From: Erysipelothrix tonsillarum DSM 14972
GTDB lineage: Bacteria > Bacillota_I > Bacilli_A > Erysipelotrichales > Erysipelotrichaceae
NCBI RefSeq assembly: GCF_000373785.1
Contig: NZ_KB892380.1
Coordinates: 238,860-302,859, forward strand
Length of the DNA: 64,000 nt
Direction: 5' to 3'
Part shown: piece after piece, positions 1-64,000 of the stretch
Layout: the number at the start of each line of letters is the position of its first letter
Position numbering within the stretch: position 1 is the stretch's first letter
Notes under the pieces: generated by a model
Told to the model about the DNA's origin: nothing
Databases searched by the model: none
Seen by the model: only the letters and a program-made list of their open reading frames with translations
Program-made: the position numbers and the translations under genes

Positions 1-339
1 CTCTTGTTCAATATTCACCACAAAGACTTGTGCTTGTGCCGTTTTATTACCACCTAAGCACATATCAAGTGGATTCAGTCGAAAGGAAAGGATTGTTTTT
101 GTGTCAACTAATTCTTGGTAATATTGTGTTGCATTCGCATACATGGCATCAAACAACTCTGTCTCAGATATTGCGACGTTGGTAACGTTACTGGTTTCAT
201 TATTGATATTATCTGTCGCAGTTGTTTGTTGATATATAAAAATACCTAGAACTACAATAAAAAGAATTAAAGCAACTCTTAATAATATTTGGTTTTTTTT
301 ATTCGATTTATCTAATATTTCATGTCGTTTTTGTATCAT
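1..339 (-). CDS. Partial membrane-anchored protein of unknown function
   Basis: This leftward reading frame starts at an ATG preceded by a good ribosome binding site (AGAGGTGG) and stays open to the window edge, so only the first 113 residues are visible. They show a charged cytoplasmic start (MIQKRHEILDK), one hydrophobic membrane segment at about residues 21-38, then a polar Asn/Thr-rich stretch that would lie outside the membrane. I do not recognise the family. It lies just downstream of parB on the same strand but is separated from it by a terminator, so it is probably its own transcription unit. Confidence 0.6.
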   Translation of the reverse strand, partial: MIQKRHEILDKSNKKNQILLRVALILFIVVLGIFIYQQTTATDNINNETSNVTNVAISETELFDAMYANATQYYQELVDTKTILSFRLNPLDMCLGGNKTAQAQVFVVNIEQE

Positions 340-405
340 GAATCCACCTCTAACTTTACGATATCATTATCATTTTATCGATACGAGAAATTACCATGAA
401 AGATG

Positions 406-428
406 TAAAAAGGACGCGTTGGCGTCCT
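406..428 (-). terminator. Terminator of the rsmG-noc-soj-parB operon
   Basis: A perfect 7-bp GC-rich stem (AGGACGC / GCGTCCT) with a 4-base loop is followed on the minus strand by a short T run. It begins immediately after the parB stop codon. Confidence 0.8.
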
Positions 429-429
429 C

Positions 430-1299
430 TTATTCAATAATATCAAGCAATTCTAAAATACGGTTTAAATCTTCATCATCATCAAATGAAATGGTAACTT
501 TATTGTTGGTGATGTTAACACGTGTTTGTAGACGGCGCTCAAAAAGTGATTGCGCATACTCGTATTCCTTATTGCGAACCTTTGGTTCAATGGGTTTAAC
601 ATCTTCTTTATTAATGAGACGTTCTGCTTCTCGAACCGATAATTTTTTGTTATATATTTCTTCAGCAATACGCTCAATTTCTTTTGGATCTTCAATTGTT
701 ACTAATGGGCGAACATGACCCATGGTTAATTTATTTTCACTAACCATTTCTTGAACCGATTTTGGAAGTCTTAGCAGACGAAGTAAGTTCGTAATATGAC
801 TTCGAGACTTGCTTACACGCTTTGCAACTTCTTCTTGGGTTAAGCCCAAACGATCAATAAGGGAACTGTATCCCATCGCTTCTTCAATAACATTTAAATC
901 TTCACGTTGAACATTCTCAATGATCGCAATTTCCATCATCTGTGAATCATCGAAATCAACCACGATTGCGGCAATTTCATCAATTTTGGCACGCTTTGTT
1001 GCACGTAATCGGCGTTCACCAGCAACCAGTTCGTAACCTTTGTTGGTTTCTCGAACTAAAATCGGTGTGAAAAGTCCATGAGTTGAAATTGATTGTGATA
1101 ATTCTTGTAACTTGTCTTCGTCAAAATGACGACGAGGTTGATAAGGATTCGTACGAATATCTTTTACTTTAAGGCTTGTTTTTACCCCAGTAAATTCATC
1201 ATTATTGCCTTGTTGGATATCTTCTAGAACTGATGTTACATCATCACCGAAGATTGCACCAAGTCCACGACCTAATCGATTACTATCTTTCTCTGCCAT
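430..1299 (-). CDS. parB: Chromosome partitioning protein ParB (Spo0J)
   Basis: ParB is the CTP-dependent clamp that loads at parS and spreads to organise the origin region and recruit SMC. The 289-residue protein has the N-terminal CTP-binding domain with GERRLRATK and ENVQREDLN motifs, a central helix-turn-helix (TQEEVAKRVSKSRSHITNLLRLLRL), and a C-terminal dimerisation domain rich in Glu/Asp. The ATG at 1299 is chosen because GGAG lies 8 bases upstream; a GTG nine bases earlier is in frame but too close to that site. The start overlaps the soj stop by 17 bases. Helix residues SRSHIT and the following MGHVRPL fit ParB rather than Noc specificity. Matching parS sites are at 42170 and 44366. 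Confidence 0.95.
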   Translation of the reverse strand: MAEKDSNRLGRGLGAIFGDDVTSVLEDIQQGNNDEFTGVKTSLKVKDIRTNPYQPRRHFDEDKLQELSQSISTHGLFTPILVRETNKGYELVAGERRLRATKRAKIDEIAAIVVDFDDSQMMEIAIIENVQREDLNVIEEAMGYSSLIDRLGLTQEEVAKRVSKSRSHITNLLRLLRLPKSVQEMVSENKLTMGHVRPLVTIEDPKEIERIAEEIYNKKLSVREAERLINKEDVKPIEPKVRNKEYEYAQSLFERRLQTRVNITNNKVTISFDDDEDLNRILELLDIIE

Positions 1300-2080
1300 T
1301 CGAGTCACTCCGTTTCTTATTATATGATAAGACTTCTTTCGCTAGAGATGCATATGCTTTAGCGCCTTCCGATTTTAAATCATATTCGAAGATTGAGTTT
1401 CCACGAGAAGGAGCTTCAGACAACTTAACATTTCTAGGGATATTACTCTTATAGACACGTTCTTTAAAATATTTACGAACTTCTTGTTGAACTTCCACAC
1501 TCAATCGAGTACGTACATCAAACATCGTAAGTAAAACGCCTTCTATTTTTAAATCTGGATTAAACAGCTTTTGTACGAGGCGGATTGTAGATAATAACTG
1601 TGTTAATCCTTCCAATGCATAATATTCACATTGCACAGGTATAATGACTGAATCCGCAGCCGTCAATGCATTTGTATTCAAAAGTCCCAATGATGGCGGA
1701 CAGTCTATAATTATATAATCATAGTCTTCCTTTGCCTTAATCAATTTATTCTTTAAAAGACGTTCACGACCAATCTTGAATTCAACCATTTCCAGGTCTG
1801 CACCCGCAAGATCAATCGTTGCAGGAATTAAATCCATGGGTGGAGTATTCAAAGTCATTTTAATGTCACTTACTTCTTTTTCAGAAAGAATTAAATCATA
1901 GGTACTATCTTTAATGGCCATTCTATTTGCACCGACACCTTGTGATGCATTTCCTTGGGGGTCAAGGTCAACTAATAGAACTTTTTGGCCAAGGTAGGCT
2001 AAACCGGCTGATAAATTTATACTTGTCGTAGTTTTACCAACGCCACCTTTTTGGTTAGCTACAGCGATTATTTTCCCCAT
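1283..2080 (-). CDS. soj: ParA-family ATPase Soj
   Basis: Soj is the partner ATPase of ParB; in the Bacillus system it also regulates DnaA. The 265-residue protein opens with the deviant Walker A motif KGGVGKTT at residues 11-18, has the switch motif DLDPQGNAS around residue 40, and the Walker B-like IIIDCPPSLG around residue 120. Length and order are typical of chromosomal Soj proteins. It lies between noc and parB on one leftward transcript, 29 bases after the noc stop, with an AAGGATG ribosome binding site. Confidence 0.95.
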   Translation of the reverse strand: MGKIIAVANQKGGVGKTTTSINLSAGLAYLGQKVLLVDLDPQGNASQGVGANRMAIKDSTYDLILSEKEVSDIKMTLNTPPMDLIPATIDLAGADLEMVEFKIGRERLLKNKLIKAKEDYDYIIIDCPPSLGLLNTNALTAADSVIIPVQCEYYALEGLTQLLSTIRLVQKLFNPDLKIEGVLLTMFDVRTRLSVEVQQEVRKYFKERVYKSNIPRNVKLSEAPSRGNSIFEYDLKSEGAKAYASLAKEVLSYNKKRSDSNGRER

Positions 2081-2109
2081 TGACTCACATCCTTTGTTAT
2101 ATTCTTAGG

Positions 2110-2865
2110 TTATTTAGGGAAGCGTACCGTGATGATAACCTCATCATCCGTTTCTTCCATATCATGTTTTACCGTAATTCCTGTTTTCTCGATCATGCCG
2201 ATTGATTGTTTAATTGTATTAATTCCAATCTTAATATGTTGAGAGATACCACGTGTTACAACTTTTTTCTTGCGTGGTTTGTTAATGAGCGTTTCCGTTT
2301 CTTTAACATTTAGTTTTTTATTCAGAATTTCATCTAAAACTTCTTCAGTTTTTTCTTTTTCAACACTGAGTAATGCACGCGCATGACGTTCTGTAATCTT
2401 ACGCTCACCCAATGCCTCAAGTACTGGCTCCGGCAATTCAAGGAGTCTAATTTTATTGGCAATTGCGGATTGTGACTTACCCACTTTTGTGGCTAGTTCT
2501 TTTTGAGTGATTTTTTGAATCCTTAAAAGGTCTCGGTATGCTTTTGCTTCCTCTAACACACTTAAGTCTTCACGTTGAATATTTTCAATAAGTGCCAATG
2601 TTGCACTCTTATTATCATCAATATTACTGATAATGCATGGAACTTCCGTAAAACCAAACATTCGCATCGCACGATATCGACGTTCACCCGCAATAATTTC
2701 ATATTCATCTGTCTCGTTCACTTCACGAACTACAATCGGTTGAAGAAGGCCATTTTCACTAATCGATTGTCCCAATTCCAACAAACTCTCATCGTTAAAA
2801 GTTAGCCGCGGTTGATTACGGTTAGGTTTAATTTTTTCAATAGCTATTTCTCTACGATCAATCAT
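2110..2865 (-). CDS. noc: Nucleoid occlusion protein Noc (ParB paralogue)
   Basis: This second ParB-like protein (251 aa) adjoins rsmG, the usual place of noc in Bacillota. It keeps the CTP-binding motifs IAGERRYRAM and ENIQREDLS. Its DNA-recognition segment reads SQSAIANKIRLL followed by ITERHARALL; the Gln, Lys and Arg at these points match the published Noc-type specificity positions, unlike parB in this operon. The ATG at 2865 is chosen for its strong GGGAGG site 5 bases upstream; an upstream in-frame ATG at 2904 lies inside rsmG without such a site. With this start, the protein begins at MIDRREIAI and lacks the N-terminal amphipathic membrane-targeting helix known in Bacillus Noc. It overlaps rsmG by 8 bases. 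Confidence 0.85.
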   Translation of the reverse strand: MIDRREIAIEKIKPNRNQPRLTFNDESLLELGQSISENGLLQPIVVREVNETDEYEIIAGERRYRAMRMFGFTEVPCIISNIDDNKSATLALIENIQREDLSVLEEAKAYRDLLRIQKITQKELATKVGKSQSAIANKIRLLELPEPVLEALGERKITERHARALLSVEKEKTEEVLDEILNKKLNVKETETLINKPRKKKVVTRGISQHIKIGINTIKQSIGMIEKTGITVKHDMEETDDEVIITVRFPK

Positions 2866-3574
2866 GGTTCCTCCCAGACAGTGGTGTCTTCTTAATTTTA
2901 GCATAACTTCTTGGATACTTATGTGAAGCCGATTTTACTTTAGTAATCTCTAAATTGTAACGGTCACCCATCAGCTCATCACTGAATTTATGAGTTTCAG
3001 TCAGTTCTCCGCCGAGAATTTTTATGGCTTTCAAAGAATCTTCATATTCTTCGATTCCTTTCGATCCTTTCATTGCTAAAAATACGCCTCCTACTTTCAC
3101 AAAAGGAAGGCATAGTTCGCTCAAAATATCGAGATATGCAACAGCACGTGCGGTTGCAACATCAAACGATTCTCGAAGATCACCAATTACATCTTCGGCA
3201 CGTCCATTAATAACAACAACATTTTTGATTCCACACTCGTTTACAACACGTTCTAAGAAATTGGTGCGTTTCGTTGTTGGTTCAATACATGTAACGTGTA
3301 CATCTGGTCGCGCGATTGCGAGTACAATTCCCGGAAACCCGGCGCCGCTACCAATGTCAGCAATTCGGCTCTTTTCCTTAATTAATGGTGATATAAGCAA
3401 TGAGTCATAGAAATGTTTCAAGAAAATCCCTTCATCATCATCAATACCCGTTAAATTTAAGACTTTATTCACTTCTTGAATAAGATTCTTGTACGATAAA
3501 AATTGTTGTTTCATATCTTCTGAAACAACAATTCCCAACGCTTCAATTTTACTAATAAATTCTAAAAAATTCAT
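2858..3574 (-). CDS. rsmG: 16S rRNA (guanine527-N7)-methyltransferase RsmG (GidB)
   Basis: RsmG methylates N7 of G527 in 16S rRNA using S-adenosylmethionine. The 238-residue protein has the Rossmann-type SAM motif ADIGSGAGFPGIVLAI near residues 70-85, the family motif NLTG near residue 40 (VLNLTGIDDD), and ATARAVAYLDIL in the second half. The start has a strong GGAGG site. It is the first gene of the leftward rsmG-noc-soj-parB operon, a promoter for which is visible about 85 bases upstream. Confidence 0.95.
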   Translation of the reverse strand: MNFLEFISKIEALGIVVSEDMKQQFLSYKNLIQEVNKVLNLTGIDDDEGIFLKHFYDSLLISPLIKEKSRIADIGSGAGFPGIVLAIARPDVHVTCIEPTTKRTNFLERVVNECGIKNVVVINGRAEDVIGDLRESFDVATARAVAYLDILSELCLPFVKVGGVFLAMKGSKGIEEYEDSLKAIKILGGELTETHKFSDELMGDRYNLEITKVKSASHKYPRSYAKIKKTPLSGRNHD

Positions 3575-3657
3575 GAAGCCTCCAATTACAATGCTTATGT
3601 TATAAACACATTATTATCATATTTGATTCTTACGATTAGAATCTAAACTACGTTGTA

Positions 3658-3686
3658 ATTATAGCGTATTTCCAAGATTTCCACAA
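3658..3686 (-). promoter_or_regulatory. Probable promoter of the rsmG operon
   Basis: On the minus strand TTGTGG and a perfect TATAAT are separated by 17 bases. This would give a leader of roughly 75 bases before rsmG. The call rests on spacing and hexamers only. Confidence 0.6.
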
Positions 3687-3714
3687 CAAAACCTCGTGAC
3701 AAATATTTAGTCAA

Positions 3715-3750
3715 AAATGCATAAAAGACAGTAAAACACTGTCTTTTATG
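3715..3750 (-). terminator. Terminator after the LPxTG surface protein gene
   Basis: A perfect 13-bp inverted repeat (CATAAAAGACAGT and its complement) with a 5-base loop is followed on the minus strand by CATTTTTG. It lies 9 bases after the stop codon of the LPxTG fragment. Confidence 0.75.
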
Positions 3751-3758
3751 GTCATATT

Positions 3759-4049
3759 TTAGATTGTATTTTTCTCCCTTTTCGATAATAATACACAAAT
3801 ACCTAATATTATAAGAGTTACCCCCAATTTATTACGCTCTTTTTGTTGCCCTGTATTGGGAAGAACGCTATGTTTGTCCCGTATTATTTCCCCGGTAATG
3901 TCATTCTCATCAAAATTTTGGTTGGTCTTGATGCTTTTTGTTTTAGGAGGTAAAGAATGACTTCTTCTATGTTCTATTTTTGAAGTCTCATCCATCTCGT
4001 TTACCTTAGTTAATTCAACTTGTTTTGAATCATTTGTTTCGGCCTCCAA
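3759..4049 (-). pseudogene. Displaced C-terminal cell-wall sorting fragment of the surface protein
   Basis: This frame encodes a polar stretch, then the sorting signal LPNTG (about residue 62 of the fragment), a hydrophobic segment (LGVTLIILGICVLL) and a basic tail (SKREK): a complete sortase-dependent cell-wall anchor. It has no ATG or ribosome binding site of its own; the first possible start is a TTG at 4049 inside the preceding gene. It overlaps the end of the 730-residue secreted protein in a different frame. Restoring one base in the AAAA run at 4060-4063 (TTTT on the coding strand) would join the two into one protein of about 820 residues. I therefore read it as the broken 3' part of the same gene. 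Confidence 0.75.
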
Positions 4050-6202
4050 GGGCTTGGTGAAAATTGCGTTTCGCTCATCAATTTAGGAACAGTGATTTCA
4101 TAAATAATTGCTGATTCCATCGTACTGCTTTGATTTCTTTCCATCTGTTCTAAATCTCTCATAATTTGCATAACCTCACGCTCATGTCTTAGACGATTAT
4201 CCAAATCTTGCCTTAATGCAGCTTCCAAGTGAATCTTTTTTTCATTCTCAATTGCATTTAAAATAAAATCGGATTCCTCGAACCAATGATGTTGTTCATC
4301 ACTATCAGAAATTTCAAAGCCATCAATACTCGGTATCATAAACAAATTTTCTTTGTTTTCAACTATAGAACCCTGAACGTCAATCAGATTCAATGTCTGT
4401 TCAAGACTGCTTAAGTCTGTAACACGATTAATATCTTTTAGTGCTCCACTCGGGTTGTTGGAATTGATTTCGGAAACTTTAGGGGTGATTGCGTTCCCAT
4501 CTACATACAAATCAAAGTACTTTGGCTTAAACTGTTCTTCAAACTCAATTTTTCTTACTTCATAAGCAATGCGATTTTTACGATCTTGTTCAAGGATTTG
4601 TTCAATATTTTTCCGTTTGATAATCTCGCGTTGCAATAAAGCCTGATAACCGTCTTCTGGTAAAAAACTTGGCTGATCATCAATACTATATCCATCCATA
4701 AATACTATTTCTGGTAATAAGATATTCTTGGGTTCTTCGTGTTCCTCTTCTCGGATCACAAAGCTGTCAATCGACAACAACGTTTCATTATCCAACTTTA
4801 TCGGTGTTTTGGGACTTTCATGCAATATAAACCCTTCGATATCCAAGAGTTCTTCGGGATTGATTTTATTTGCCGATAAAGGTTTGATAACTTCTACAAA
4901 AACATCATCTTCTTCTTTTTTAGGTTTGAATGCTTTTTCAATCTCAAAATGCAATGGTTGAATAATGCGGTCAATATACAGTTTAGAATCCGTCGATACA
5001 CTGAAAAATTTATCTCGTTCACCAACAATTAAGGATGGATTTTTTGATGCATTGACTTTAAACGTCACGTTACTTTGGTTCAAGTCTACCGTTTGCTTGA
5101 TATGCGTTGGTTGCTCATTCTGTAAAAGATATATATCAAGAACACTGAATTCTTTTGCATCGGGATGGTTTAGAATATTGGGTCCCCACTCAATACTAAA
5201 TACTTTATCAATGTATCGTTCTACATTAATTTGGGTAATATTCTTAAGTTCAACTTCATCCAAAGTTATCGTTAAATTTGAATTATCAAGATTAAATCGC
5301 TTAAGTTTATAGACTGTTTCTAAATCTATTGTCTCTAGATCTTCAAAAATAACATTTCCATCTTTTAGTATTCCTTTGATTTCTTTGTTTTTATCATTAA
5401 CAAGGATTATTTCTCCAGTTAATAAATTAACGTTTTCTCCCTTGAGAGGGATTATTTTTTGAATCTTTGGACGAATATAGAATGTAAATTCTGAGTCATT
5501 AACGATTTTCTTCTCTATCTTTATTAAATCATTATCTTCTGTAATAATATCGAACACATACGGCTTATTTTTTTCATCATATTTATTCGTGATAAATGAA
5601 TAATTTGAGCGTGATTGCCGCATATTGTGCTTGGTTCGAAGGCTCGACGATTTAACACCGTTTGCTGTAAGTATAAATGGGATTGCTTCAACGTTTTTAA
5701 TCTCACCTTCCCGAATGACACTAAACTTTATTGTTTGATTTTTAATTCTAATGATATTTAGAATATTATCCGTTTGAATGACACGATATTCTGCATAATT
5801 ATCTGTATCTTTATGAATCAAAAAACTATATTTCTTATCATATACATTATGAGGTTCGCGTTTTAAATCAAGTGAATCTCTTACGACTAAATTATCAATT
5901 GTGATTGTCCTTGTATTTTTAGTTAGATTGGTGATTTTCCCAATTTCAATGGATAAATTATCCTTAACATCCTCCTGCATACTGAGTGTGATTGGTTCAT
6001 CTCCACTTTCCATCCCAAACCACTGAATGGTGTATGTTTTTGACCCACTTATACAGGAAGTGGGACTGTTACAGATTCCACGCATATTGTTTTGATTGTC
6101 CATATTTGGAAATTCAAAACCAACATCAGCATGAATTGATTCAGGATTATAAACTAGAAAAAGTAATGAAAATGCTACAAAAATAAAAACTTTACGTATC
6201 AT
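4010..6202 (-). CDS. Secreted surface protein, probably frameshifted before its LPxTG anchor
   Basis: The 730-residue product starts with a signal peptide (MIRKVFIFVAFSLLFLVY, likely cleavage after IHA near residue 25) and has a GGAGGGG ribosome binding site. Two stretches beginning YTIQW (near residue 57) and FSIEW (near residue 345) resemble Cna protein B-type beta-sandwich repeats used as stalks in Gram-positive surface proteins. The last 150 residues are strongly charged and probably helical (around RQDLDNRLRHEREVM). It has no membrane anchor in this frame and stops at 4010, while the LPNTG anchor lies in the next frame. Either the gene is inactivated, or it is switched by slippage, or the sequence has an error. 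A terminator follows the joined gene. The gene lies between rsmG and mnmG, which are neighbours in many relatives, so it may be an insertion. Confidence 0.75.
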   Translation of the reverse strand: MIRKVFIFVAFSLLFLVYNPESIHADVGFEFPNMDNQNNMRGICNSPTSCISGSKTYTIQWFGMESGDEPITLSMQEDVKDNLSIEIGKITNLTKNTRTITIDNLVVRDSLDLKREPHNVYDKKYSFLIHKDTDNYAEYRVIQTDNILNIIRIKNQTIKFSVIREGEIKNVEAIPFILTANGVKSSSLRTKHNMRQSRSNYSFITNKYDEKNKPYVFDIITEDNDLIKIEKKIVNDSEFTFYIRPKIQKIIPLKGENVNLLTGEIILVNDKNKEIKGILKDGNVIFEDLETIDLETVYKLKRFNLDNSNLTITLDEVELKNITQINVERYIDKVFSIEWGPNILNHPDAKEFSVLDIYLLQNEQPTHIKQTVDLNQSNVTFKVNASKNPSLIVGERDKFFSVSTDSKLYIDRIIQPLHFEIEKAFKPKKEEDDVFVEVIKPLSANKINPEELLDIEGFILHESPKTPIKLDNETLLSIDSFVIREEEHEEPKNILLPEIVFMDGYSIDDQPSFLPEDGYQALLQREIIKRKNIEQILEQDRKNRIAYEVRKIEFEEQFKPKYFDLYVDGNAITPKVSEINSNNPSGALKDINRVTDLSSLEQTLNLIDVQGSIVENKENLFMIPSIDGFEISDSDEQHHWFEESDFILNAIENEKKIHLEAALRQDLDNRLRHEREVMQIMRDLEQMERNQSSTMESAIIYEITVPKLMSETQFSPSPWRPKQMIQNKLN

Positions 6203-6315
6203 TATATCCCCTCCACAATTAATAGCGTGTTAAATTTTCACACATCACCATACATCTTGTAAAGTAGAAATCTTATATACAACGAATTGTTGTTTATTCG
6301 GTTTTTATAGTACAT

Positions 6316-6345
6316 AAAAAAACCGAACCCTATCGGCTCGGTTTT
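6316..6345 (-). terminator. Terminator after the Gfo/Idh/MocA gene
   Basis: An 8-bp stem (AAAACCGA / TCGGTTTT) with an 11-base loop is followed on the minus strand by a T run. It starts 2 bases after the stop codon of the oxidoreductase gene. Confidence 0.8.
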
Positions 6346-6347
6346 CG

Positions 6348-7307
6348 TTAATTATTGGCTGTTTTCTGTGCTTTTTCTGCAATACGAACAACATTGAGTG
6401 TATGTTCTAAATATCGATCTCGTATTGAATAATCACGTGTTCTGATTGCTTTTTCAAATACTTCAACTTGATAGGACAGACGCGGTTGGTCTTGGATATT
6501 AATCATTTCCTTGGAATCTTTGGTGATTATCGTTACCGATTCAATCCCACTAACACTCTCGGGAATGTAAATATATCCTTTTTCACCTTGTATTTGTCCA
6601 AAATTTTGAGAAAAACTATCTTTCGCGCCGACACACTCTACGGTCATGTGTGGATAATTCATAACGAGGACGCCTGAAGTATCAATGCCGTTTGAATGTT
6701 TATTAGCGTAATACATCACTTCATCCGGCATACCAAAGATACCAACGACGAAGTGAATGTTGTAGATGTTAATGTCTGCAAGTGCTCCACCCGAGTATTT
6801 TGGATTAAAGACATTGGGAGTATCACCTGCTAAAAGTGCATCATAACGGCTGGAATATTGACTGAAATTGCATTGAACCATCTTTATATCGCCGATTACT
6901 TCTAAGTTCGATTTTATAAAATTATAGTGCGGTAAATGAATATTGCAAATAGCTTCAAAGAGGAAGAGGTCATGCTCTTGGGCATATCGAATTAACCTTT
7001 GAGCTCTTTCTTCTGTTTCAACAAATGGTTTTTCTACAATCACATGCTTTCCTGCTTTGAGCGCAGCGAAAGCTTGTTCGTAGTGTAGGCTATTGGGTGA
7101 TGCAATATAAATTGTATCCACCAATGAATCTGAAAATAAATCATCAAGCTTTGTGTATCGCTTTTCAATTCCAAACCGCTTAGCCAAAGCATCAGCACGA
7201 CCTTGTGTTCGCGAATAAACGGCTTTAAATGAAACCCCACTAAGATCTTGCGTTGAGGCAATAAATTGCTCAACGATAACACCTGTACCAATTGTTCCAA
7301 TATTCAT
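6348..7307 (-). CDS. Gfo/Idh/MocA-family NAD(P)-dependent oxidoreductase
   Basis: The 319-residue protein has the N-terminal Rossmann fold (IGTIGTGVIVEQFI, with GTG in the dinucleotide loop), the family motif VIVEKPF near residue 95 whose Lys is the usual catalytic or cofactor-contacting residue, and a C-terminal alpha/beta domain containing GGALADINIYNIHF near residue 175. Family members oxidise or reduce sugars, inositols or related ring compounds with NAD or NADP; the substrate cannot be told from sequence alone. It starts 11 bases after mnmG on the same strand and probably shares its transcript. Confidence 0.85.
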   Translation of the reverse strand: MNIGTIGTGVIVEQFIASTQDLSGVSFKAVYSRTQGRADALAKRFGIEKRYTKLDDLFSDSLVDTIYIASPNSLHYEQAFAALKAGKHVIVEKPFVETEERAQRLIRYAQEHDLFLFEAICNIHLPHYNFIKSNLEVIGDIKMVQCNFSQYSSRYDALLAGDTPNVFNPKYSGGALADINIYNIHFVVGIFGMPDEVMYYANKHSNGIDTSGVLVMNYPHMTVECVGAKDSFSQNFGQIQGEKGYIYIPESVSGIESVTIITKDSKEMINIQDQPRLSYQVEVFEKAIRTRDYSIRDRYLEHTLNVVRIAEKAQKTANN

Positions 7308-7318
7308 GATTTTCCACC

Positions 7319-9169
7319 CTATCCTTTGTGTTTGAGTACCATAGCAAGTATTGCAATATCGGCTGGATTTACACCTGAAATACGTGATGCTTGTCCCATC
7401 GTAACAGGTCTTACTGCCGTTAGTTTTTGACGCCCCTCAATTGATAAGTTTTCAATAGAATCATAATTAATATCTTCTGGCAATTTTATATTTTCCATTG
7501 AACGAAGTTTTTCTGCTTCTTTCATGGCTTTTTTGATATAGCCTTCATATTTGATTTCTACTTGGATTTGGAATGCTAAGTCTTTTCGTACTTCCATGTC
7601 CATCAGATTTAATACTTCTAACAATTCTATTCCAGGTCGCTTGACCGCATCATAAATCGTTAGGTCATGTGCTTGGAACGGTGAATCTTTTTCTGCAAAA
7701 TAAGCTTCAAACGCCGCATTATGTGGCAATTTTATTGTCTTACTTGCCTCAATGAATTCATCAATGATTTGAATATCTACTTCTATTTTGCCATATTCTT
7801 CATCACTTAACAATCCAATATCATGTCCAAAATGTGATAAGCGACGATATGCGTTATCATGACGTAATAACAAACGATATTCCGCACGGGAAGTAAGTAG
7901 ACGATATGGCTCCAATGTTCCTTTAGTAACAAGATCATCAAGCATAACACCAATGTACGCTTCATCACGCTTAAGGATTAATGGTTCTTTACCTTGATTT
8001 TTAAGGGCCGCATTAATTCCAGCCATCAATCCTTGGCCTGCAGCTTCTTCATAACCAGATGTCCCATTAATTTGTCCCGCTGTAAACAAGTTTTCCACCT
8101 TCATGATTTCAAGCGATGGTTTTAACTGAATCGGATCAATTGCATCATACTCGATTGCATAACCGTAGCGTTGAACACGACAGTTTTCCAATCCTGGTAC
8201 AGTGCGTATCATCGCATCTTGAACATCTTCAGGTAATGACGAGGATAACCCTTGAACATAAGTCGTGTCCAATTCCGCTGACTCAGGTTCTAGGAAAATT
8301 TGATGACGCGTTTTATCCGCAAACCGAACAATTTTATCTTCAATTGAAGGGCAATAACGAGCCCCTACACCTTCTACAACACCTGAATACATACTAGACT
8401 TCTCTAGATTTGCTTCGATTAATTCATGAGTTGTTGGATTTGTATAGGTTAAGTAACAAGGATATTGTTCTTGAATAACATCCTTTTTCTTTGTACTATT
8501 TGAAAAATAATAGGGTTCATCATCACCCGGTTGAATCGTTGTTTTAGAAAAATCAATGCTGTCCGTATAAACACGAGCAGGGGTTCCAGTCTTGAGACGG
8601 AATGTTTTTAAACCTAATGAGCGCAAAGATTCTGACAAACTATTCGTTGTCGGATCACCATCTGGACCACTTACCGTAACCGTTGATGAAAGTAAGATTT
8701 TTGAACTCATGTAGGTGCCGCTTGTAATGATGACTGCTTTTGCAGCTACAAATTCATCACCTTTACATCGAACACCGGTCACAACGCCATTTTCGGCAAC
8801 AACGCCTTCTACCATTTTTTGTACAATTTCAATTCCTGGTTCTGCAAGAACGGCATCACGCATTGCGCGTGAATATGCCAACTTATCCGATTGAACACGC
8901 AAGCATTGAACACCAGGGCCTTTGCTTGAATTAAGAATTCTAAACTGCAATGCTGTCTTGTCGGCAATTTTACCCATTACTCCGCCAAGCGCTTCAATTT
9001 CACGAACAACAATACCTTTTGCAGGACCACCAATGGATGGATTGCAAGGCATTGATGCAATTTTATCTACATTTAACGTAAAGAGTGCAGTCTTTTGACC
9101 CATTCTTGCTGAAGCAACTGCTGCTTCAACACCGGCATGACCGCCTCCTACTACAATAACATCATACAT
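7319..9169 (-). CDS. mnmG: tRNA uridine-34 5-carboxymethylaminomethyl modification enzyme MnmG (GidA)
   Basis: MnmG is the FAD-dependent partner of MnmE in making cmnm5U34 in tRNAs that read NNA/NNG codons. The 616-residue length is normal. The FAD-binding GGGHAGVEAAVASARMG occurs at residues 8-24, the family signature GPAKGIVVREIEALGG near residue 48, and the C-terminal MnmE/tRNA-binding region ends with GQASRISGVNPADIA. The partner mnmE is not in the window, although the two are usually close in relatives. A perfect TATAAT on the minus strand about 30 bases upstream suggests its own promoter, back to back with the GntR operon. Confidence 0.96.
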   Translation of the reverse strand: MYDVIVVGGGHAGVEAAVASARMGQKTALFTLNVDKIASMPCNPSIGGPAKGIVVREIEALGGVMGKIADKTALQFRILNSSKGPGVQCLRVQSDKLAYSRAMRDAVLAEPGIEIVQKMVEGVVAENGVVTGVRCKGDEFVAAKAVIITSGTYMSSKILLSSTVTVSGPDGDPTTNSLSESLRSLGLKTFRLKTGTPARVYTDSIDFSKTTIQPGDDEPYYFSNSTKKKDVIQEQYPCYLTYTNPTTHELIEANLEKSSMYSGVVEGVGARYCPSIEDKIVRFADKTRHQIFLEPESAELDTTYVQGLSSSLPEDVQDAMIRTVPGLENCRVQRYGYAIEYDAIDPIQLKPSLEIMKVENLFTAGQINGTSGYEEAAGQGLMAGINAALKNQGKEPLILKRDEAYIGVMLDDLVTKGTLEPYRLLTSRAEYRLLLRHDNAYRRLSHFGHDIGLLSDEEYGKIEVDIQIIDEFIEASKTIKLPHNAAFEAYFAEKDSPFQAHDLTIYDAVKRPGIELLEVLNLMDMEVRKDLAFQIQVEIKYEGYIKKAMKEAEKLRSMENIKLPEDINYDSIENLSIEGRQKLTAVRPVTMGQASRISGVNPADIAILAMVLKHKG

Positions 9170-9250
9170 ATAAAAGCCTCCGTACGTATTTTATCACAAT
9201 TATACCTTATTCGAGATGATAATGATTTAAGTTCACCCTTTTATTATCGC

Positions 9251-9290
9251 TTGACACTGAGCTTATGATGTAATACTGTATTAATGTAAG
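9251..9290 (+). promoter_or_regulatory. Promoter and putative operator of the GntR-ABC operon
   Basis: TTGACA at 9251 is followed after 17 bases by TACTGT and then ATTAATGTA. The same arrangement, TTGAC(A/T)-N17-TACTGTATTAAT, occurs at 60936-60970 ahead of the MacB-like transporter. The -10 match is poor, but the shared 12-mer at identical spacing suggests a common regulated promoter. The likely regulator is the GntR protein encoded directly downstream (inference). Confidence 0.55.
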
Positions 9291-9311
9291 TGGTACAGAC
9301 AGGAGGTATCT

Positions 9312-9683
9312 ATGTTTACAATTAATACACGGAACACAACACCTATCTTTGAACAGATAATTCAACAGGTTGGTAAGTTTATCGCAATGGGTATTCTCCA
9401 GCCACACGAACAGCTTCCTACAGTTCGATCGCTTGCCAAGGAACTAGGGGTCAATCCCAATACCGTTTCAAAGGCTTATCACGAATGTGAGATGAACGGA
9501 CTTATATACTCACTTCCTGGTAAAGGGTCATTTGTAAGTGAGCATGAAAAAGGCGTCAATAATCTCGTAAATGATGCCTATGAAGAAATTATATCAGCTT
9601 ATCATAAATTGCGAGAATTAGGCGAAAGCCATGAAACAATACTTAAAACATTAAAGGAGTCCCAAAATGATACAGTTCACTAA
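9312..9683 (+). CDS. GntR-family transcriptional regulator, YtrA type
   Basis: This 123-residue protein has an N-terminal winged helix with the GntR signature (LPTVRSLAKELGVNPNTVSK) followed by only a short C-terminal helical segment. That compact layout is typical of the YtrA subfamily, which controls adjacent ABC transporters and often responds to cell-wall-active compounds. A GGAGG site precedes the ATG. Its 3' end overlaps the ATPase gene by 17 bases. It is one of few rightward genes in the left arm, so it is transcribed against replication. Confidence 0.9.
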   Translation: MFTINTRNTTPIFEQIIQQVGKFIAMGILQPHEQLPTVRSLAKELGVNPNTVSKAYHECEMNGLIYSLPGKGSFVSEHEKGVNNLVNDAYEEIISAYHKLRELGESHETILKTLKESQNDTVH

Positions 9684-10557
9684 TGTTAATAAAAAGTTTG
9701 ATAATAAAGTTATACTTGAAGATATTAATATTACATTCCAAGAAGGGTCTATTATTGGTCTCGTTGGAAAAAACGGATCTGGGAAGTCCACCCTCTTAAG
9801 ATTGATCAGTGGTGTTTTACATGCGGACGCTGGAGTAGTGCTCATTAATGACGAATTTGTCTATGACAATCCAGCAGTTAAAAAAAATCTTTTCTTTGTT
9901 GGTGACGATCCTTTCTTTTTCAGTCAATCCACCATTAAGGATATGCAACAATTTTATAAGGTATTCTACAAGTCTTTTGATGATGCATATTATTATGAAC
10001 TGCTCGCTCTATTCGGACTTGATGAACACAGCAAGATTAACGCTCTTTCAAAAGGGATGAAACGTCAAGTTTCATTGCTACTTGCACTTGCCTCTAAACC
10101 GAAGATTCTGCTTTTGGATGAAGCCTTTGATGGACTTGATCCGATTATGCGTTTTCGGATTAAACAACTCCTCGGCGAAATGATTTTGGATGAAAACGCA
10201 ACAATAATCATTTCTTCTCATAATCTTAGAGAGCTTGAAGACATTTGTGACACGGTGGCAATCATTGACGATAATAGCATTTTGATGAATCAGGCAACAA
10301 ATGATTTCGGTGAATTATATCATCGTTACCAAATTGCATTTGAAGAAGAAAAAAATGCAATTAATTTTGATTTTCTTAAACCCTTAAATGTTTCTGGATC
10401 AGCACGTATTTTCTCAATTATTCTAAAAGGAAATCGTAATGAAATTGAAACACAATTAAATGCAATGAACCCTTTACTTGTTGAGCACAATGACGTTACT
10501 CTGGAAGAAATATTTATCTATGAAATGGAGAACAAGAACTATGAAAACCTTGATTAA
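9667..10557 (+). CDS. ABC transporter ATP-binding protein
   Basis: The 296-residue ATPase has Walker A (GKNGSGKST, near residue 38), a Q-loop region, a variant signature LSKGMKRQ in place of LSGGQ, Walker B (ILLLDEAFDGLD) and an H-loop (IISSHN). Signature variants of this kind are common in ABC exporters of the YtrB/NatA type. It overlaps both neighbours by 17 bases, so GntR, ATPase and permease are probably translated in a coupled way. The ribosome binding site AAAGGAG lies within the end of the gntR gene. Confidence 0.9.
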   Translation: MIQFTNVNKKFDNKVILEDINITFQEGSIIGLVGKNGSGKSTLLRLISGVLHADAGVVLINDEFVYDNPAVKKNLFFVGDDPFFFSQSTIKDMQQFYKVFYKSFDDAYYYELLALFGLDEHSKINALSKGMKRQVSLLLALASKPKILLLDEAFDGLDPIMRFRIKQLLGEMILDENATIIISSHNLRELEDICDTVAIIDDNSILMNQATNDFGELYHRYQIAFEEEKNAINFDFLKPLNVSGSARIFSIILKGNRNEIETQLNAMNPLLVEHNDVTLEEIFIYEMENKNYENLD

Positions 10558-12535
10558 TTCTCGAATAAATTTTGAATATCTAAAATTTAATTTTAAAAAA
10601 TATAAAGGCCTCATATTATTTTATACGATTCTGCTGATGACATCTTTTCCTATACCGATACTCATTCGTTGGATCCAGCTGCGTGATACAGACTTTCCCT
10701 CGAAATACTCCAATGTTTCCGTCTATATTCCTGTCTTTATTACCCTAATATTATCAATTGTGACCCCGATGATACTCTTTAATTATTTAAATAGTAAAAA
10801 ATCAGTCGATGTCTTCCACTCACTTCCAATCAAACGAAGTGATCTCTTCTTAACGAACTATGTTTCAACACTCCTCATCATTTTCATTCCTTTCACGCTT
10901 GCATACTTCTCAGGTTATGCGTTAAATAATATTCTTTTTCAAACCGCAATTGAGTGGTATCATTTCGAAATTTATTTCCAACTGCTTGCGATTTTCTTTG
11001 CTACAACAACACCTGTAATGTTTGTCTTAATGAATACTGGTACGTTGTCGGATGCATTGATTTATACTGTAATTATCTTTATTGCTCCATTCCTTGCATT
11101 TGGTGCTTTGGAATTATTCGCATCCACTTTTATTAGAGGATACACATCGATGAGAATGGATTCGCTCGCATTTTTATCACCACCGATATCCGTATTCTTT
11201 GGATTAAAGCGTGGTTTTAATCCTTATGATATGGCGCTCTATGCATCCTATTGGTTAATTCTCGGATTGATTTTACTCTCAATTTCATTGGTCATCCATG
11301 ATGGCCGTAAATCCGAAAAGAGCGAAACTCCTTTTATAAATAATTGGTTCTTCCCGCTCATAATTTATCTTTTCACAGGTATTGTACTTATTTTCCTAAT
11401 ACCATTATTCTCAATGGGTACACGAACGTTATCATTTGGATCTGTAGTAATGCCGCTTCTTATCTCATTGCTTCTATTTACTTTACTTAATATTATTAAA
11501 AATCGTTCGTTAAAAAATATGACGCTGATTTTGAAGAACTATACCATCTATGCTGTTATCTTAATGATTTTTTGTATTACAGTTTATAAAAGTAATGGAT
11601 TCGGTTTTACTTACTATATTCCTAAAATTGATAAGATTGAATCCGTATCGATTACATCTCAGCGTGAATACGACCGGTACAGTGATTCCTATTCCTTAAA
11701 TAATGCTGGAAATTACCTATTTCAAAACGAGTTAAAAGTAACCCACGAAAACCCAGAATTGCTTGAAATTACAAATGTTTTCCATTATTCTATTGTAAAT
11801 CAATTGAAAGAAAACGGTAGTCTGATAAGTACTGATCTCAATAAAACCCATGAATATACTCCGATTTATATTGAATATAAGTTAAAAAGCGGAAGTAAGA
11901 TTAAACGCCTCTTCTATGTTAAAGATGAGCTTTTAAAACCTTTATATCCCGCCGTAAATAATCCCGATACAATAAAAGACACAAATCTTTATTTCAATGA
12001 AGATGTTCCCATTAACCAAACATTAATCTTCAATAATAAACTCACAGAAGGTTACCGTTTTATGGGTTCACGCGATCAATTAATTGCGTTGTATAAAGAA
12101 GATCTTCTTAATACTACACCTGAACCGAATGGCGAATCCTTAAATTATGTTCTAGCATATAACACAAAAAATTCCTCATTTATGGGTAATAACCTTATAA
12201 ATATCGATAGTCGTCATCCAAAGACAACACAATATATTCGCGAGAACATCAAACCGCTTGAAAATATGACCAGCAACGTTGTTGTCTATTCAGATGATGT
12301 TTTAAATACAATCTATGGTAAAGGTTTTAGTGGACCATTAGACATTGAGCGAAGTGAGCGATTTGATTCGCAATCTGAAGAAGTTCTTGATCTTGAAAAA
12401 CACATTCAACCAACCGATCGTATTTCATCGTTATTCTTTAATGATAAACCACACCGTGTTTATGGTGTAAATATAGTAATATCTGACTTAGATGTATACT
12501 TTGAATATCTATTATCAGTTCAGACAGAATCCTAG
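10541..12535 (+). CDS. ABC transporter permease with large C-terminal soluble domain
   Basis: The ATG at 10541 (MKTLINSRINFEYLKF) is chosen because GGAG precedes it and it gives the same 17-base overlap seen elsewhere in this operon; an earlier in-frame start would lie deep in the ATPase gene. The 664-residue product has several hydrophobic segments in the first half (for example around residues 20-38, 70-90, 120-140 and 155-180) and a last one near residue 350 (YAVILMIFCITVY). About 300 polar residues follow, presumably outside the cell. With the upstream ATPase it probably forms an ABC-2-type exporter; the substrate is unknown. Confidence 0.8.
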   Translation: MKTLINSRINFEYLKFNFKKYKGLILFYTILLMTSFPIPILIRWIQLRDTDFPSKYSNVSVYIPVFITLILSIVTPMILFNYLNSKKSVDVFHSLPIKRSDLFLTNYVSTLLIIFIPFTLAYFSGYALNNILFQTAIEWYHFEIYFQLLAIFFATTTPVMFVLMNTGTLSDALIYTVIIFIAPFLAFGALELFASTFIRGYTSMRMDSLAFLSPPISVFFGLKRGFNPYDMALYASYWLILGLILLSISLVIHDGRKSEKSETPFINNWFFPLIIYLFTGIVLIFLIPLFSMGTRTLSFGSVVMPLLISLLLFTLLNIIKNRSLKNMTLILKNYTIYAVILMIFCITVYKSNGFGFTYYIPKIDKIESVSITSQREYDRYSDSYSLNNAGNYLFQNELKVTHENPELLEITNVFHYSIVNQLKENGSLISTDLNKTHEYTPIYIEYKLKSGSKIKRLFYVKDELLKPLYPAVNNPDTIKDTNLYFNEDVPINQTLIFNNKLTEGYRFMGSRDQLIALYKEDLLNTTPEPNGESLNYVLAYNTKNSSFMGNNLINIDSRHPKTTQYIRENIKPLENMTSNVVVYSDDVLNTIYGKGFSGPLDIERSERFDSQSEEVLDLEKHIQPTDRISSLFFNDKPHRVYGVNIVISDLDVYFEYLLSVQTES

Positions 12536-12554
12536 TCTGATTAATCAAAAACTT

Positions 12555-12596
12555 AAGCTCCCAATCTTGAACGATTCATGATGTGGGAGCTTTTTA
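12555..12596 (+). terminator. Terminator of the GntR-ABC operon
   Basis: A 9-bp stem (AAGCTCCCA / TGGGAGCTT) is followed directly by T residues. It lies 20 bases after the permease stop codon. Confidence 0.8.
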
Positions 12597-12631
12597 CGAT
12601 TTACATGATTTTAATTAGAAAAACGAAGTCA

Positions 12632-12692
12632 AAAAAAGTTAGGTACGCTCTCACTGATTTAAAATCAGCATACAAGTTTACCTAACTTTTTT
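12632..12692. terminator. Bidirectional terminator with nested hairpins
   Basis: A perfect 14-bp stem (AAAAAAGTTAGGTA and its complement) carries T runs in both directions, and its loop contains a second hairpin (CTGATTT / AAATCAG). It separates the converging permease and phosphatase genes. Confidence 0.75.
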
Positions 12693-12728
12693 ACTATCAC
12701 TAAAACTCATTGTGTTACGATAGATTTT

Positions 12729-13331
12729 TTATTTTTTCTCAAGTTCTTTTACATCGTTTAGAATGATGTGATTTAATTCCATATCATAATCTAAATCTAA
12801 AATGTAACCCAGTCCATTGGGTGCGTGAATTTCTCTAAAGTCTAGGAAAGGTCGATTACCCAGGAAAATTAACAATGTTTTAATAACTCCTGAATGACAA
12901 ACGATTGTGGAAGATTCCACATCATGTTCTTTCATATCTTTTAGAATACCTTCCAGTTTTGAAATGATGCGATAGCTAAACTCAGTTAATGTTTCTCCAT
13001 TCGCAATGCGCTTATTTACAAGGAAACCATCGAAATAGTTTTCAGAAACTTGATCTCCGTGTACATCCTCATAATCACCAAAGAATATTTCGCGTAATTC
13101 TTTACTCGATTCAAAAATTGGTGTCTCTGCGCCGTAAATGATCTTAAACGTATCAATTGTACGGGTTAAGTCCGATGTATAATAACGCTCTGTTTGTGGA
13201 TAAACGTACTCTGTTCTATATTGCTTTAAGTCTTCAATTCCTTGTTTTGATAAGTGAACATCGGACCAACCTGAGTACGTTCCTTCTTCATTAGAAGTCG
13301 TGTAACCATGTCTTACTAATACAATTTTCAT
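12729..13331 (-). CDS. Histidine phosphatase family protein (phosphoglycerate mutase-like)
   Basis: The 200-residue protein begins MKIVLVRHGYTTSNEEG, the phosphohistidine motif RHG of the histidine phosphatase superfamily. It carries the second catalytic His in IVCHSGVIKTLL near residue 145 and an acidic EIFFGDYED segment near residue 88. Small members act as broad phosphatases, as CobC-like alpha-ribazole phosphatases or as cofactor-dependent mutases; no cobalamin genes are nearby, so a general phosphatase is most likely. It lies 31 bases after metG and may share its transcript. Confidence 0.85.
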   Translation of the reverse strand: MKIVLVRHGYTTSNEEGTYSGWSDVHLSKQGIEDLKQYRTEYVYPQTERYYTSDLTRTIDTFKIIYGAETPIFESSKELREIFFGDYEDVHGDQVSENYFDGFLVNKRIANGETLTEFSYRIISKLEGILKDMKEHDVESSTIVCHSGVIKTLLIFLGNRPFLDFREIHAPNGLGYILDLDYDMELNHIILNDVKELEKK

Positions 13332-13362
13332 AAAGCACCCTCTTTTCTATACAATACCTATC

Positions 13363-15291
13363 TTATCGTAATAAGGTTCCGTTTGCTACATCACCGCCTG
13401 TTACAAGTCTTACTTTATCGCCTTCTTCAGCAGTAAGAATCATACCATTCGACATAATACCACGTAGTTTTACAGGTTTTAGGTTTGCTACAAGAACTAC
13501 TTTATGATTTTGTAATTCTTCTTCAGTAAAGAAATCTACAAGGCTACTTACTACTGTAACTTCTTTCGTTCCAAGATCTACTTGTAATACGTACAATTTG
13601 TCAGCTTTAGGGTGTTTTTCAACCTTAACAATTGTACCTGTACGAAGCTCAACATCTTGGAATTGATCAAATGTTATTTCTTTAGTTTCTTCCACAACTA
13701 CTTCTTCGACCACAGGTTCATCCTCCTTTTCTAATAATGCTAGTGTTTCCTTCACATCTAAACGATTGAAAATGATATCTGTTTTAGAAACTACAGATTT
13801 ATTGAGTTCAAAGAGTCCGAATGTTTTTGCACTTTCAAAAGAAGTGTGTTCTGTTTGAAGTTGATCTAAAATGCGTTTTGAAGTCTCAGGAATAAATGAT
13901 TCAAGCGCAATTCCACCAATTCGAATAAGTTCTGTAAGATTATAGAGAACCGTTTGAAGTCGGTCTTGTTTTTCTGAATCTTTCGCAAGAATCCATGGTT
14001 GCGTATCATCGATATACTTATTCCCTTTTCTAAAGAGAGCAACAATCTCGCTAATTGCATCAGCAACATGAAGTGTATCCATCTTAGCTTCTACAGATGG
14101 AATCAGATTTTTACATGCCGTGATTAATTCTTCATCGATGGTTTCCGTTTCATTGTTGACTGTTAAAACGCCATCAAAATATTTGTTTGTCATTGAAATT
14201 GTTCGGTTTACTAAATTTCCAATAATATTTGCAAGATCAGTATTAATTCGTTCAATCATGAGCTCATACGTTAAATGCCCATCGCGTTCAAAAGGCATTT
14301 CATGAAGCATGATATAGCGAACTGGATCAACACCTAATACATTGGTTAGGTCATCGACATAGAGCGCATTTCCTTTTGACTTACTCATTTTACTATCCCC
14401 TGTTAACAACCAAGGGTGGCCGAAAATTTGTTTTGGTAACTCAATATCCAATGCCATTAAAAGAATTGGCCAATAGATTGTATGGAAACGCAGAATATCT
14501 TTACCGATTAAGTGAACATCAGCGGGCCAAAATTCATCGAAGAGTGGTCCGTTATTGCCGTCAACATCATATCCAAGTCCCGTGATATAGTTAATTAAAG
14601 CATCAATCCAAACATATACAACATGCTCAGGATCAAAGTCTACAGGTATACCCCATTTAAAACTAGTACGAGAAACTGCAAGATCATATAAATCTTCTTT
14701 CAAAAAGTTTTGAAGCATCTCATTCTTTCGTGATTCCGGTTGAATAAATGTCGGATTATCCTTAATGTATTGAACCAAACGTTCTTGGTAATTACTCATC
14801 TTAAAGAAATAACACTCTTCTTGTTGACGAACTACTTTGGCACCACATTCTGGACAAGTTTCGTCTTCAACTTGAGAGTCTGAATAAAAAGACTCACACG
14901 ACTTACAATACCAGCCTTCATAATGGCCTTTATAAAGATCGCCTTGATCAAAAAGCTTCTTGAATACTTTTTGTACTTGTTCTTTATGATAATCATCTGT
15001 CGTACGAATAAAATAATCATACTTAACATTCATTAAGTCAAAAAGGCCACGAATAACACCTGAAATATTATCCACATAATCCTTTGGTGACATGTTATGT
15101 TCTTTTGCGTTATCTTCTATTTTTTGTCCGTGCTCATCCGTTCCTGTTTGGAACCGCACATTATAACCTTGTGCACGTTTAAAGCGTGCAATACTATCTG
15201 CTAGAACAATCTCATAAATATTTCCGATATGAGGTTTTGCTGATGTGTAAGCAATAGCGGTTGTAATATAGTAATTTTTATTGTTTTTCAT
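13363..15291 (-). CDS. metG: Methionyl-tRNA synthetase
   Basis: MetG charges tRNA-Met. The 642-residue protein has the HIGH-type motif KPHIGNIYEI near residue 20, a zinc-knuckle pair (CKSC and CPEC, residues 127-150) and the KMSKS motif SKMSKSKGN near residue 301. After an acidic linker rich in Glu/Val (residues 520-540) comes the C-terminal EMAP/Arc1p-like tRNA-binding domain (residues 540-642, ending in GDVANGTLLR). This is the long form common in Bacillota. A GGAGG-type site precedes the ATG. No T-box or SAM riboswitch is visible upstream; only a plain promoter is seen. Confidence 0.97.
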   Translation of the reverse strand: MKNNKNYYITTAIAYTSAKPHIGNIYEIVLADSIARFKRAQGYNVRFQTGTDEHGQKIEDNAKEHNMSPKDYVDNISGVIRGLFDLMNVKYDYFIRTTDDYHKEQVQKVFKKLFDQGDLYKGHYEGWYCKSCESFYSDSQVEDETCPECGAKVVRQQEECYFFKMSNYQERLVQYIKDNPTFIQPESRKNEMLQNFLKEDLYDLAVSRTSFKWGIPVDFDPEHVVYVWIDALINYITGLGYDVDGNNGPLFDEFWPADVHLIGKDILRFHTIYWPILLMALDIELPKQIFGHPWLLTGDSKMSKSKGNALYVDDLTNVLGVDPVRYIMLHEMPFERDGHLTYELMIERINTDLANIIGNLVNRTISMTNKYFDGVLTVNNETETIDEELITACKNLIPSVEAKMDTLHVADAISEIVALFRKGNKYIDDTQPWILAKDSEKQDRLQTVLYNLTELIRIGGIALESFIPETSKRILDQLQTEHTSFESAKTFGLFELNKSVVSKTDIIFNRLDVKETLALLEKEDEPVVEEVVVEETKEITFDQFQDVELRTGTIVKVEKHPKADKLYVLQVDLGTKEVTVVSSLVDFFTEEELQNHKVVLVANLKPVKLRGIMSNGMILTAEEGDKVRLVTGGDVANGTLLR

Positions 15292-15320
15292 TTGATTTCC
15301 TCCGCCAGAATTTCTCCTTA

Positions 15321-15349
15321 ATTATAGCCTATTTGTACATTATCTACAA
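15321..15349 (-). promoter_or_regulatory. Promoter of metG
   Basis: On the minus strand TTGTAG and a perfect TATAAT are separated by exactly 17 bases, about 30 bases before the metG start codon. Confidence 0.7.
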
Positions 15350-15670
15350 TAAGACACAACCGTGCATTATTGATAGTTTTATGATTTCAAATCTTTTTAA
15401 TAATATGATACTTTATACGGGTTTGAACGATATTTATGCTGCTACCTTGGATGCTTTGTATTATGGCACACGATTGCTTTCTTCAGGTAATCATTTATAC
15501 GATTACCAAATGGTGATTTGCCCATCAGATATTAGTTAAATATATTTGTCATAATATGTCTGTTTTTTTTACCATCTTTCGTTTTCACAACTCAAATTTT
15601 ACTTAAATTCTTCATTTCCAAACAACAATGTTCTATTTTTATATGAATTTTTCACACTCTTTGAATAGAT
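15350..15670. other. Intergenic region between divergent metG and the XRE regulator
   Basis: About 320 AT-rich bases without a convincing gene. A rightward frame at 15333-15539 lacks a ribosome binding site and recognisable features. A 7-bp hairpin (GGTAATC / GATTACC) lies near 15487-15508. Nothing else could be identified. Confidence 0.4.
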
Positions 15671-15671
15671 A

Positions 15672-15700
15672 TTGCAAAATAAGAATATAAGTGCTATATT
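15672..15700 (+). promoter_or_regulatory. Promoter of the XRE regulator gene
   Basis: TTGCAA and TATATT are separated by 17 bases. They lie 21 bases before the start codon, with a GAGGTGAAGGAG ribosome binding site in between. Confidence 0.6.
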
Positions 15701-15721
15701 CATTGAGGTGAAGGAGTAATT

Positions 15722-16078
15722 ATGTCGAATATATTAGGTCAAAGACTAAAGGCTCGTCGTAAAGAACTACGTATTTCTCAACAGGAACTTGCTGTTGCTG
15801 TCGGATATACATCTCGTTCTACAATCGCTAAAATTGAAGCGGGTGTAATCGATTTACCTCAGTCAAAAATTTATGATATCGCCGAAGCTTTAGAAACAAC
15901 TCCAACGTACTTATTAGGTTTAGAAGAAGAACTCGAAGCTTTAACCGCATCAGCAATCGTTGAACATCTACAAACAGTTACTGTTGAACAACTTGTTGAA
16001 TGTTTTTCTCAATTAGATTTATATAGTTATGAAAAAGTAAATGAAGCAGTAGGTAAAGTATCACTTAGTTACAAATAA
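15722..16078 (+). CDS. XRE-family helix-turn-helix regulator
   Basis: The 118-residue protein has an N-terminal Cro/CI-type helix-turn-helix (LKARRKELRISQQELAVAVG, then SRSTIAKIEAG) and a short acidic C-terminal helical segment with no recognised ligand or protease domain. It stands alone between its own promoter and terminator, with no phage genes nearby, so it is a chromosomal regulator of unknown target. It is transcribed against replication. Confidence 0.85.
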   Translation: MSNILGQRLKARRKELRISQQELAVAVGYTSRSTIAKIEAGVIDLPQSKIYDIAEALETTPTYLLGLEEELEALTASAIVEHLQTVTVEQLVECFSQLDLYSYEKVNEAVGKVSLSYK

Positions 16079-16109
16079 GAATCCGAAAGTATTCTGTTTT
16101 CGGTCAAAT

Positions 16110-16141
16110 AAAAAAAAAGAAGCAGGTGCTTCTTTTTTTTT
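16110..16141. terminator. Terminator after the XRE gene
   Basis: The stem GAAGCA / TGCTTC with a two-base top is flanked by an A8 run and a T9 run, so it can work in both directions. Confidence 0.85.
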
Positions 16142-16144
16142 GCA

Positions 16145-16170
16145 CAAAAAAGTTAGACCGAAGTCTAACT
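16145..16170 (-). terminator. Terminator after the Fur-family gene
   Basis: On the minus strand AGTTAGAC-TTCG-GTCTAACT forms a perfect 8-bp stem with a stable TTCG tetraloop, followed by TTTTTT. It lies 20 bases after the stop codon. Confidence 0.85.
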
Positions 16171-16190
16171 CTATTAAGGTCTTTCACCCT

Positions 16191-16592
16191 TTATGAATCT
16201 TTATTCTCTGCTTTTGCTAAGCAATCCTTACATATTCCTTCGAAGGTGATGTCGTGATCTAACACAACACATCCTAATTCTTCTTCAACCAGTTCATGTA
16301 ATTCTTTACGATAATCTAATTCAACGTCCTCAATGCGGTTGCATTCACGACATCTAAAATGATAATGATCATGTAAGTTTTTATCATAGATAAATCCTAA
16401 TTCTGGATGCCTTACGCGATTAATTAATTTTTCATTATAGAGCACATTTAAATTTCGATAGACAGTCGCAATACCAATGGACACATCGCCTTCTTTAAGC
16501 TTTGTATGAATTTGGTCTGCCGTCATATGTCCTTCAGATGCTTGAATTAAATCTAAGATTTCTTGTCTTTGTTTAGTAAGTTTGATACTCAT
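16191..16592 (-). CDS. Fur/PerR-family metal-responsive repressor
   Basis: The 133-residue protein has the Fur-type winged helix (SIGIATVYRNLNVL near residue 46), the metal-binding His/Cys cluster HDHYHFRCRECNRI near residue 85, and a second CxxC (CKDC) near the C terminus, the structural zinc site of Fur, PerR and Zur proteins. Which metal or peroxide it senses cannot be decided from these motifs. The ATG at 16592 is preferred over ATGs at 16598 and 16604 because GGTGAT lies 6 bases upstream. A palindrome overlapping its -10 box suggests autoregulation. Confidence 0.88.
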   Translation of the reverse strand: MSIKLTKQRQEILDLIQASEGHMTADQIHTKLKEGDVSIGIATVYRNLNVLYNEKLINRVRHPELGFIYDKNLHDHYHFRCRECNRIEDVELDYRKELHELVEEELGCVVLDHDITFEGICKDCLAKAENKDS

Positions 16593-16610
16593 TATCATCA
16601 CCATCTTAAT

Positions 16611-16630
16611 TATAGCATAAAATATGCTAT
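16611..16630 (-). promoter_or_regulatory. Promoter and inverted repeat upstream of the Fur-family gene
   Basis: The palindrome ATAGCATA-N3-TATGCTAT (16612-16630) overlaps a TGCTATAAT extended -10 box on the minus strand. It is a candidate operator, but its sequence does not match the classic Fur or PerR box. Confidence 0.45.
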
Positions 16631-16651
16631 TTTAAGAAAAAATGCTTGAAT

Positions 16652-17626
16652 CTAGCGATCTCCATTAAAAATACTGTTCTTTACAATCACATAATCCACT
16701 TTACGAATCGCCTCTAAATCACGACCACCCGCATAGGAAATTGATGATTGAAGATCTTGTTGCATTTCTTTTAGGGTATCTTCGATTTTTCCTTTATGTT
16801 CAATTAAGATTCGCTTTCCTTCAACATTCTTATGTTCGCCTTTTTGGAATTGTGATGCACTCCCAAAGTACTCTTTGAATGCTTTTCCATCAACTTCAAT
16901 GGTTTCTCCAGGTGATTCTTCATGTCCAGCAAATAGCGAGCCTACCATACACATCGTTGCGCCAAAGCGAATTGATTTCGCAATATCACCATGGTCACGA
17001 ATTCCTCCGTCAGCGATGAGTGGTTTTCGGGCAGCTTTAGCACACCATGATAATGCAGCTAATTGCCATCCGCCAGTTCCAAACCCTGTTTTTAATTTAG
17101 TTATACATACCTTACCCGGTCCAATTCCAACTTTTGTTGCATCAGCTCCAGCATTTTCCAGTTCACGAACCGCTTCTGGGGTCCCAACATTTCCTGCAAT
17201 CACAAATGTGTTTGGTAGGTATTCTTTAATATGCTTAATCATTCGTATTACTTGTTCTGAATGGCCATGAGCAATATCAATCGTGATATATTCTGGAATA
17301 ACATTGTCTGCCGCTAAACGACGAACAAAATCATATTCAGAATCCTTAACGCCTACACTGATTGATGCATAAAGGTCACGGTGATTCATATCTTGAATAA
17401 AGCCATAACGACGTTCCTCGTTAAAACGATGCATTACATAAAAATAATTATGTTCTGCTAACCAGATAGCGAGCGGTTCATCGATTATTGTTTGCATGTT
17501 TGCAGGTACAACAGGCATTTCAAAGGTTCGATTTCCCAATTTAACGCTTGTATCGCATTCAGAGCGACTTTTCACAATACATTTATTTGGAATTAATTGA
17601 ATATCTTCGTAATCAAATATTTTCAT
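16652..17626 (-). CDS. guaC: GMP reductase
   Basis: GuaC converts GMP to IMP with NADPH, releasing ammonia. The 324-residue TIM-barrel protein has the IMPDH/GMPR catalytic loop [17 protein letters not shown] (catalytic Cys near residue 175) and the glycine-rich [15 protein letters not shown] segment. It has no CBS insert, and its length suits the short GuaC type rather than IMP dehydrogenase. It is followed on the same strand by the Fur-family gene, which has its own promoter in the 60-base gap. Confidence 0.92.
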
Positions 17627-17635
17627 TACGGCCTC

Positions 17636-18481
17636 CTATTTATTCTCGTGATAGTAAGAATAGAGTTCATTTTTAGAAACACCATTCTCTTTTGCCACAG
17701 AAGAAATTGAACGCGAAACAGAATTTCCTGCATTGATCTGTTCCTCAATGTGTCTGATTAAATCATCGAAACTTACTTCCACTTCTGTAGAATCTGCCTC
17801 AATAACAATTACAAACTCACCTTTTATCGTTTCAACGGACTCCATGACTTCAGTAACCGTACCACGTATAAACTCCTCATGCATTTTTGTTAACTCACGC
17901 ACAAGGCAAATCTTTCGATTACCTAACACATCATACACGATTTCTAATGTCTTTTCTAATTTATGAACTGATAAATAATAGATTGTTGTCATCGGTAAAT
18001 CTTTATGTTGGATGAGTTGTTTCTTAAGCTGACTTTCTTTGTGTTCCATAAACCCCATGAAAGCAAACGGTTGGACAATTAATCCTGATGCAACAAGGGC
18101 ATTTAAGAACGCACTGCTCCCCGAAATTGGTACAACGTTATATCCCGCTTCAATAACATCCCGTACGAGTGTTTGCCCTGGATCGGAAATAAGTGGATAG
18201 CCTGCATCACTGATTAAACCAATATTTTTACCGCTTGCAAGCAGTTCTATAATCCCTTTTGTTGATTCCTGTTCGTTATGCATGTGGTGACTAATCATTT
18301 TGGTTTCAATATCAAAGTGCGAGCAAAGTTTACGTGCGTTGCGCGTATCTTCTGCGGCAATAATATCAACGGTTTTGAGAATATCAATTGCGCGTGGCGT
18401 CATTTCGTTTAAGTTCCCAATTGGCGTCGCAACAAGAAACAGAGTTGGTTTATCATTTTTAAAGCTTTGTTGTTTTATCAT
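17636..18481 (-). CDS. rsmI: 16S rRNA (cytidine1402-2'-O)-methyltransferase RsmI
   Basis: RsmI adds the 2'-O-methyl group at C1402 in the 16S rRNA decoding centre. The protein (about 281 aa) has the tetrapyrrole-methylase fold signatures VATPIGNLNEMTPRAI near the N terminus, AEDTRNARKL near residue 48 and SDAGYPLISDPG near residue 90. An AGGAGA site precedes two consecutive ATG codons; the second (18481) has the better spacing. It follows holB leftward with only a palindrome between them. Confidence 0.93.
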   Translation of the reverse strand: MIKQQSFKNDKPTLFLVATPIGNLNEMTPRAIDILKTVDIIAAEDTRNARKLCSHFDIETKMISHHMHNEQESTKGIIELLASGKNIGLISDAGYPLISDPGQTLVRDVIEAGYNVVPISGSSAFLNALVASGLIVQPFAFMGFMEHKESQLKKQLIQHKDLPMTTIYYLSVHKLEKTLEIVYDVLGNRKICLVRELTKMHEEFIRGTVTEVMESVETIKGEFVIVIEADSTEVEVSFDDLIRHIEEQINAGNSVSRSISSVAKENGVSKNELYSYYHENK

Positions 18482-18501
18482 CATATTCTCCTAAAATAGA
18501 T

Positions 18502-18527
18502 AAACCTTTAATCTAGATTAAAGGTTT
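18502..18527. repeat. 26-bp perfect palindrome between holB and rsmI
   Basis: The arms AAACCTTTAATCT and its complement meet with no spacer. The palindrome contains the holB stop codon and ends about 20 bases before rsmI. In RNA it would form a hairpin, but only a weak T run follows on the minus strand, so it may be a weak terminator or a protein-binding site. Confidence 0.6.
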
Positions 18528-19468
18528 TTGTAGTATTTCGTAAGTTCATAAGCAAATTGATCAATGACAAGATTCACATTAACTCCAGGACGTATCCGAT
18601 CTTTCATGCTCAAGGCAATCTGAAGAATGTTAATGCTATCTTTTTTTGGTAGGTCTTTTGTACGTATCTTGATGCTTTCTTCACGTTGTCCCTGCGAGGA
18701 AAGTACAAATTCAAAAAGTTCAAAAAACAGTACAAGTCGCTCACGGTCCATCCGTTTTTTCTTAATACCCTCGACCTGTAAGGTAAGAATTGCACTCAAA
18801 TAATCACCCTGGTTTAAACTATCCAAAACATCAAAGAAAATAGAACTACTCTCTTTATACGACGCATCCGTACTTTGAGCTTCTATTTCTTCAAGGTTTT
18901 GATTCATTCTCGATAATAAGTATGCATCAATGCGGTCCATCCCTTGGTTGCATGCCGTTTCAAATAAAATTTGATGATTCATCGGTTCAAGTTGAATGGT
19001 TAAGCAACGTGAGCGAATGGTTTCGAGGACACGGTTTTCCTTACTTGTGGTAAGAATTGCTGTAATCTCCCCTTCAGGTTCTTCAAGAAATTTAAGGAGA
19101 CTATTCATCGCCTCAACCGTCGCATTATCTACATCTTCAATGATATAAACTTGATGGCCATCCGTCTCAATAGATGTTTGACTAAAATACTCTTTAAGAT
19201 CGATTACTTCTGCTTTTTTTATGCTCTGTTCTTTACCGCTAAGTATTCGAACATCAGCATGCTGGTTCGAGTGGACGCGCTGGCATACTGAACACGTACC
19301 ACATGCACCAATGCTTTGTTCTCGACACATTAAACTCATTGCCATATATTTCGCAAACGCTAAAGCACCCTGATCACCTACGATGAGATACGCATGCGAA
19401 ACACGATGTTTCTCCTGTTGGCGATGAAATAAATTCAGTGCTTTCGTTTGATATTCAAGATTACTCAT
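18518..19468 (-). CDS. holB: DNA polymerase III delta' subunit
   Basis: Delta' is the stator of the clamp loader. The 316-residue protein shows the AAA+ fold with a degenerate P-loop (GDQGALAFAK, as expected for delta'), a zinc-binding Cys cluster (CREQ, CGTCSVC, residues 49-63), and the sensor region LLKFLEEPEGEITAILTTSK around residue 125. It overlaps tmk by 8 bases, the standard arrangement in Bacillota. Confidence 0.9.
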   Translation of the reverse strand: MSNLEYQTKALNLFHRQQEKHRVSHAYLIVGDQGALAFAKYMAMSLMCREQSIGACGTCSVCQRVHSNQHADVRILSGKEQSIKKAEVIDLKEYFSQTSIETDGHQVYIIEDVDNATVEAMNSLLKFLEEPEGEITAILTTSKENRVLETIRSRCLTIQLEPMNHQILFETACNQGMDRIDAYLLSRMNQNLEEIEAQSTDASYKESSSIFFDVLDSLNQGDYLSAILTLQVEGIKKKRMDRERLVLFFELFEFVLSSQGQREESIKIRTKDLPKKDSINILQIALSMKDRIRPGVNVNLVIDQFAYELTKYYKNL

Positions 19469-20084
19469 GGCCTAAAGTCGCTTCAATAATTGCAATGACA
19501 TCAGCCGCAACGGCATCGATGGATTGATGCGCATCCACAATTTTAATACGATCAGGAAACCGACGAATCACTTCTTGGTAGCCCTGATAGACCTTATCGT
19601 GGAACACATTGCCTTCGAGTTCTAAACGGTCTTTATAACCTCTTACACCAATGCGTTCTAATCCCTCTTCAGGATTAACATCGAGAAAGATTGTTAAGTC
19701 GGGTAAAAAACCATCAATTGCAAACATATTGATATCCCACACCGCATCAATACCAATTCCACGTGCATACCCTTGATATGCTAGTGAACTATCAATAAAT
19801 CGGTCACAAATTACGAGTTTCCCCTCATTTAGAGCTGGTTGAATTTTCTCAATTAAATGTTGGCGACGACTTGCAGCATAGAGTAATGCTTCCGTTCGAT
19901 CATCCATTTCTTTATGTTCCGGATCCAAAATTAATGCTCTAATTTTTTCAGAAATTGGAATCCCACCCGGTTCTCGAGTACAAAGTACAGGTTGTTTCTT
20001 CGCTTCAAAATACTCTGAAACAATCTTTGTAATGGTTGTCTTTCCACTGCCTTCGGGACCTTCAAATGATACAAATAATGTCAT
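19461..20084 (-). CDS. tmk: Thymidylate kinase
   Basis: Tmk phosphorylates dTMP to dTDP. The 207-residue protein has the P-loop FEGPEGSGKTT (residues 7-17), the DRFIDSSLAYQG motif (near residue 93, equivalent to the DR[YH] motif) and a lid region near residue 150. It has a GAGGTG ribosome binding site and is the first gene of the leftward tmk-holB-rsmI-guaC series. A TGCTATAAT extended -10 box lies about 25 bases upstream. Confidence 0.95.
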   Translation of the reverse strand: MTLFVSFEGPEGSGKTTITKIVSEYFEAKKQPVLCTREPGGIPISEKIRALILDPEHKEMDDRTEALLYAASRRQHLIEKIQPALNEGKLVICDRFIDSSLAYQGYARGIGIDAVWDINMFAIDGFLPDLTIFLDVNPEEGLERIGVRGYKDRLELEGNVFHDKVYQGYQEVIRRFPDRIKIVDAHQSIDAVAADVIAIIEATLGHE

Positions 20085-20129
20085 GCTTACACCTCTTCTT
20101 TAAATATTATAGCATGGTCTTTCTAAAAG

Positions 20130-20158
20130 TTGTGCGTTTTATCAATTTGGATTATTAT
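20130..20158 (+). promoter_or_regulatory. Promoter of the small membrane protein-Nudix operon
   Basis: TTGTGC and TATTAT are separated by 17 bases, back to back with the tmk promoter. Confidence 0.5.
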
Positions 20159-20192
20159 GTAAGAGAAGAAGAAATAGTATGAGGGAAGAAAT

Positions 20193-20387
20193 ATGATGAA
20201 TCGAATTAAAAAAGGTTTCCAAAAAGCTTCAAACGATAACGTTTATATGATTGTTTTAGGAATCGTGATTGCGTTAATCGTTATTAATTACTTTGTTGAT
20301 ATAACCGCACTGACAGTCCTTACACTGATTATGTTTTGTGTAGCTTTTGGTTTATTAATCAAACATATAGTAAAGAAGGAAGATTAA
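20193..20387 (+). CDS. Small two-helix membrane protein of unknown function
   Basis: This 64-residue protein has a basic start (MMNRIKKGFQKA), two hydrophobic segments (about residues 18-37 and 40-58) and a lysine-rich end. I do not recognise a family. A GAGGGAAG site precedes two possible ATG codons (20193 and 20196). Its stop codon directly abuts the Nudix hydrolase ATG, so the two are translated together. Confidence 0.7.
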   Translation: MMNRIKKGFQKASNDNVYMIVLGIVIALIVINYFVDITALTVLTLIMFCVAFGLLIKHIVKKED

Positions 20388-20927
20388 ATGGTTAGAGATG
20401 GTTTAAAATTGAATGAAACATTAAAATACAAAGGGAAAATTGTAGATGTTTACGATGTCTCCTTTAAAACTCAAACAGGTTTATTTGAAGCAGAAGTTTT
20501 GAAACACGCCGGAGGCGTATGTATCGCTGCAACACATGATGATAAATCTTTCTACTGTGTTGATCAATATCGTTATGGTGTAGAGTGCATCATGCAAGAA
20601 TTTCCTGCCGGTAAAATTGACGAGGGTGAACAACCACATGAAGCAGCTTTACGTGAACTACGCGAAGAAATTGGTTTTGAAGCCAAAACGGTCGTACCGC
20701 TTGGTTACATTCATCCTTCACCTGCCTATCTAGATGAAGTCTTGTATCTTTACTATGCCTCTGATCTTGACTTCGTCGGCCAAGATCTTGATGAGAATGA
20801 AGTCTTAAATGTTTATACGCGTGAGTTAGATGATATTATTGCTGATATCACAGCTAATCGTATAACAGATGCCAAGACAATTTCACTAGCTTATAAATTA
20901 AATCATTACATCACGCAAAAACAATAG
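20388..20927 (+). CDS. nudF: Nudix hydrolase, probable ADP-ribose pyrophosphatase
   Basis: The 179-residue protein contains a complete Nudix box, from GEQPHEAALRELREEIGF at residues 82-99, and the upstream EFPAGKID segment typical of ADP-ribose pyrophosphatases of the NudF type, which split ADP-ribose into AMP and ribose 5-phosphate. A proline-containing segment after the box (HPSPAYLDEV) also fits that subgroup. It follows the small membrane protein gene without a gap and ends in a terminator. Confidence 0.85.
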   Translation: MVRDGLKLNETLKYKGKIVDVYDVSFKTQTGLFEAEVLKHAGGVCIAATHDDKSFYCVDQYRYGVECIMQEFPAGKIDEGEQPHEAALRELREEIGFEAKTVVPLGYIHPSPAYLDEVLYLYYASDLDFVGQDLDENEVLNVYTRELDDIIADITANRITDAKTISLAYKLNHYITQKQ

Positions 20928-20957
20928 GTTAAACCGTAAATTTGGTTGACCTTTTTT
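20926..20957 (+). terminator. Terminator after the Nudix gene
   Basis: An imperfect stem (AGGTTAAACC / GGTTGACCT) is followed by TTTTTT and overlaps the stop codon. Confidence 0.65.
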
Positions 20958-21022
20958 AGGGATATTCACTTATTACTCACATAAAATGGTAATATATTAG
21001 AGACGAGAAAGGTGGTACGTTT

Positions 21023-22027
21023 ATGTGTACAGGAATACAAGTAATTTCAAAGCAAAATAATACTTTTTGGGGTCGAACACAAGAGTTTAACACCCTTTTA
21101 CCCGTTTGTGGGATTATCGTTCCGCGAGGAACGGTTGTTAATAATACGCTGTCCCCTGTGGTCGCAAAGTATGCAGCATCCGGTATCAGTATTGATGATC
21201 CTTCAAAAGGCATTCTCTTTATGGATGGCATGAACGAGCATGGACTTACAGGTGGTAGTTTTTATTTCGGTAACGATTATTCAGACTATGCGCCTTCAAG
21301 TGCAATTGAACTCATGGGTAAACAAGCTTTACGAGGTGAAGAGTTTGTAACTTGGGCGCTCTTAAATTGTGATTCAATTGTTGATTTACATCGAAAAGCA
21401 ATCAAAGAGGTAGCAATTTCTAATGAACCTAATCAATTAGGCGAAGTACTTCCACAACATTATGTTTTTGTAGACCGAACCGGGGCAAGTATAGTAATTG
21501 AACCTTCATCAGCTGGCTCTTTCGATATTTATCCCAATGAAATTGGCACCTTTACAAACCAACCTGAGTTTCCGTGGCATGTTCAAAATCTTCAAAATTA
21601 CGTATCGATGAATCCACATATTCATCCTGCTAAAAAATTCGGTAAATTTCAATCGTACAGTTCTGGTAAAGGGAATGGTTTATTTGGTTTACCGGGTGAC
21701 TTTACCCCTCAATCACGTTTTGTCCGTGCAACCGTGTTTAATACCCTTTCAAAGCAACCAAACGATCACGAAGCCTTGGATAAAGTATTCCGTATTTTAA
21801 ATACAGCAGACATCCCTTACGGCCTTGTTATAGGTGATGACGAGAGCGTTCAGTATACACAATATACATCTGCGTACGACCTCGAAAAACAAACTGTAAA
21901 TATCTCTACATATGAAAACCGCCAAATTCAACAATTTCATTTTAACCCATTGATGTTTGATAGTGGACGTGTCATCCGTTATGAAATTAAAAGAACACAA
22001 AATATTGAACTCATGAATGAAATTTAG
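21023..22027 (+). CDS. Choloylglycine hydrolase-family amidase (penicillin V acylase / bile salt hydrolase type)
   Basis: The 334-residue protein starts MCTGIQV, so removal of Met exposes the N-terminal nucleophile Cys of the linear amide C-N hydrolases. The family residues are visible: Arg in WGRTQEFN near residue 18, Asp-containing FMDGMNEHGLTGG, VFVDRTGASIVIE, TNQPEFPW with its Asn, and PQSRFVRA with a conserved Arg. Members cleave conjugated bile salts, penicillin V or N-acyl homoserine lactones; substrate cannot be settled here. No signal peptide is seen, so it is cytoplasmic. It has its own TGG-TAATAT extended -10 box, an AAAGGTGG ribosome binding site and a terminator, and stands as a single rightward gene. 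Confidence 0.88.
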   Translation: MCTGIQVISKQNNTFWGRTQEFNTLLPVCGIIVPRGTVVNNTLSPVVAKYAASGISIDDPSKGILFMDGMNEHGLTGGSFYFGNDYSDYAPSSAIELMGKQALRGEEFVTWALLNCDSIVDLHRKAIKEVAISNEPNQLGEVLPQHYVFVDRTGASIVIEPSSAGSFDIYPNEIGTFTNQPEFPWHVQNLQNYVSMNPHIHPAKKFGKFQSYSSGKGNGLFGLPGDFTPQSRFVRATVFNTLSKQPNDHEALDKVFRILNTADIPYGLVIGDDESVQYTQYTSAYDLEKQTVNISTYENRQIQQFHFNPLMFDSGRVIRYEIKRTQNIELMNEI

Positions 22028-22066
22028 TTTAGTTCCAGTCCAAAATTTATTTATAATTAATTTTTT

Positions 22067-22095
22067 AAAAACCCACTTTTATTGTGGGTTTTTCT
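22067..22095 (+). terminator. Terminator after the amidase gene
   Basis: A 9-bp stem (AAAACCCAC / GTGGGTTTT) with a T-rich loop is followed by TTTTT. Confidence 0.85.
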
Positions 22096-22103
22096 CTTTT
22101 TCA

Positions 22104-22155
22104 AACAAAAAAAAACACAGAACTTGCGTGGTGGTACACGTTTACTCTGTGTTTT
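22104..22155 (-). terminator. Terminator after divIC
   Basis: A 10-bp stem (AAAACACAGA / TCTGTGTTTT), with an inner CGTG/CACG pairing in the loop, is followed on the minus strand by a run of nine T residues. Confidence 0.8.
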
Positions 22156-22176
22156 GTTTATTTTGATTTATATGAA

Positions 22177-22497
22177 TCACTCGGTTTTTGGTAAAATAAA
22201 CACTTGTTCTTCAGATTTTGACAAGAGATGTTTCCCTCGAGCATAGTTCTGTACATAAGTAGGATCTTGAAGTTTGGCTTTTTCCAATGCAAGTTCCCCT
22301 TGTTTCGTTTCAAGTACTTTTAAATTTGAGCGTACACTTTTAAGTTGTTGATTCAATTGAAATGTTGAAACTAATTCTTTAGCAGATTTAGATAACATTA
22401 GGCATGAAACGGATACTATCAATATACCAAGAATGATTGATGCAATTTTAATTGTTGGATTCTTAGCTATTCGTGTTTTCGTAACTGTTTGTCCCAT
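22177..22497 (-). CDS. divIC: Septum formation initiator DivIC (FtsB-like)
   Basis: The 106-residue bitopic protein has a short basic cytoplasmic end, one membrane segment (about residues 18-37, IKIASIILGILIVSVSCLML) and an outside coiled coil (residues 50-85) ending with DPTYVQNYARGKH, the motif typical of DivIC/FtsB. It works with FtsL and DivIB in the divisome. Its place after mfd and rqcP matches the arrangement in other Bacillota. Confidence 0.88.
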   Translation of the reverse strand: MGQTVTKTRIAKNPTIKIASIILGILIVSVSCLMLSKSAKELVSTFQLNQQLKSVRSNLKVLETKQGELALEKAKLQDPTYVQNYARGKHLLSKSEEQVFILPKTE

Positions 22498-22607
22498 CGT
22501 ACCACTTCTCTTTCTTTGTTTAATTCTATATTAAAATTATTTGTAAAGTTTATTTATCTACACATATTATACTGACATTCTCAAAAATTGCAAGAGTTGG
22601 CAGTTTT

Positions 22608-22871
22608 CTACTCTGTCTTTTCAATCCGCTGATCTGAAATAAGTTCATACATAGGCGGATTACTTCTCAAGATTTTATCACTTAAAAATGTTACTTCTAT
22701 TTTGATGTGTCTGTGCTCAAACCGAATTTCTATTTGATCCTCAAGCGATACTTCTGATGAAGGTTTCGCTTTTTTTCCATTGATAAACACACGTTCATCA
22801 TCAGCAAGTTCTTTAGCTACAGTACGACGTTTAATAATACGTGATACTTTTAGATATTTATCGAGTCTCAT
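22608..22871 (-). CDS. rqcP: S4-domain ribosome-associated quality control protein RqcP (YabO)
   Basis: The 87-residue protein is almost entirely an S4 RNA-binding domain (RLDKYLKVSRIIKRRTVAKE, then FINGKKAKPSSEV). Its homologue helps RqcH extend stalled nascent chains on 50S subunits. The ATG at 22871 is set by AAAGGAGC 7 bases upstream and overlaps the mfd stop as ATGA; a longer in-frame extension would lie inside mfd. Confidence 0.88.
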   Translation of the reverse strand: MRLDKYLKVSRIIKRRTVAKELADDERVFINGKKAKPSSEVSLEDQIEIRFEHRHIKIEVTFLSDKILRSNPPMYELISDQRIEKTE

Positions 22872-25800
22872 TGTTTTTGCTCCTTTAAATTTTCGAGTAT
22901 GTAAATTAAATCTTCTGCCCACTCAGTATACATTGGCATCGTAATAATAATTGTTTGGTTAACATACTTTATTTTGATTTCACTGGACTTTTCAGAGATT
23001 AATTCAAAGAGATGAACACCATCTACTTGACTGCTGTATATCTCGGTAAAAACAAGTTCAACCTTATTGACACGTTCTTTGAATGATTTAATTCGACTAT
23101 CATTTAAGAAGAGTTCAAGGCGCGTCTTTTCTAATAACATCTTAACAGAATTCGGCAATTTACCATAACGATCATCAATCATGTCATTAAATTGTTTCAA
23201 TTCGTCCAATGTTTGGATTTGATTAATTTGTTGGTACAGATCCAATTTTTCACCATCATCACTCGTAAAGTCTTCCGGTAAATAACCATCTACTTTGAGA
23301 TTAAATCGTTCTTGCTCTTCAACATCGATGACTTCTTTTCCTTGGCGTTTTGCAATTGCTTCTTTAAGTAATTGCACGTATAAATCGATGCCGACGGTAT
23401 CGATAAACCCAGATTGGTTTCCACCGAGTAATTCTCCGGCCCCTCGAATTGTAAGATCTCTCATCGCAATCTTATAACCACTTCCTAATTGAGTGAATTC
23501 TTTAATGGCTTGAAGTCGTTTCTGTGCCACTTCAGTTAGTCCCTGTTTATTCGGAACTACAAAGTAAGCATAGGCAAGTCTGTCCGATCTCCCTACACGT
23601 CCTTTAATTTGATAGAGCTGGGATAAACCAAATCGATGCGCGTTATCTACAATAATTGTATTTGCATTTGGAATGTCAATTCCTGTTTCTATGATTGTTG
23701 TACATACAAGGACATTAATCTCTTTACTAATAAATCGAATCATTACATCTTCAATCTCATGACGTTCCATTTGTCCATGAACAACCGCTACCGTCGCAGC
23801 TTCCACATGATTTGAAATTACTGACGCTACTGAGTAGATTTGCTCCACATTATTAAACAAATAGAACACTTGACCATCACGATTTAATTCTTTAGAAATA
23901 ATATCGTTAATGGTTTGTTGGTTCTTCTCGATAATGTAAGTCATTACGGGAAGTCGATTTGATGGTGGTGTATTAAGTTGAGACAAGCTACGAAGCCCAA
24001 TAAGAGACATTTGGAGCGTACGAGGTATTGGTGTCGCACTCAACGATAAAACATCTACAGACACCTTAAATTCCTTAATACGTTCTTTATGTTCAACACC
24101 AAAACGTTGTTCTTCATCAATAATGAGTAAACCTAGGTCTTTAAATTTAACGTCGCGGGATAATACCCGATGTGTTCCAACTAAAATATCGACTTTTCCG
24201 TCTTTTACACGTTGTATGATCGCTTTTTGTTCTTTATCCGAAACAAATCGATTTAACACTTCAATCGTTACAGGAAAATCCTCAAGCCGTTCTTTAAGCG
24301 TACGAGCATGTTGCTGCGATAAAATAGTTGTTGGACATAAAAACACAACTTGCTTATGATCCACAAAAGCTTTAAAAGCAGCCCGAATCGCAACTTCTGT
24401 TTTACCAAATCCTACATCGCCACAAAGTAAACGGTCCATAGGTACATCTCGTTCCATATCACGTTTAATTTCTTCAATTGCTGTTTTCTGATCTTGGGTC
24501 AATTCATACTCAAAAGCATCTTCAAATTGCTTTTGATATTCTGTGTCGGGACTAAAAGCAAATCCGCTTGCATCCATTCTTGTAGAATAGAGTGTAACTA
24601 ATTTGTCTGCAACATCGGCTACATCTTGTTTAATTCGTTCTTTATTTTTTTGCCAGGTACTACTTCCGAGCTTACTTAAACGAACAGAGGCCGCTTCTCG
24701 GGACATAAACTTACGAACAAGGTTAAATTGTTCCAAAGGCACAAACAATTCATCACCGTCTCGATATAAAATACGCATAAAATCTTTATGGATTCCATCG
24801 ATTTCTTTTGTAGTAATACCCATGTATTTTCCAATACCGTATTGACGGTGAACAACATAGTCTAACGTGTCGAGGTCAGACAACTGGTTGAGACTTTCAG
24901 CTTTTAAAAACTTATTATCATATCGGAATGTTCTTTTTTTATATTTATACAGTTCATTTGCTGTATAAATAACCGTATCAATATCTTCTAAAATAAAGCC
25001 CGTCGTTATGTGTGCATAGTCGATGTAAATACCGTTTGATTTTGGTTTATCCATGAGAACTTGATAATCAATCCCTTGCTGAATCATCATCTTAATAAAA
25101 TCTTCCATCGTATCTTCATCTAAAGCAATAATAACTTTTTGCGTAATAGCTTCTTTTCGTAGCCATTTTAATGTTTGCTCGATATTCTCGGATACAATGT
25201 TTGCAGTATGCCAAGGAATAAAGACTTCACCTTCTGTTTGATATTCAAATATCTCGCGATAAGCGTGACCCGCTTTAATTCGCTCAAACGATTCAAAAAT
25301 ATCGGACACATAAATCATCTGATTCATTTCATATTGTTCTTCAATAAATGTGTGTGCATCCAACGCATTTTGTTTAAGTGTACGTTCAACCGCTTCAATT
25401 GGACTCATGTAAGTGTTCGAATCGGCTAAATAATCATAAATTGTAGCATAACGGGACCAGAATGATAGTAGTGGATAGAGTGTTACATCAAATTGATGCA
25501 TGTGAAGTAACTCGCGCTTTTGTTCCATTTCGTGAATGAGTTCCTGATTCTCTAGGTGACTTATTTTTTCGCTGAGTGTCTGAGTGATTTCTTCAATATC
25601 AGCTTGATCAAGCAGAATATCTGTCGCAAAGGCAATGTTGGCTTCCTCAACTTGTTCTAAGGAACGCTGGTTTGCAATATCAAAATACCTTAAACTATCC
25701 ACTTCAACATCAAAAAATTCAATACGTAATGGTTGATCCATTTGAATGGAGAAAACGTCACAAACACCCCCACGAACAGCATAAGTAAAAGGTTTTTCAA

Positions 25801-26284
25801 CATACTTAACCCGTGAATAACCAAGACGTTCTAGTTGACGGGATAACGCGATAGGCTCCCACTCATCCCCCACTTTGATATTAATGATTGATTTTCTTAA
25901 AACGTCTACAGGTGATAATTTTCGCACAGATGCTATAGCATGAGTAATACATATGTCAAAGTTGCCATTCACAATCTTATACAGTGCATCAATTCGATTC
26001 GCTTTCATAATTTCCGATTGAACAATTGCTTCGACTCTTAAAGATTCCTCGTGATTGTAATAAACAACATTCGCAGTTTCGTCGAGATGTTTAATCTCAT
26101 TAAATAAATTCGTTGCTTGTTGCTCATTCTCCTTAACAATAAATATAGGTTTTTTACTTATTCTGCTTGATCCAAGAACTAAGAGTGCTTCTTGAACCAC
26201 GCTTAAATGGGCAAAAATACTTTTGCCCTGGGTATATTCTTTAACCAGCGTGTGCTTTTCTAAATAATCATATAACCAATTCAT
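22868..26284 (-). CDS. mfd: Transcription-repair coupling factor Mfd
   Basis: Mfd removes RNA polymerase stalled at lesions and recruits UvrA. The 1138-residue protein has the N-terminal UvrB-like region, the RNA polymerase-interacting CarD-like domain (around YVVHRQYGIGKYMGI, residue 480), the helicase P-loop GDVGFGKTEVAIRA near residue 621, a DEEQ motif and the second RecA lobe with GRVGRSDRLAYAY. The C-terminal TRCF domain ends at the rqcP overlap. It starts 2 bases after the pth stop and probably depends on translation of pth. Confidence 0.97.
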   Translation of the reverse strand: MNWLYDYLEKHTLVKEYTQGKSIFAHLSVVQEALLVLGSSRISKKPIFIVKENEQQATNLFNEIKHLDETANVVYYNHEESLRVEAIVQSEIMKANRIDALYKIVNGNFDICITHAIASVRKLSPVDVLRKSIINIKVGDEWEPIALSRQLERLGYSRVKYVEKPFTYAVRGGVCDVFSIQMDQPLRIEFFDVEVDSLRYFDIANQRSLEQVEEANIAFATDILLDQADIEEITQTLSEKISHLENQELIHEMEQKRELLHMHQFDVTLYPLLSFWSRYATIYDYLADSNTYMSPIEAVERTLKQNALDAHTFIEEQYEMNQMIYVSDIFESFERIKAGHAYREIFEYQTEGEVFIPWHTANIVSENIEQTLKWLRKEAITQKVIIALDEDTMEDFIKMMIQQGIDYQVLMDKPKSNGIYIDYAHITTGFILEDIDTVIYTANELYKYKKRTFRYDNKFLKAESLNQLSDLDTLDYVVHRQYGIGKYMGITTKEIDGIHKDFMRILYRDGDELFVPLEQFNLVRKFMSREAASVRLSKLGSSTWQKNKERIKQDVADVADKLVTLYSTRMDASGFAFSPDTEYQKQFEDAFEYELTQDQKTAIEEIKRDMERDVPMDRLLCGDVGFGKTEVAIRAAFKAFVDHKQVVFLCPTTILSQQHARTLKERLEDFPVTIEVLNRFVSDKEQKAIIQRVKDGKVDILVGTHRVLSRDVKFKDLGLLIIDEEQRFGVEHKERIKEFKVSVDVLSLSATPIPRTLQMSLIGLRSLSQLNTPPSNRLPVMTYIIEKNQQTINDIISKELNRDGQVFYLFNNVEQIYSVASVISNHVEAATVAVVHGQMERHEIEDVMIRFISKEINVLVCTTIIETGIDIPNANTIIVDNAHRFGLSQLYQIKGRVGRSDRLAYAYFVVPNKQGLTEVAQKRLQAIKEFTQLGSGYKIAMRDLTIRGAGELLGGNQSGFIDTVGIDLYVQLLKEAIAKRQGKEVIDVEEQERFNLKVDGYLPEDFTSDDGEKLDLYQQINQIQTLDELKQFNDMIDDRYGKLPNSVKMLLEKTRLELFLNDSRIKSFKERVNKVELVFTEIYSSQVDGVHLFELISEKSSEIKIKYVNQTIIITMPMYTEWAEDLIYILENLKEQKQ

Positions 26285-26286
26285 CG

Positions 26287-26835
26287 CTAAACTCTTATAT
26301 TATATTCATTCATAAGTTGCTCTGTGCGTTTTCCATTAATAAAATCTTCAACACATTTTGCACCCATATGAATTGCTGTATCTTCATCGATTTTCCCCAG
26401 CACCCAGTCCACCGTTTTGATATTACTGCTTTTTCCGATACCAACCTTAAGTCTAAGAAATTCATTGGTTCCTAAGTGGTCAATAATACTTTTAACTCCC
26501 TTTTGTCCACCTGAAGAGCCTTTTTCTCTTAGTCGAAGTGATCCAACCGTAATATCCATATCATCACTAATTACTAAAAGATCTTCCAAATCTACATTAT
26601 AATAGCGAACTACCTCACCCACTGACTCTCCTGAGAGATTCATAAATGTTTGTGGTTTTACGAGAATGACCTTTTCAGTTCCTACAAATGCTTCCCCAAT
26701 AAGGGCTTTAAATTTATTTGTTGAGATTGAAATACCTAATTTTGATGCAACCTCATCAATTACTAGAAATCCAGCATTATGACGTGTTTTTTCATACTGC
26801 TTACCTGGATTTCCAAGTCCTACAATAACTTTCAT
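26287..26835 (-). CDS. pth: Peptidyl-tRNA hydrolase
   Basis: Pth releases tRNA from prematurely dropped peptidyl-tRNA. The 182-residue protein has the family motifs GLGNPGKQYEKTRHNAGF (residues 5-22, with the catalytic His in HNAGF), KPQTFMNLSGESV and DDMDITVGSLRLREKGSSGG. The ATG at 26835 is chosen because the GGAGGT site lies between it and an earlier in-frame ATG. A terminator-like hairpin sits immediately upstream, so transcription of pth and mfd seems to need read-through or a distant promoter. Confidence 0.95.
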   Translation of the reverse strand: MKVIVGLGNPGKQYEKTRHNAGFLVIDEVASKLGISISTNKFKALIGEAFVGTEKVILVKPQTFMNLSGESVGEVVRYYNVDLEDLLVISDDMDITVGSLRLREKGSSGGQKGVKSIIDHLGTNEFLRLKVGIGKSSNIKTVDWVLGKIDEDTAIHMGAKCVEDFINGKRTEQLMNEYNIRV

Positions 26836-26851
26836 ACATACCTCCATTAAT

Positions 26852-26878
26852 CAAAAAAGAATAAGGGCTTTCCCTTAC
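26852..26878 (-). terminator. Terminator-like hairpin between khpB and pth
   Basis: On the minus strand GTAAGGG-AAAG-CCCTTAT is followed closely by TTTTTT. It overlaps the khpB stop codon and ends only about 10 bases before the pth ribosome binding site. Confidence 0.75.
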
Positions 26879-27489
26879 TCTTTGTTTGGATCATATACAA
26901 TCTTAAGATGACGGTCTCGACCCGAACCTTCGCTCTGTGTGCGAATGCCTGGAAAGTCTGTCAATTCTTTATGAATGACACGACGTTCGTCATTAGGCAT
27001 TGGATCTAATGAAGCATCAATTTTTGAGCGGCTAACATTCTTAGCAATGCGTTTGGCCATCGCCTTAAGTTTTTGATATCGATCTGTTTTATAGTTGTTT
27101 ATATCAATCATGACATAAAAATGACGCTTGAACTTAGAATTTACAGCATGTTTCAGAAGCATGTTCATACCTTCTAACGACTTCCCATTTTTTCCAATTA
27201 GGATTGCGTTATTATCTGCATTTAATGCTACCTTTACGTTATTATTTTTTACTGTAATTTCTTGTTCAACTTTTAATCCCAAACCTGTAAAGAATCCATT
27301 TAAGTATTCTTCAACAAACAATTTGACATCATCAAGGGCAAACACTTCAGCAGTAACACTCGACCCGATGCCTAAGAAACCTGATTTTTCTTCAATGACA
27401 TAATAGATAAGATCACTTTGTTCAACATTCTTTTCTTTAGAGGCATTTTTTAAAACATCCTCTAAAGTTCTAGCTGTATATTGCTTCAC
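26875..27489 (-). CDS. khpB: RNA-binding protein KhpB (Jag / SpoIIIJ-associated)
   Basis: The 204-residue protein has three parts: the N-terminal Jag domain (MKQYTARTLEDVLKNASKE), a KH domain with the loop AILIGKNGKSLEG near residue 95, and a C-terminal R3H domain (MNPMDRR-type region MPNDERRVIHKEL near residue 165). It binds RNA together with KhpA and affects cell division and elongation in related bacteria. It lies directly after yidC, the usual order. Confidence 0.92.
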   Translation of the reverse strand: MKQYTARTLEDVLKNASKEKNVEQSDLIYYVIEEKSGFLGIGSSVTAEVFALDDVKLFVEEYLNGFFTGLGLKVEQEITVKNNNVKVALNADNNAILIGKNGKSLEGMNMLLKHAVNSKFKRHFYVMIDINNYKTDRYQKLKAMAKRIAKNVSRSKIDASLDPMPNDERRVIHKELTDFPGIRTQSEGSGRDRHLKIVYDPNKE

Positions 27490-27506
27490 GTGTATTCCTC
27501 CTTTAT

Positions 27507-28349
27507 TTATTTTGCGCCGTATTTATGATTAATAAATAATGTTTGTACCAATTGTGCAAGAGCCGACACCATCCAGTATAAACTCATACCTACTTGCCAG
27601 TTAAGGGCAAGAACAACAATCATGATTAGTGATGAATACATCATCATGTTTGCTTGATTAGCAGGTTGTTTATCATATGGACGTTGACGCATCTTACGTT
27701 TAGCAAGATGTTGAGGTAAGAACATAGAAAGGAATTGTGAGACTGCCATTAGAATAAAGATTCCAATAATAATGATGTTACCTTCTTTAAATCCTTGCAT
27801 AGGTGTTAACTCAAGCGTTTGACCAAATACAGTACCATTGATAATTGCTTCTGATCTCATAACAGCTTGATACATTGCAATCATAATCGGTAATTGAAGG
27901 AATGTTCCACCAAGAGCACCCATTGGATTAATTTCATGTTTTTCAAATAGTTTTTGCATTTCAGTCGCTTTTTGAAGTTTCGCTTGTTGATCGGTGCGAC
28001 CTTGATACTTCGCTTCAATTCGCGCTTGTTCTGGTCCAATTAATTGCATTTTTTGTTGTTGTACTGTTGCTTTGATTGAACCTTTAATTGTTATTAATTT
28101 AATGATTAAGGTAACTACAACAATAGAACCAATTGTTCCAATATATTGTGAGAAAAAGTTTAATGCCTGAGCGATTGGCCATACAAATAATGCGCCAAAC
28201 CATGTATCTTTCCCCCATGTCCAAGAATCTCCCAAGCTAATAATTTTATCAGCAAAAACTTGTTTTGTTTTTGGGTCCATTACCTGAGTACAGCCAGTCA
28301 ATGCTAATAGCAATATGCTGAATATAATCAGTTTTTTATATTTTTTCAT
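27507..28349 (-). CDS. yidC: Membrane protein insertase YidC (SpoIIIJ/OxaA family)
   Basis: YidC inserts and folds membrane proteins. The 280-residue protein has a lipoprotein signal with lipobox LTGC at residues 17-20, and about five hydrophobic segments. A basic cytoplasmic loop lies between the first and second core helices, and the conserved Arg region reads GSIKATVQQQKM near residue 93. The short C-terminal tail (NHKYGAK) is typical of one of the two Bacillota YidC types. Only one copy is in this window. It follows rnpA and precedes khpB. Confidence 0.94.
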   Translation of the reverse strand: MKKYKKLIIFSILLLALTGCTQVMDPKTKQVFADKIISLGDSWTWGKDTWFGALFVWPIAQALNFFSQYIGTIGSIVVVTLIIKLITIKGSIKATVQQQKMQLIGPEQARIEAKYQGRTDQQAKLQKATEMQKLFEKHEINPMGALGGTFLQLPIMIAMYQAVMRSEAIINGTVFGQTLELTPMQGFKEGNIIIIGIFILMAVSQFLSMFLPQHLAKRKMRQRPYDKQPANQANMMMYSSLIMIVVLALNWQVGMSLYWMVSALAQLVQTLFINHKYGAK

Positions 28350-28378
28350 ACCTGTCTCCTAATCTAAAAATACTCACT

Positions 28379-28705
28379 TTACATTTTAACCGTTTTTATT
28401 AGGTTTTCCAAGTCTTTTCGATTTTCATCATAACTCTGTTCATAATATTTTTTTCGTACTAGAACAATATAGTCATAAGGTGTATCAAACATATCGATAT
28501 CTTGGAGCATATTTCTTATTTGGCGTTTTGTTTTGTTACGCACTACTGCATTCCCTAATTTTTTCGGTGCTGCAATTCCGTATCGTGAATGATCCTTAGT
28601 TCTTTTATCTATATATACGGTAAAAGCTTTTGAATTTTTAAAGCGTCGATTTCCCATGATTCGCTGGAAATCTGCTGCTTTTTTTACTCTGTATTCTTCT
28701 CTCAT
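28379..28705 (-). CDS. rnpA: Ribonuclease P protein component
   Basis: RnpA is the protein cofactor of the RNase P ribozyme that matures tRNA 5' ends. The 108-residue basic protein has the signature RNKTKRQIRNMLQ near residue 62 and the N-terminal FQRIMGNRR segment. It lies next to rpmH, as in nearly all bacteria, but a terminator-like hairpin separates the two here. Confidence 0.95.
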   Translation of the reverse strand: MREEYRVKKAADFQRIMGNRRFKNSKAFTVYIDKRTKDHSRYGIAAPKKLGNAVVRNKTKRQIRNMLQDIDMFDTPYDYIVLVRKKYYEQSYDENRKDLENLIKTVKM

Positions 28706-28725
28706 TTTTTTTCACTTCCATTATG

Positions 28726-28752
28726 ACAAAAAAGTCACCCATAAGGGTGACT
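28726..28752 (-). terminator. Terminator-like hairpin between rpmH and rnpA
   Basis: A perfect 8-bp stem (AGTCACCC / GGGTGACT) with a 4-base loop is followed on the minus strand by TTTTTTG. It ends 2 bases from the rpmH stop codon and probably limits read-through from the strong rpmH promoter into rnpA. Confidence 0.8.
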
Positions 28753-28753
28753 G

Positions 28754-28888
28754 TTATGCAGATAACACTTTTCTTCCTTTTGATCTACGACGTGAAAGCA
28801 CGCGGCGACCGCCTACTGTTTTCATACGGGCTCTAAAACCATGGACCTTTTGGTGTTTCCGTTTGCTCGGTTGATAAGTTCTCTTCAT
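28754..28888 (-). CDS. rpmH: 50S ribosomal protein L34
   Basis: The 44-residue protein reads [18 protein letters not shown] at its start and continues with the L34 signature [19 protein letters not shown]. It has a strong GGAGGTGG ribosome binding site. Its position between rnpA and the origin is nearly universal. It was found by reading the minus strand directly and is shorter than most gene-length cut-offs. Confidence 0.97.
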
Positions 28889-28936
28889 GAAAACCACCTC
28901 CAGTTCTTTATATATACGAAGAGCAAATGCTTTAAA

Positions 28937-28965
28937 ATTATATAAGAAATACTTTTCAATGTCAA
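28937..28965 (-). promoter_or_regulatory. Consensus promoter of rpmH
   Basis: On the minus strand a perfect TTGACA and a perfect TATAAT are separated by 17 bases, about 48 bases before the rpmH start. It is among the best sigma-A-type promoters seen in the window. Confidence 0.85.
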
Positions 28966-29123
28966 TAAAGTGTCTTAAATAACGTTTTGATTAAGTAAAT
29001 CACCATCTAATTGATACTATTTCATTCTAACTTTATAGAATTATCATGGACATTGTAACACATCCTTGTTTCAATCACGATGTTTTTTTTATTTTTTTAG
29101 AATAAGTATGCTGCTTCACCAAT

Positions 29124-29195
29124 AAAAAACCCAGTGAAAGCGAGAGCGTCCCCGTTTTAAAAAGGAGATATGCTTCCGCTTTCACTGGGTTTTTT
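29124..29195. repeat. Long inverted repeat in the rpmH-dnaA intergenic region
   Basis: Perfect 19-bp arms (AAAAAACCCAGTGAAAGCG at 29124-29142 and its complement at 29177-29195) flank a 34-base centre in which short pairs (AGC/GCT, TCC/GGA) could extend the stem. Each strand ends in T6, so it resembles a bidirectional terminator. The flanking genes diverge, so no known transcript needs terminating here. It may end a small RNA, shield the origin, or be a dispersed element. Confidence 0.7.
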
Positions 29196-29234
29196 GACGA
29201 GAATTGCGCTTTTATCGTCGATAATTGGCCTTGG

Positions 29235-29617
29235 TTATCCACTTTTATAGGTTGGTTTTTTAAAATGTTGGTAACTTGTCCTCGTTTGTGGGATAAGTGA
29301 TGTGGAGGCTTTTTGATAACAAATTTATGTGGAAAAACTATAAACATGATTTTTCAGGACTTTATAACAATGTTTATCAACAGATTGTGGATAATGTGGG
29401 AAAGTGTCTTTAACGCACTCAGGGGTGCGTTTTATCATGTTGATATATACGTGTGTTAATTTCAAAAATTACGGATTGATTTATCTTTCAACACAGTGTT
29501 GATAACTTTTTTTATATCTCCACATTTTATAAACATTCATAATTTTGTGGACAACTGTGGATAACTTGAATTAAAAGCATTAGAATAGCGGTATTCCACT
29601 ATATTGTATGTGGATAA
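29235..29617. other. oriC, upstream DnaA-box cluster
   Basis: DnaA boxes related to TTATCCACA: perfect copies on the minus strand at 29386-29394, 29556-29564 and 29609-29617; one-mismatch copies at 29235-29243 (+), 29374-29382 (+), 29497-29505 (-) and 29546-29554 (-). A small hairpin (AACGCAC / GTGCGTT) lies at 29412-29431. The boxes next to the dnaA promoter also fit autoregulation of dnaA. Confidence 0.85.
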
Positions 29618-29693
29618 CTTGTGGGGAGTTTTTTTGTCTATGGAATTGTAATTTAAATTTGCTATTATAGTACTTGCAAAGGGGTATATGAAT

Positions 29694-31055
29694 ATGACAA
29701 CTATGAAATTTTATTTAGAAGATGTGTGGGGAAAAGTAAAGCAGGCGATCAAAGAAAGTAACCATTTTGATGAGCCTATATATAATACTTATATTGAGGA
29801 TACCAACCTCGCAGCATTAAACGATACCACTGCAGTAATTGTGGTACCAACTTATCTACAAAAAGTGATTCTTTCTGAGGAAATACCATTCCTTAATGAA
29901 GTTATTAACCGAATTTTGGATAAGACCACCATGGTGTGTGAAGTTTTATTAGAAAATGAATTTAAAAAGAATATCGCTGTACAAGTTCCCGTTCAACCCC
30001 AAATTCCTGTCGTTATTCGTAGTGATGGTATTGCCCCAAATCAAACATTTGATAACTTTGTTGTCGGACCAAGCAATAAAGAGAGCCATTCCGCAGCACT
30101 TGGTTGTGCCTATCGACCTGGCCAATTCTACACACCACTTTTTATCTATGGTAATTCAGGACTTGGTAAAACCCATCTTTTAAATGCCATTGGAAACTAT
30201 ATCAAAAAACTAAATCCAGATGCTCGAGTGCTCTATACTTCCAGTTCAGATTTTGTAAGACAAGTAGCAACTTCAATACAAAATCGCACAATCGAAGACT
30301 TTAAAGAACAAATGTATAATCTCGATGTACTCTTGATTGATGATATTCAATTCTTAGCTGGAAAAGAAAAATCACACGAAATCTTTTTCCACATTTTTAA
30401 CGAACTTATATACAATAAAAAGCAAATTGTAATCACAAGTGATCGTCTTCCTACTGAAATAAAAGGACTTGAAGATCGCTTAATCAGTAGGTTTTCATCC
30501 GGTTTATCTGTAGGTGTTGATTCACCTGAATTTGAGACTTCGTTAGCGATTCTAGAATTAAAAATTAAACATAAAAGTGTTGACCCAGGTCTTTTTGATG
30601 AAGATGTTCTCAGTTATATCGCTTCCAACTTTTCGAAAGATGTTCGAATGTTAGAAGGTGCATTAAATCGTTTACTCTTCTTTTCCATTGAGTTCTCGCA
30701 AAATGACCACATTGATATCAATATTGCGATGAATGCATTTAAAACAAATGGTGAGCCCATAAAAACAAATGAACTTGATACGAAAACAATTAAGCGCATC
30801 GTGGCCGATTATTATGGCCTCACTCAAGCTCAACTTGTTTCAAAAGCCAGAACCAAAGCTATCGCAAATGCACGACATATAGCAATTTACCTGTGTCGTA
30901 AACATCTTGATCTTCCTTACAACAAAATTGGCGAAGATTTTGGTAAACGAGATCATTCTACAATCATCAGTGCCTGTGATAAAATTGAAAAGAAACTAAA
31001 AACAGATCAGATGTTAGCAAGAGCTGTTTATGAACTTGAAGCTAAAATTAAATAG
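29694..31055 (+). CDS. dnaA: Chromosomal replication initiator protein DnaA
   Basis: DnaA binds the boxes on both sides of its gene and unwinds the origin. The roughly 453-residue protein has the N-terminal DnaB/DnaD-interacting domain I, the AAA+ domain with Walker A NSGLGKTHLLNAIGN near residue 155 and Walker B VLLIDDIQFLAGKE, and the C-terminal DNA-binding domain with the signature FGKRDHSTIISACDKI. ATG codons occur at 29688 and 29694; the second is preferred because it is 9 bases from AAAGGGG, while the first is only 3. A TGC-TATTAT extended -10 box lies at 29660-29668. Confidence 0.97.
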   Translation: MTTMKFYLEDVWGKVKQAIKESNHFDEPIYNTYIEDTNLAALNDTTAVIVVPTYLQKVILSEEIPFLNEVINRILDKTTMVCEVLLENEFKKNIAVQVPVQPQIPVVIRSDGIAPNQTFDNFVVGPSNKESHSAALGCAYRPGQFYTPLFIYGNSGLGKTHLLNAIGNYIKKLNPDARVLYTSSSDFVRQVATSIQNRTIEDFKEQMYNLDVLLIDDIQFLAGKEKSHEIFFHIFNELIYNKKQIVITSDRLPTEIKGLEDRLISRFSSGLSVGVDSPEFETSLAILELKIKHKSVDPGLFDEDVLSYIASNFSKDVRMLEGALNRLLFFSIEFSQNDHIDINIAMNAFKTNGEPIKTNELDTKTIKRIVADYYGLTQAQLVSKARTKAIANARHIAIYLCRKHLDLPYNKIGEDFGKRDHSTIISACDKIEKKLKTDQMLARAVYELEAKIK

Positions 31056-31056
31056 T

Positions 31057-31175
31057 TATCAACAGTTATCCCCAAACTCATAACAGTCTTTTACATACGA
31101 TTTAGCCTTTCGTTAGTGGGTTTAAGGTAAGTTATACACTTATCCACATGCCCTAGTAATACTAATTAATTCTTT
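31057..31175. other. oriC, downstream DnaA boxes and putative unwinding element
   Basis: Rightward boxes occur at 31057 (TTATCAACA), 31067 (TTATCCCCA), 31133 (TTATACACT) and 31141 (perfect TTATCCACA). The last is followed by a short GC patch (TGCCC) and TAG-TAA-TAC-TAA triplets from 31155, then a very AT-rich stretch. This matches the layout of the Bacillus basal unwinding system: boxes, GC patch, DnaA-trios, AT-rich DNA. Confidence 0.75.
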
Positions 31176-31319
31176 TATACTAATAAACCTATAGGCCTTG
31201 AGGACTTTTTATTTAAAAATACTCGAAGCATTGGGTTTATTTTTACGAAAAAAGAATTCAATATAAAGTTCATAATATGATATAATTAATACAATAGTGT
31301 TAATCATTTGGAGGGTTAT

Positions 31320-32438
31320 ATGAAGTTCAATATAAAGAAACAATCATTTTATAAAGCATTGTCCTCTGTAGGACGTGCAGCATCTACACATTCACCATTG
31401 CCAATTCTGTCAGGAATTAAGTTTGAGTTAAGAGATGATGCTTTAACTTTAATTGCGAGTGATTCAAATATTTCAATTAAAGAAGTTTTGTATGCTAATG
31501 ACGAAAACAAATTGAACGTATACGAAGAAGGTGAGGTTGTTTTAGAATCTCGCTACATCTTGGAGGCTGTACGTAAACTTGATAGTGAGTTTATTGATTT
31601 TGAAATCATTGATGGTGCATTAACCCGTATAAGTGGGAATAAAGCAGAATATAATATCAATGGTAGTAAAGCAGAACTCTACCCAACGATTGATTTTACG
31701 AAACCTACAAAAGAATTTAAAATGCCAGGTTTTAAATTATCCGAAATTATCCAACAAACAGCCTTTGTTTGTTCAACAAGTGAGGATCGCCCAATTTTTA
31801 CCGGCGTAAATTTTAAGACAGATGGAAATCTTATGAATTGCGTCGCAACAGACAGTTATCGTCTTGCAAAGAAAACTATCGAGTTACCAACACCAATGGA
31901 TTTCAATATTTGTATTCCTGCAGTTAATTTATATGAAGTTTCAAAAACAATAAGTGATAATAAAGACGTTCATATCGCTGTTTCAGATAAACTCGTTCAA
32001 TTTTATGTTGATGCAACATTAATTCAATCACGTTTAATAGATGGTTTATTCCCTGATGTTAACCGTTTAATTCCCGCCGAATATGGTTTTGAATTAACCG
32101 TTAACAGTCACGATATGATTAATGCAATTGATCGTTCTTCTTTTTTAAAGAGCGATGGATATTGGACTGTTAAACTTGAAGCATCCAATGAAGGTGTCCT
32201 TATCAGTTCAAAATCACAAGAAATTGGGAGTTCGGAAGAAGAATTAAAACCAATTGACTATATTGGTGGAAATTTAAAAATTTCATTCAGTGGACGTTAT
32301 ATGATTGAAGCACTTAAATCGTTTAAAACAGATACTGTTAAAATCTTATTTGTTGGCGAAATGCAGGCATTTATTCTAAAGAATCCTGAAGATGATTCAA
32401 TTGTTCAACTTGTGCTTCCCGTTAGAACATTCGATTAA
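31320..32438 (+). CDS. dnaN: DNA polymerase III beta subunit (sliding clamp)
   Basis: DnaN is the ring clamp that tethers replicative polymerase. The 372-residue protein begins MKFNIKKQSFYKALSSVGRA, carries the three clamp folds (TSEDRPIFTGVNF near residue 150), and ends VQLVLPVRTFD, the usual clamp C terminus. The ATG at 31320 is set by GGAGG six bases upstream; a TTG start 12 bases earlier would include that site. A TGA-TATAAT extended -10 box lies at 31278-31286. Confidence 0.97.
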   Translation: MKFNIKKQSFYKALSSVGRAASTHSPLPILSGIKFELRDDALTLIASDSNISIKEVLYANDENKLNVYEEGEVVLESRYILEAVRKLDSEFIDFEIIDGALTRISGNKAEYNINGSKAELYPTIDFTKPTKEFKMPGFKLSEIIQQTAFVCSTSEDRPIFTGVNFKTDGNLMNCVATDSYRLAKKTIELPTPMDFNICIPAVNLYEVSKTISDNKDVHIAVSDKLVQFYVDATLIQSRLIDGLFPDVNRLIPAEYGFELTVNSHDMINAIDRSSFLKSDGYWTVKLEASNEGVLISSKSQEIGSSEEELKPIDYIGGNLKISFSGRYMIEALKSFKTDTVKILFVGEMQAFILKNPEDDSIVQLVLPVRTFD

Positions 32439-32440
32439 TT

Positions 32441-33190
32441 ATGTTGAAGAATCAAAGACATTTACAACTTATCCACTACATTGATATGCATCAATTTGCA
32501 AAAGTTGAAGAGCTTGCGCAGTTAGTGGATGTTTCCGAAATAACCGTTCGACGCGATATTAATGAATTGGATGAAAAGGGACTGATTCATAAGGTACATG
32601 GAGGCGCTACCTCCATTACAATACGCGACTATTCTATTGATATTGAGCTGAATACACGAAACGATGTTAATGCTGATATTAAGGAACAATTAGCACAAGA
32701 GGCAGCACATCTTGTTAAAAATAATGCTGTTATTTATCTTGATGCAGGAACGTCTGTTTCTCGCATGATTCCGTACTTAAGAGATAAACATATCACAGTT
32801 TATACTCATGGATTACATCATGTTGATGCTTTAGTTCAGTATGGAATTGAATGTTATGTAATCGGTGGTTTTGTTAAGCCAACAACGCGAGCTGCGGTCG
32901 GTGGTTTAAGTACACAATATTTAAAACAAATGAATTTTGATCAGGCATTTATTGGTTTTAATGGTCTTGAGGCTACTTTTGGATTTTCTACACCCGATGA
33001 AATGGAGGCTGTCACAAAATCGACGATTATAGAACAAGCTTCACAGGTATATTTTATCGGTGATAGTTCTAAGTTTAATCAACGATCAGGTGTCCGTTTT
33101 GCTTCTTCGGAAGATGGTGTTTTGATAACAAATCAAGATCCGGGTGCAGGATACGAAAATTATGAAATAAAAGTTAAAGGTGAACATTAA
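32441..33190 (+). CDS. fruR: DeoR-family regulator, probable fructose operon repressor FruR
   Basis: The 249-residue protein has the DeoR helix-turn-helix (VEELAQLVDVSEITVRRDIN followed by LIHKVHGGA) and a C-terminal sugar-phosphate sensor domain of the ribose isomerase-like fold (IYLDAGTSVSRMI near residue 100, YFIGDSSKFNQRSGV near the end). With fruK and fruA next it is most likely the fructose 1-phosphate-responsive regulator. It starts only 2 bases after dnaN with no clear ribosome binding site, so its translation probably depends on dnaN. A terminator overlaps its stop, cutting it off from fruKA. Confidence 0.85.
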   Translation: MLKNQRHLQLIHYIDMHQFAKVEELAQLVDVSEITVRRDINELDEKGLIHKVHGGATSITIRDYSIDIELNTRNDVNADIKEQLAQEAAHLVKNNAVIYLDAGTSVSRMIPYLRDKHITVYTHGLHHVDALVQYGIECYVIGGFVKPTTRAAVGGLSTQYLKQMNFDQAFIGFNGLEATFGFSTPDEMEAVTKSTIIEQASQVYFIGDSSKFNQRSGVRFASSEDGVLITNQDPGAGYENYEIKVKGEH

Positions 33191-33207
33191 GTTCATCTTT
33201 TTTTTTA
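33178..33207 (+). terminator. Terminator after fruR
   Basis: An 8-bp stem with one G-U pair (AGGTGAAC / GTTCATCT) and loop ATTAA is followed by a long T run. It overlaps the fruR stop codon. Confidence 0.75.
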
Positions 33208-33225
33208 CAGTTATGAGTAAGAATG

Positions 33226-33267
33226 ATATTTTATGATAAATATTGATTGAAACCACTTACATATTAT
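33226..33267 (+). promoter_or_regulatory. Control region of fruKA
   Basis: An inverted repeat (ATATTT-N6-AAATAT, 33226-33243) is a possible FruR site. TGAAACCACTTACA at 33248-33261 fits the catabolite-responsive element consensus with one mismatch, and TATTAT at 33262 may be a -10 box. All three assignments are by pattern only. Confidence 0.35.
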
Positions 33268-33295
33268 GTTATTCTAGATTTAGGAGGAATATTTT

Positions 33296-34222
33296 ATGAT
33301 TTATGTCGTTACGCTTAATCCTTCAATTGATTATCACATGACACCACGTTCACTGACTCTCGGGGTCACAAACCGATCTGAGTCGGAGCAAATACGAATT
33401 GGTGGTAAAGGTATTAATGTAGGAATTGTTTTAAATAATCTAGGACAAGCATCTACGTGTATTGGTTTTCTAGGTGGGTTCACCGGAAATCACGTTCGAG
33501 AAGAGTTGAAGCAGTATCCTCTGATTCACGATGGATTTCTAAATACTGATTTTCCAACCCGCATTAACATCAAACTCGATTACAAAGGTGAGACTGAAAT
33601 CAATGGAAGTGGACATCCAATTGATGATGAATCAATTGGAAAACTTTCAAGCTTTATCTCACACTTAACGGATCAAGATTTTGTTGTTTTAACGGGGAGT
33701 GTTGCAGCTGGTATGTCATACGATTGGTATGTCACAGTGTGTGAAGCACTAGATCAACAGAATATTCCATTTGTTGTTGATGTGAGCACTGATAAACTAA
33801 TGGATATGATTCCATTCAAGCCTTTGTTAATTAAACCAAATAAGGATGAAATATGTGCCATCCTTGGATTGGATTCGCATAATTTGTCACTTGAACGGCT
33901 TGTGTCTGAATCCCGAAAGTTAATGAATAGGGGAGCCAACAATATTATTGTTTCTTTGGGGTCAGAAGGTTCTGTTTTTATTTCGAAAGATGCATGTTAC
34001 AGGGCATATCCACCGGAAGGAACCTTAGTTGATTCTGTCGGTGCAGGAGACTCAATGGTAGCCGCATTTATCTACGGTTATGTAAATAATTTATCACTGT
34101 TGGATTGTTATAAGTTTGCGTGTGCATCTGGAAGTGCTACTGCATTTTCGGATCATCTTGCAATAAAAAAAGATATTTTAAAATTAAAAGAAAATATAAT
34201 TATCGAAAGGATCAATTTATAA
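33296..34222 (+). CDS. fruK: 1-Phosphofructokinase
   Basis: FruK phosphorylates fructose 1-phosphate, the product of the fructose PTS, to fructose 1,6-bisphosphate. The 308-residue PfkB-family protein has the first signature GGKGINVGIVLNNLG near residue 38 and the second signature with catalytic Asp, DSVGAGDSMVAAF, near residue 247. A GGAGGA site precedes the ATG. It is directly followed by fruA (one-base gap), which fixes its role in fructose uptake better than sequence alone. Confidence 0.93.
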   Translation: MIYVVTLNPSIDYHMTPRSLTLGVTNRSESEQIRIGGKGINVGIVLNNLGQASTCIGFLGGFTGNHVREELKQYPLIHDGFLNTDFPTRINIKLDYKGETEINGSGHPIDDESIGKLSSFISHLTDQDFVVLTGSVAAGMSYDWYVTVCEALDQQNIPFVVDVSTDKLMDMIPFKPLLIKPNKDEICAILGLDSHNLSLERLVSESRKLMNRGANNIIVSLGSEGSVFISKDACYRAYPPEGTLVDSVGAGDSMVAAFIYGYVNNLSLLDCYKFACASGSATAFSDHLAIKKDILKLKENIIIERINL

Positions 34223-34223
34223 T

Positions 34224-36080
34224 ATGAAAAATCTAAATCAGGTTTTAAAACGTAATCTTGTGATATTTGATTTAAAATCTTCCAATAAAGAAGATGTACT
34301 GTCTGAAATGGCAACTAAACTAGGTGAAGAAGGCATCGTAAGCGATGTTTCCTCGTTTATTAACACTTTGAAAGATCGAGAAGCCATTAGTACAACTGGT
34401 GTTGGTGATGGTATTGCCATTCCTCATGGTCGCAGTGCTGTTGTGTCGGAATCTGTTGTTGTTTTTGGTCGTAGTGAAAAGGGAATTGATTTTGATGCGA
34501 TGGATGGCAATCCTGCATATTTATTCTTTATGATTGCGACACCTGAAAATTCTGGTGACGATCATCTCGCGATTTTATCCAAATTATCAGGTCTTCTCAT
34601 GAATTCAGATGTACAAAAAGGACTGAAAAAAGCCTCAACTTATGAAGCTTTACTGGAAGCATTTGATCTTCAAGAGGCTCGTGAGAATGTAATTGGTGAG
34701 GATGAACCATATATTGTTGCAGTCACTGCATGTGCTACAGGCATTGCTCATACATACATGGCAGCTGAAAAATTACAAGAAACTGCAAAAGATCATCAAA
34801 TTGCAATCAAAGTAGAAACGAATGGATCGTCTGGAGTTGGTAATCGTTTAACACCAGCAGATATTGAACGAGCAGAAGCGGTAATTGTAGCAGCAGATAT
34901 AAACGTTGAGATGGAACGATTTAAGGGTAAGAAATTAATTAAGGTACCTGTTGCTTCAGCTATAAGTCAACCCGAAGTGTTAATTCAAAGAGCGTTAAGT
35001 ACATCAGAAATCTATACATCTGAATCAACCGAATCCTCGCATGTTGAAAATGAAGGAAATAATCTTTATAAACATTTATTGAATGGTGTATCGCATATGC
35101 TTCCATTTGTTGTTGGTGGCGGAATACTTATTGCGATTGCATTTATGTTCGATCAATTGTTGGGAGTTCCAACTGCTGAATTAGCCCAATTAGGTTCATA
35201 TAATGCATTTCCTGCTATTTTGAAAGACATTGGTGGGCAAGCGTTTGGCTTTATGTTACCAGTTCTAGCAGGATATATTGCTTATAGTATTGCAGACCGA
35301 CCGGGTCTTGTAGTTGGTTTTGTTGCTGGTGGTATTGCATCAGCAGGGGGCGCGGGATTCTTAGGCGCATTAATTGGTGGATTCTTAGCAGGTTACGCCA
35401 TGAATGTGATAAAGAAACTTCTGGTAAATTTACCACAAAGTTTGGCCGGGATTAAAACAATTCTCTTGTATCCAGTCCTAGGGGTGCTTGTGACGGGATT
35501 ATTAATGGTTTTGATTAATATACCTATGAAAACTGTGAATGAATCGATGAATGCCTTCTTAAATGGGTTGTCGGGCACAAATGCAGTCCTTCTTGGCGCT
35601 TTACTTGGCGGGATGATGGCGATAGACCTCGGAGGGCCTATCAATAAGGCTGCCTATGTCTTTGGGACTGGGACCTTAGCTGCAACTGCTGCAGGACAAG
35701 GAAGTGCAGTCATGGCGGCTGTTATGGCCGCTGGAATGGTTCCCCCACTAGCAGTCTTTGTGGCAACACTGTTATTTAAACATAAATTCAACCCCGAAGA
35801 ACGCCAAGCGGGTATGACCAATCTGATTCTCGGTGCATCGTTTATTACTGAAGGGGCTATTCCATTTGCTTCCAGTGATCCACTTCGAGTTATTCCAAGT
35901 TTTGTTGTTGGATCAGCTTTAACGGGGGCACTGTCATTAGCCTTTAATATTACAGTAAATGCACCGCATGGTGGACTCTTTGTAATCGTGTTAGTCAGTC
36001 AGCCTTTGTTATATATTTTATTTATCATTATTGGGGCAATTGTCAGTGGGCTTTTAATGGGTATTTTAAAGCGTAATTAG
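34224..36080 (+). CDS. fruA: PTS fructose transporter EIIABC
   Basis: FruA imports and phosphorylates fructose to fructose 1-phosphate. The 618-residue protein carries EIIA (His68 in IAIPHGRS), EIIB (Cys170 in VTACATGIAHTYMA) and EIIC (about residues 285-618, with many hydrophobic segments and LGGPINKAAYVFG). All phosphorylation residues are present, so it looks functional. The domain order A-B-C is the usual one in Bacillota. A terminator follows 25 bases after the stop. Confidence 0.95.
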   Translation: MKNLNQVLKRNLVIFDLKSSNKEDVLSEMATKLGEEGIVSDVSSFINTLKDREAISTTGVGDGIAIPHGRSAVVSESVVVFGRSEKGIDFDAMDGNPAYLFFMIATPENSGDDHLAILSKLSGLLMNSDVQKGLKKASTYEALLEAFDLQEARENVIGEDEPYIVAVTACATGIAHTYMAAEKLQETAKDHQIAIKVETNGSSGVGNRLTPADIERAEAVIVAADINVEMERFKGKKLIKVPVASAISQPEVLIQRALSTSEIYTSESTESSHVENEGNNLYKHLLNGVSHMLPFVVGGGILIAIAFMFDQLLGVPTAELAQLGSYNAFPAILKDIGGQAFGFMLPVLAGYIAYSIADRPGLVVGFVAGGIASAGGAGFLGALIGGFLAGYAMNVIKKLLVNLPQSLAGIKTILLYPVLGVLVTGLLMVLINIPMKTVNESMNAFLNGLSGTNAVLLGALLGGMMAIDLGGPINKAAYVFGTGTLAATAAGQGSAVMAAVMAAGMVPPLAVFVATLLFKHKFNPEERQAGMTNLILGASFITEGAIPFASSDPLRVIPSFVVGSALTGALSLAFNITVNAPHGGLFVIVLVSQPLLYILFIIIGAIVSGLLMGILKRN

Positions 36081-36104
36081 ACGATTTTCACCTTAAACAT
36101 CACG

Positions 36105-36138
36105 AAACCACATTTCGTTTAAATAATGTGGTTTTTTG
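36105..36138 (+). terminator. Terminator after fruA
   Basis: A perfect 10-bp stem (AAACCACATT / AATGTGGTTT) is followed by TTT and G. Confidence 0.85.
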
Positions 36139-36217
36139 TGCGTTATATGCAGCCGAAAATGATGATTTTTATCCGATTTTATAGTATAATAAGAGGGTAT
36201 TAAAAAGGATGGGTGCT

Positions 36218-36419
36218 ATGAAAAAAGAGACTCAATATATCACTTTAGGACAATTTCTAAAAGTGGCTGATTATGTTAATTCCGGTGGCGAAGCGAAACA
36301 TCTTATCCACACGTTTTCAATTCAAGTAAACGGCGAAGAAGAACACCGTCGCGGAAGAAAATTATATCCTGGAGATGTTGTTGTAATTGACGGTAATAAA
36401 CACGAAATCACAACAGAGC

Positions 36420-36430
<11 letters not shown>
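36218..36430 (+). CDS. yaaA: S4-domain protein YaaA (RlbA)
   Basis: The 70-residue protein is a single S4-like RNA-binding domain (ITLGQFLKVADYVNSGGEAK, then RRGRKLYPGDVVVI). It is found between dnaN and recF in most Bacillota and has been linked to ribosome assembly. The ATG at 36218 is chosen over one at 36209 because the AGGATGG site would overlap the earlier start. It overlaps recF by 11 bases. Confidence 0.88.
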
Positions 36431-39424
<2,994 letters not shown>

Positions 39425-39433
39425 GAGGACAAT

Positions 39434-41950
39434 ATGGAAGATAATACACAAAGTTTTGATAAAATTAAACAACGTAATATTTCTGAAGAAATGAAAAAAT
39501 CGTTCGTATCCTATGCCATGTCAGTTATTGTTTCACGTGCATTACCAGATGTTCGAGATGGTTTAAAACCTGTACATAGACGTATTTTATATGCTATGAA
39601 TGATTTGGGTATGACTAGTGACAAGCCCTATAAAAAATCAGCGCGTATCGTTGGTGAAGTAATTGGTAAGTATCACCCTCATGGTGATACTGCCGTTTAT
39701 GATTCTATGGTACGTATGGCTCAAGAATTTTCATACCGTTACATGTTGATTGATGGTCACGGAAACTTCGGGTCAATCGATGGTGACGGTGCTGCTGCGA
39801 TGCGTTATACGGAAGCCAGAATGTCTAAAATTTCAATGGAACTCATCCGTGATATCAATAAAAACACAGTGGATTTCATTGATAACTATGATGGTGAAGA
39901 ACGTGAACCAACAGTATTACCTTCGCGTTTCCCTAATGTTCTTGTAAATGGGGGAACCGGTATTGCGGTAGGGATGGCAACAAACATTCCACCACATAAC
40001 CTTGGTGAAGTGATTGATGCGACGATTGCGCTTATTAATAATCCGGATATCACAATAAAAGAGCTTATGGAAGAATACATCTATGGACCAGACTTTCCAA
40101 CGGGTGCACTCTTATTAGGTCGCAGCGGCATTAAATCTGCCTTTGAAACGGGTCGTGGATCCGTAGTGATGCGAGCAAAAGTCGCAATTGAAGAAATGAA
40201 AAATGGGAAGACACGTTTAGTTGTCACAGAAATTCCATATCAAGTAAATAAAGCTACTCTTGTAGAGAAAATCGCAACATTAGTTCGTGATAAAGAAATT
40301 GATGGTATTACCGACTTGCGGGACGAATCAAATCGTGAAGGAATTCGTATTGTTATCGAATTACGTCGTGAAGTCCAAGCAGAAGTTGTTCTTAATCAAT
40401 TGTATCGACTAACAGCATTGCAATCTTCATTTGGTGTTAATATGTTGGCGCTTGTAAATGGACGCCCAGAATTATTAAATCTATTACAAGTTTTAAGTCA
40501 TTATCGCGATCACCAAATTGAAATCGTAACACGAAGAACTCAATTTGAACTTAAAAAAGCAGAAGATCGCGCTCATATCTTACAAGGCTTAATGATTGCA
40601 CTTGATCATATTGATGAAGTGATTTCGATTATTCGTTCTTCAAAAGATGATCCTGAAGCAATTTCTCGATTAAACGAAGCATTCGAATTATCTGATATTC
40701 AAGCTAAAGCTGTATTAGACATGCAATTGCGTCGTCTAACAGGCTTACAACGAGACAAAGTTGAAAGTGAATTTAATGAATTAACACTTCTAATCGTCGA
40801 TTTAAAAGATATTCTTGCAAACCATGAACGTCTCTTAACCATTATTAAAGATGAGTTAATTGAAATTAGAGAGAAGTTCGGCGATGATCGTCGTTCAGAA
40901 ATCGTTGAAGCAGACATCGATATGCTTGATGAGGATTTAATTCCTGTTGAAGATATTGTTGTAACAATGACTATGAACGGATATATTAAACGTACAACGG
41001 TTGATTCCTTTAATACACAAAACCGTGGAGGTAAAGGTGTTCGAGGCATCAGCACTTATGATGAAGACACTGTTGATCAATTTATCGCTATGTCGACACA
41101 TGATTACTTGTTACTCTTTACAAATCTAGGGAAAGTATATCGAATCCGTGGATTTAATGTTCCATCTTCGAGTCGAACATCAAAAGGGATTCCTGTAGTT
41201 AACTTATTGAACCTTGCAGAAGATGAAACAGTTAAAACACTCGTTAAAGTTGCTAAGGATGATGAATCAAAATTTGCGTTCTTTGTAACAAAACAAGGTA
41301 TTGTTAAACGAGTAGAAGTGCAAGAATTCGAATCAATCCGTCAGAACGGTAAAATCGCAATCACTTTACGTGAAGATGATGAACTTGTTGGTGTACGAAT
41401 GACCAATGGTGATAACGAAATTATTATCGGAGGAAGTAACGGTAAAGCTGTTCGCTTTGATGAAAATGAAGTTCGTGCCATGGGACGTACAGCATCAGGA
41501 GTAATTGGATTTAATGTGGATGAAGGTGAAGTAGTTGGTATCGCTACTGACAGAGAAGGTCAATATATCCTAGCTGTAACTGAAAAAGGATACGGTAAAC
41601 GTACTGATATTGAAGAATATCGTCGTACAAAACGTGGTGCTAAAGGTGTTAAAACCGTTAATATAACAGAGAAAAACGGTAATTTAGTTGCACTTCGCGC
41701 GGTAAATGGCGATGAAGAAGCATTAATCATTTCAAATGAAGGAACGGTTATCCGTACAGAAATCAGTAATATCGGTATCTATGGACGTTCAACAATAGGT
41801 GTTCGTCTAATCAATGTTGGTGAATCCGATTCTGTATCTCAAGTTGCAATTCTTCAACCACCTGTTGAAGAAGAACCCGAAGACATTGAGAACGACACAG
41901 AAACTAATAAAGAAACAATTAATGAAAAAGAAGTTGAAATAACAGAATAA
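39434..41950 (+). CDS. gyrA: DNA gyrase subunit A
   Basis: GyrA cuts and rejoins DNA. The 838-residue protein has the catalytic Tyr near residue 122 ([10 protein letters not shown]), the quinolone-determining region around [20 protein letters not shown], and the GyrA box (QNRGGKGV, near residue 533) required for DNA wrapping, so it is gyrase rather than topoisomerase IV. The position corresponding to E. coli Ser83 is Thr or Ala-type in this stretch (GDTAVYDS). The C-terminal tail is acidic. A terminator follows. Confidence 0.97.
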
Positions 41951-41960
41951 AATAATATAA

Positions 41961-41993
41961 AAGAGCAGGGATCAAATCCTTGCTCTTTTTTTA
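41961..41993 (+). terminator. Terminator of the yaaA-recF-gyrB-gyrA operon
   Basis: A 12-bp stem with one G-U pair (AAGAGCAGGGAT / ATCCTTGCTCTT) and a 3-base loop is followed by a T run. Confidence 0.85.
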
Positions 41994-42003
41994 GCGATTA
42001 TAT

Positions 42004-42032
42004 TTGACTTAAAATACCTTTATCGCTATAAT
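42004..42032 (+). promoter_or_regulatory. Promoter of the serS T-box leader
   Basis: TTGACT and a perfect TATAAT are separated by 17 bases, placing the transcription start near 42039. Confidence 0.8.
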
Positions 42033-42038
42033 TTACTT

Positions 42039-42238
42039 AACTCGTTGAGAGGGATTAATATAATAGTTTTATTTAAGAGAGATGATGGTAGGTGTAAATC
42101 ATTATAAAACATTATAGTTCCACCCTGGAGAGATTAATTTCGGAAGACAACCGTTATCTGTTAAAGGTATGTTCCACGTGGAACATATGAAGAAGGGTGG
42201 CACCACGTTCATACGTCCCTTAAGAGGTGTTTTTTTTA
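42039..42238 (+). ncRNA. T-box riboswitch leader of serS (serine)
   Basis: The leader has the conserved T-box AGGGTGGCACCACG at 42194-42207. An antiterminator forms from AAGGG/CCCTT and CG/CG with the T-box bulge inside. A competing CACC/GGTG hairpin followed by T8 (42201-42238) is the terminator. Stem I features (GATGATGGTAGGTG, then the complementary side) lie in the first half. The bases TCC at 42119-42121, followed by ACCCTGGAG, are the likely specifier, a serine codon. Uncharged tRNA-Ser would stabilise the antiterminator and turn on serS. The helix just before the T-box is formed by the parS palindrome. Confidence 0.92.
42168..42187. promoter_or_regulatory. parS: parS centromere site inside the T-box leader
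   Basis: The 16-mer TGTTCCACGTGGAACA at 42170-42185 is a perfect palindromic match to the parS consensus TGTTNCACGTGNAACA; the symmetry extends to 20 bases. A soj-parB pair is present 40 kb to the left. The site lies in transcribed leader sequence, at the place of the T-box stem III. Confidence 0.9.
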
Positions 42239-42257
42239 TTTTCAAAAGGAGAAAAGC

Positions 42258-43544
42258 ATGTTAGATATTAATCTATTTAGAACCAATCCTGAACTCATCA
42301 AGGAAAACCTTAAGAAGAAATTCCAAGAAGATAAAATGGAGATGGTTGATGAAATTATAGCGTTAGATATTGAGTATCGTGCGATTAAAACGCGTGCAGA
42401 CGAACTTAGAGGGCAAAGAAACGCACTAAGTAAGCAAATCGGCCAACTCATGGGTCAAAAGAAAATCGATGAAGCAAACGCAATTAAAGAACAAGTACAA
42501 GCGTTTGCGATAGAACTCAAAGATATCGAAGAACGCGAAGAACCATTGTTTGATAAAATTAAATCCTTAATGATGAATATCCCTAATATTATTGCAGACG
42601 ATGTTCCGATAGGTAAAGATGATAGCGAAAATGTAGAACGTTATACTGTTGGAGCGGTTACTGAAAAAGGATTTGACATCCCTTACCACACTGATATTAT
42701 GGAATCATTCGGCGGAATTGACTTGGATGCAGCACGTAAAGTAGCTGGTGCAGGTTTTTATTACTTACAAAAAGACATTGCACGCTTGCATTCTGCAGTT
42801 ACAACCTACGCACGAGATTTTATGATTGATCGTGGTTATGATTATGTTATTCCTCCATTTATGATTCATCGTGATGTTGTAAGTGGGGTAATGAGCTTTG
42901 AAGAAATGGAAAATATGATGTATAAAATCGAAGGAGAAGACTTATACTTGATTGGTACAAGTGAACACTCCATGATTGGTAAATATATCGATACAATCAT
43001 CGATGGAAACACACTTCCTCACAAACTTACAAGTTACTCTCCATGTTTCCGTAAAGAAGTTGGAGCACATGGGATTGAAGAGCGTGGTGTATATCGTATT
43101 CATCAATTCGAAAAGCAAGAAATGGTAGTTGTTTGTCATCCTGACGACAGCGCGGCATTGTTTGAAGAACTATATCATAATTCAGTAGACTACTTCAGAA
43201 CTCTAGATATTCCAGTTCGTGTCTTAGAATGCTGCTCTGGGGATCTTGCAGATCTTAAAAACAAAAGTGTTGATGTCGAGGCGTGGAGTCCACGTCAAAA
43301 GAAATACTTCGAAGTAGGAAGTTGTTCAAACCTTACTGATGCACAAGCAAGAAGACTTAAAATAAGAATTGATACACCCGAAGGACGTGTCTATGCACAT
43401 ACGTTAAATAATACAGTCGTAGCACCACCACGTATGCTTATCGCATTCTTAGAAAATAATCTTCAAGAAGATGGAAGTGTTCTAATACCAGAAGCACTTC
43501 AACCTTACATGGGATTCAAAAAGAAAATAGAGCCTAATAAATAG
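42258..43544 (+). CDS. serS: Seryl-tRNA synthetase
   Basis: SerS charges tRNA-Ser. The 428-residue class II synthetase has the N-terminal coiled-coil arm (residues 25-100) that grips the long variable arm of tRNA-Ser, motif 2 around SYSPCFRKEVGAHG near residue 258, and motif 3 near residue 375 (LNNTVVAPPRMLIAFLENN). An AAAGGAG site precedes the ATG. Expression is controlled by the T-box leader upstream. Confidence 0.97.
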   Translation: MLDINLFRTNPELIKENLKKKFQEDKMEMVDEIIALDIEYRAIKTRADELRGQRNALSKQIGQLMGQKKIDEANAIKEQVQAFAIELKDIEEREEPLFDKIKSLMMNIPNIIADDVPIGKDDSENVERYTVGAVTEKGFDIPYHTDIMESFGGIDLDAARKVAGAGFYYLQKDIARLHSAVTTYARDFMIDRGYDYVIPPFMIHRDVVSGVMSFEEMENMMYKIEGEDLYLIGTSEHSMIGKYIDTIIDGNTLPHKLTSYSPCFRKEVGAHGIEERGVYRIHQFEKQEMVVVCHPDDSAALFEELYHNSVDYFRTLDIPVRVLECCSGDLADLKNKSVDVEAWSPRQKKYFEVGSCSNLTDAQARRLKIRIDTPEGRVYAHTLNNTVVAPPRMLIAFLENNLQEDGSVLIPEALQPYMGFKKKIEPNK

Positions 43545-43560
43545 GCTCTATTTTTTTATT
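43525..43560. terminator. Bidirectional terminator between serS and the Cof phosphatase gene
   Basis: A perfect 11-bp stem (AATAGAGCCTA / TAGGCTCTATT) is flanked by A and T runs and overlaps the ends of both converging genes. Confidence 0.85.
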
Positions 43561-44336
43561 AATTTTTGAATTTGGTTCATAACACTATTTTCATTATTAG
43601 ACCCAATTACTTCGTCAGCAATTTGTTTAACATCATCATGAGCATTTGATACCGCATATGATCGTCCAGCAAGTTCAAGCATTTGAATATCATTGTGGTA
43701 GTCACCAAAGGTTACAATGTCCTCAGGGGCGATATGAAGCGCTTCTAAGAGGTGTTTGAGCCCGTTACCTTTATTGACACCACGATGCATTACATCAATC
43801 CATACAGCGCCTGCGGTAACTGCATTATACTTCTCTTTTAAAGGGCCTTTTACATAGTGATTATAGTTATCTACGGTGTGTTGTAGACTGCATGCAGTTA
43901 TTTTAACAATATCAACATCCAAAGCAGTCAGGTCATCGACAATAGAAAAACCAGGATAATACTCCTCGAGATATCCTTCATGAATTGGATCACCGAGTTC
44001 AACATATGCACAATCAATACCTGAAGCAATGATCGATGTTTCTTTACACTTTCTAAAAGTGTGGGTAACTGTAGCGATATCTTCTTCTGAAAAAACGGAG
44101 TGATAAAGAATTGTTCCATTATGTTCAACAATTGCGCCATTATCAGAAACAAAGGAAAGGTTATCTAAGTAATCTTTAGCCTTTTGTTTAATGCTAAACA
44201 AGGTTCTTCCACTTGCGAGAACCATATGAATATCATTGCGTTTAAGATCCCTTAGAACTTCGTCAAAGTTATGAGGGAGTTTAGAATCATCATCTAATAA
44301 AGTGTGATCCATGTCTGTTGCCACTAATTTAATCAT
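43548..44336 (-). CDS. HAD-superfamily Cof-type phosphatase
   Basis: The 262-residue protein has HAD motif I as DMDHTLLDDD (residues 8-17; the usual Gly is His), motif II LASGRT near residue 40, a large C2-type cap, and motif IV GDYHNDIQML near residue 210. Members dephosphorylate sugar phosphates, pyridoxal phosphate or flavin mononucleotide; the substrate is not clear. It is a leftward gene in a rightward arm. Confidence 0.88.
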   Translation of the reverse strand: MIKLVATDMDHTLLDDDSKLPHNFDEVLRDLKRNDIHMVLASGRTLFSIKQKAKDYLDNLSFVSDNGAIVEHNGTILYHSVFSEEDIATVTHTFRKCKETSIIASGIDCAYVELGDPIHEGYLEEYYPGFSIVDDLTALDVDIVKITACSLQHTVDNYNHYVKGPLKEKYNAVTAGAVWIDVMHRGVNKGNGLKHLLEALHIAPEDIVTFGDYHNDIQMLELAGRSYAVSNAHDDVKQIADEVIGSNNENSVMNQIQKLIKK

Positions 44337-44365
44337 AATAAACCTCCACTGAAATTATACCATAA

Positions 44366-44381
44366 TGTTTCACGTGGAACA
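44366..44381. promoter_or_regulatory. parS: parS centromere site between the Cof gene and SRP RNA
   Basis: TGTTTCACGTGGAACA matches the parS consensus at every fixed position. It is intergenic, 2.2 kb from the first site and 14.7 kb to the right of dnaA. Confidence 0.88.
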
Positions 44382-44403
44382 TTTAAAATAGTCGTTTAAG
44401 TGG

Positions 44404-44431
44404 TTGCAATTTAGGACAGTTTTGATATAAT
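44404..44431 (+). promoter_or_regulatory. Promoter of the SRP RNA gene
   Basis: TTGCAA and a perfect TATAAT are separated by 16 bases. The predicted start is about 44438, exactly where the SRP RNA stem begins. Confidence 0.75.
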
Positions 44432-44437
44432 AACTAT

Positions 44438-44521
44438 GCTACAACAACATAATCTAATTAACCAGGTCAGGGCAGGAATGCAGCAGCCTTACATTAGCTC
44501 TTATGTGTGTTGTGGCTCTTT
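44438..44521 (+). ncRNA. ffs: Signal recognition particle RNA (small 4.5S type)
   Basis: The apical domain IV is complete: GTCAGG, then a GCA-GGAA-TGC hairpin, then AGCAGCC (44466-44488), the binding site of Ffh. The two ends pair over a long helix (GCTACAACA at 44438 with TGTTGTGGC ending at 44516, plus ACATAA/TTATGT and CTAAT/ATTAG). TCTTTTTG then ends the RNA. The total of about 80 bases means it lacks the Alu domain found in Bacillus scRNA. It lies just before tadA, close to dnaX, as in relatives. Confidence 0.95.
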
Positions 44522-44535
44522 TTGTATATAAGGGG

Positions 44536-45444
44536 GTGTTTGCAATAGAACATCATCAATTTATGGAAGAAGCGTATCAAGAAGCGCTCGTTGCATACAA
44601 ACTTAATGAAGTCCCTGTTGGTGCCGTTGTTGTAATGGATGGCAAAATAATTGGTAGGGGACATAATGTTCGTGAAACGCAACATCAACCATCTGGTCAT
44701 GCAGAAATCGTTGCGATGGACCAAGCGGGTAAATATCTTGGAACCTGGAATTTGGAGGGTTGTACCTTATATGTCACGCTCGAACCGTGTGCGATGTGTG
44801 GTGGAGCTATCATGCAATCGAGAGTAAGTACAATTGTTTATGGTTCAAGCGAACCGAAAAGCGGATGTTTTGGCTCGATTATTGATTTCACTCAAATTAA
44901 TGGTTATCAACACTATCCAAATGTGATTCGTGGTGTTGAGGAAGAAAAAACAAGAAAACTAATGCTCGATTTTTTTAAACAACAGCGAAATAATAAAATA
45001 AAAATAAAAAAAATAGATGAAACGCTTTTTGAAGATTATCTTGAAGTGCGCAAAAAGGTATTCGTCGATGAACAAGGGATTGATCCTCAAGAAGAATACG
45101 ACGTTTATGATGTGTTGGACAATCCTACTGTGCATCATATTGCAGCGATACAATATGGCTCCGTCGTTGGAACAATGCGTTTATATTGCTATGATAAGAA
45201 AATGAAGCTAGGGCGACTTGCGGTCTTAGTTTCACACCGAAATCAAAAAATCGCATCACGTTTAATTCGCTATGCGGTCATTCAAGCTGAAAACAATGGC
45301 TATAATAGTATTGAATTGAATGCACAACATCAAGCAATAGCATTATATCTTAAACATGGATTTGAGATTGTTGGGAGTCCTTTTGAGGAAGCGGGAATTC
45401 AACATTACAAAATGATTAAACAAATAAAAAAGCCAATACTTTAG
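44536..45444 (+). CDS. tadA: tRNA adenosine(34) deaminase TadA fused to a GNAT acetyltransferase
   Basis: Residues 1-150 are TadA, which converts A34 to inosine in tRNA-Arg(ACG). The zinc and catalytic residues are present: HAE at 55-57 and PCAMC with Cys85 and Cys88. Residues 160-302 form a separate domain of the GNAT acetyltransferase type (VRKKVFVDEQGI near 171; LGRLAVLVSHRNQKIASRLI, the acetyl-CoA loop; ALYLKHGFEIVG). The joint is a lysine/isoleucine-rich linker with no stop or restart. The start is uncertain: GTG at 44536 follows TATAAGGG, whereas the first ATG (44563) would trim 9 residues. The gene begins about 15 bases after the SRP RNA. Confidence 0.88.
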   Translation: MFAIEHHQFMEEAYQEALVAYKLNEVPVGAVVVMDGKIIGRGHNVRETQHQPSGHAEIVAMDQAGKYLGTWNLEGCTLYVTLEPCAMCGGAIMQSRVSTIVYGSSEPKSGCFGSIIDFTQINGYQHYPNVIRGVEEEKTRKLMLDFFKQQRNNKIKIKKIDETLFEDYLEVRKKVFVDEQGIDPQEEYDVYDVLDNPTVHHIAAIQYGSVVGTMRLYCYDKKMKLGRLAVLVSHRNQKIASRLIRYAVIQAENNGYNSIELNAQHQAIALYLKHGFEIVGSPFEEAGIQHYKMIKQIKKPIL

Positions 45445-45463
45445 TTGTATCGGCTTTTTTATT
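45424..45463. terminator. Bidirectional terminator between tadA and the sortase gene
   Basis: The stem AAAAAAGCC-A-ATAC / GTAT-C-GGCTTTTTT has one mismatch and T runs in both directions, between converging genes. Confidence 0.75.
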
Positions 45464-45466
45464 TGT

Positions 45467-46090
45467 TTAATTAGTTGGTTCCGAACTCTCAAGTTCAGCT
45501 TTAATAATTGTTCGATTTACACTGTAATCATTCGCTTCGGTACACGTTACGAGGGTGAGTGTAGCACCTTTAGATTCATCATCGTTGAGAACGGATGTAT
45601 CGGTATAGGGAACTTCGAAATTATCATATACTTTATAGATATAGGTTGTGTTATCTTCTTTACGATGAAGTTTGATCGTATCTCCTTTTTCGATTTTTTC
45701 GAAATCACGGAAGACACAACTCGCACATCGACCATTATGACCGGCAATAGAGAAATTACCTTCCCCAGGTGGGTCAATAGAACGGTTCCAAGCAACTACG
45801 TATCGATTTAAATAACTCCAATCATCAGACTTTACAATTAAGTGATTAATATCGAGTTTTTCGATTTCAATCGAACCCCATTTAGCAGTTTCTTGCTTTG
45901 AGGGGCCATCTGAGTCATCTTGAGGAAGTGGCGCATTGAGAAAATCTTGTAATTCACGTTTGAGTGCTTCACGTTCAAGATATGAAGAACCGACATCGTA
46001 CACGATAATCCCAAGTCCAGCAATAATCATTAAAATACCTAAAAAACCAAATAAATTAAATTTTTTCTTTTTCTTAGTATTGTTTTCCAT
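45467..46090 (-). CDS. Sortase family transpeptidase
   Basis: Sortases cleave LPxTG-type signals and join surface proteins to the cell wall. The 207-residue protein has a basic start, one membrane anchor (about residues 12-32), and the catalytic triad: His in SIAGHNG near residue 116, Cys in TLVTC near residue 181, and Arg in SVNRTI near residue 192. The pattern is closest to class D or related small sortases. The ATG at 46090 is chosen because AAGGTGG is 6 bases upstream. A possible client, the LPNTG protein, is at 3.8-6.2 kb. An extra Cys pair (CASC) follows the catalytic His. Confidence 0.88.
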   Translation of the reverse strand: MENNTKKKKKFNLFGFLGILMIIAGLGIIVYDVGSSYLEREALKRELQDFLNAPLPQDDSDGPSKQETAKWGSIEIEKLDINHLIVKSDDWSYLNRYVVAWNRSIDPPGEGNFSIAGHNGRCASCVFRDFEKIEKGDTIKLHRKEDNTTYIYKVYDNFEVPYTDTSVLNDDESKGATLTLVTCTEANDYSVNRTIIKAELESSEPTN

Positions 46091-46178
46091 AATCATCCAC
46101 CTTAACTACATTATATAGATTGTAAAACAGAATATCAATATAATGCCCTCCATGATATAATGATATAAAGGTGATAAT

Positions 46179-48020
46179 ATGTCGTATCAATCGTTATATC
46201 GAAAATATAGACCTGCACATCTTGATGAAGTTGTCGGGCAAGAACATGTAGTGAACGTACTTAAAAATTCTGTTACTAAAAACAAGATATCACACGCATA
46301 TCTTTTTTGTGGTCCACGTGGAACCGGTAAAACATCAATTGCGAAGTTGTTTGCCCGTGCGGTGAATTGTGAAAACCCAGATCAAGTAATTTGTGGGGTC
46401 TGCGATAACTGCAAGGCTGTCGCTGATGGAACACATCCTGATCTCATTGAGATTGATGCCGCAAGCAATAATGGGGTTGATGAAATCCGTGGTTTAATTG
46501 AAAAAGTAAAATACACACCAATTTTAGGGAAGTATAAAGTTTATATTATTGATGAGGTTCATATGTTGTCACAAGGTGCATTTAATGCGCTTTTAAAGAC
46601 GCTTGAGGAACCACCAAGTCATGTCGTATTCATACTGGCAACCACAGAAATTCATAAAGTGCTACCAACAATTATTTCCCGTTGTCAACGTTATGATTTC
46701 AATCGTATTGGCGAAAAAGATATTGCGAATCGACTTGATTACGTTCTTGAAAGTGAACATGTAGAAGCGGAAGCGGGAGTTTCCAATCTTATCGCAACGT
46801 TATCGGGTGGTGGGTTAAGAAATGCGCTAACCATCCTTGAACAAGCCATTGTACTTGCAGATGATCAGATTACAATTTCGCAGATTTATGATACAAATGG
46901 AATTATAACCGTTGAAGATAAAATAAATTTATTTAATAGTATTTTAAATCAAGATATGGAAGTTTTGGTAGATCAAATTACTCGTATGAATGAAAAGAGT
47001 GTAAATATTGATCGACTTATGATGGATTTAGTGAGTGGTCTAAAAGATTCCATTATTTATACCCATACGAAGTTAAGCAACCTAGTAAACGAAAATGAAA
47101 TCGAATTTATAAAATACTTAGATAACTCAATCCATGTAAATGAACGACTTGTTATAATTGAAACATTACTTGGATATGCGGATAAAATGAAGTTTTCTCA
47201 AAACCAAGCAACGTATTTTGAAGTTGCGATGGTTGATGTCTACAATTCTTTTAGTAATACTGTACATCAACCGAAAGTGATTTTAAATCAACCTAAAGAG
47301 AATACGGTGTCAGCAGAAGCAATATATCGAGCTGAGAACAATATGAAAGAGAATGCTAACAATTCAGCACTATTCGATAAAACCGAACCTATGAAAAAAA
47401 ATAAACCGGTTGAAACAAACGATGAAAAAATAAAACAAGAAGTAACTGACGATGTTCTTGAAGATACTGAAATCGATGAAATGGAAATCACAATAGAAAA
47501 AACAGTTTTAGAAGCAAATAATACACAAGCACCGGATGCCTTATTAGCAGTTGAGGATGTAGTCCAATATATGGTTTCTGCGGATAAAGCTATGCGAATT
47601 AAAGATGAAGCAGCCTATCAAAATATAGATCGTTATAAGATTGATCTTACGTGGGCAAGACCCAGTCGTCTAATAAGTGGTGGTAAACTTGTTCTAAGTA
47701 GTAGTTTCTTTGCGGTATTTGCACTTTCAAATGAGGCAGCTGTAAGAGAAGTTGCGGAACTACGCAATCAAGGAGAACTTTATCAGTTCTCAGAAGTACT
47801 GTTTGGAGAACAAAAACAAATATTAGCAATCACACAAAATATGTATACAGAAGCCGTTTCTAAATTTCTCCAAATGACTAAAGATGGTAATTTGCCAGAA
47901 CCTTTAGAACCAAAAGTTTATACGTTTGGGACAGAAACAAAAGAAGAAGAAACAAAAGATGAGAGTTTAGAAAAAGTAAAAGAACTTTTTGGAGAGATTG
48001 TTGAAATTGTTGAATCGTGA
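46179..48020 (+). CDS. dnaX: DNA polymerase III gamma/tau subunit
   Basis: DnaX is the motor of the clamp loader. The 613-residue protein has Walker A GPRGTGKTSIAKLFA near residue 45, a four-Cys zinc module (CENPDQVICGVCDNC, residues 64-78), Walker B VYIIDEVHMLS and SRC sensor motif IISRCQRYDF. The middle region (residues 370-450) is acidic and repetitive in composition, followed by a tau-type C-terminal domain (residues 460-613). A TGA-TATAAT extended -10 box lies about 20 bases upstream of the start. Confidence 0.96.
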   Translation: MSYQSLYRKYRPAHLDEVVGQEHVVNVLKNSVTKNKISHAYLFCGPRGTGKTSIAKLFARAVNCENPDQVICGVCDNCKAVADGTHPDLIEIDAASNNGVDEIRGLIEKVKYTPILGKYKVYIIDEVHMLSQGAFNALLKTLEEPPSHVVFILATTEIHKVLPTIISRCQRYDFNRIGEKDIANRLDYVLESEHVEAEAGVSNLIATLSGGGLRNALTILEQAIVLADDQITISQIYDTNGIITVEDKINLFNSILNQDMEVLVDQITRMNEKSVNIDRLMMDLVSGLKDSIIYTHTKLSNLVNENEIEFIKYLDNSIHVNERLVIIETLLGYADKMKFSQNQATYFEVAMVDVYNSFSNTVHQPKVILNQPKENTVSAEAIYRAENNMKENANNSALFDKTEPMKKNKPVETNDEKIKQEVTDDVLEDTEIDEMEITIEKTVLEANNTQAPDALLAVEDVVQYMVSADKAMRIKDEAAYQNIDRYKIDLTWARPSRLISGGKLVLSSSFFAVFALSNEAAVREVAELRNQGELYQFSEVLFGEQKQILAITQNMYTEAVSKFLQMTKDGNLPEPLEPKVYTFGTETKEEETKDESLEKVKELFGEIVEIVES

Positions 48021-48031
48021 GGTGGTTTTAA

Positions 48032-48622
48032 ATGTATCCTAAAAAACTCGAACAATTAATTGAATCCTTTATGATGCTACCGGGTGTTGGTCAGAAAACG
48101 GCGGAACGTTATGCGCTAAATATTTTAGAACATCATGTAGAAGACATTGAAAAGTTTTCCGAAGATCTTAGCGTCGCACGTAAAGAAATCAAACCCTGTA
48201 AGGTGTGTCATAATTTATCTGATGAGGAAGTGTGTCAAGTTTGTTTAGATCCATCTCGTGATCGGTCGATAATTTGTGTTGTTGCAACAGCAAAAGAAGC
48301 ATTTTCGATTGAAAAAATGAATGAGTATCACGGTGTATACCACGTCCTCGGAGGGTTAATATCCACACATAAGGGCGTTCTGCCAGAAAATCTTAATATC
48401 GCATCGTTAATTGACAGAATCGATGAAAATGTAAAAGAAGTAATTTTAGCTTTAAATGCAACAGTTGAGGGAGAAATGACTTCGCTTTATCTCGCTAAAA
48501 AATTGGAAGATAAAGTAGAAGTTTCACGTTTAGCATTTGGTTTACCTATTGGCGGTCATTTAGACTATGCTGATGATATGACATTAATGAAGGCTTTTGA
48601 AGGTCGTAGTAAAGTCAAATAG
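48032..48622 (+). CDS. recR: Recombination mediator protein RecR
   Basis: RecR forms a DNA clamp with RecO and RecF to load RecA. The 196-residue protein has the N-terminal helix-hairpin-helix (FMMLPGVGQKTAERYAL), the four-Cys zinc finger (CKVCHNLSDEEVCQVC, near residue 56), a TOPRIM domain with EYHGVYHVLGG, and the C-terminal ARLAxGLP-type motif (SRLAFGLPIGGHLDYAD). It begins 11 bases after dnaX; the yaaK gene usually found between them is absent. Confidence 0.95.
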   Translation: MYPKKLEQLIESFMMLPGVGQKTAERYALNILEHHVEDIEKFSEDLSVARKEIKPCKVCHNLSDEEVCQVCLDPSRDRSIICVVATAKEAFSIEKMNEYHGVYHVLGGLISTHKGVLPENLNIASLIDRIDENVKEVILALNATVEGEMTSLYLAKKLEDKVEVSRLAFGLPIGGHLDYADDMTLMKAFEGRSKVK

Positions 48623-48631
48623 GAGGTCCAT

Positions 48632-49510
48632 ATGAGCTCAATTGCATATATATCTGATGAAAAAATGATTGAATACCACCGTATCAATGGAAATCAAACA
48701 ATTAACTTCTGGAGACTGAGTGTTAAGGGTTTTGAACGCTTTGATGTCGGTGATTTACTTTTCTTTTTAGATAAACGGTTAATACATCCTAAAACGAAAG
48801 AAAAAGGGATCATCGGTTATGGAAGAGCAAAAAATATTCGGACCATGAGTGTAAAAAGAACTTGGGAACAATACGACCAAATGAATGGCTATACTTCCTA
48901 TGAAACGTTTGAAGAGGCAATACTGAATCTTACGAAAGACAACAGTCTACCAAGACAAATTCAAAGTATTGAACTCGAACAGGTTAAGTTTTTTGCAGCA
49001 CCGATTTATCTTAATGAAGTCGATTTTAAACTGACAAAGCGACTTGAATCATTTACTTATCTTGAAGAGGATCATTCGGATGTGTCACTAAAATTACTAG
49101 AAAAAGGGAAGCGAATTGGGATTGATGAGTGGTTTACAATTATTCATGACCATGCGTTAAGCGAAAAAGATATCGAAGAAGATATTCATCATCAGCGCAT
49201 CCGTGATGTCCTTTCAAAAATTCGATGTGAATGGACCAATATACAGGAAACAATGATTCAAACAAATGAGTTAATTTATAAAGTAGGGTCAATCGGTTAT
49301 ACATATCATGGGGCTAAACAAGCTTCAATCTATCTACCTTGCTCTTCGTTAAGAAATCAAATTTATGAATTGTTGGGTATTTCCTGGGTAATAAAAAAAG
49401 AACTTGAAGATATCAAGTTCTCATTCGTAATTTGTACTAAAAATCAAACGTCACCAGAACCGTATAAGGCACTTATTCATCGTATGAATTTAGAGCTCTT
49501 AGATATTTAG
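48632..49510 (+). CDS. Protein of unknown function, possible PUA/EVE-like N terminus
   Basis: I do not recognise this 292-residue protein. The first 110 residues (NFWRLSVKGFERFDVGDLLFFL, then KGIIGYGRAKNI) have a W-containing, GD-turn pattern reminiscent of PUA-like or EVE domains that bind modified bases, but this is only an impression. The middle holds charged helices (near residue 185, HHQRIRDVLSKIRCEW). The C-terminal part has the mixed character of an enclosed alpha/beta domain (YTYHGAKQASIYLPCSSLRN). It follows recR by 9 bases with an AGGAGG site, so it is probably in the dnaX-recR operon. Its last 38 bases overlap the converging CYTH gene. Confidence 0.7.
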   Translation: MSSIAYISDEKMIEYHRINGNQTINFWRLSVKGFERFDVGDLLFFLDKRLIHPKTKEKGIIGYGRAKNIRTMSVKRTWEQYDQMNGYTSYETFEEAILNLTKDNSLPRQIQSIELEQVKFFAAPIYLNEVDFKLTKRLESFTYLEEDHSDVSLKLLEKGKRIGIDEWFTIIHDHALSEKDIEEDIHHQRIRDVLSKIRCEWTNIQETMIQTNELIYKVGSIGYTYHGAKQASIYLPCSSLRNQIYELLGISWVIKKELEDIKFSFVICTKNQTSPEPYKALIHRMNLELLDI

Positions 49511-50018
49511 GCTGTGATGCTTTGTATTCAATATTCAGAGAGTTAAGCGTGTCCAAATAATGTGGGTACGCTTTTTCATTGGCGGCATGTAATTCATACT
49601 CAAGTTCAAAATCAAAGGAGTTCAAAAACTTGGTATAATCTAAACACCAGACGCCATAAAGGTCAGAATATTCATATCGAACAGTATTACTAAAGGCAAT
49701 AATTTCCATTGTTTTCATATCAATATTTCGTTCATTGAGAAAATGAATAATTCGATCATCATTGAGTGACTTGTCATTTAAGGTAACCTCGTATTCCAAT
49801 ACACCTTCTTCTTGTGGAACCTTTAATGTGAATTCATAGTTTTTTCCAATAGTGCGAATACGACACATGGATTGTTGGTTGAAAAGCGACCGTTGAGGTG
49901 TATCATAATAGGTATTCTCTTGATACTTAGGCTCTTCAAAAGGGAGTGAATCTAAAATTCGATTAAATTCATCCTGAGTAAGTTTTGTTTTATATTCAAT
50001 TTCGAGATGTTGTTTCAT
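49473..50018 (-). CDS. CYTH-domain phosphohydrolase-like protein (YjbK type)
   Basis: The 181-residue protein opens with the CYTH signature LEIEYKTKL (residues 4-12) and shows the alternating charged strands of the tunnel fold (CRIRTIGKNYEFTLK; LEYEVTL; FELEYELH). Members bind triphosphates with two metal ions; the Bacillus YjbK-type role is not settled. The start at 50018 fits the family N terminus; a longer reading would run through the nadK promoter. No clear ribosome binding site is visible, so the mRNA may be nearly leaderless. It is divergent from nadK. Confidence 0.82.
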   Translation of the reverse strand: MKQHLEIEYKTKLTQDEFNRILDSLPFEEPKYQENTYYDTPQRSLFNQQSMCRIRTIGKNYEFTLKVPQEEGVLEYEVTLNDKSLNDDRIIHFLNERNIDMKTMEIIAFSNTVRYEYSDLYGVWCLDYTKFLNSFDFELEYELHAANEKAYPHYLDTLNSLNIEYKASQPKYLRALNSYDE

Positions 50019-50060
50019 ACATATATGGTACAATAAGTTTAGATGAAAAGGAAGTGGGTT

Positions 50061-50843
50061 ATGAAACGTTTCACACTTGTTCAACGTGGTGATGCCGCGT
50101 CACAAGACATTTGTACGAAAATACGAGATGCTCTTGTAGAAAACAACTTTACATATGATATAGAAAATCCAGAGCTCGTTATTTGTGTTGGTGGTGATGG
50201 AACGCTTTTAAAAGCATTTCATGATTGGTTACATATTATCGATGATGTCGCTTTTGTAGGGATTCATTCAGGCACCCTAGGTTTCTCAACGGATTATACA
50301 AAAGACTGTGTCGACCAATTTATAAAAGATGTCATTCATAACGAACCAGTTATTGAAGAAAAGCGGATACTTGAAGCCCTTTGTATCAATGATACACGGG
50401 AAATGCATGTTTGTGCTTTGAATGAAATTCGAGTCGAAAATATTGTTAAAACTCAACCGTTAGACATATACATTGATGATTGTTTTTTCGAAACATTTAG
50501 AGGGAATGGGGTCTGTATTTCAGGTCAATATGGATCGACGGCCTATAACCGCTCTATCGGTGGTGCTGTTATTTTTCCAGGATTGGATTTATTACAGTTA
50601 ACAGAGATTTCAGGGATTCATCATCGTTATGCTCGAAGTTTGGATTCGCCATTAATTATGAAACCAGATTCCAAAATTATTTTGAAAAGTGATTCTTTTG
50701 ACCACGCACTTTTATGTTATGATCACTTACACAAACATTTAGATGGTATCCATGAGATAAGAATCTCTAGTTATCCTAAAGTAATGCGCTTTGCACGATT
50801 CAATGATATCCCACATATTCAACGCCTGAATGCGTTGTTTTAA
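50061..50843 (+). CDS. nadK: NAD kinase
   Basis: NadK phosphorylates NAD to NADP. The 260-residue protein has the signature GGDGT at residues 44-48 (VCVGGDGTLLKAF), an NE motif in ALNEIRVEN, and the STAYNRSIGG stretch that contacts NAD. The ATG at 50061 has GAAGTGGG upstream; an ATG 18 bases earlier has no site. A TGG-TACAAT extended -10 box at 50026-50034 lies in the 42-base gap shared with the divergent CYTH gene. Confidence 0.92.
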   Translation: MKRFTLVQRGDAASQDICTKIRDALVENNFTYDIENPELVICVGGDGTLLKAFHDWLHIIDDVAFVGIHSGTLGFSTDYTKDCVDQFIKDVIHNEPVIEEKRILEALCINDTREMHVCALNEIRVENIVKTQPLDIYIDDCFFETFRGNGVCISGQYGSTAYNRSIGGAVIFPGLDLLQLTEISGIHHRYARSLDSPLIMKPDSKIILKSDSFDHALLCYDHLHKHLDGIHEIRISSYPKVMRFARFNDIPHIQRLNALF

Positions 50844-50844
50844 A

Positions 50845-50875
50845 AAAAGTATGACGAGTTGTCATACTTTTTCTT
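50845..50875. terminator. Bidirectional terminator between nadK and rodA
   Basis: A perfect 12-bp stem (AAAAAGTATGAC / GTCATACTTTTT) with a 5-base loop separates the converging genes. Confidence 0.85.
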
Positions 50876-50928
50876 TTATTTAATATTATCCACACCAGAG
50901 TTGTGGTTGCGATATAAATTTAGTTTTT

Positions 50929-52140
50929 TCAATGTTTATGTAAATTCACTGTTTCGCTATACATATGAAGAGCAACGGCAATGGGTATCATGTAGGACAC
51001 CAGAGAAGAACCTCCATACGATATAAAAGGTAAGGTAATTCCTGTAATTGGAAGGATTCCAAGAATCATTCCAATATTCTGTAAATCTTGAAAGACAATC
51101 ATTCCAATGATGCCCATCATCATATAACGTTCCTTCGGAAGATTGCTCCGAAGAGTGTTGATAATTAATTTAATATCAAACGTAAATGAAAGAATAACTA
51201 CGAGCGATGCTCCGATAAAACCAAAGTTTTGGGAGATGACCGCAAAAATAAAGTCTGTTTGAGGCTCTGGAAATTGTGCAATAACTGACCCTAAAGGATG
51301 ACCTGTTAATCCAGCAGTACCAAGTGATAAAAGTGCTTGAAATAATTGGTATCCATATGTTTGTGGGTATTTCTCGTAGTCAAGCCAACCATAGAAGCGT
51401 GTCAGTCGGTAATGTGTTGCGCCCCCACCAAGAATTGTATTCAAGAGTTCTTGGTTATTGTAGTAGAGCCAGACAATACCAAGAAGAAGTCCCAAGGCTA
51501 ACCCAACAATTACGAAGAACCATTCTCTACGAACCCCAGATAAGAAAAACATCGTTGCGAGACTAACCAAAATAACGATTGGAACACCTGTATCAGGTTG
51601 TAGAAAGATAAGAATAAAGGGTGGAAGTACATACTTCAACATTTTAAAAATAAGCTCGAAATCACTTCTAAATGAATACTCTGTTTTTAATGAATTATGT
51701 TCGTGAATCGTATTCGCAGTTTTTATTACCAAGACAATTTTCATAAATTCACTTGGTTGGAATGATCCAATTCCGGGAATAGAATACCACGCATGGGTTC
51801 CGTTAATTTCGGGAGCGAAGCGTAGGTTAATTCCAAAGCGGGAAGTAAGAATCCGTGCTACGACGAGGCCGAGCAGACAAACCATAAGAATCCAATAGGC
51901 AATGTCGACGGCTGTAAAGATCCTATCAACGCCGATTTTTAGTAGAAAGGCGACAACTGCTAGCCCTACAAGAATCCAACTTACTTGTTTAATGACGAGA
52001 TTTATCCCGCCATCTTGATTCATAAGTGGTGCTGCAAGATGAATTGCAACTAGGCTAACGCCAAATAACGCAAAGAGCAAGACAATAAGTGTCACATCAA
52101 GCGTGAAGTGTCGTTTGCTTTCATTTATAAATTTGTTCAT
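50929..52140 (-). CDS. rodA: Rod-shape SEDS glycosyltransferase RodA
   Basis: SEDS proteins polymerise peptidoglycan; RodA works in elongation. The 403-residue protein has about ten hydrophobic segments, the FQPSEFMKIVLVI motif near residue 130 and the C-terminal family signature LPFISYGGSSLVSYM near residue 375. The large outside loop contains a YGWLDYEKYPQTYGYQLFQA stretch typical of RodA/FtsW. RodA is favoured over FtsW because no division genes adjoin and the wording of the loop is RodA-like, but this is not certain. It has a GGAGG ribosome binding site. Confidence 0.85.
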   Translation of the reverse strand: MNKFINESKRHFTLDVTLIVLLFALFGVSLVAIHLAAPLMNQDGGINLVIKQVSWILVGLAVVAFLLKIGVDRIFTAVDIAYWILMVCLLGLVVARILTSRFGINLRFAPEINGTHAWYSIPGIGSFQPSEFMKIVLVIKTANTIHEHNSLKTEYSFRSDFELIFKMLKYVLPPFILIFLQPDTGVPIVILVSLATMFFLSGVRREWFFVIVGLALGLLLGIVWLYYNNQELLNTILGGGATHYRLTRFYGWLDYEKYPQTYGYQLFQALLSLGTAGLTGHPLGSVIAQFPEPQTDFIFAVISQNFGFIGASLVVILSFTFDIKLIINTLRSNLPKERYMMMGIIGMIVFQDLQNIGMILGILPITGITLPFISYGGSSLVSYMIPIAVALHMYSETVNLHKH

Positions 52141-52205
52141 CGTGCCTCCTTTTGCGAATGAATGTAATAGTGTATAATAGAATGGAAAAGTTAGAGGTGC
52201 TCAAA

Positions 52206-53750
52206 ATGAATCGTCTTCAGACATATTATGAACAGTTACAACTCCCATTGAAATCATTATTCTTGGGTTGTTTCTTGATTACAATCGGTTCTATTATAGC
52301 AAACCCATATATCGTCATGATATTTAAATTTAACAGTCCACTATTCGTTACAGCATCGAAATTGTTGTTGTATGCTGGTGGTATCATTTTATCATATTTT
52401 CCACTGTATGTTTTTATTAAATTGTTAACGCATCGAAATGATGAAACCAATGTTGTGGTTACCGGATTCATTTCATATTTAGTGTTCTTAGTCGTGATGA
52501 CTTTATTGTCGCCAACGACATCACCAAAAGCAGCGTATTCAGACATTATAAACATTACAATTGGAAACGAATCATATGGTTTGTTTAAAACAGGGATTTT
52601 TGGCTTCTTAGCCGTATTAATGGTGGTACGATACTGTCATCGTAGCCACAAGGAAACCGCAGGGTTCTCACAACTCTCTTATTTAGATAAAGATACCGTG
52701 AAACTTGTGAATTCAATTATCGGTTCCGCAATTGTAGGTGCGATTTTCGCATATGTATGGCCTATGTTTGTAGATGGAATCTATAATGCATTAAAATTTA
52801 TTTCTTCGGACTCTCATAACCCAATGAGTTTATTTGCTTATGGTGGGTTAGAGCGTCTTTTAACACTTGGAAATATTCAAACAATGATGCATCAGGAAAT
52901 TTGGCTTGGTTCTTTAGGGGGATCTTGGATGAATATTGGGGGAGAAACCTTTGTGGGTGATGCCAATATTTGGACTGCACAGCTAAAAGAAGGTTTAAAT
53001 ATGATTAGTGGTGCCGGTCGTTATACGAGCGCTTATTACGTATTAAATCTATTTGCGATTCCAGGATATTTAGTCGCAGTATTCTCCACAATTTCAAATA
53101 AGAAAGTTCTTAAGAAAAACTTGTATTTATTTGTAATTGCAATTTTAACCTCAATGTTAGGTGGCATTATATTCCCAGTTGAAGTATTGATGCTTCTAAC
53201 CAGTCCAATTTTATATTTCTTCCACTTATTCATGACTGCATTCATTTATGCAATTTTAGTGGGATTCGGTGCAACAGTAGGTTTCTCATATTTGGGAACC
53301 GTAACCAGTGCCACACCAGGAAACTTAATTGATTTTATCGGACTTATGCGAAATACAGTAATGTTTAATAAAATTATGATTGTTCTACTTGTAGGAATTA
53401 TCACATTTATTATCTATTTTGCAATGACGCGATTCTACTATAGCAGAATGGCGATTGATGTTTTAAATATTGGAAGTAAGAAAGAACGCGTTAGTGACTT
53501 TATCGAACGTTTAGGCGGACTTGAAAATATTGAAGCAATTTCAAGTACACCAACACATATTCATGTAGCACTTCGTGATCGTGATGATCTGAATGTTTCA
53601 GGCTTACACCGTCAAGGTGTAACACGAATTATAGAAACACGACAAGGGTTTACATTATCCGTAGGTTCATCATCCTTTATGCTACAACGTGCTGTTAACC
53701 GTCTTCTTGATGCACTTCCAAAAGAAGATACGGAAGAAGAGGTAGCATGA
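52206..53750 (+). CDS. PTS EIIC-like membrane protein with degenerate EIIB domain
   Basis: The 514-residue protein has ten or so hydrophobic segments in the pattern of a glucose-family EIIC (residues 15-420). A C-terminal domain (about 428-505) aligns with EIIB: ERLGGLENIEAISST, then GVTRIIETRQGFTLSVG. In active EIIB the motif is C-I-T-R-L-R; here it reads T-P-T-H-I-H, so the phosphorylatable Cys (position about 448) and both Arg are lost. It cannot be phosphorylated in the normal way and may act as a facilitator, sensor or partner of another PTS protein. The ATG at 52206 is set by AGAGGTG. Its stop overlaps the mutS start. Confidence 0.82.
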   Translation: MNRLQTYYEQLQLPLKSLFLGCFLITIGSIIANPYIVMIFKFNSPLFVTASKLLLYAGGIILSYFPLYVFIKLLTHRNDETNVVVTGFISYLVFLVVMTLLSPTTSPKAAYSDIINITIGNESYGLFKTGIFGFLAVLMVVRYCHRSHKETAGFSQLSYLDKDTVKLVNSIIGSAIVGAIFAYVWPMFVDGIYNALKFISSDSHNPMSLFAYGGLERLLTLGNIQTMMHQEIWLGSLGGSWMNIGGETFVGDANIWTAQLKEGLNMISGAGRYTSAYYVLNLFAIPGYLVAVFSTISNKKVLKKNLYLFVIAILTSMLGGIIFPVEVLMLLTSPILYFFHLFMTAFIYAILVGFGATVGFSYLGTVTSATPGNLIDFIGLMRNTVMFNKIMIVLLVGIITFIIYFAMTRFYYSRMAIDVLNIGSKKERVSDFIERLGGLENIEAISSTPTHIHVALRDRDDLNVSGLHRQGVTRIIETRQGFTLSVGSSSFMLQRAVNRLLDALPKEDTEEEVA

Positions 53751-56254
53751 CAAAAACAACATTAACACCAATGTTACAACAATATATGGACATAAAGAAA
53801 AACACCAATGATGCGTTGGTGTTTTATCGCTTGGGAGACTTCTATGAGTTGTTTTTTGAAGATGCAATTACAGCATCAAAGGTTTTAGATCTCGTACTAA
53901 CGGCTCGCTCTGCAGGTAAAGACCAAAAAGCTCCGATGTGTGGTGTTCCGCACCATGCTGCGCAAGGATATATCCAAAAATTAGTAAGTGCGGGCTATAA
54001 AGTGGCGATTGTCGAACAAGTTGAAGATCCAAAAGAAGCAAAAGGTATAGTTCAACGAGAAGTTGTCGAAATAGTAACACCTGGCACCTATTTTGAAATG
54101 GATGATAATGAAACAAGGGAAATCGCTTCAATATCCTTAGATTTAGTTTATGCAACAATTGTGAGCTGTGATATTGTATCTGGAAATCTTCGTGCAATTC
54201 GGGTAATGAATGATTTTGTGGAAATTATTAAAGTTCTCCAACAATTTCAAGTAAAGGAAATTGTTATATCGGAACATTTCGATGCGAAAATCTTAAACGA
54301 AATAAAAAATAAAACTGAAATTTATATATCATACCAAGATGAACTATCGACGTCCGTTGACCATAAAGATCCAACGATAAAGAAGACTTTAGCGCGATTG
54401 ACTCAATATTTAGTTTATACGCATAAGCGTAACTTAAATCATTTAAGTGAAGTCGTTGTGTTGAACGATGAAGCATATCTACGTATGGATTATGCAACCA
54501 TGACAAACTTGGAACTCATAGATCATCAAAAGGGAAAGGAACTTTCACTTTTCTATTTTATTAATCGAACACAAACCAACATGGGTGCCCGTTACCTTAA
54601 AGAAACGCTTATGCAACCGATGGTTAACTTGGAAGCGATTCAGCATCGTCATTTTCAAATTGAAACTTTGATGGAAGATTATCTTTTAGCTGATGGACTT
54701 TCAAAAAAGATAAAGGAAACATATGATATTCATCGTGTTATTGCACGTTTATCAACGGGAAAACATAATGCTCAAGATCTTGTTCGTTTAAAGAAAACAT
54801 TAGGGATTTTTAAAATGATGCAAGAAGATGTATCAGGAATTTCTTGTTTTGATTTTATGGAAGTTGATGCACTGGAATCGGTCTATAATTTATTGGATTG
54901 TCATATCTTAGACGATGCGCCGGTCGCACTTAAAGAGGGACGTACGTTCAAGCATGGGGTTCATGAAGAACTTGATGAATTATTAGAGATATCCAAAAAC
55001 GGCAAGAAATGGCTTGTGAATTTTGAGGCAGAACAACGAGAAAAGACGGGTATTAAAAACTTAAAAGTTGGTTATACACGGGCATTTGGCTACTATATTG
55101 AAGTATCAAAAGGGCAGATTGAGAATGTCCGGGAAGAATTCGGTTATATTCGTAAGCAAACACTAACCAATGCAGAACGCTATATTAGTGAAGCTTTACA
55201 AGATTATGAAGTAAAAACAAGTCAAGCAAGTGAGCGTATTCTAGAGATAGAACACATTCTATTTGACCAAGTATCTGAATTTGTTGCTCGTTATGCATCA
55301 GAAATTCATAACATCGGGTCAGCAATAGCGTTGATGGATACACTTATGGCATTATCTGAAATTTCTTCATTACCTGGCTACCATTGTCCGCAATTCGTAT
55401 CAGGAAATGTTTTGGATATTCGAAATGGGAAACATCCTGTTCTTGAATCAACGTTAAAAGACCATCAATATATTGCAAGCGATGTTCTAATGAATCAGGA
55501 GCGAAACACACTCATACTAACAGGTCCTAACATGGGCGGGAAAAGTACATACATGCGTATGGTTGCTTTAAATGTAATCTTAGCTCAGACAGGTTGTTAT
55601 GTTCCGTGTGAGTCGATGCAGTTAAGTCTTGTTGATCAAATTTTCACCCGTATGGGTGCGAGTGATGATATTTTAATGGGGCAATCAACATTCATGGTTG
55701 AAATGATGGAAGCTCAAGCGGCATTATCAAGAGCAACCAAGAATTCATTAGTACTCTTTGATGAGATTGGTCGAGGAACTTCGACTTATGATGGGATGGC
55801 GCTCGCACAAGCCATTATCGAATATATAAATAATTCGATTAAGTGTCGCACCGTATTTTCAACACATTATCATGAATTAGTTACTTTAGAAACTATGTAT
55901 GATGGTATTAAAAATATTCATGTTGAAGTGCATGAAGAGAATGATGATGTCACATTCTTATATAAAGTCATTGATGGTCGTGCAGATAAATCATACGGAA
56001 TTAATGTTGCGCGCCTTGCGCATTTACCACAAAGTATTATCGAGCGAGCAAAGCAAAATTTAGAAATCTTAGAACTCTCTAAGAATCGTCTTGATATTGA
56101 CGCAAAAGTCTTAACTGTAGAAATTGAACCGCAAGGTTATAGTACTGTAAAGAATAAAATACAATCCATTGATGTTAATCAATTAACTCCAATTGAAGCA
56201 TTGATGGTCCTATCTGAACTAAAAGCGATAATTGAGGATGATGATAATGAATAA
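53747..56254 (+). CDS. mutS: DNA mismatch repair protein MutS
   Basis: MutS recognises mismatches. The 835-residue protein has the N-terminal mismatch-binding motif FYRLGDFYELFFEDA (Phe-Tyr-Glu version, residues 25-39), the core and lever domains, Walker A GPNMGGKSTYMRM near residue 592 and Walker B LFDEIGRGTSTYDG near residue 672. Both ends overlap neighbours (4 bases with the EIIC-like gene, 8 with mutL), indicating coupled translation. Confidence 0.97.
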   Translation: MTKTTLTPMLQQYMDIKKNTNDALVFYRLGDFYELFFEDAITASKVLDLVLTARSAGKDQKAPMCGVPHHAAQGYIQKLVSAGYKVAIVEQVEDPKEAKGIVQREVVEIVTPGTYFEMDDNETREIASISLDLVYATIVSCDIVSGNLRAIRVMNDFVEIIKVLQQFQVKEIVISEHFDAKILNEIKNKTEIYISYQDELSTSVDHKDPTIKKTLARLTQYLVYTHKRNLNHLSEVVVLNDEAYLRMDYATMTNLELIDHQKGKELSLFYFINRTQTNMGARYLKETLMQPMVNLEAIQHRHFQIETLMEDYLLADGLSKKIKETYDIHRVIARLSTGKHNAQDLVRLKKTLGIFKMMQEDVSGISCFDFMEVDALESVYNLLDCHILDDAPVALKEGRTFKHGVHEELDELLEISKNGKKWLVNFEAEQREKTGIKNLKVGYTRAFGYYIEVSKGQIENVREEFGYIRKQTLTNAERYISEALQDYEVKTSQASERILEIEHILFDQVSEFVARYASEIHNIGSAIALMDTLMALSEISSLPGYHCPQFVSGNVLDIRNGKHPVLESTLKDHQYIASDVLMNQERNTLILTGPNMGGKSTYMRMVALNVILAQTGCYVPCESMQLSLVDQIFTRMGASDDILMGQSTFMVEMMEAQAALSRATKNSLVLFDEIGRGTSTYDGMALAQAIIEYINNSIKCRTVFSTHYHELVTLETMYDGIKNIHVEVHEENDDVTFLYKVIDGRADKSYGINVARLAHLPQSIIERAKQNLEILELSKNRLDIDAKVLTVEIEPQGYSTVKNKIQSIDVNQLTPIEALMVLSELKAIIEDDDNE

Positions 56255-58022
56255 AATCAAAGTACTCGATACACATTTAACAAATATGATTGCAGCGGGA
56301 GAAGTTGTAGAACGCCCAGCTGGGATTATTAAAGAACTTGTAGAAAATTCAATTGATGCGAATGCTACAAGTGTTGAAGTGCGTATTGTTGAAGGTGGTA
56401 TGGGATTAATCGAAGTGAGTGATAATGGGGATGGTATGAGCGGATCAGATTTATCGCGGGCTTTTGAACGTCATTCAACTTCAAAAATAAAGAGTGTTCT
56501 TGACCTCAATGCGATTTCGTCATTTGGTTTTCGCGGAGAGGCATTGCCATCAATTGCTTCAGTGAGTCACGTTGAAGCAATCACACATGATGGTGAAGAA
56601 GGTAATCGAATAATCATTGATAATGGAGTGAAAAAAATCAATGAACGAGCAGCTAGAAATAAAGGGACGACAATTTCCGTTTCAAATCTCTTCTTAAAAA
56701 CACCAGCGCGCCTCAAACATATTAAAAATATCCATTATGAAACATCAATAATACTTGATACCATTCAAAAATTTGCTATGGGAAATCCGCATATTGCGTT
56801 TACCTTGTATAATGAGGATAAAGTAAGTTTTAGAAGTTATGGTCGCAATGATATAGCGGATGTATTTCATCGTGTTTATGGTGCTCATGTTACACAAGAT
56901 ACAGAATGTTTTAAAGCAGAAAATTATGATTTTAAAATTGATGGGATTATGGCACTACCACAACATAATCGGGCGAATCGTTACTCAATTTGGCTGTACA
57001 TTAACAATCGTATGATTCGTTTTCCGAAAATTCAAAAGGCAATTGTAGATGCGTATCGAAGACATATGCCACAAGATCGTTATCCAATTGTGGTCATGAA
57101 CATTCATGTTGATCCGCAACTGGTTGATGTCAATGTACACCCTAGTAAATGGGAAATACGCCTCTCAAAAGATAATGTCTTAATCGAATTAATTCAGGAT
57201 TGTTTTGAAAATATTTTAGGAACAAATATGCGTCCACAACGGATTTCTTTCCCAGAACCTAAGCCAATTCCAGTTCAAACGGATTTAAAAGAAGCATTAC
57301 TAGACGATATTGTTCCGAAATTCGAACCGTTAATTGAGGAGCCTAAAAAAATATATCAAGCGGATTTTAATTATGATGAATTGCCGTTATCCGATTATAA
57401 ACCCAGAGTTTCTGATCCACGTGAATCGACTGATGATATCGACGAAAAAATAGAACCTTTGACGGTACTTTCACAGTTAAGTGGCTGTTATATTCTTGCA
57501 CAAGGAGATCAAGGACTCTATATTATTGATCAACATGCAGCAATGGAACGCGTTCGCTATGAGTACTATCAAAAGAAAATGTTGAATCAAAATAATCCGA
57601 CTCAAGATTTTCTAATCCCTTTAATTATAGAAGGCAGAAAAACAATAATTGGCCGTGTCGATGAAATTAATAAAATACTTCAAGAGTTTCAGTTAGAATT
57701 AGAGGTTTTTGGGGATGATGCTTTTGTACTTCGTTCAACGCCATTATGGATTGAAGAAAATGTTGTAGCTGAATTTATCAATGAGGTTCTTGATATGTTT
57801 GAAGCAGAACGCATAATAAGGGAAGAAGATCTTCGCCGAAATGTTCTTGCCACGCTTGCTTGTCATTCTTCAGTTCGGTTTAATGAATTTATGTCAATGG
57901 ATGAGATGATCGAGTTGGTGCGTCAATTGAGGGCATGTGAACAGCCTTTTAATTGTCCTCATGGTCGTCCAACATTCATTACTGTAGAACATAAACAACT
58001 CATTAAGGAGTTTAAGCGATGA
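56247..58022 (+). CDS. mutL: DNA mismatch repair endonuclease MutL
   Basis: MutL links MutS to strand removal. The 591-residue protein has the GHKL ATPase motifs (IAAGEVVERPAGIIKELVEN; SDNGDGM; FGFRGEALPSIASV) and a C-terminal endonuclease domain with the metal site DQHAAMERVRYE near residue 427, ACHSSVRF and CPHGRPT. It is therefore the nicking type found in bacteria without MutH. The ATG at 56247 is set by the GAGG upstream. Confidence 0.96.
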   Translation: MNKIKVLDTHLTNMIAAGEVVERPAGIIKELVENSIDANATSVEVRIVEGGMGLIEVSDNGDGMSGSDLSRAFERHSTSKIKSVLDLNAISSFGFRGEALPSIASVSHVEAITHDGEEGNRIIIDNGVKKINERAARNKGTTISVSNLFLKTPARLKHIKNIHYETSIILDTIQKFAMGNPHIAFTLYNEDKVSFRSYGRNDIADVFHRVYGAHVTQDTECFKAENYDFKIDGIMALPQHNRANRYSIWLYINNRMIRFPKIQKAIVDAYRRHMPQDRYPIVVMNIHVDPQLVDVNVHPSKWEIRLSKDNVLIELIQDCFENILGTNMRPQRISFPEPKPIPVQTDLKEALLDDIVPKFEPLIEEPKKIYQADFNYDELPLSDYKPRVSDPRESTDDIDEKIEPLTVLSQLSGCYILAQGDQGLYIIDQHAAMERVRYEYYQKKMLNQNNPTQDFLIPLIIEGRKTIIGRVDEINKILQEFQLELEVFGDDAFVLRSTPLWIEENVVAEFINEVLDMFEAERIIREEDLRRNVLATLACHSSVRFNEFMSMDEMIELVRQLRACEQPFNCPHGRPTFITVEHKQLIKEFKR

Positions 58023-58915
58023 AAAAAGTAATAGTAATCGCAGGGGTTACTGCTTCGGGTAAGTCGAAACTTGCAGTAGCGCTAGCTCACAAAATTAATG
58101 GTGAAATTATTAGTGCGGATTCTGTTGCAGTTTATAATGAACTTAATATTGGAAGTGCGAAACCGACCCTTATTGAACAGGATGGGATACCGCATCATCT
58201 TATTAATATTGTTTCCTATACAGAATCTTATCATGTAGCACGATTTCAACTTGAAGCGCGCGAAGCCATTGATTTGATTATTAGTAAGGGAAAGATACCG
58301 ATTATCGTTGGTGGAACCGGTCTTTATATCAATGCTTTATTAAATGATTACCGTTTTACAGAGGAGTTAGAACTTCCTGAAATTGATGAGAGTCTGACTA
58401 ATGAAGCAATGATGAATGAACTTATCCAAATTGATCCCGTAACCGCTTCGACAATACACATAAATAACCGTAAAAGGTTAATTCGTTCACTTCAAATGGT
58501 TAAATGCACGAAAAAACCGAAAGCGGATTTAAACAGTAACAAAGGAAAAGAACGGCTCTATGATGCGAAAATATATTTCTTGCAAGGGGAACGAGCATTG
58601 CTTTATGAGCGAATAAACATGCGTGTTGAGGTGATGTTGAATCATGGATTACTTGAAGAAGTATCGCAGTTGTACTCCAACGATAAAAATCTTTTTGATT
58701 ATCAAAGCATGCAAGCAATTGGTTATCGAGAGTTTAAACCCTATTTCCTGGGTAATAGTACAATCGATGAAGTAAAGACCCAAATTCAACAGAATACACG
58801 ACGCTTTGCGAAGCGACAAATCACATGGTTCAAACATCAGACTGAAAGCACATGGATTGATGTTTTCAATGAAGAACCTTTGAATCGTGTGCTCGAAGAT
58901 TTAAAAGAGTGGTAA
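58019..58915 (+). CDS. miaA: tRNA dimethylallyltransferase MiaA
   Basis: MiaA adds the isopentenyl group to A37 of tRNAs that read U-starting codons. The 298-residue protein has the P-loop GVTASGKSKLAVALA (residues 8-22), SADSVAVYNELNIGSAKP near residue 36, GGTGLYINALL near residue 98, and KRQITWFKHQ near the C terminus. It overlaps mutL by 4 bases in the conserved mutS-mutL-miaA order. Confidence 0.95.
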   Translation: MKKVIVIAGVTASGKSKLAVALAHKINGEIISADSVAVYNELNIGSAKPTLIEQDGIPHHLINIVSYTESYHVARFQLEAREAIDLIISKGKIPIIVGGTGLYINALLNDYRFTEELELPEIDESLTNEAMMNELIQIDPVTASTIHINNRKRLIRSLQMVKCTKKPKADLNSNKGKERLYDAKIYFLQGERALLYERINMRVEVMLNHGLLEEVSQLYSNDKNLFDYQSMQAIGYREFKPYFLGNSTIDEVKTQIQQNTRRFAKRQITWFKHQTESTWIDVFNEEPLNRVLEDLKEW

Positions 58916-58930
58916 AAACCACTTTTTTTT
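58908..58930 (+). terminator. Terminator after miaA
   Basis: The stem AGTGGT / ACCACT with an A-rich loop is followed by T8 and overlaps the miaA stop codon. Confidence 0.8.
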
Positions 58931-58974
58931 GTAGGAAATTAAATGCAGTCATCGCATCTAGTAGAGGGTGAACT

Positions 58975-59826
58975 ATGAAGGTAGAACATTTGACGAAACA
59001 GTACAAAAATAATAGAGGTATAAATAATGTATCTTTTATATTAAATCCAGGGGAAATTCTAGCCGTTCTTGGGATCAACGGAAGTGGTAAATCAACCCTG
59101 TTTAAAACAATTACAGGACTGATACGTAAAGACTCAGGAGTGATTGAAATAGGTACGATGGGTTATGTACCTGAAAATCGTTCGCTTTTCAAGGATATTA
59201 CGGTCAAAGAACATTTGGAATTGTATGCAGCACTTCATCGGATGAATATAGATGTCATTGAAGAACATCTAATGTACTGGATAAAATTCCTTGAACTCGA
59301 AATCTATCTTGATTCAAAAATATTAACACTTTCAAAAGGGAATCAACAAAAAGTACAGATACTTTGTGGATTAATTCATGATCCTGAAACAATAATTATG
59401 GATGAACCATTAAGTGGGTTAGATATTCATAATATGCGTCTTATTAAAGGACTTCTTCGCGAGTTATCCCGAAAAGGAAAATCAATCTTGATTTCAAGTC
59501 ATCAATATGAAGAAGTAGAGGAAATATCTGATCAGGTATTAATTTTAAAAGACGGGAATGTAAGGATGTATGGCATGCTTAGTGTGTTGAAGCAGGATGC
59601 TTCACTGACATATTTGATTATTGAGAAAGAACAATATTATGATATTAAACATCTTGATTTGGATTATAAAATTGTGGAAGATAAGATTTATATCATGATT
59701 CGTGAAAAATCAATTTTAAGCAAAATACTTCCAATTCTCATCGAGTCACGCAGTGTTGAAAAAATCGTTGTTGATGCGATTTCCCTCAAAGAAATGGTAG
59801 AGAAGACATATGAAGACGTTAATTAA
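58975..59826 (+). CDS. ABC transporter ATP-binding protein (NatA-like)
   Basis: The 283-residue ATPase has Walker A GINGSGKSTLFKTI near residue 34, signature variant LSKGNQQKVQIL, Walker B TIIMDEPLSGLD, and H-loop ISSHQ. It lacks the usual Q-loop strand after GTMGYVPENRSL. This is the family of NatA and related drug or sodium exporters. A GAGGGTG site precedes the ATG. It overlaps the permease gene by 17 bases. Confidence 0.9.
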   Translation: MKVEHLTKQYKNNRGINNVSFILNPGEILAVLGINGSGKSTLFKTITGLIRKDSGVIEIGTMGYVPENRSLFKDITVKEHLELYAALHRMNIDVIEEHLMYWIKFLELEIYLDSKILTLSKGNQQKVQILCGLIHDPETIIMDEPLSGLDIHNMRLIKGLLRELSRKGKSILISSHQYEEVEEISDQVLILKDGNVRMYGMLSVLKQDASLTYLIIEKEQYYDIKHLDLDYKIVEDKIYIMIREKSILSKILPILIESRSVEKIVVDAISLKEMVEKTYEDVN

Positions 59827-60943
59827 ATTTTCAATAAAACGAAGGATATTAAATCGCGCAACATTACTCTTTTATCTCATTGTATTTATTGTTTCGGGGT
59901 GTGTGCTTTTTGGTGACAAAATTCTGTCATTACTACTTCCTAATATTTCAGAGCCCACACCTGTGTATACTATGAATATTGAATGGGAAAGATTTTCATT
60001 AGGATTTGAGAAGGTTATTAAATATGATGAAGATGCTTCCATCAAGATTGACAAAGAAGCGGGAATTTATACTATCAAAACACCGACCTCACTGAGCCCT
60101 ACAGAGAAAAGTACGTTAAATCTTATCATCGATAGTTATGAAAATGGCTCCAAAATAAAACCGATTGTTGTATTTAAGAATGAGTCGACACATAATCTAA
60201 ATTTAGAAATTGTTTTTTCAATATTAACAACCTTGTATTTTTTAATTACATCACTAAGTTCATCAGCAGTAAGTGAAGTAATTATGGAAAAAACTTCCAA
60301 TGTACTCGAAATGCTTTGTTCAGTTATTACTGTAGAGACTTATTTTGTTACTAAAGTCATATTGGGACTTGTGATGATGTTGATTCAGCTGATAAGTATT
60401 GTTCTAATTTTTGGTTTTTGGATTCTTATCAGACAAGTCTACGATCAAGGGCAAGGTCTCGTTGAGGTCCTTCAGACTCTAAGTATTTTAGATTTTGAAG
60501 GGAAAACATTTTATGATATTTTAAAAAATTTCAATTTATCATCTACGGATTACGTGAATATTGGATGTGCATTTTTAATACTTATGATTGGAATAGCAAC
60601 CGTTCAAGTTATCCTTCTAATTTTATCCGTTCGCATTCGATCGATTGAAGAGGCAGGGAGCGTGCATGGTCCATTGTATTTTGTCATGTTATGTATCTAC
60701 TATCTCTCAATATTTTTAAATACGCGTTATCAAATGACTGAAGGGTGGGGAGTGTATTTATCCCTAACGCCACTATTTAGTATGTTATTCTTACCACTTC
60801 GAGTTTTAGTATACAATGTTGATGTTTTAGAGATTGGTGTCGCATTTGGGACCGCAATCGGATTATTTATGATTGTATTTGAATTCTCTAAATACTACAG
60901 TGAGATGTATATTTTTGATAATGATACAAAAAAGATTGACTAA
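59810..60943 (+). CDS. ABC-2 type transporter permease (NatB-like)
   Basis: The 377-residue protein has one N-terminal membrane segment (ATLLFYLIVFIVSGCVLF, residues 18-35), an outside domain of about 110 residues, and a C-terminal group of five or six segments (for example near residues 135, 185, 255, 290 and 350). The motif SEVIMEKTSNVLEMLCSVI near residue 158 is typical of NatB/ABC-2 permeases. It is coupled to the ATPase gene before it. It ends just 1 base before the inverted repeat that precedes the MacB-like gene. Confidence 0.86.
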   Translation: MKTLIKFSIKRRILNRATLLFYLIVFIVSGCVLFGDKILSLLLPNISEPTPVYTMNIEWERFSLGFEKVIKYDEDASIKIDKEAGIYTIKTPTSLSPTEKSTLNLIIDSYENGSKIKPIVVFKNESTHNLNLEIVFSILTTLYFLITSLSSSAVSEVIMEKTSNVLEMLCSVITVETYFVTKVILGLVMMLIQLISIVLIFGFWILIRQVYDQGQGLVEVLQTLSILDFEGKTFYDILKNFNLSSTDYVNIGCAFLILMIGIATVQVILLILSVRIRSIEEAGSVHGPLYFVMLCIYYLSIFLNTRYQMTEGWGVYLSLTPLFSMLFLPLRVLVYNVDVLEIGVAFGTAIGLFMIVFEFSKYYSEMYIFDNDTKKID

Positions 60944-60982
60944 ACACCTCTAATGTATTACTGTATTAATACATTAGAGGTG
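60936..60982 (+). promoter_or_regulatory. Promoter/operator and perfect 38-bp inverted repeat before the MacB-like gene
   Basis: CACCTCTAATGTATTA (60945-60960) and its exact complement (60967-60982) flank CTGTAT. The core contains the 12-bp palindrome TGTATTAATACA. TTGACT at 60936 and TACTGT at 60959 are 17 bases apart, as at 9251-9279. The right arm includes GAGGTG, the ribosome binding site of the next gene, so the RNA hairpin could hide it. No strong T run follows, which argues against a terminator. Confidence 0.7.
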
Positions 60983-60989
60983 AATTAAC

Positions 60990-63281
60990 ATGTTGAAATT
61001 AGACAAAATAACAAAAAAATATGGTGATGTAGAAGCGCTAAAAGGCGTTTCATTAACATTTAGAAAAAATGAATTTGTGTCCATACTCGGACCTTCAGGT
61101 TGTGGTAAAACGACAATGTTGAATATTATCGGAGGTCTTGATCGTTATACGAGCGGGGATCTTAATATTTCAGGGGTATCCACAAAGAACTATAAAGATC
61201 GAGACTGGGATTCTTACCGAAACAGTTCAGTTGGGTTTGTTTTCCAATCCTATAACTTGATACCGCACCTTACCATTCTACAGAATGTTGAATTAGCATT
61301 GAAGCTATCCGGTATTTCAAAAAAAGAAGGTGAACAACGAGCACGTACTGCACTTGAAAAAGTTGGATTAACAGACCATTTACATAAGAAACCTAATCAG
61401 TTATCAGGTGGACAAATGCAACGTGTAGCAATTGCTCGTGCAATCGTGAATGATCCAGAAATTATTCTAGCTGATGAGCCAACGGGAGCATTGGATAGCA
61501 AGACAAGTGTTATTATTATGGATTTATTGAAAGAAATAGCACAAGATCGTCTTGTAATTATGGTTACTCATAATGCTGAACTTGCACACGAATATAGCAA
61601 TCGGATTGTTGAGTTACTTGATGGCCAAATTATTAGTGATAGTAATCCTTTTGAATCAGATGTGGATAGTGCAAAATTGACGAAACCAAAACGCACATCA
61701 ATGCCTTACACAACAGCGCTTGGCTTGAGTGGAAAAAACCTCTGGGCTAAAAAGGGAAGAACTATCTTAACAAGTTTTGCAGGGAGTATCGGAATTATTG
61801 GTATTGCGTTGATTCTTGCTTTATCATCAGGTCTATCGAATTCGATTAATAAAATGCAATCAGATACGTTAGCCACATCTCCGATTACAATTGGTACATC
61901 AGATTTTGATTTTAGCGGTCCAGTAATTTCAGAAGATACCCAAAATCTAGAAGAATTTCCTTCTGATTCAAAAGGGCAGGCTTATGAACCTAAAGTTGAA
62001 ACAAAAGTGATAAAAAATAATATTACACAAGAATATATTGATCATGTTGAAAAGTTAGATTCTGAAAAATATATTTCAATTCAATATATTCATAATGCCA
62101 ATATGAATATGATTCGTAAATCAGGGGATAAATATATTCATGTTGAATCAAATTCCTCACATATGGGTGAGTTATTAGATAATGAAGCATTCAATAACAA
62201 TCAATACGATATTCTTGAGGGACGCATGCCTCAGGGCGATCGTGAGTTAGTGTTGGTTGTGGATAACTATAACAGAATCGCAAAAGAAGCATTAAAAGAA
62301 CTTGGACTTGGCGATCTCCCTGATTCATTTGAATTCAAAGATTTAATTGGTCAAGAATACAAGTTAATACAGAATAATGATTACTATGTTAAAGATGAAT
62401 TTGGATTATATCGTGAAGCTACAGCTCAAAATTATGAATCGATTCATAACAATTCAAATGCTAAGACACTATCTGTGGTAGGTGTGATGCGCCAAAAAGA
62501 AGACTCATCGTTCCAAATGTATTCACCGGGCCTCTACTATCGTTCAGACTTGGTTAAGTCATTCATCAAGGACTCAACAGATTCGGATGTTGTTAAAGCG
62601 CAAAAGGAAAATGGAAAAGAATACAGTGTGGTATCTGGAATGCCTTTTGAGGGAAATCCATTCAAGGATGCAGACGCGTTATATCAAGATCAATTAGAAG
62701 AACTTGGTTCGTCAACACTTCCTCGTAATATTTCAATCATTCCCGCAGATTTTGAATCTAAGAAAGAAATTCGTGAACATTTAGATGCATATAATTCAGA
62801 TAGAAAAGATGAAGATAAAATTACCTACAGTGATATGTCTGAAATGATTACGGGCGTCATGGAGACTGTCGTAAGTACAGTTTCATACGTATTAATTGGT
62901 TTTTCATCCATTTCATTAATTGTTTCATCACTGATGATAGGAATTATTACCTATGTATCCGTGATTGAGCGAACCAAAGAAATCGGTGTGTTGCGAAGTT
63001 TAGGAGCTCGAAAAAAAGATATATCTCGAGTATTTAACGCAGAAACATTCCTTATTGGATTTGTGTCGGGTACCTTGGGTATTATAGTAACTTACTTGCT
63101 TACATTCCCAATCAATTCGATTATCTATAGTTTGACGAAAACAGAAAATATTGCAGTGTTAAATCCACTTCATGCAGTTATTTTAATTGTTATCAGTATT
63201 ATTCTTACTTCCATTTCAGGTGTTATACCATCACGAATGGCAGCGAAAAAAGATCCTGTAATTGCACTTAGAAGTGAATAA
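60990..63281 (+). CDS. MacB-like ABC transporter, ATPase fused to FtsX-type permease
   Basis: The 763-residue protein joins an N-terminal ATPase (Walker [17 protein letters not shown] near residue 34, [15 protein letters not shown], Walker [15 protein letters not shown]) to a permease with one membrane helix near residue 265. An extracytoplasmic domain of about 350 residues follows, then three C-terminal helices with the FtsX motif [21 protein letters not shown]. Such single-chain exporters often resist antimicrobial peptides or export peptides. Its start lies 8 bases after GAGGTG inside the upstream hairpin. Confidence 0.92.
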
Positions 63282-63299
63282 ATGATTTTAAATCGACCC

Positions 63300-63328
63300 A
63301 AAGACATCCATCACTTGGATGTCTTTTT
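63300..63328 (+). terminator. Terminator after the MacB-like gene
   Basis: A perfect 11-bp stem (AAAGACATCCA / TGGATGTCTTT) with a 5-base loop is followed by TT. Confidence 0.8.
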
Positions 63329-63333
63329 AATAT

Positions 63334-63359
63334 AAAAAAAGAAGTCTTAATTAGACTTC
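63334..63359 (-). terminator. Terminator after degV
   Basis: A perfect 7-bp stem (GAAGTCT / AGACTTC) is followed on the minus strand by a run of seven T residues and overlaps the stop codon. Confidence 0.8.
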
Positions 63360-64000
63360 AATTTTTTTCATATATTGAAATGCAAGGGAACCGATTCCAA
63401 CATGAACACTTACAGTCGAAATTAATTCAGTGACATAAAGTTCAGTATTTGGAAAAGCATCACGTAATTTGTCTGCAGTTTTAGCTAATTCTTCTTTAGC
63501 ATCCACATCGACAACTGTAATTTTATATGTTTCATCTACGCCCGCTTCTTTCATGGCTTCGATGACTCGATCAATAGCTTTTGACATTGTACGAACTTTA
63601 TCGAAGGGTTCAATAATTCCCTTTGTTTCTTTATTAAGATGTAGTATCGGTTTAATCTTTAAAAAACCACCAAGTTTTGCCGCAAGCGGTGATAAGCGCC
63701 CACCACGAGAAAGGTGAGCTAAATCATTAGGAATAATAAAAGTATTACAATTATTCAAGGCAACATCAATGCGTTCAGTGATTTCAGGAATATCATATCC
63801 CTGATCCAATAATTTTCGCGCAGCAACACCACAATCAAATTCAATCGAAGCCGCTGTAAAGCAATCGATGTACACAAACTCAATATCTACGAATTGAGCT
63901 GCCGTATTCATTGCTCCGATTGTTCCTGAAATACCTGTAGTAATAGGTATTGCGAGAATACGCTCGTATCCTTGTGCTTTAATGTCCCGGAATAAATCTT
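63351..64000 (-). CDS. DegV-family fatty acid-binding protein, N terminus cut by the window
   Basis: The reading frame is open to the window edge, so the first roughly 70 residues are missing. The visible part contains the lipid-binding motif ITTGISGTIGAMNTA (63900-63945), then RLDVALNN-type helices, HLSRGGRLSPLAAKLGGFLKIKPIL, and the C-terminal VSVHVGIGSLAFQY. DegV proteins bind a fatty acid and, as FakB, present it to the kinase FakA. No fakA gene is in the window. It is leftward in a rightward arm. Confidence 0.88.
   Translation of the reverse strand, partial: DLFRDIKAQGYERILAIPITTGISGTIGAMNTAAQFVDIEFVYIDCFTAASIEFDCGVAARKLLDQGYDIPEITERIDVALNNCNTFIIPNDLAHLSRGGRLSPLAAKLGGFLKIKPILHLNKETKGIIEPFDKVRTMSKAIDRVIEAMKEAGVDETYKITVVDVDAKEELAKTADKLRDAFPNTELYVTELISTVSVHVGIGSLAFQYMKKIEV

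Follow-up and report, generated by a model that had tools for sequence, protein, structure and literature searches.

A T-box review (PMC7583486) regards stem III, for many years taken to be a variable linker, as essential to the discriminator by which tRNA charging is sensed. According to the same review, the stem and loop of this element are variable, and conserved purines are located on both sides of it (5'-RRRxG-stem III-AA-3'). For proteins of the ParB family, PMC7383237 provides a residue rule, in which R/G is the signature of proteins that bind parS, and Q/K/R that of proteins that bind NBS.

The locus described here can be compared to each of these systems. As in chromosomal ParABS systems, it possesses an exact match to the 16-bp parS consensus near dnaA, with a second exact parS nearby and a ParB with R173/G201 encoded. 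It differs in that the putative ParB site forms part of a regulatory RNA structure, with flanks that follow the RNA pairing. As in other serS leaders of the T-box family (RF00230), the leader scores above the curated cut-off, includes the antiterminator core and is located directly upstream of serS; however, its stem III is a putative site for a DNA-binding protein and is near-fixed in sequence, where the review (PMC7583486) reports a variable stem and loop. Finally, a Noc-like paralogue is encoded beside parAB, a feature shared with the Noc/NBS system, but the site itself is parS-type and not NBS. Among the open-access papers that were searched, no description of a parS within a T-box was found.

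The window, that is the whole 64-kb stretch of DNA that was analysed, possesses only two perfect 20-bp palindromes, at positions 42168–42187 and 18505–18524. The first of these holds an exact parS and is found inside an Rfam-scored T-box leader between gyrA and serS (Table 1), which confirms the starting point of an earlier, sequence-only reading of this DNA. I propose, with a probability of roughly 0.86, that a single element is under selection in two capacities, as parS DNA and as T-box stem III RNA, at a position where a palindromic hairpin is tolerated. As double-stranded DNA, it would be an origin-proximal parS onto which ParB is expected to load; as RNA, it would constitute the distal half of the serS T-box stem III, a helix that would form the charging-sensing part together with the antiterminator. 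A transcript of parS, being perfectly palindromic, pairs with itself, and the sequence of stem III is unconstrained provided that pairing is retained, which makes the two codes compatible. The 16-bp core would be fixed by selection for ParB binding, and the complementarity of the flanks by selection for the RNA helix. In the simplest reading, no regulatory coupling between the DNA and RNA roles is needed. This proposal is based on the position of the site, its conservation, the covariation of its flanks and the presence of ParB-family genes, all of which are observed, and from which I infer ParB occupancy and T-box function.

Table 1. Features of the window, with positions numbered from its first nucleotide.
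Feature	Position	Strand	Basis and remarks
parB (Spo0J-type)	430–1308	-	PF02195 match; best PDB relative Spo0J 6sdk, E 1.8e-57
parA/soj-like ATPase adjoining parB	1283–2080	-	GKGGVGKTTTS motif in ORF; family named by reading
noc-like ParB paralogue	2110–2904	-	PF02195 match; best PDB relative Noc 7ng0, E 3.1e-56
dnaA	29688–31055	+	ORF list, named by reading; marks origin region ~12.5 kb from parS site
Promoter-like TTGACT-17-TATAAT before leader	42004–42032	+	11/12 consensus matches
T-box riboswitch leader of serS	42036–42223	+	Rfam RF00230, 98.9 bits, E 1.5e-20, cut-off 93
Stem III hairpin, 9 bp, loop ACGU, closed by G-U pair	42167–42188	+	Rfam alignment and folding
20-bp perfect palindrome TATGTTCCACGTGGAACATA	42168–42187	.	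Direct reading of sequence
parS TGTTCCACGTGGAACA	42170–42185	.	Exact consensus match, 0 mismatches
T-box core GGGTGG of antiterminator	42195–42200	+	25 nt after parS start
serS (seryl-tRNA synthetase), 428 aa	42258–43544	+	ORF list, named by reading
Second parS TGTTTCACGTGGAACA	44366–44381	.	Exact match; shortly before SRP RNA gene 44435–44522
Weak third parS-like site	46310–46325	.	2 mismatches; within dnaX reading frame

With up to 3 mismatches allowed, three parS-like matches are found in the window, against 0.17 expected, and none of 100 shuffles reaches three. Exact matches to TGTTNCACGTGNAACA in the 1.93-Mb assembly (97% complete) are limited to two, at positions 42170 and 44366 of the window, 2.2 kb apart. 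The 16-mer of the weak third site recurs identically, at a comparable distance, in the congener G095. The gene order around the site (names by reading) is dnaA, dnaN, further genes, recF, gyrB, gyrA and serS; with dnaA ~12.5 kb off and the second exact site close by, the palindrome is part of an origin-proximal parS cluster. A chance origin of the parS in the T-box is ruled out by the shuffles and by the pattern controls reported below. The other perfect palindrome of the window, CCTTTAATCTAGATTAAAGG, is located in the gap between the minus-strand genes 17636–18484 and 18518–19468.

The product of the parB gene possesses the parS-class contact residues R173, G201 and R204 (Caulobacter numbering, assigned by motif position), and that of the noc-like gene possesses the Noc-class residues Q173, K179 and R201, with E and not K at position 184. 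Under the residue rule of PMC7383237, a parS reader and a Noc therefore appear to be encoded side by side. That the palindrome is a Noc site can be ruled out, as it is parS-type, and the NBS-like sites are poor and located elsewhere: only three are found in the window, each with 2 mismatches and none at 42168–42187. Beyond the window, a ParB_N gene over the cut-off was identified in 29 of 30 genomes chosen among carriers of the parS/T-box leader; the ParB_N family also covers Noc. No ParB_N match was found in the carrier G622 (locus L342), a 0.9-Mb genome in 150 contigs; its serS T-box with parS but no ParB_N match may reflect either a lost ParB or an assembly gap.

At the RNA level, the Rfam alignment pairs the palindrome as the hairpin immediately before the antiterminator, which is stem III of the model, and folding gives the same 9-bp hairpin with an ACGU loop, so the proposal that parS forms this stem was borne out. 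Folded alone, the stem III segment reaches −10.9 kcal/mol (z −2.7), with 3 of 200 shuffles folding as well, and the minimum-energy fold of the whole leader retains the hairpin. Read by eye, a putative UCC (Ser) specifier is present at 42119–42121, with serS downstream, and stem III is framed as AAAG-stem-GAA, a near form of the published purine motif; the pattern GAGTG...AA is likewise seen by eye around stem III in many relatives. A T-run follows the leader, but the terminator fold is weak (−7.4 kcal/mol, z 0.05), and a scan of the window leader for intrinsic terminators found none. The promoter-like match upstream of the leader indicates that the parS site is probably in transcribed DNA, although such matches also occur in shuffles (mean 1.8). 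The SerRS encoded downstream is 79–83% identical to its nearest named relatives, which are Erysipelothrix records.

A census of serS leaders was made in the family. A SerRS match was obtained in 141 of 155 genomes, and 133 of these were used (8 left out). A motif rule recognized a T-box in 96 of the 133 leaders, only some of which were also scanned with Rfam; parS is present at stem III in 46 of them, and absent in 50. The two groups are cleanly separated by the parS-like sequence that best fits the consensus ahead of the core: it is exact in 43 leaders and has 1 mismatch in three, 2–4 in none, and 5–8 in the remaining 50. Among the 37 leaders set aside by the motif rule, Rfam scored 9 missed T-boxes, included in the totals: two with parS (G037 and G080) and seven without, two of which, both in genus g56, hold a degraded parS-like sequence. 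Altogether, 105 T-box leaders were identified, with parS in stem III in 48 (18 genera) and no intact parS in 57 (30 genera). Four motif T-boxes (G050, G179, G181 and G183) have no obvious CGTTA upstream, and only G179 of these is over the Rfam cut-off.

Stem III sequences vary widely among the 50 parS-less motif T-boxes. Nonetheless, 41 of the 46 parS-less leaders that were folded form a simple hairpin, 5 bp or longer, within the 40 nt before the core, and the mean stem is 8.6 bp in parS-less leaders versus 11.3 bp in those with parS, for the same folded segment. In the parS-less genus g46 (for example G084 and G045), little or no stem III is seen by eye, which suggests that the helix is dispensable in some T-boxes. 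The sequence-only reading had asked if the helix keeps the parS sequence or only its pairing, and the answer is divided: in the parS lineages the core keeps its sequence and the flanks only their pairing, whereas the parS-less lineages possess other sequences, mostly hairpins. It had also held that a different stem III in relatives would count against it; of the 48 genera in the sample whose serS has a T-box, 30 do show such a difference, but the 18 others carry parS, and none is mixed.

These observations bear on the possibility that the palindrome is an RNA stem III only, with a parS likeness that is coincidental and was spread by descent. Most T-boxes form a helix at stem III, a palindrome of any sequence would fold, and descent predicts the absence of mixed genera in the sample. 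I nonetheless regard this as extremely improbable, given the diversity of stem III in the 50 parS-less T-boxes when compared to a parS at 0 or 1 mismatch in the 46 others. The recurrence of the parS/T-box arrangement in further families, with reversed-pattern controls at 0, also argues against it, as does the presence of additional parS sites within about 3 kb in all 12 carriers searched. In addition, changes in the core fall mostly at N positions, which is partly by construction, and three carriers keep parS while breaking an RNA pair.

The point on N positions is derived from the 86 distinct T-box-embedded parS sites present in the fetched loci, whose core is TGTTTCACGTGAAACA in 74 cases and TGTTCCACGTGGAACA in 4. 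These sites were gathered with a pattern that permits few core changes (3 of the 86 deviate), and their uniformity is therefore partly by construction; the unbiased count is the mismatch census of the 96 T-boxes, above. The three carriers are L240, L264 and L342, where the RNA pair is broken at a free N position of an otherwise kept parS, indicating that the upper stem is not strictly kept. In G025/G072, the deviant last core base leaves a G-U pair in the RNA.

The flanks of the core show a different pattern. The mean uninterrupted flank pairing is 4.09 bp at the T-box sites, versus 2.03 at 197 other parS sites, and shuffling by swapping the 3' flanks (2000 shuffles) gives a mean of 1.29, with a highest value of 1.92. 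The difference holds when counted by genus (4.35 in 17 genera versus 2.30 in 31 genera, Mann-Whitney p 7e-5), and where a genus offers a T-box site as well as another parS site, pairing extends further at the former in 10 of 10 genera (Wilcoxon p 0.001). The first flanking pair is T-A at 40 of the 86 sites and A-T at 39; the second is mostly A-T, with T-A, G-U and G-C also found. A flanking pair is absent altogether at 5 sites.

This flank complementarity, above that of other parS sites and of shuffles, and within the same genera too, speaks against a second alternative, where the palindrome is parS only and happens to sit in a leader, the RNA helix being an unselected by-product. Any transcribed parS would yield a hairpin, and the flank pairing at other parS sites is already above shuffled (2.03 vs 1.29). 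Furthermore, parS is also present just behind serS in many genomes, so that the borders of serS are a general parS neighbourhood. However, the distance from the parS start to GGTGG is confined to 25–31 nt in the 46 census carriers, and parS-less relatives mostly retain a hairpin at the same place; an unselected helix is thus quite unlikely.

The dual selection of one element as parS and stem III appears to offer a clear example of two selections acting on one sequence, by a partition protein on DNA and by RNA folding, whose signatures can be separated into a fixed core and covarying flanks. The element illustrates how a leader can accommodate a palindromic protein site unharmed, and it renders the evolution of parS and that of the T-box inseparable in any analysis of these bacteria.

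I also surveyed the spread of the arrangement with a composite pattern (parS, 4–16 nt, T-box core), in overlapping draws of genomes from the family, the order and the class. With a stricter core, it is found in 72 of 272 genomes of the family draw, where several genomes of genus g32 are without a match. With a looser core, it is found in 107 of 294 genomes (22 of 78 genera) of the order draw, and in 27 of 395 genomes (17 of 193 genera) of the class draw. The reversed-pattern control gave 0 in all three. The survey thus covers genomes of a single class. The Rfam T-box cut-off is passed by 17 of 20 further loci with parS in a putative T-box, while L014, L022 and L030 are below.

All 86 embedded sites are located upstream of serS, as established by tblastn for 65, by their retrieval as serS-upstream DNA for 19, and, for 2, by the initial codons of serS where the contig ends. 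No parS was seen in the T-box of a non-serS gene among 14 loci that were read (the G202 match not included): 12 of these are serS T-box leaders, and two (L333 and L341) have no T-box context, as is also the case for L345. The latter, from a 1.5-Mb genome of the same class (G739), possesses two exact parS on the minus strand, at 1501 and 1549, that is 48 bp start to start. In the Clostridia loci, parS is often a few kb from serS, mostly without a T-box motif.

The SerRS proteins encoded behind this leader are diverse. In family f2 (two genomes), the SerRS is 61–63% identical to that of the window, and in families f7, f10, f13, f18, f24 and f25, the leader is present with a SerRS only 33–38% identical. 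Individual cases of the same leader with a SerRS at ~33–38% identity include G007, G062, G266, G267, L319–L321, L336–L340, L342 and L343. Such a low identity behind a kept leader suggests either that the gene was replaced in place or that SerRS of a second type is present.

This persistent association with serS, at 86 sites and even with a SerRS only 33–38% identical, raises the possibility that the two roles are coupled. ParB would then be a timed RNA polymerase roadblock in the serS T-box, encountered once stems I and II have been transcribed but ahead of the choice for or against termination, and would link serine starvation to segregation; alternatively, serS transcription would clear or gate ParB. 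As parS is ~130 nt past the predicted start and before the antiterminator, polymerase would cross it with the switch on or off. In P. aeruginosa, an excess of ParB reportedly represses promoters beside parS (PMC5521831). If coupling is true, serine-tRNA charging and origin segregation would communicate via shared bases. However, within the same family, stem III holds no intact parS in 57 of the serS T-box leaders, and serS is simply near oriC here, and I therefore consider coupling to be unlikely, if not negligibly so. In any case, this is a natural site that polymerase should cross at every initiation, which makes interference between ParB loading and transcription testable.

As to the history of the trait, its distribution on a SerRS tree of 90 rows requires 6 changes, compared to a shuffled mean of 30.4, with none of 500 shuffles as low; the row for G025 in this tree is not a SerRS, and without it (89 rows) 7 changes are required. 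The trait is strongly clustered on the SerRS tree, which cannot tell gain from loss. Within a parS-less clade, genus g56 (G088 and G217, loci L237 and L244) possesses a parS-like stem III with 3 and 2 mismatches and a shifted RNA pairing, which looks like a possible decay intermediate. Because several outside families carry the trait, and because of this decayed-looking parS, I tentatively favour an old origin with later losses. Since no sampled genus is mixed, the parS-less genera appear to be distinct lineages from which parS was lost or always absent. An apparent exchange of SerRS in some lineages (31–38% identity) makes this protein an imperfect guide to the history of the trait.

Finally, many relatives possess a second parS 4–90 bp behind the serS stop codon, and parS sites thus bracket the gene. 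A search of 12 carriers that allowed up to 1 mismatch found another parS in every one, about 3 kb away or less and on the same contig. Together, these make the borders of serS, near the origin, look like a local centromere. The sites behind serS are common, but no consistent T-run was seen by eye, so that they are probably not terminator hairpins. In Erysipelothrix urinaevulpis (L039), the parS sites at 4915, 7120 and 7176 share changed centres (CATG), and five parS sites with shared CATG centres are also found in an uncultured Ruminococcus (L106). These shared centres hint at a parS consensus that is locally shifted.

Follow-up and report, generated by a model that had tools for sequence, protein, structure and literature searches.

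A TadA-GNAT gene fusion in the genus Erysipelothrix and its possible origin

Fusions between enzymes raise the question of whether the joined activities serve each other or merely travel together. In Erysipelothrix tonsillarum DSM 14972, one stop-free reading frame (44536-45444, forward strand) encodes a TadA domain and then a GNAT acetyltransferase domain in a single chain; positions are those of the window, the whole stretch of 64,000 nucleotides that was analysed. The original prediction for this locus left two readings side by side: the GNAT partner might act on tRNA, on TadA or on the decoding machinery, or the fusion might simply secure co-expression. Here we ask whether the fusion is real and complete, how far it extends among relatives, where the GNAT domain came from, and which of these readings fits best. 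The prediction named no characterised enzyme of this kind, and our search of the literature (open-licence papers only) likewise found no description of a TadA-GNAT fusion. Its statement that TadA is essential does not apply universally, as the Bacillus subtilis TadA gene, yaaJ, is dispensable (PMC10454642).

Domains and junction of the fused protein

Residues 5-151 match models of TadA-type deaminases (PF14437, E = 1.8e-40), and by far the best NCBIfam match is to TadA (NF008113, E = 9.2e-42). The closest solved structure for this half, over nearly its whole length, is Staphylococcus aureus TadA (2b3j, E = 1e-45). With the S. aureus enzyme (2b3j, 7cph) it shares a full-length domain, the HAE and PCxxC motifs, the FFxxxR helix, a single gene copy and the presence of tRNA-Arg(ACG); it differs in bearing a C-terminal GNAT domain and in scoring 142.7 bits against the NCBIfam cut-off of 150. 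H52, E54, C82 and C85 are invariant in two alignments (A1 and A3, the latter of 27 rows), as are F144 and R148 of the FFxxxR motif. AlphaFold places the TadA half at a pLDDT of about 90-98, with helix 133-151 mostly at about 90 or more; the input was a TadA-only alignment, and the GNAT half is poorly modelled (pLDDT about 30-50). The fusion is the sole TadA of its source genome; no A34 tRNA was found there besides the TadA substrate tRNA-Arg(ACG), which has two gene copies.

The second half (residues about 157-298) matches GNAT profiles well above their gathering scores (PF13673, E = 6.5e-15, 55.7 versus 23.6 bits; PF00583, E = 1.2e-13, 51.8 versus 20.7 bits). Its closest structures, again over nearly the whole length, are S. 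aureus SACOL1063 (5jq4, E = 8e-18) and 1q2y (E = 1.5e-15), which we take to be B. subtilis YjcF. Similarity to ElaA/YjcF-type GNATs (these two structures and NF007644, PRK10314) spans the entire domain and includes the motifs RxxVFVxEQ, AQ..A..Y and GI.H..M, which are invariant or nearly so in the fused proteins and kept in most stand-alone ones. The fused domain differs from this type in not being free-standing and in the first glycine of the CoA loop, Q/R-x-x-G-x-G/A: the arginine and the final G/A are retained, while the first G is K in the window and mostly K, S or D in the fusions, with K, H and S also occurring in stand-alone relatives. The score against the ElaA equivalog NF007644 is 26.5 bits, below the cut-off of 171, so the domain is a relative rather than a member, and 'ElaA/YjcF type' merely describes resemblance. 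Nor is the cut-off reached for RimI, the ribosomal protein S18 acetyltransferase (TIGR01575, 24.5 versus 86.4 bits). A Pfam search of the frame returned the deaminase and GNAT domains only, with no radical SAM, helicase or RNA-binding module.

The two halves meet almost without a linker. AlphaFold extends the TadA helix to residue 151; the GNAT half starts at about residue 152. Most stand-alone TadAs of sister genera terminate 1-10 residues beyond FFxxxR, and the N-terminus of a stand-alone GNAT reads M-P-T-IRIYK where NNK-IKIKK stands in the fusion. This tight junction, together with the matching ends of the stand-alone proteins, indicates that two complete proteins were joined, and the length of the junction is constant across 12 species.

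Features of the tadA-GNAT locus and of the ftsW-PTS interval in the window
Feature	Position	Strand	Remarks
Promoter-like site TTGCAA-16-TATAAT with TG extension	44404..44431	+	Upstream of SRP RNA; consensus match only
Small bacterial SRP RNA (RF00169)	44435..44522	+	Directly 5' of tadA; 64.9 bits (gathering 40)
Shine-Dalgarno-like AAGGGGG	44530..44536	+	8 nt before ATA; conserved in four species
Probable start codon ATA	44545..44547	+	Aligned codon ATC in three sister species, ATG in eight others
TadA domain, residues 1-151	44545..44997	+	H52-A-E54 and P81-C82-x-x-C85 (zinc/catalytic); C-terminal helix 133-151
Junction NNK	44989..44997	+	End of TadA C-terminal helix to first GNAT strand; long linker absent
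GNAT domain, ElaA/YjcF type	44998..45441	+	RxxVFVxEQ; RxxKIAS (CoA-pyrophosphate loop); NAQ..A..Y..HGF; EAGIQH
Stop codon TAG	45442..45444	+	
ftsW/PTS-EIIC gap, slot without GNAT here	52141..52199		At most about 60 nt (PTS start uncertain)

Distribution, selection and origin

An intact fusion occurs in 12 of 13 Erysipelothrix genomes, that of the window included, at 43-71% identity to the window's protein. Together with the domain and structure matches, the recurrence of the same full-length frame bears out the prediction of one uninterrupted frame with a complete TadA and a complete GNAT. A lost stop codon or frame error confined to one assembly, which the prediction had allowed for, is ruled out and may be regarded as vanishingly improbable: although the thirteenth genome (G001, a draft of about 270 contigs) has both halves broken by one frameshift, six of the 12 intact cases come from single-contig assemblies (G002, G003, G006, G009, G010, G012). 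The prediction had also envisaged relatives with two separate genes, and these do exist, outside the genus.

The fusion was absent from 58 other genera of Erysipelotrichaceae (272 family genomes searched) and from samples of the class (395 genomes) and the phylum (392 genomes), in a search tuned to the ElaA/YjcF-type GNAT, which TadA fusions with quite different GNATs could escape. A scan of genome contigs gave no match with a single-protein query; with an alignment query, the matches listed were stand-alone TadAs, with no named fusion among them. Viral contigs scanned for the GNAT gave no match.

Both halves are under purifying selection, with dN/dS of about 0.03-0.11 for the TadA half and 0.05-0.17 for the GNAT half; the closest pairs (dS < 0.7) give 0.05-0.11, and the ratios of several other pairs are rough because their dS is high. 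The notion of a dead GNAT domain is rejected in view of these low ratios and its intact motifs. No high-quality Erysipelothrix genome has lost the GNAT or separated it again. In a comparison of few genomes, mean identity of the TadA half is 51% within the genus and 52% to other genera, whereas reference genes are more alike within the genus than between genera (serS 79 versus 67%, recR 66 versus 53%, gyrA 66 versus 58%). That the TadA half is as divergent within as between genera suggests a shift in the constraints on TadA after the fusion.

Sister genera have a stand-alone TadA, and among them the nearest relatives of the GNAT domain are separate genes. The order gyrA-serS-(SRP RNA)-tadA-dnaX-recR-(EVE-like)-(CYTH)-nadK-ftsW-PTS-mutS is largely common to the window and the sister genera. 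Four of the latter (g41, g49, g57, g35) carry a GNAT gene of the same subfamily directly between the cell-division gene ftsW and the PTS gene; the separate GNAT adjoins ftsW in two others (g37, g28) and the PTS gene in another, where ftsW was not found (g5). The distance from tadA to the GNAT is about 6-9 kb in g41, g37 and g5, with both genes on one stretch, and larger in g28. The ftsW-PTS interval holds no GNAT gene in the window or in G002, G003, G005, G010 and G012. In two further genera (g9, g10) a related separate GNAT adjoins rsmG, lying between rsmG and mnmG in one genome. The suggestion that GNAT genes with the same relatives might adjoin tadA in sister genera is thus answered in two parts: the related GNATs lie apart from it, by ftsW, the PTS gene or rsmG, and a different GNAT does stand next to tadA in one genus (g8). 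In three species (L026 2021-2509, L243, L244) the latter gene occupies the tadA-dnaX interval in the same orientation, and represents an independent neighbourhood. The related GNAT of g10 is itself joined to a SAM methyltransferase domain and divergent from rsmG (L123 1038-2210, minus strand). In two species a second, ElaA-like GNAT gene precedes a gene for tRNA-Arg(ACG), the TadA substrate, by about 200 nt (L131 1884-2712, L130 1243-1979), perhaps by chance.

In the GNAT tree the fused domains form one group (78/85; 94% of bootstrap trees), which clusters with the rsmG-linked rather than the ftsW-slot GNATs (68/78). AU tests left both the ftsW slot and the rsmG position as candidate donors (p-AU 0.077 for fusion plus slot). 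The fused TadAs also fall together, with the stand-alone TadA of g10 as the only one among them, on a long branch and with modest support. On these trees and gene orders, a pre-existing GNAT was probably relocated and fused to tadA, probably once; a single event in the ancestor of the genus explains the data most simply, and we favour it without claiming strong support for it.

Start codon and expression

The coordinates originally given, 44536-45444, stand as an open frame. The GTG at 44536 is probably not its start, since it overlaps the Shine-Dalgarno-like AAGGGGG (44530-44536). The ATA at 44545 is aligned with the ATG of other species, so the protein probably has 299 residues (44545-45441). 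The three sister species with ATC at this position (L004, L005, L006) and the window all have AAGGGGG 7-8 nt upstream of the codon, and in L004 no ATG, GTG or TTG occurs from the in-frame stop to the ATC. As judged from such alignments, tadA probably starts with AUA or AUC in the window's clade.

ATT, as found in infC, is a start codon monitored by IF3, and infC of the genus has an apparent ATT start after GAGGTGAATTTT. With tadA (ATA/ATC) and infC (ATT), the genus would have two genes with IF3-type start codons. An AUA or AUC start on an RNA-modification gene, in the same genus as a classic AUU on infC, is a small and separate lead.

The gap of 22 nt between the SRP RNA and the tadA start leaves no room for a promoter, so transcription of tadA probably runs on from the SRP RNA. 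The promoter-like site 5' of the SRP RNA may possibly serve tadA in this way; promoter-like sites are no more numerous in the region than in shuffles. In many members of the family, too, the SRP RNA immediately precedes tadA, and the interval is too short, or nearly so, to hold a promoter.

Possible roles of the GNAT half

We consider it likely that the protein is two enzymes on one chain, held together for co-expression as the product of an old and conserved gene fusion. In this view a GNAT gene of ElaA/YjcF type, free-standing and situated in the same chromosome stretch in sister genera, would have moved to a place directly behind tadA and been fused to it, an in-frame junction taking the place of the tadA stop codon and the GNAT start codon. 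The N-terminal half, the cell's only TadA, would form inosine 34 in tRNA-Arg(ACG), and the C-terminal half would most likely have a small amine or an amino acid as acetyl acceptor, with no involvement of tRNA. Being fused would chiefly ensure that both are expressed together, probably by read-through from the SRP RNA, with stability or dimerisation as possible further benefits; functional coupling between the halves would be absent. The free-standing subfamily in sister genera implies that the GNAT activity predates the fusion, and a tRNA-specific role is unlikely for a domain of such free-standing descent. Among enzymes of the same structural type, one uses threonine and other amino acids as acetyl acceptors (PMC10267138).

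Both domains are already known, and a C-terminal fusion of TadA to an unrelated domain is not unique. In six loci (L064, L084, L089, L091, L093, L101) TadA is extended by an alpha/beta-hydrolase-like domain (haloalkane dehalogenase-like, assigned by eye); five of these are titled Comamonadaceae, Burkholderiales, Delftia or Betaproteobacteria, and one Alphaproteobacteria. The point of extension is the same as in Erysipelothrix, but the partner and the phylum differ and the event was independent, which indicates that such fusions need no link to tRNA. Elp3 and TmcA also carry a GNAT domain in a tRNA wobble enzyme; there GNAT chemistry acts on the tRNA base, with further RNA-acting modules. The TadA-GNAT protein resembles them in joining a GNAT to an enzyme of the wobble position, but their further RNA-acting modules are not seen in it.

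Some observations sit uneasily with simple co-expression: the short junction of constant length in 12 species implies more constraint than unrelated passengers need, the GNAT has never been lost or re-separated in the high-quality genomes of the genus, and the divergence pattern of the TadA half hints at changed constraints after the fusion. One rival reading is that the GNAT half senses acetyl-CoA, or acetylates TadA or a neighbouring subunit, and thereby ties the making of wobble inosine to metabolism. In its favour are the short, invariant junction, the altered divergence, and the position of the junction directly after the C-terminal helix, the part of TadA in contact with the anticodon stem-loop (PMC8216470). 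We nevertheless hold this coupling to be unlikely, given that the GNAT belongs to a pre-existing free-standing subfamily and that the AlphaFold model, having no usable GNAT geometry, shows no interface. Acetylation of tRNA, for example tRNA-Arg, or of a ribosomal protein or other decoding component appears quite improbable as well. The covalent link to a tRNA enzyme speaks for it, as do the GNATs beside rsmG in two sister genera (in the rsmG-mnmG interval in one genome) and the different GNAT beside tadA in g8; against it, in most sister genera where it was placed the separate GNAT adjoins ftsW or a PTS gene and no translation gene, the ElaA/YjcF-type domain has gained no RNA-binding module, and amino acids are the substrates of a related enzyme of this type.

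It is very unlikely that internal initiation or proteolysis yields TadA and GNAT as two polypeptides. The junction is A-rich in the window, but it offers no in-frame ATG, GTG or TTG there, no candidate start is conserved across species, and the GNAT's own start methionine is gone; an internal start yielding a separate GNAT was rejected on these grounds, while proteolysis, as far as sequence goes, retains a small probability. In its fullest form, coupling would have the GNAT half acetylate TadA, tRNA-Arg or a decoding factor, or sense acetyl-CoA, so that inosine formation is tied to acetyl-CoA status, with IF3 controlling translation through the AUA/AUC start in one clade; we give this combination little credence. 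Of the two readings originally left side by side, co-expression is thus favoured, the GNAT being an independent gene in sister genera, and a role on tRNA, TadA or decoding is not.

In Erysipelothrix, the fusion gives a core tRNA enzyme a conserved bifunctional architecture, and the separate genes of sister genera suggest the source of its GNAT partner. It also provides a natural experiment, in which the same kind of GNAT is free in sister genera and chained to TadA in Erysipelothrix. If the halves are coupled, wobble editing would be linked to acetyl-CoA; if they are not, the protein would be a clear case of gene fusion for co-expression.
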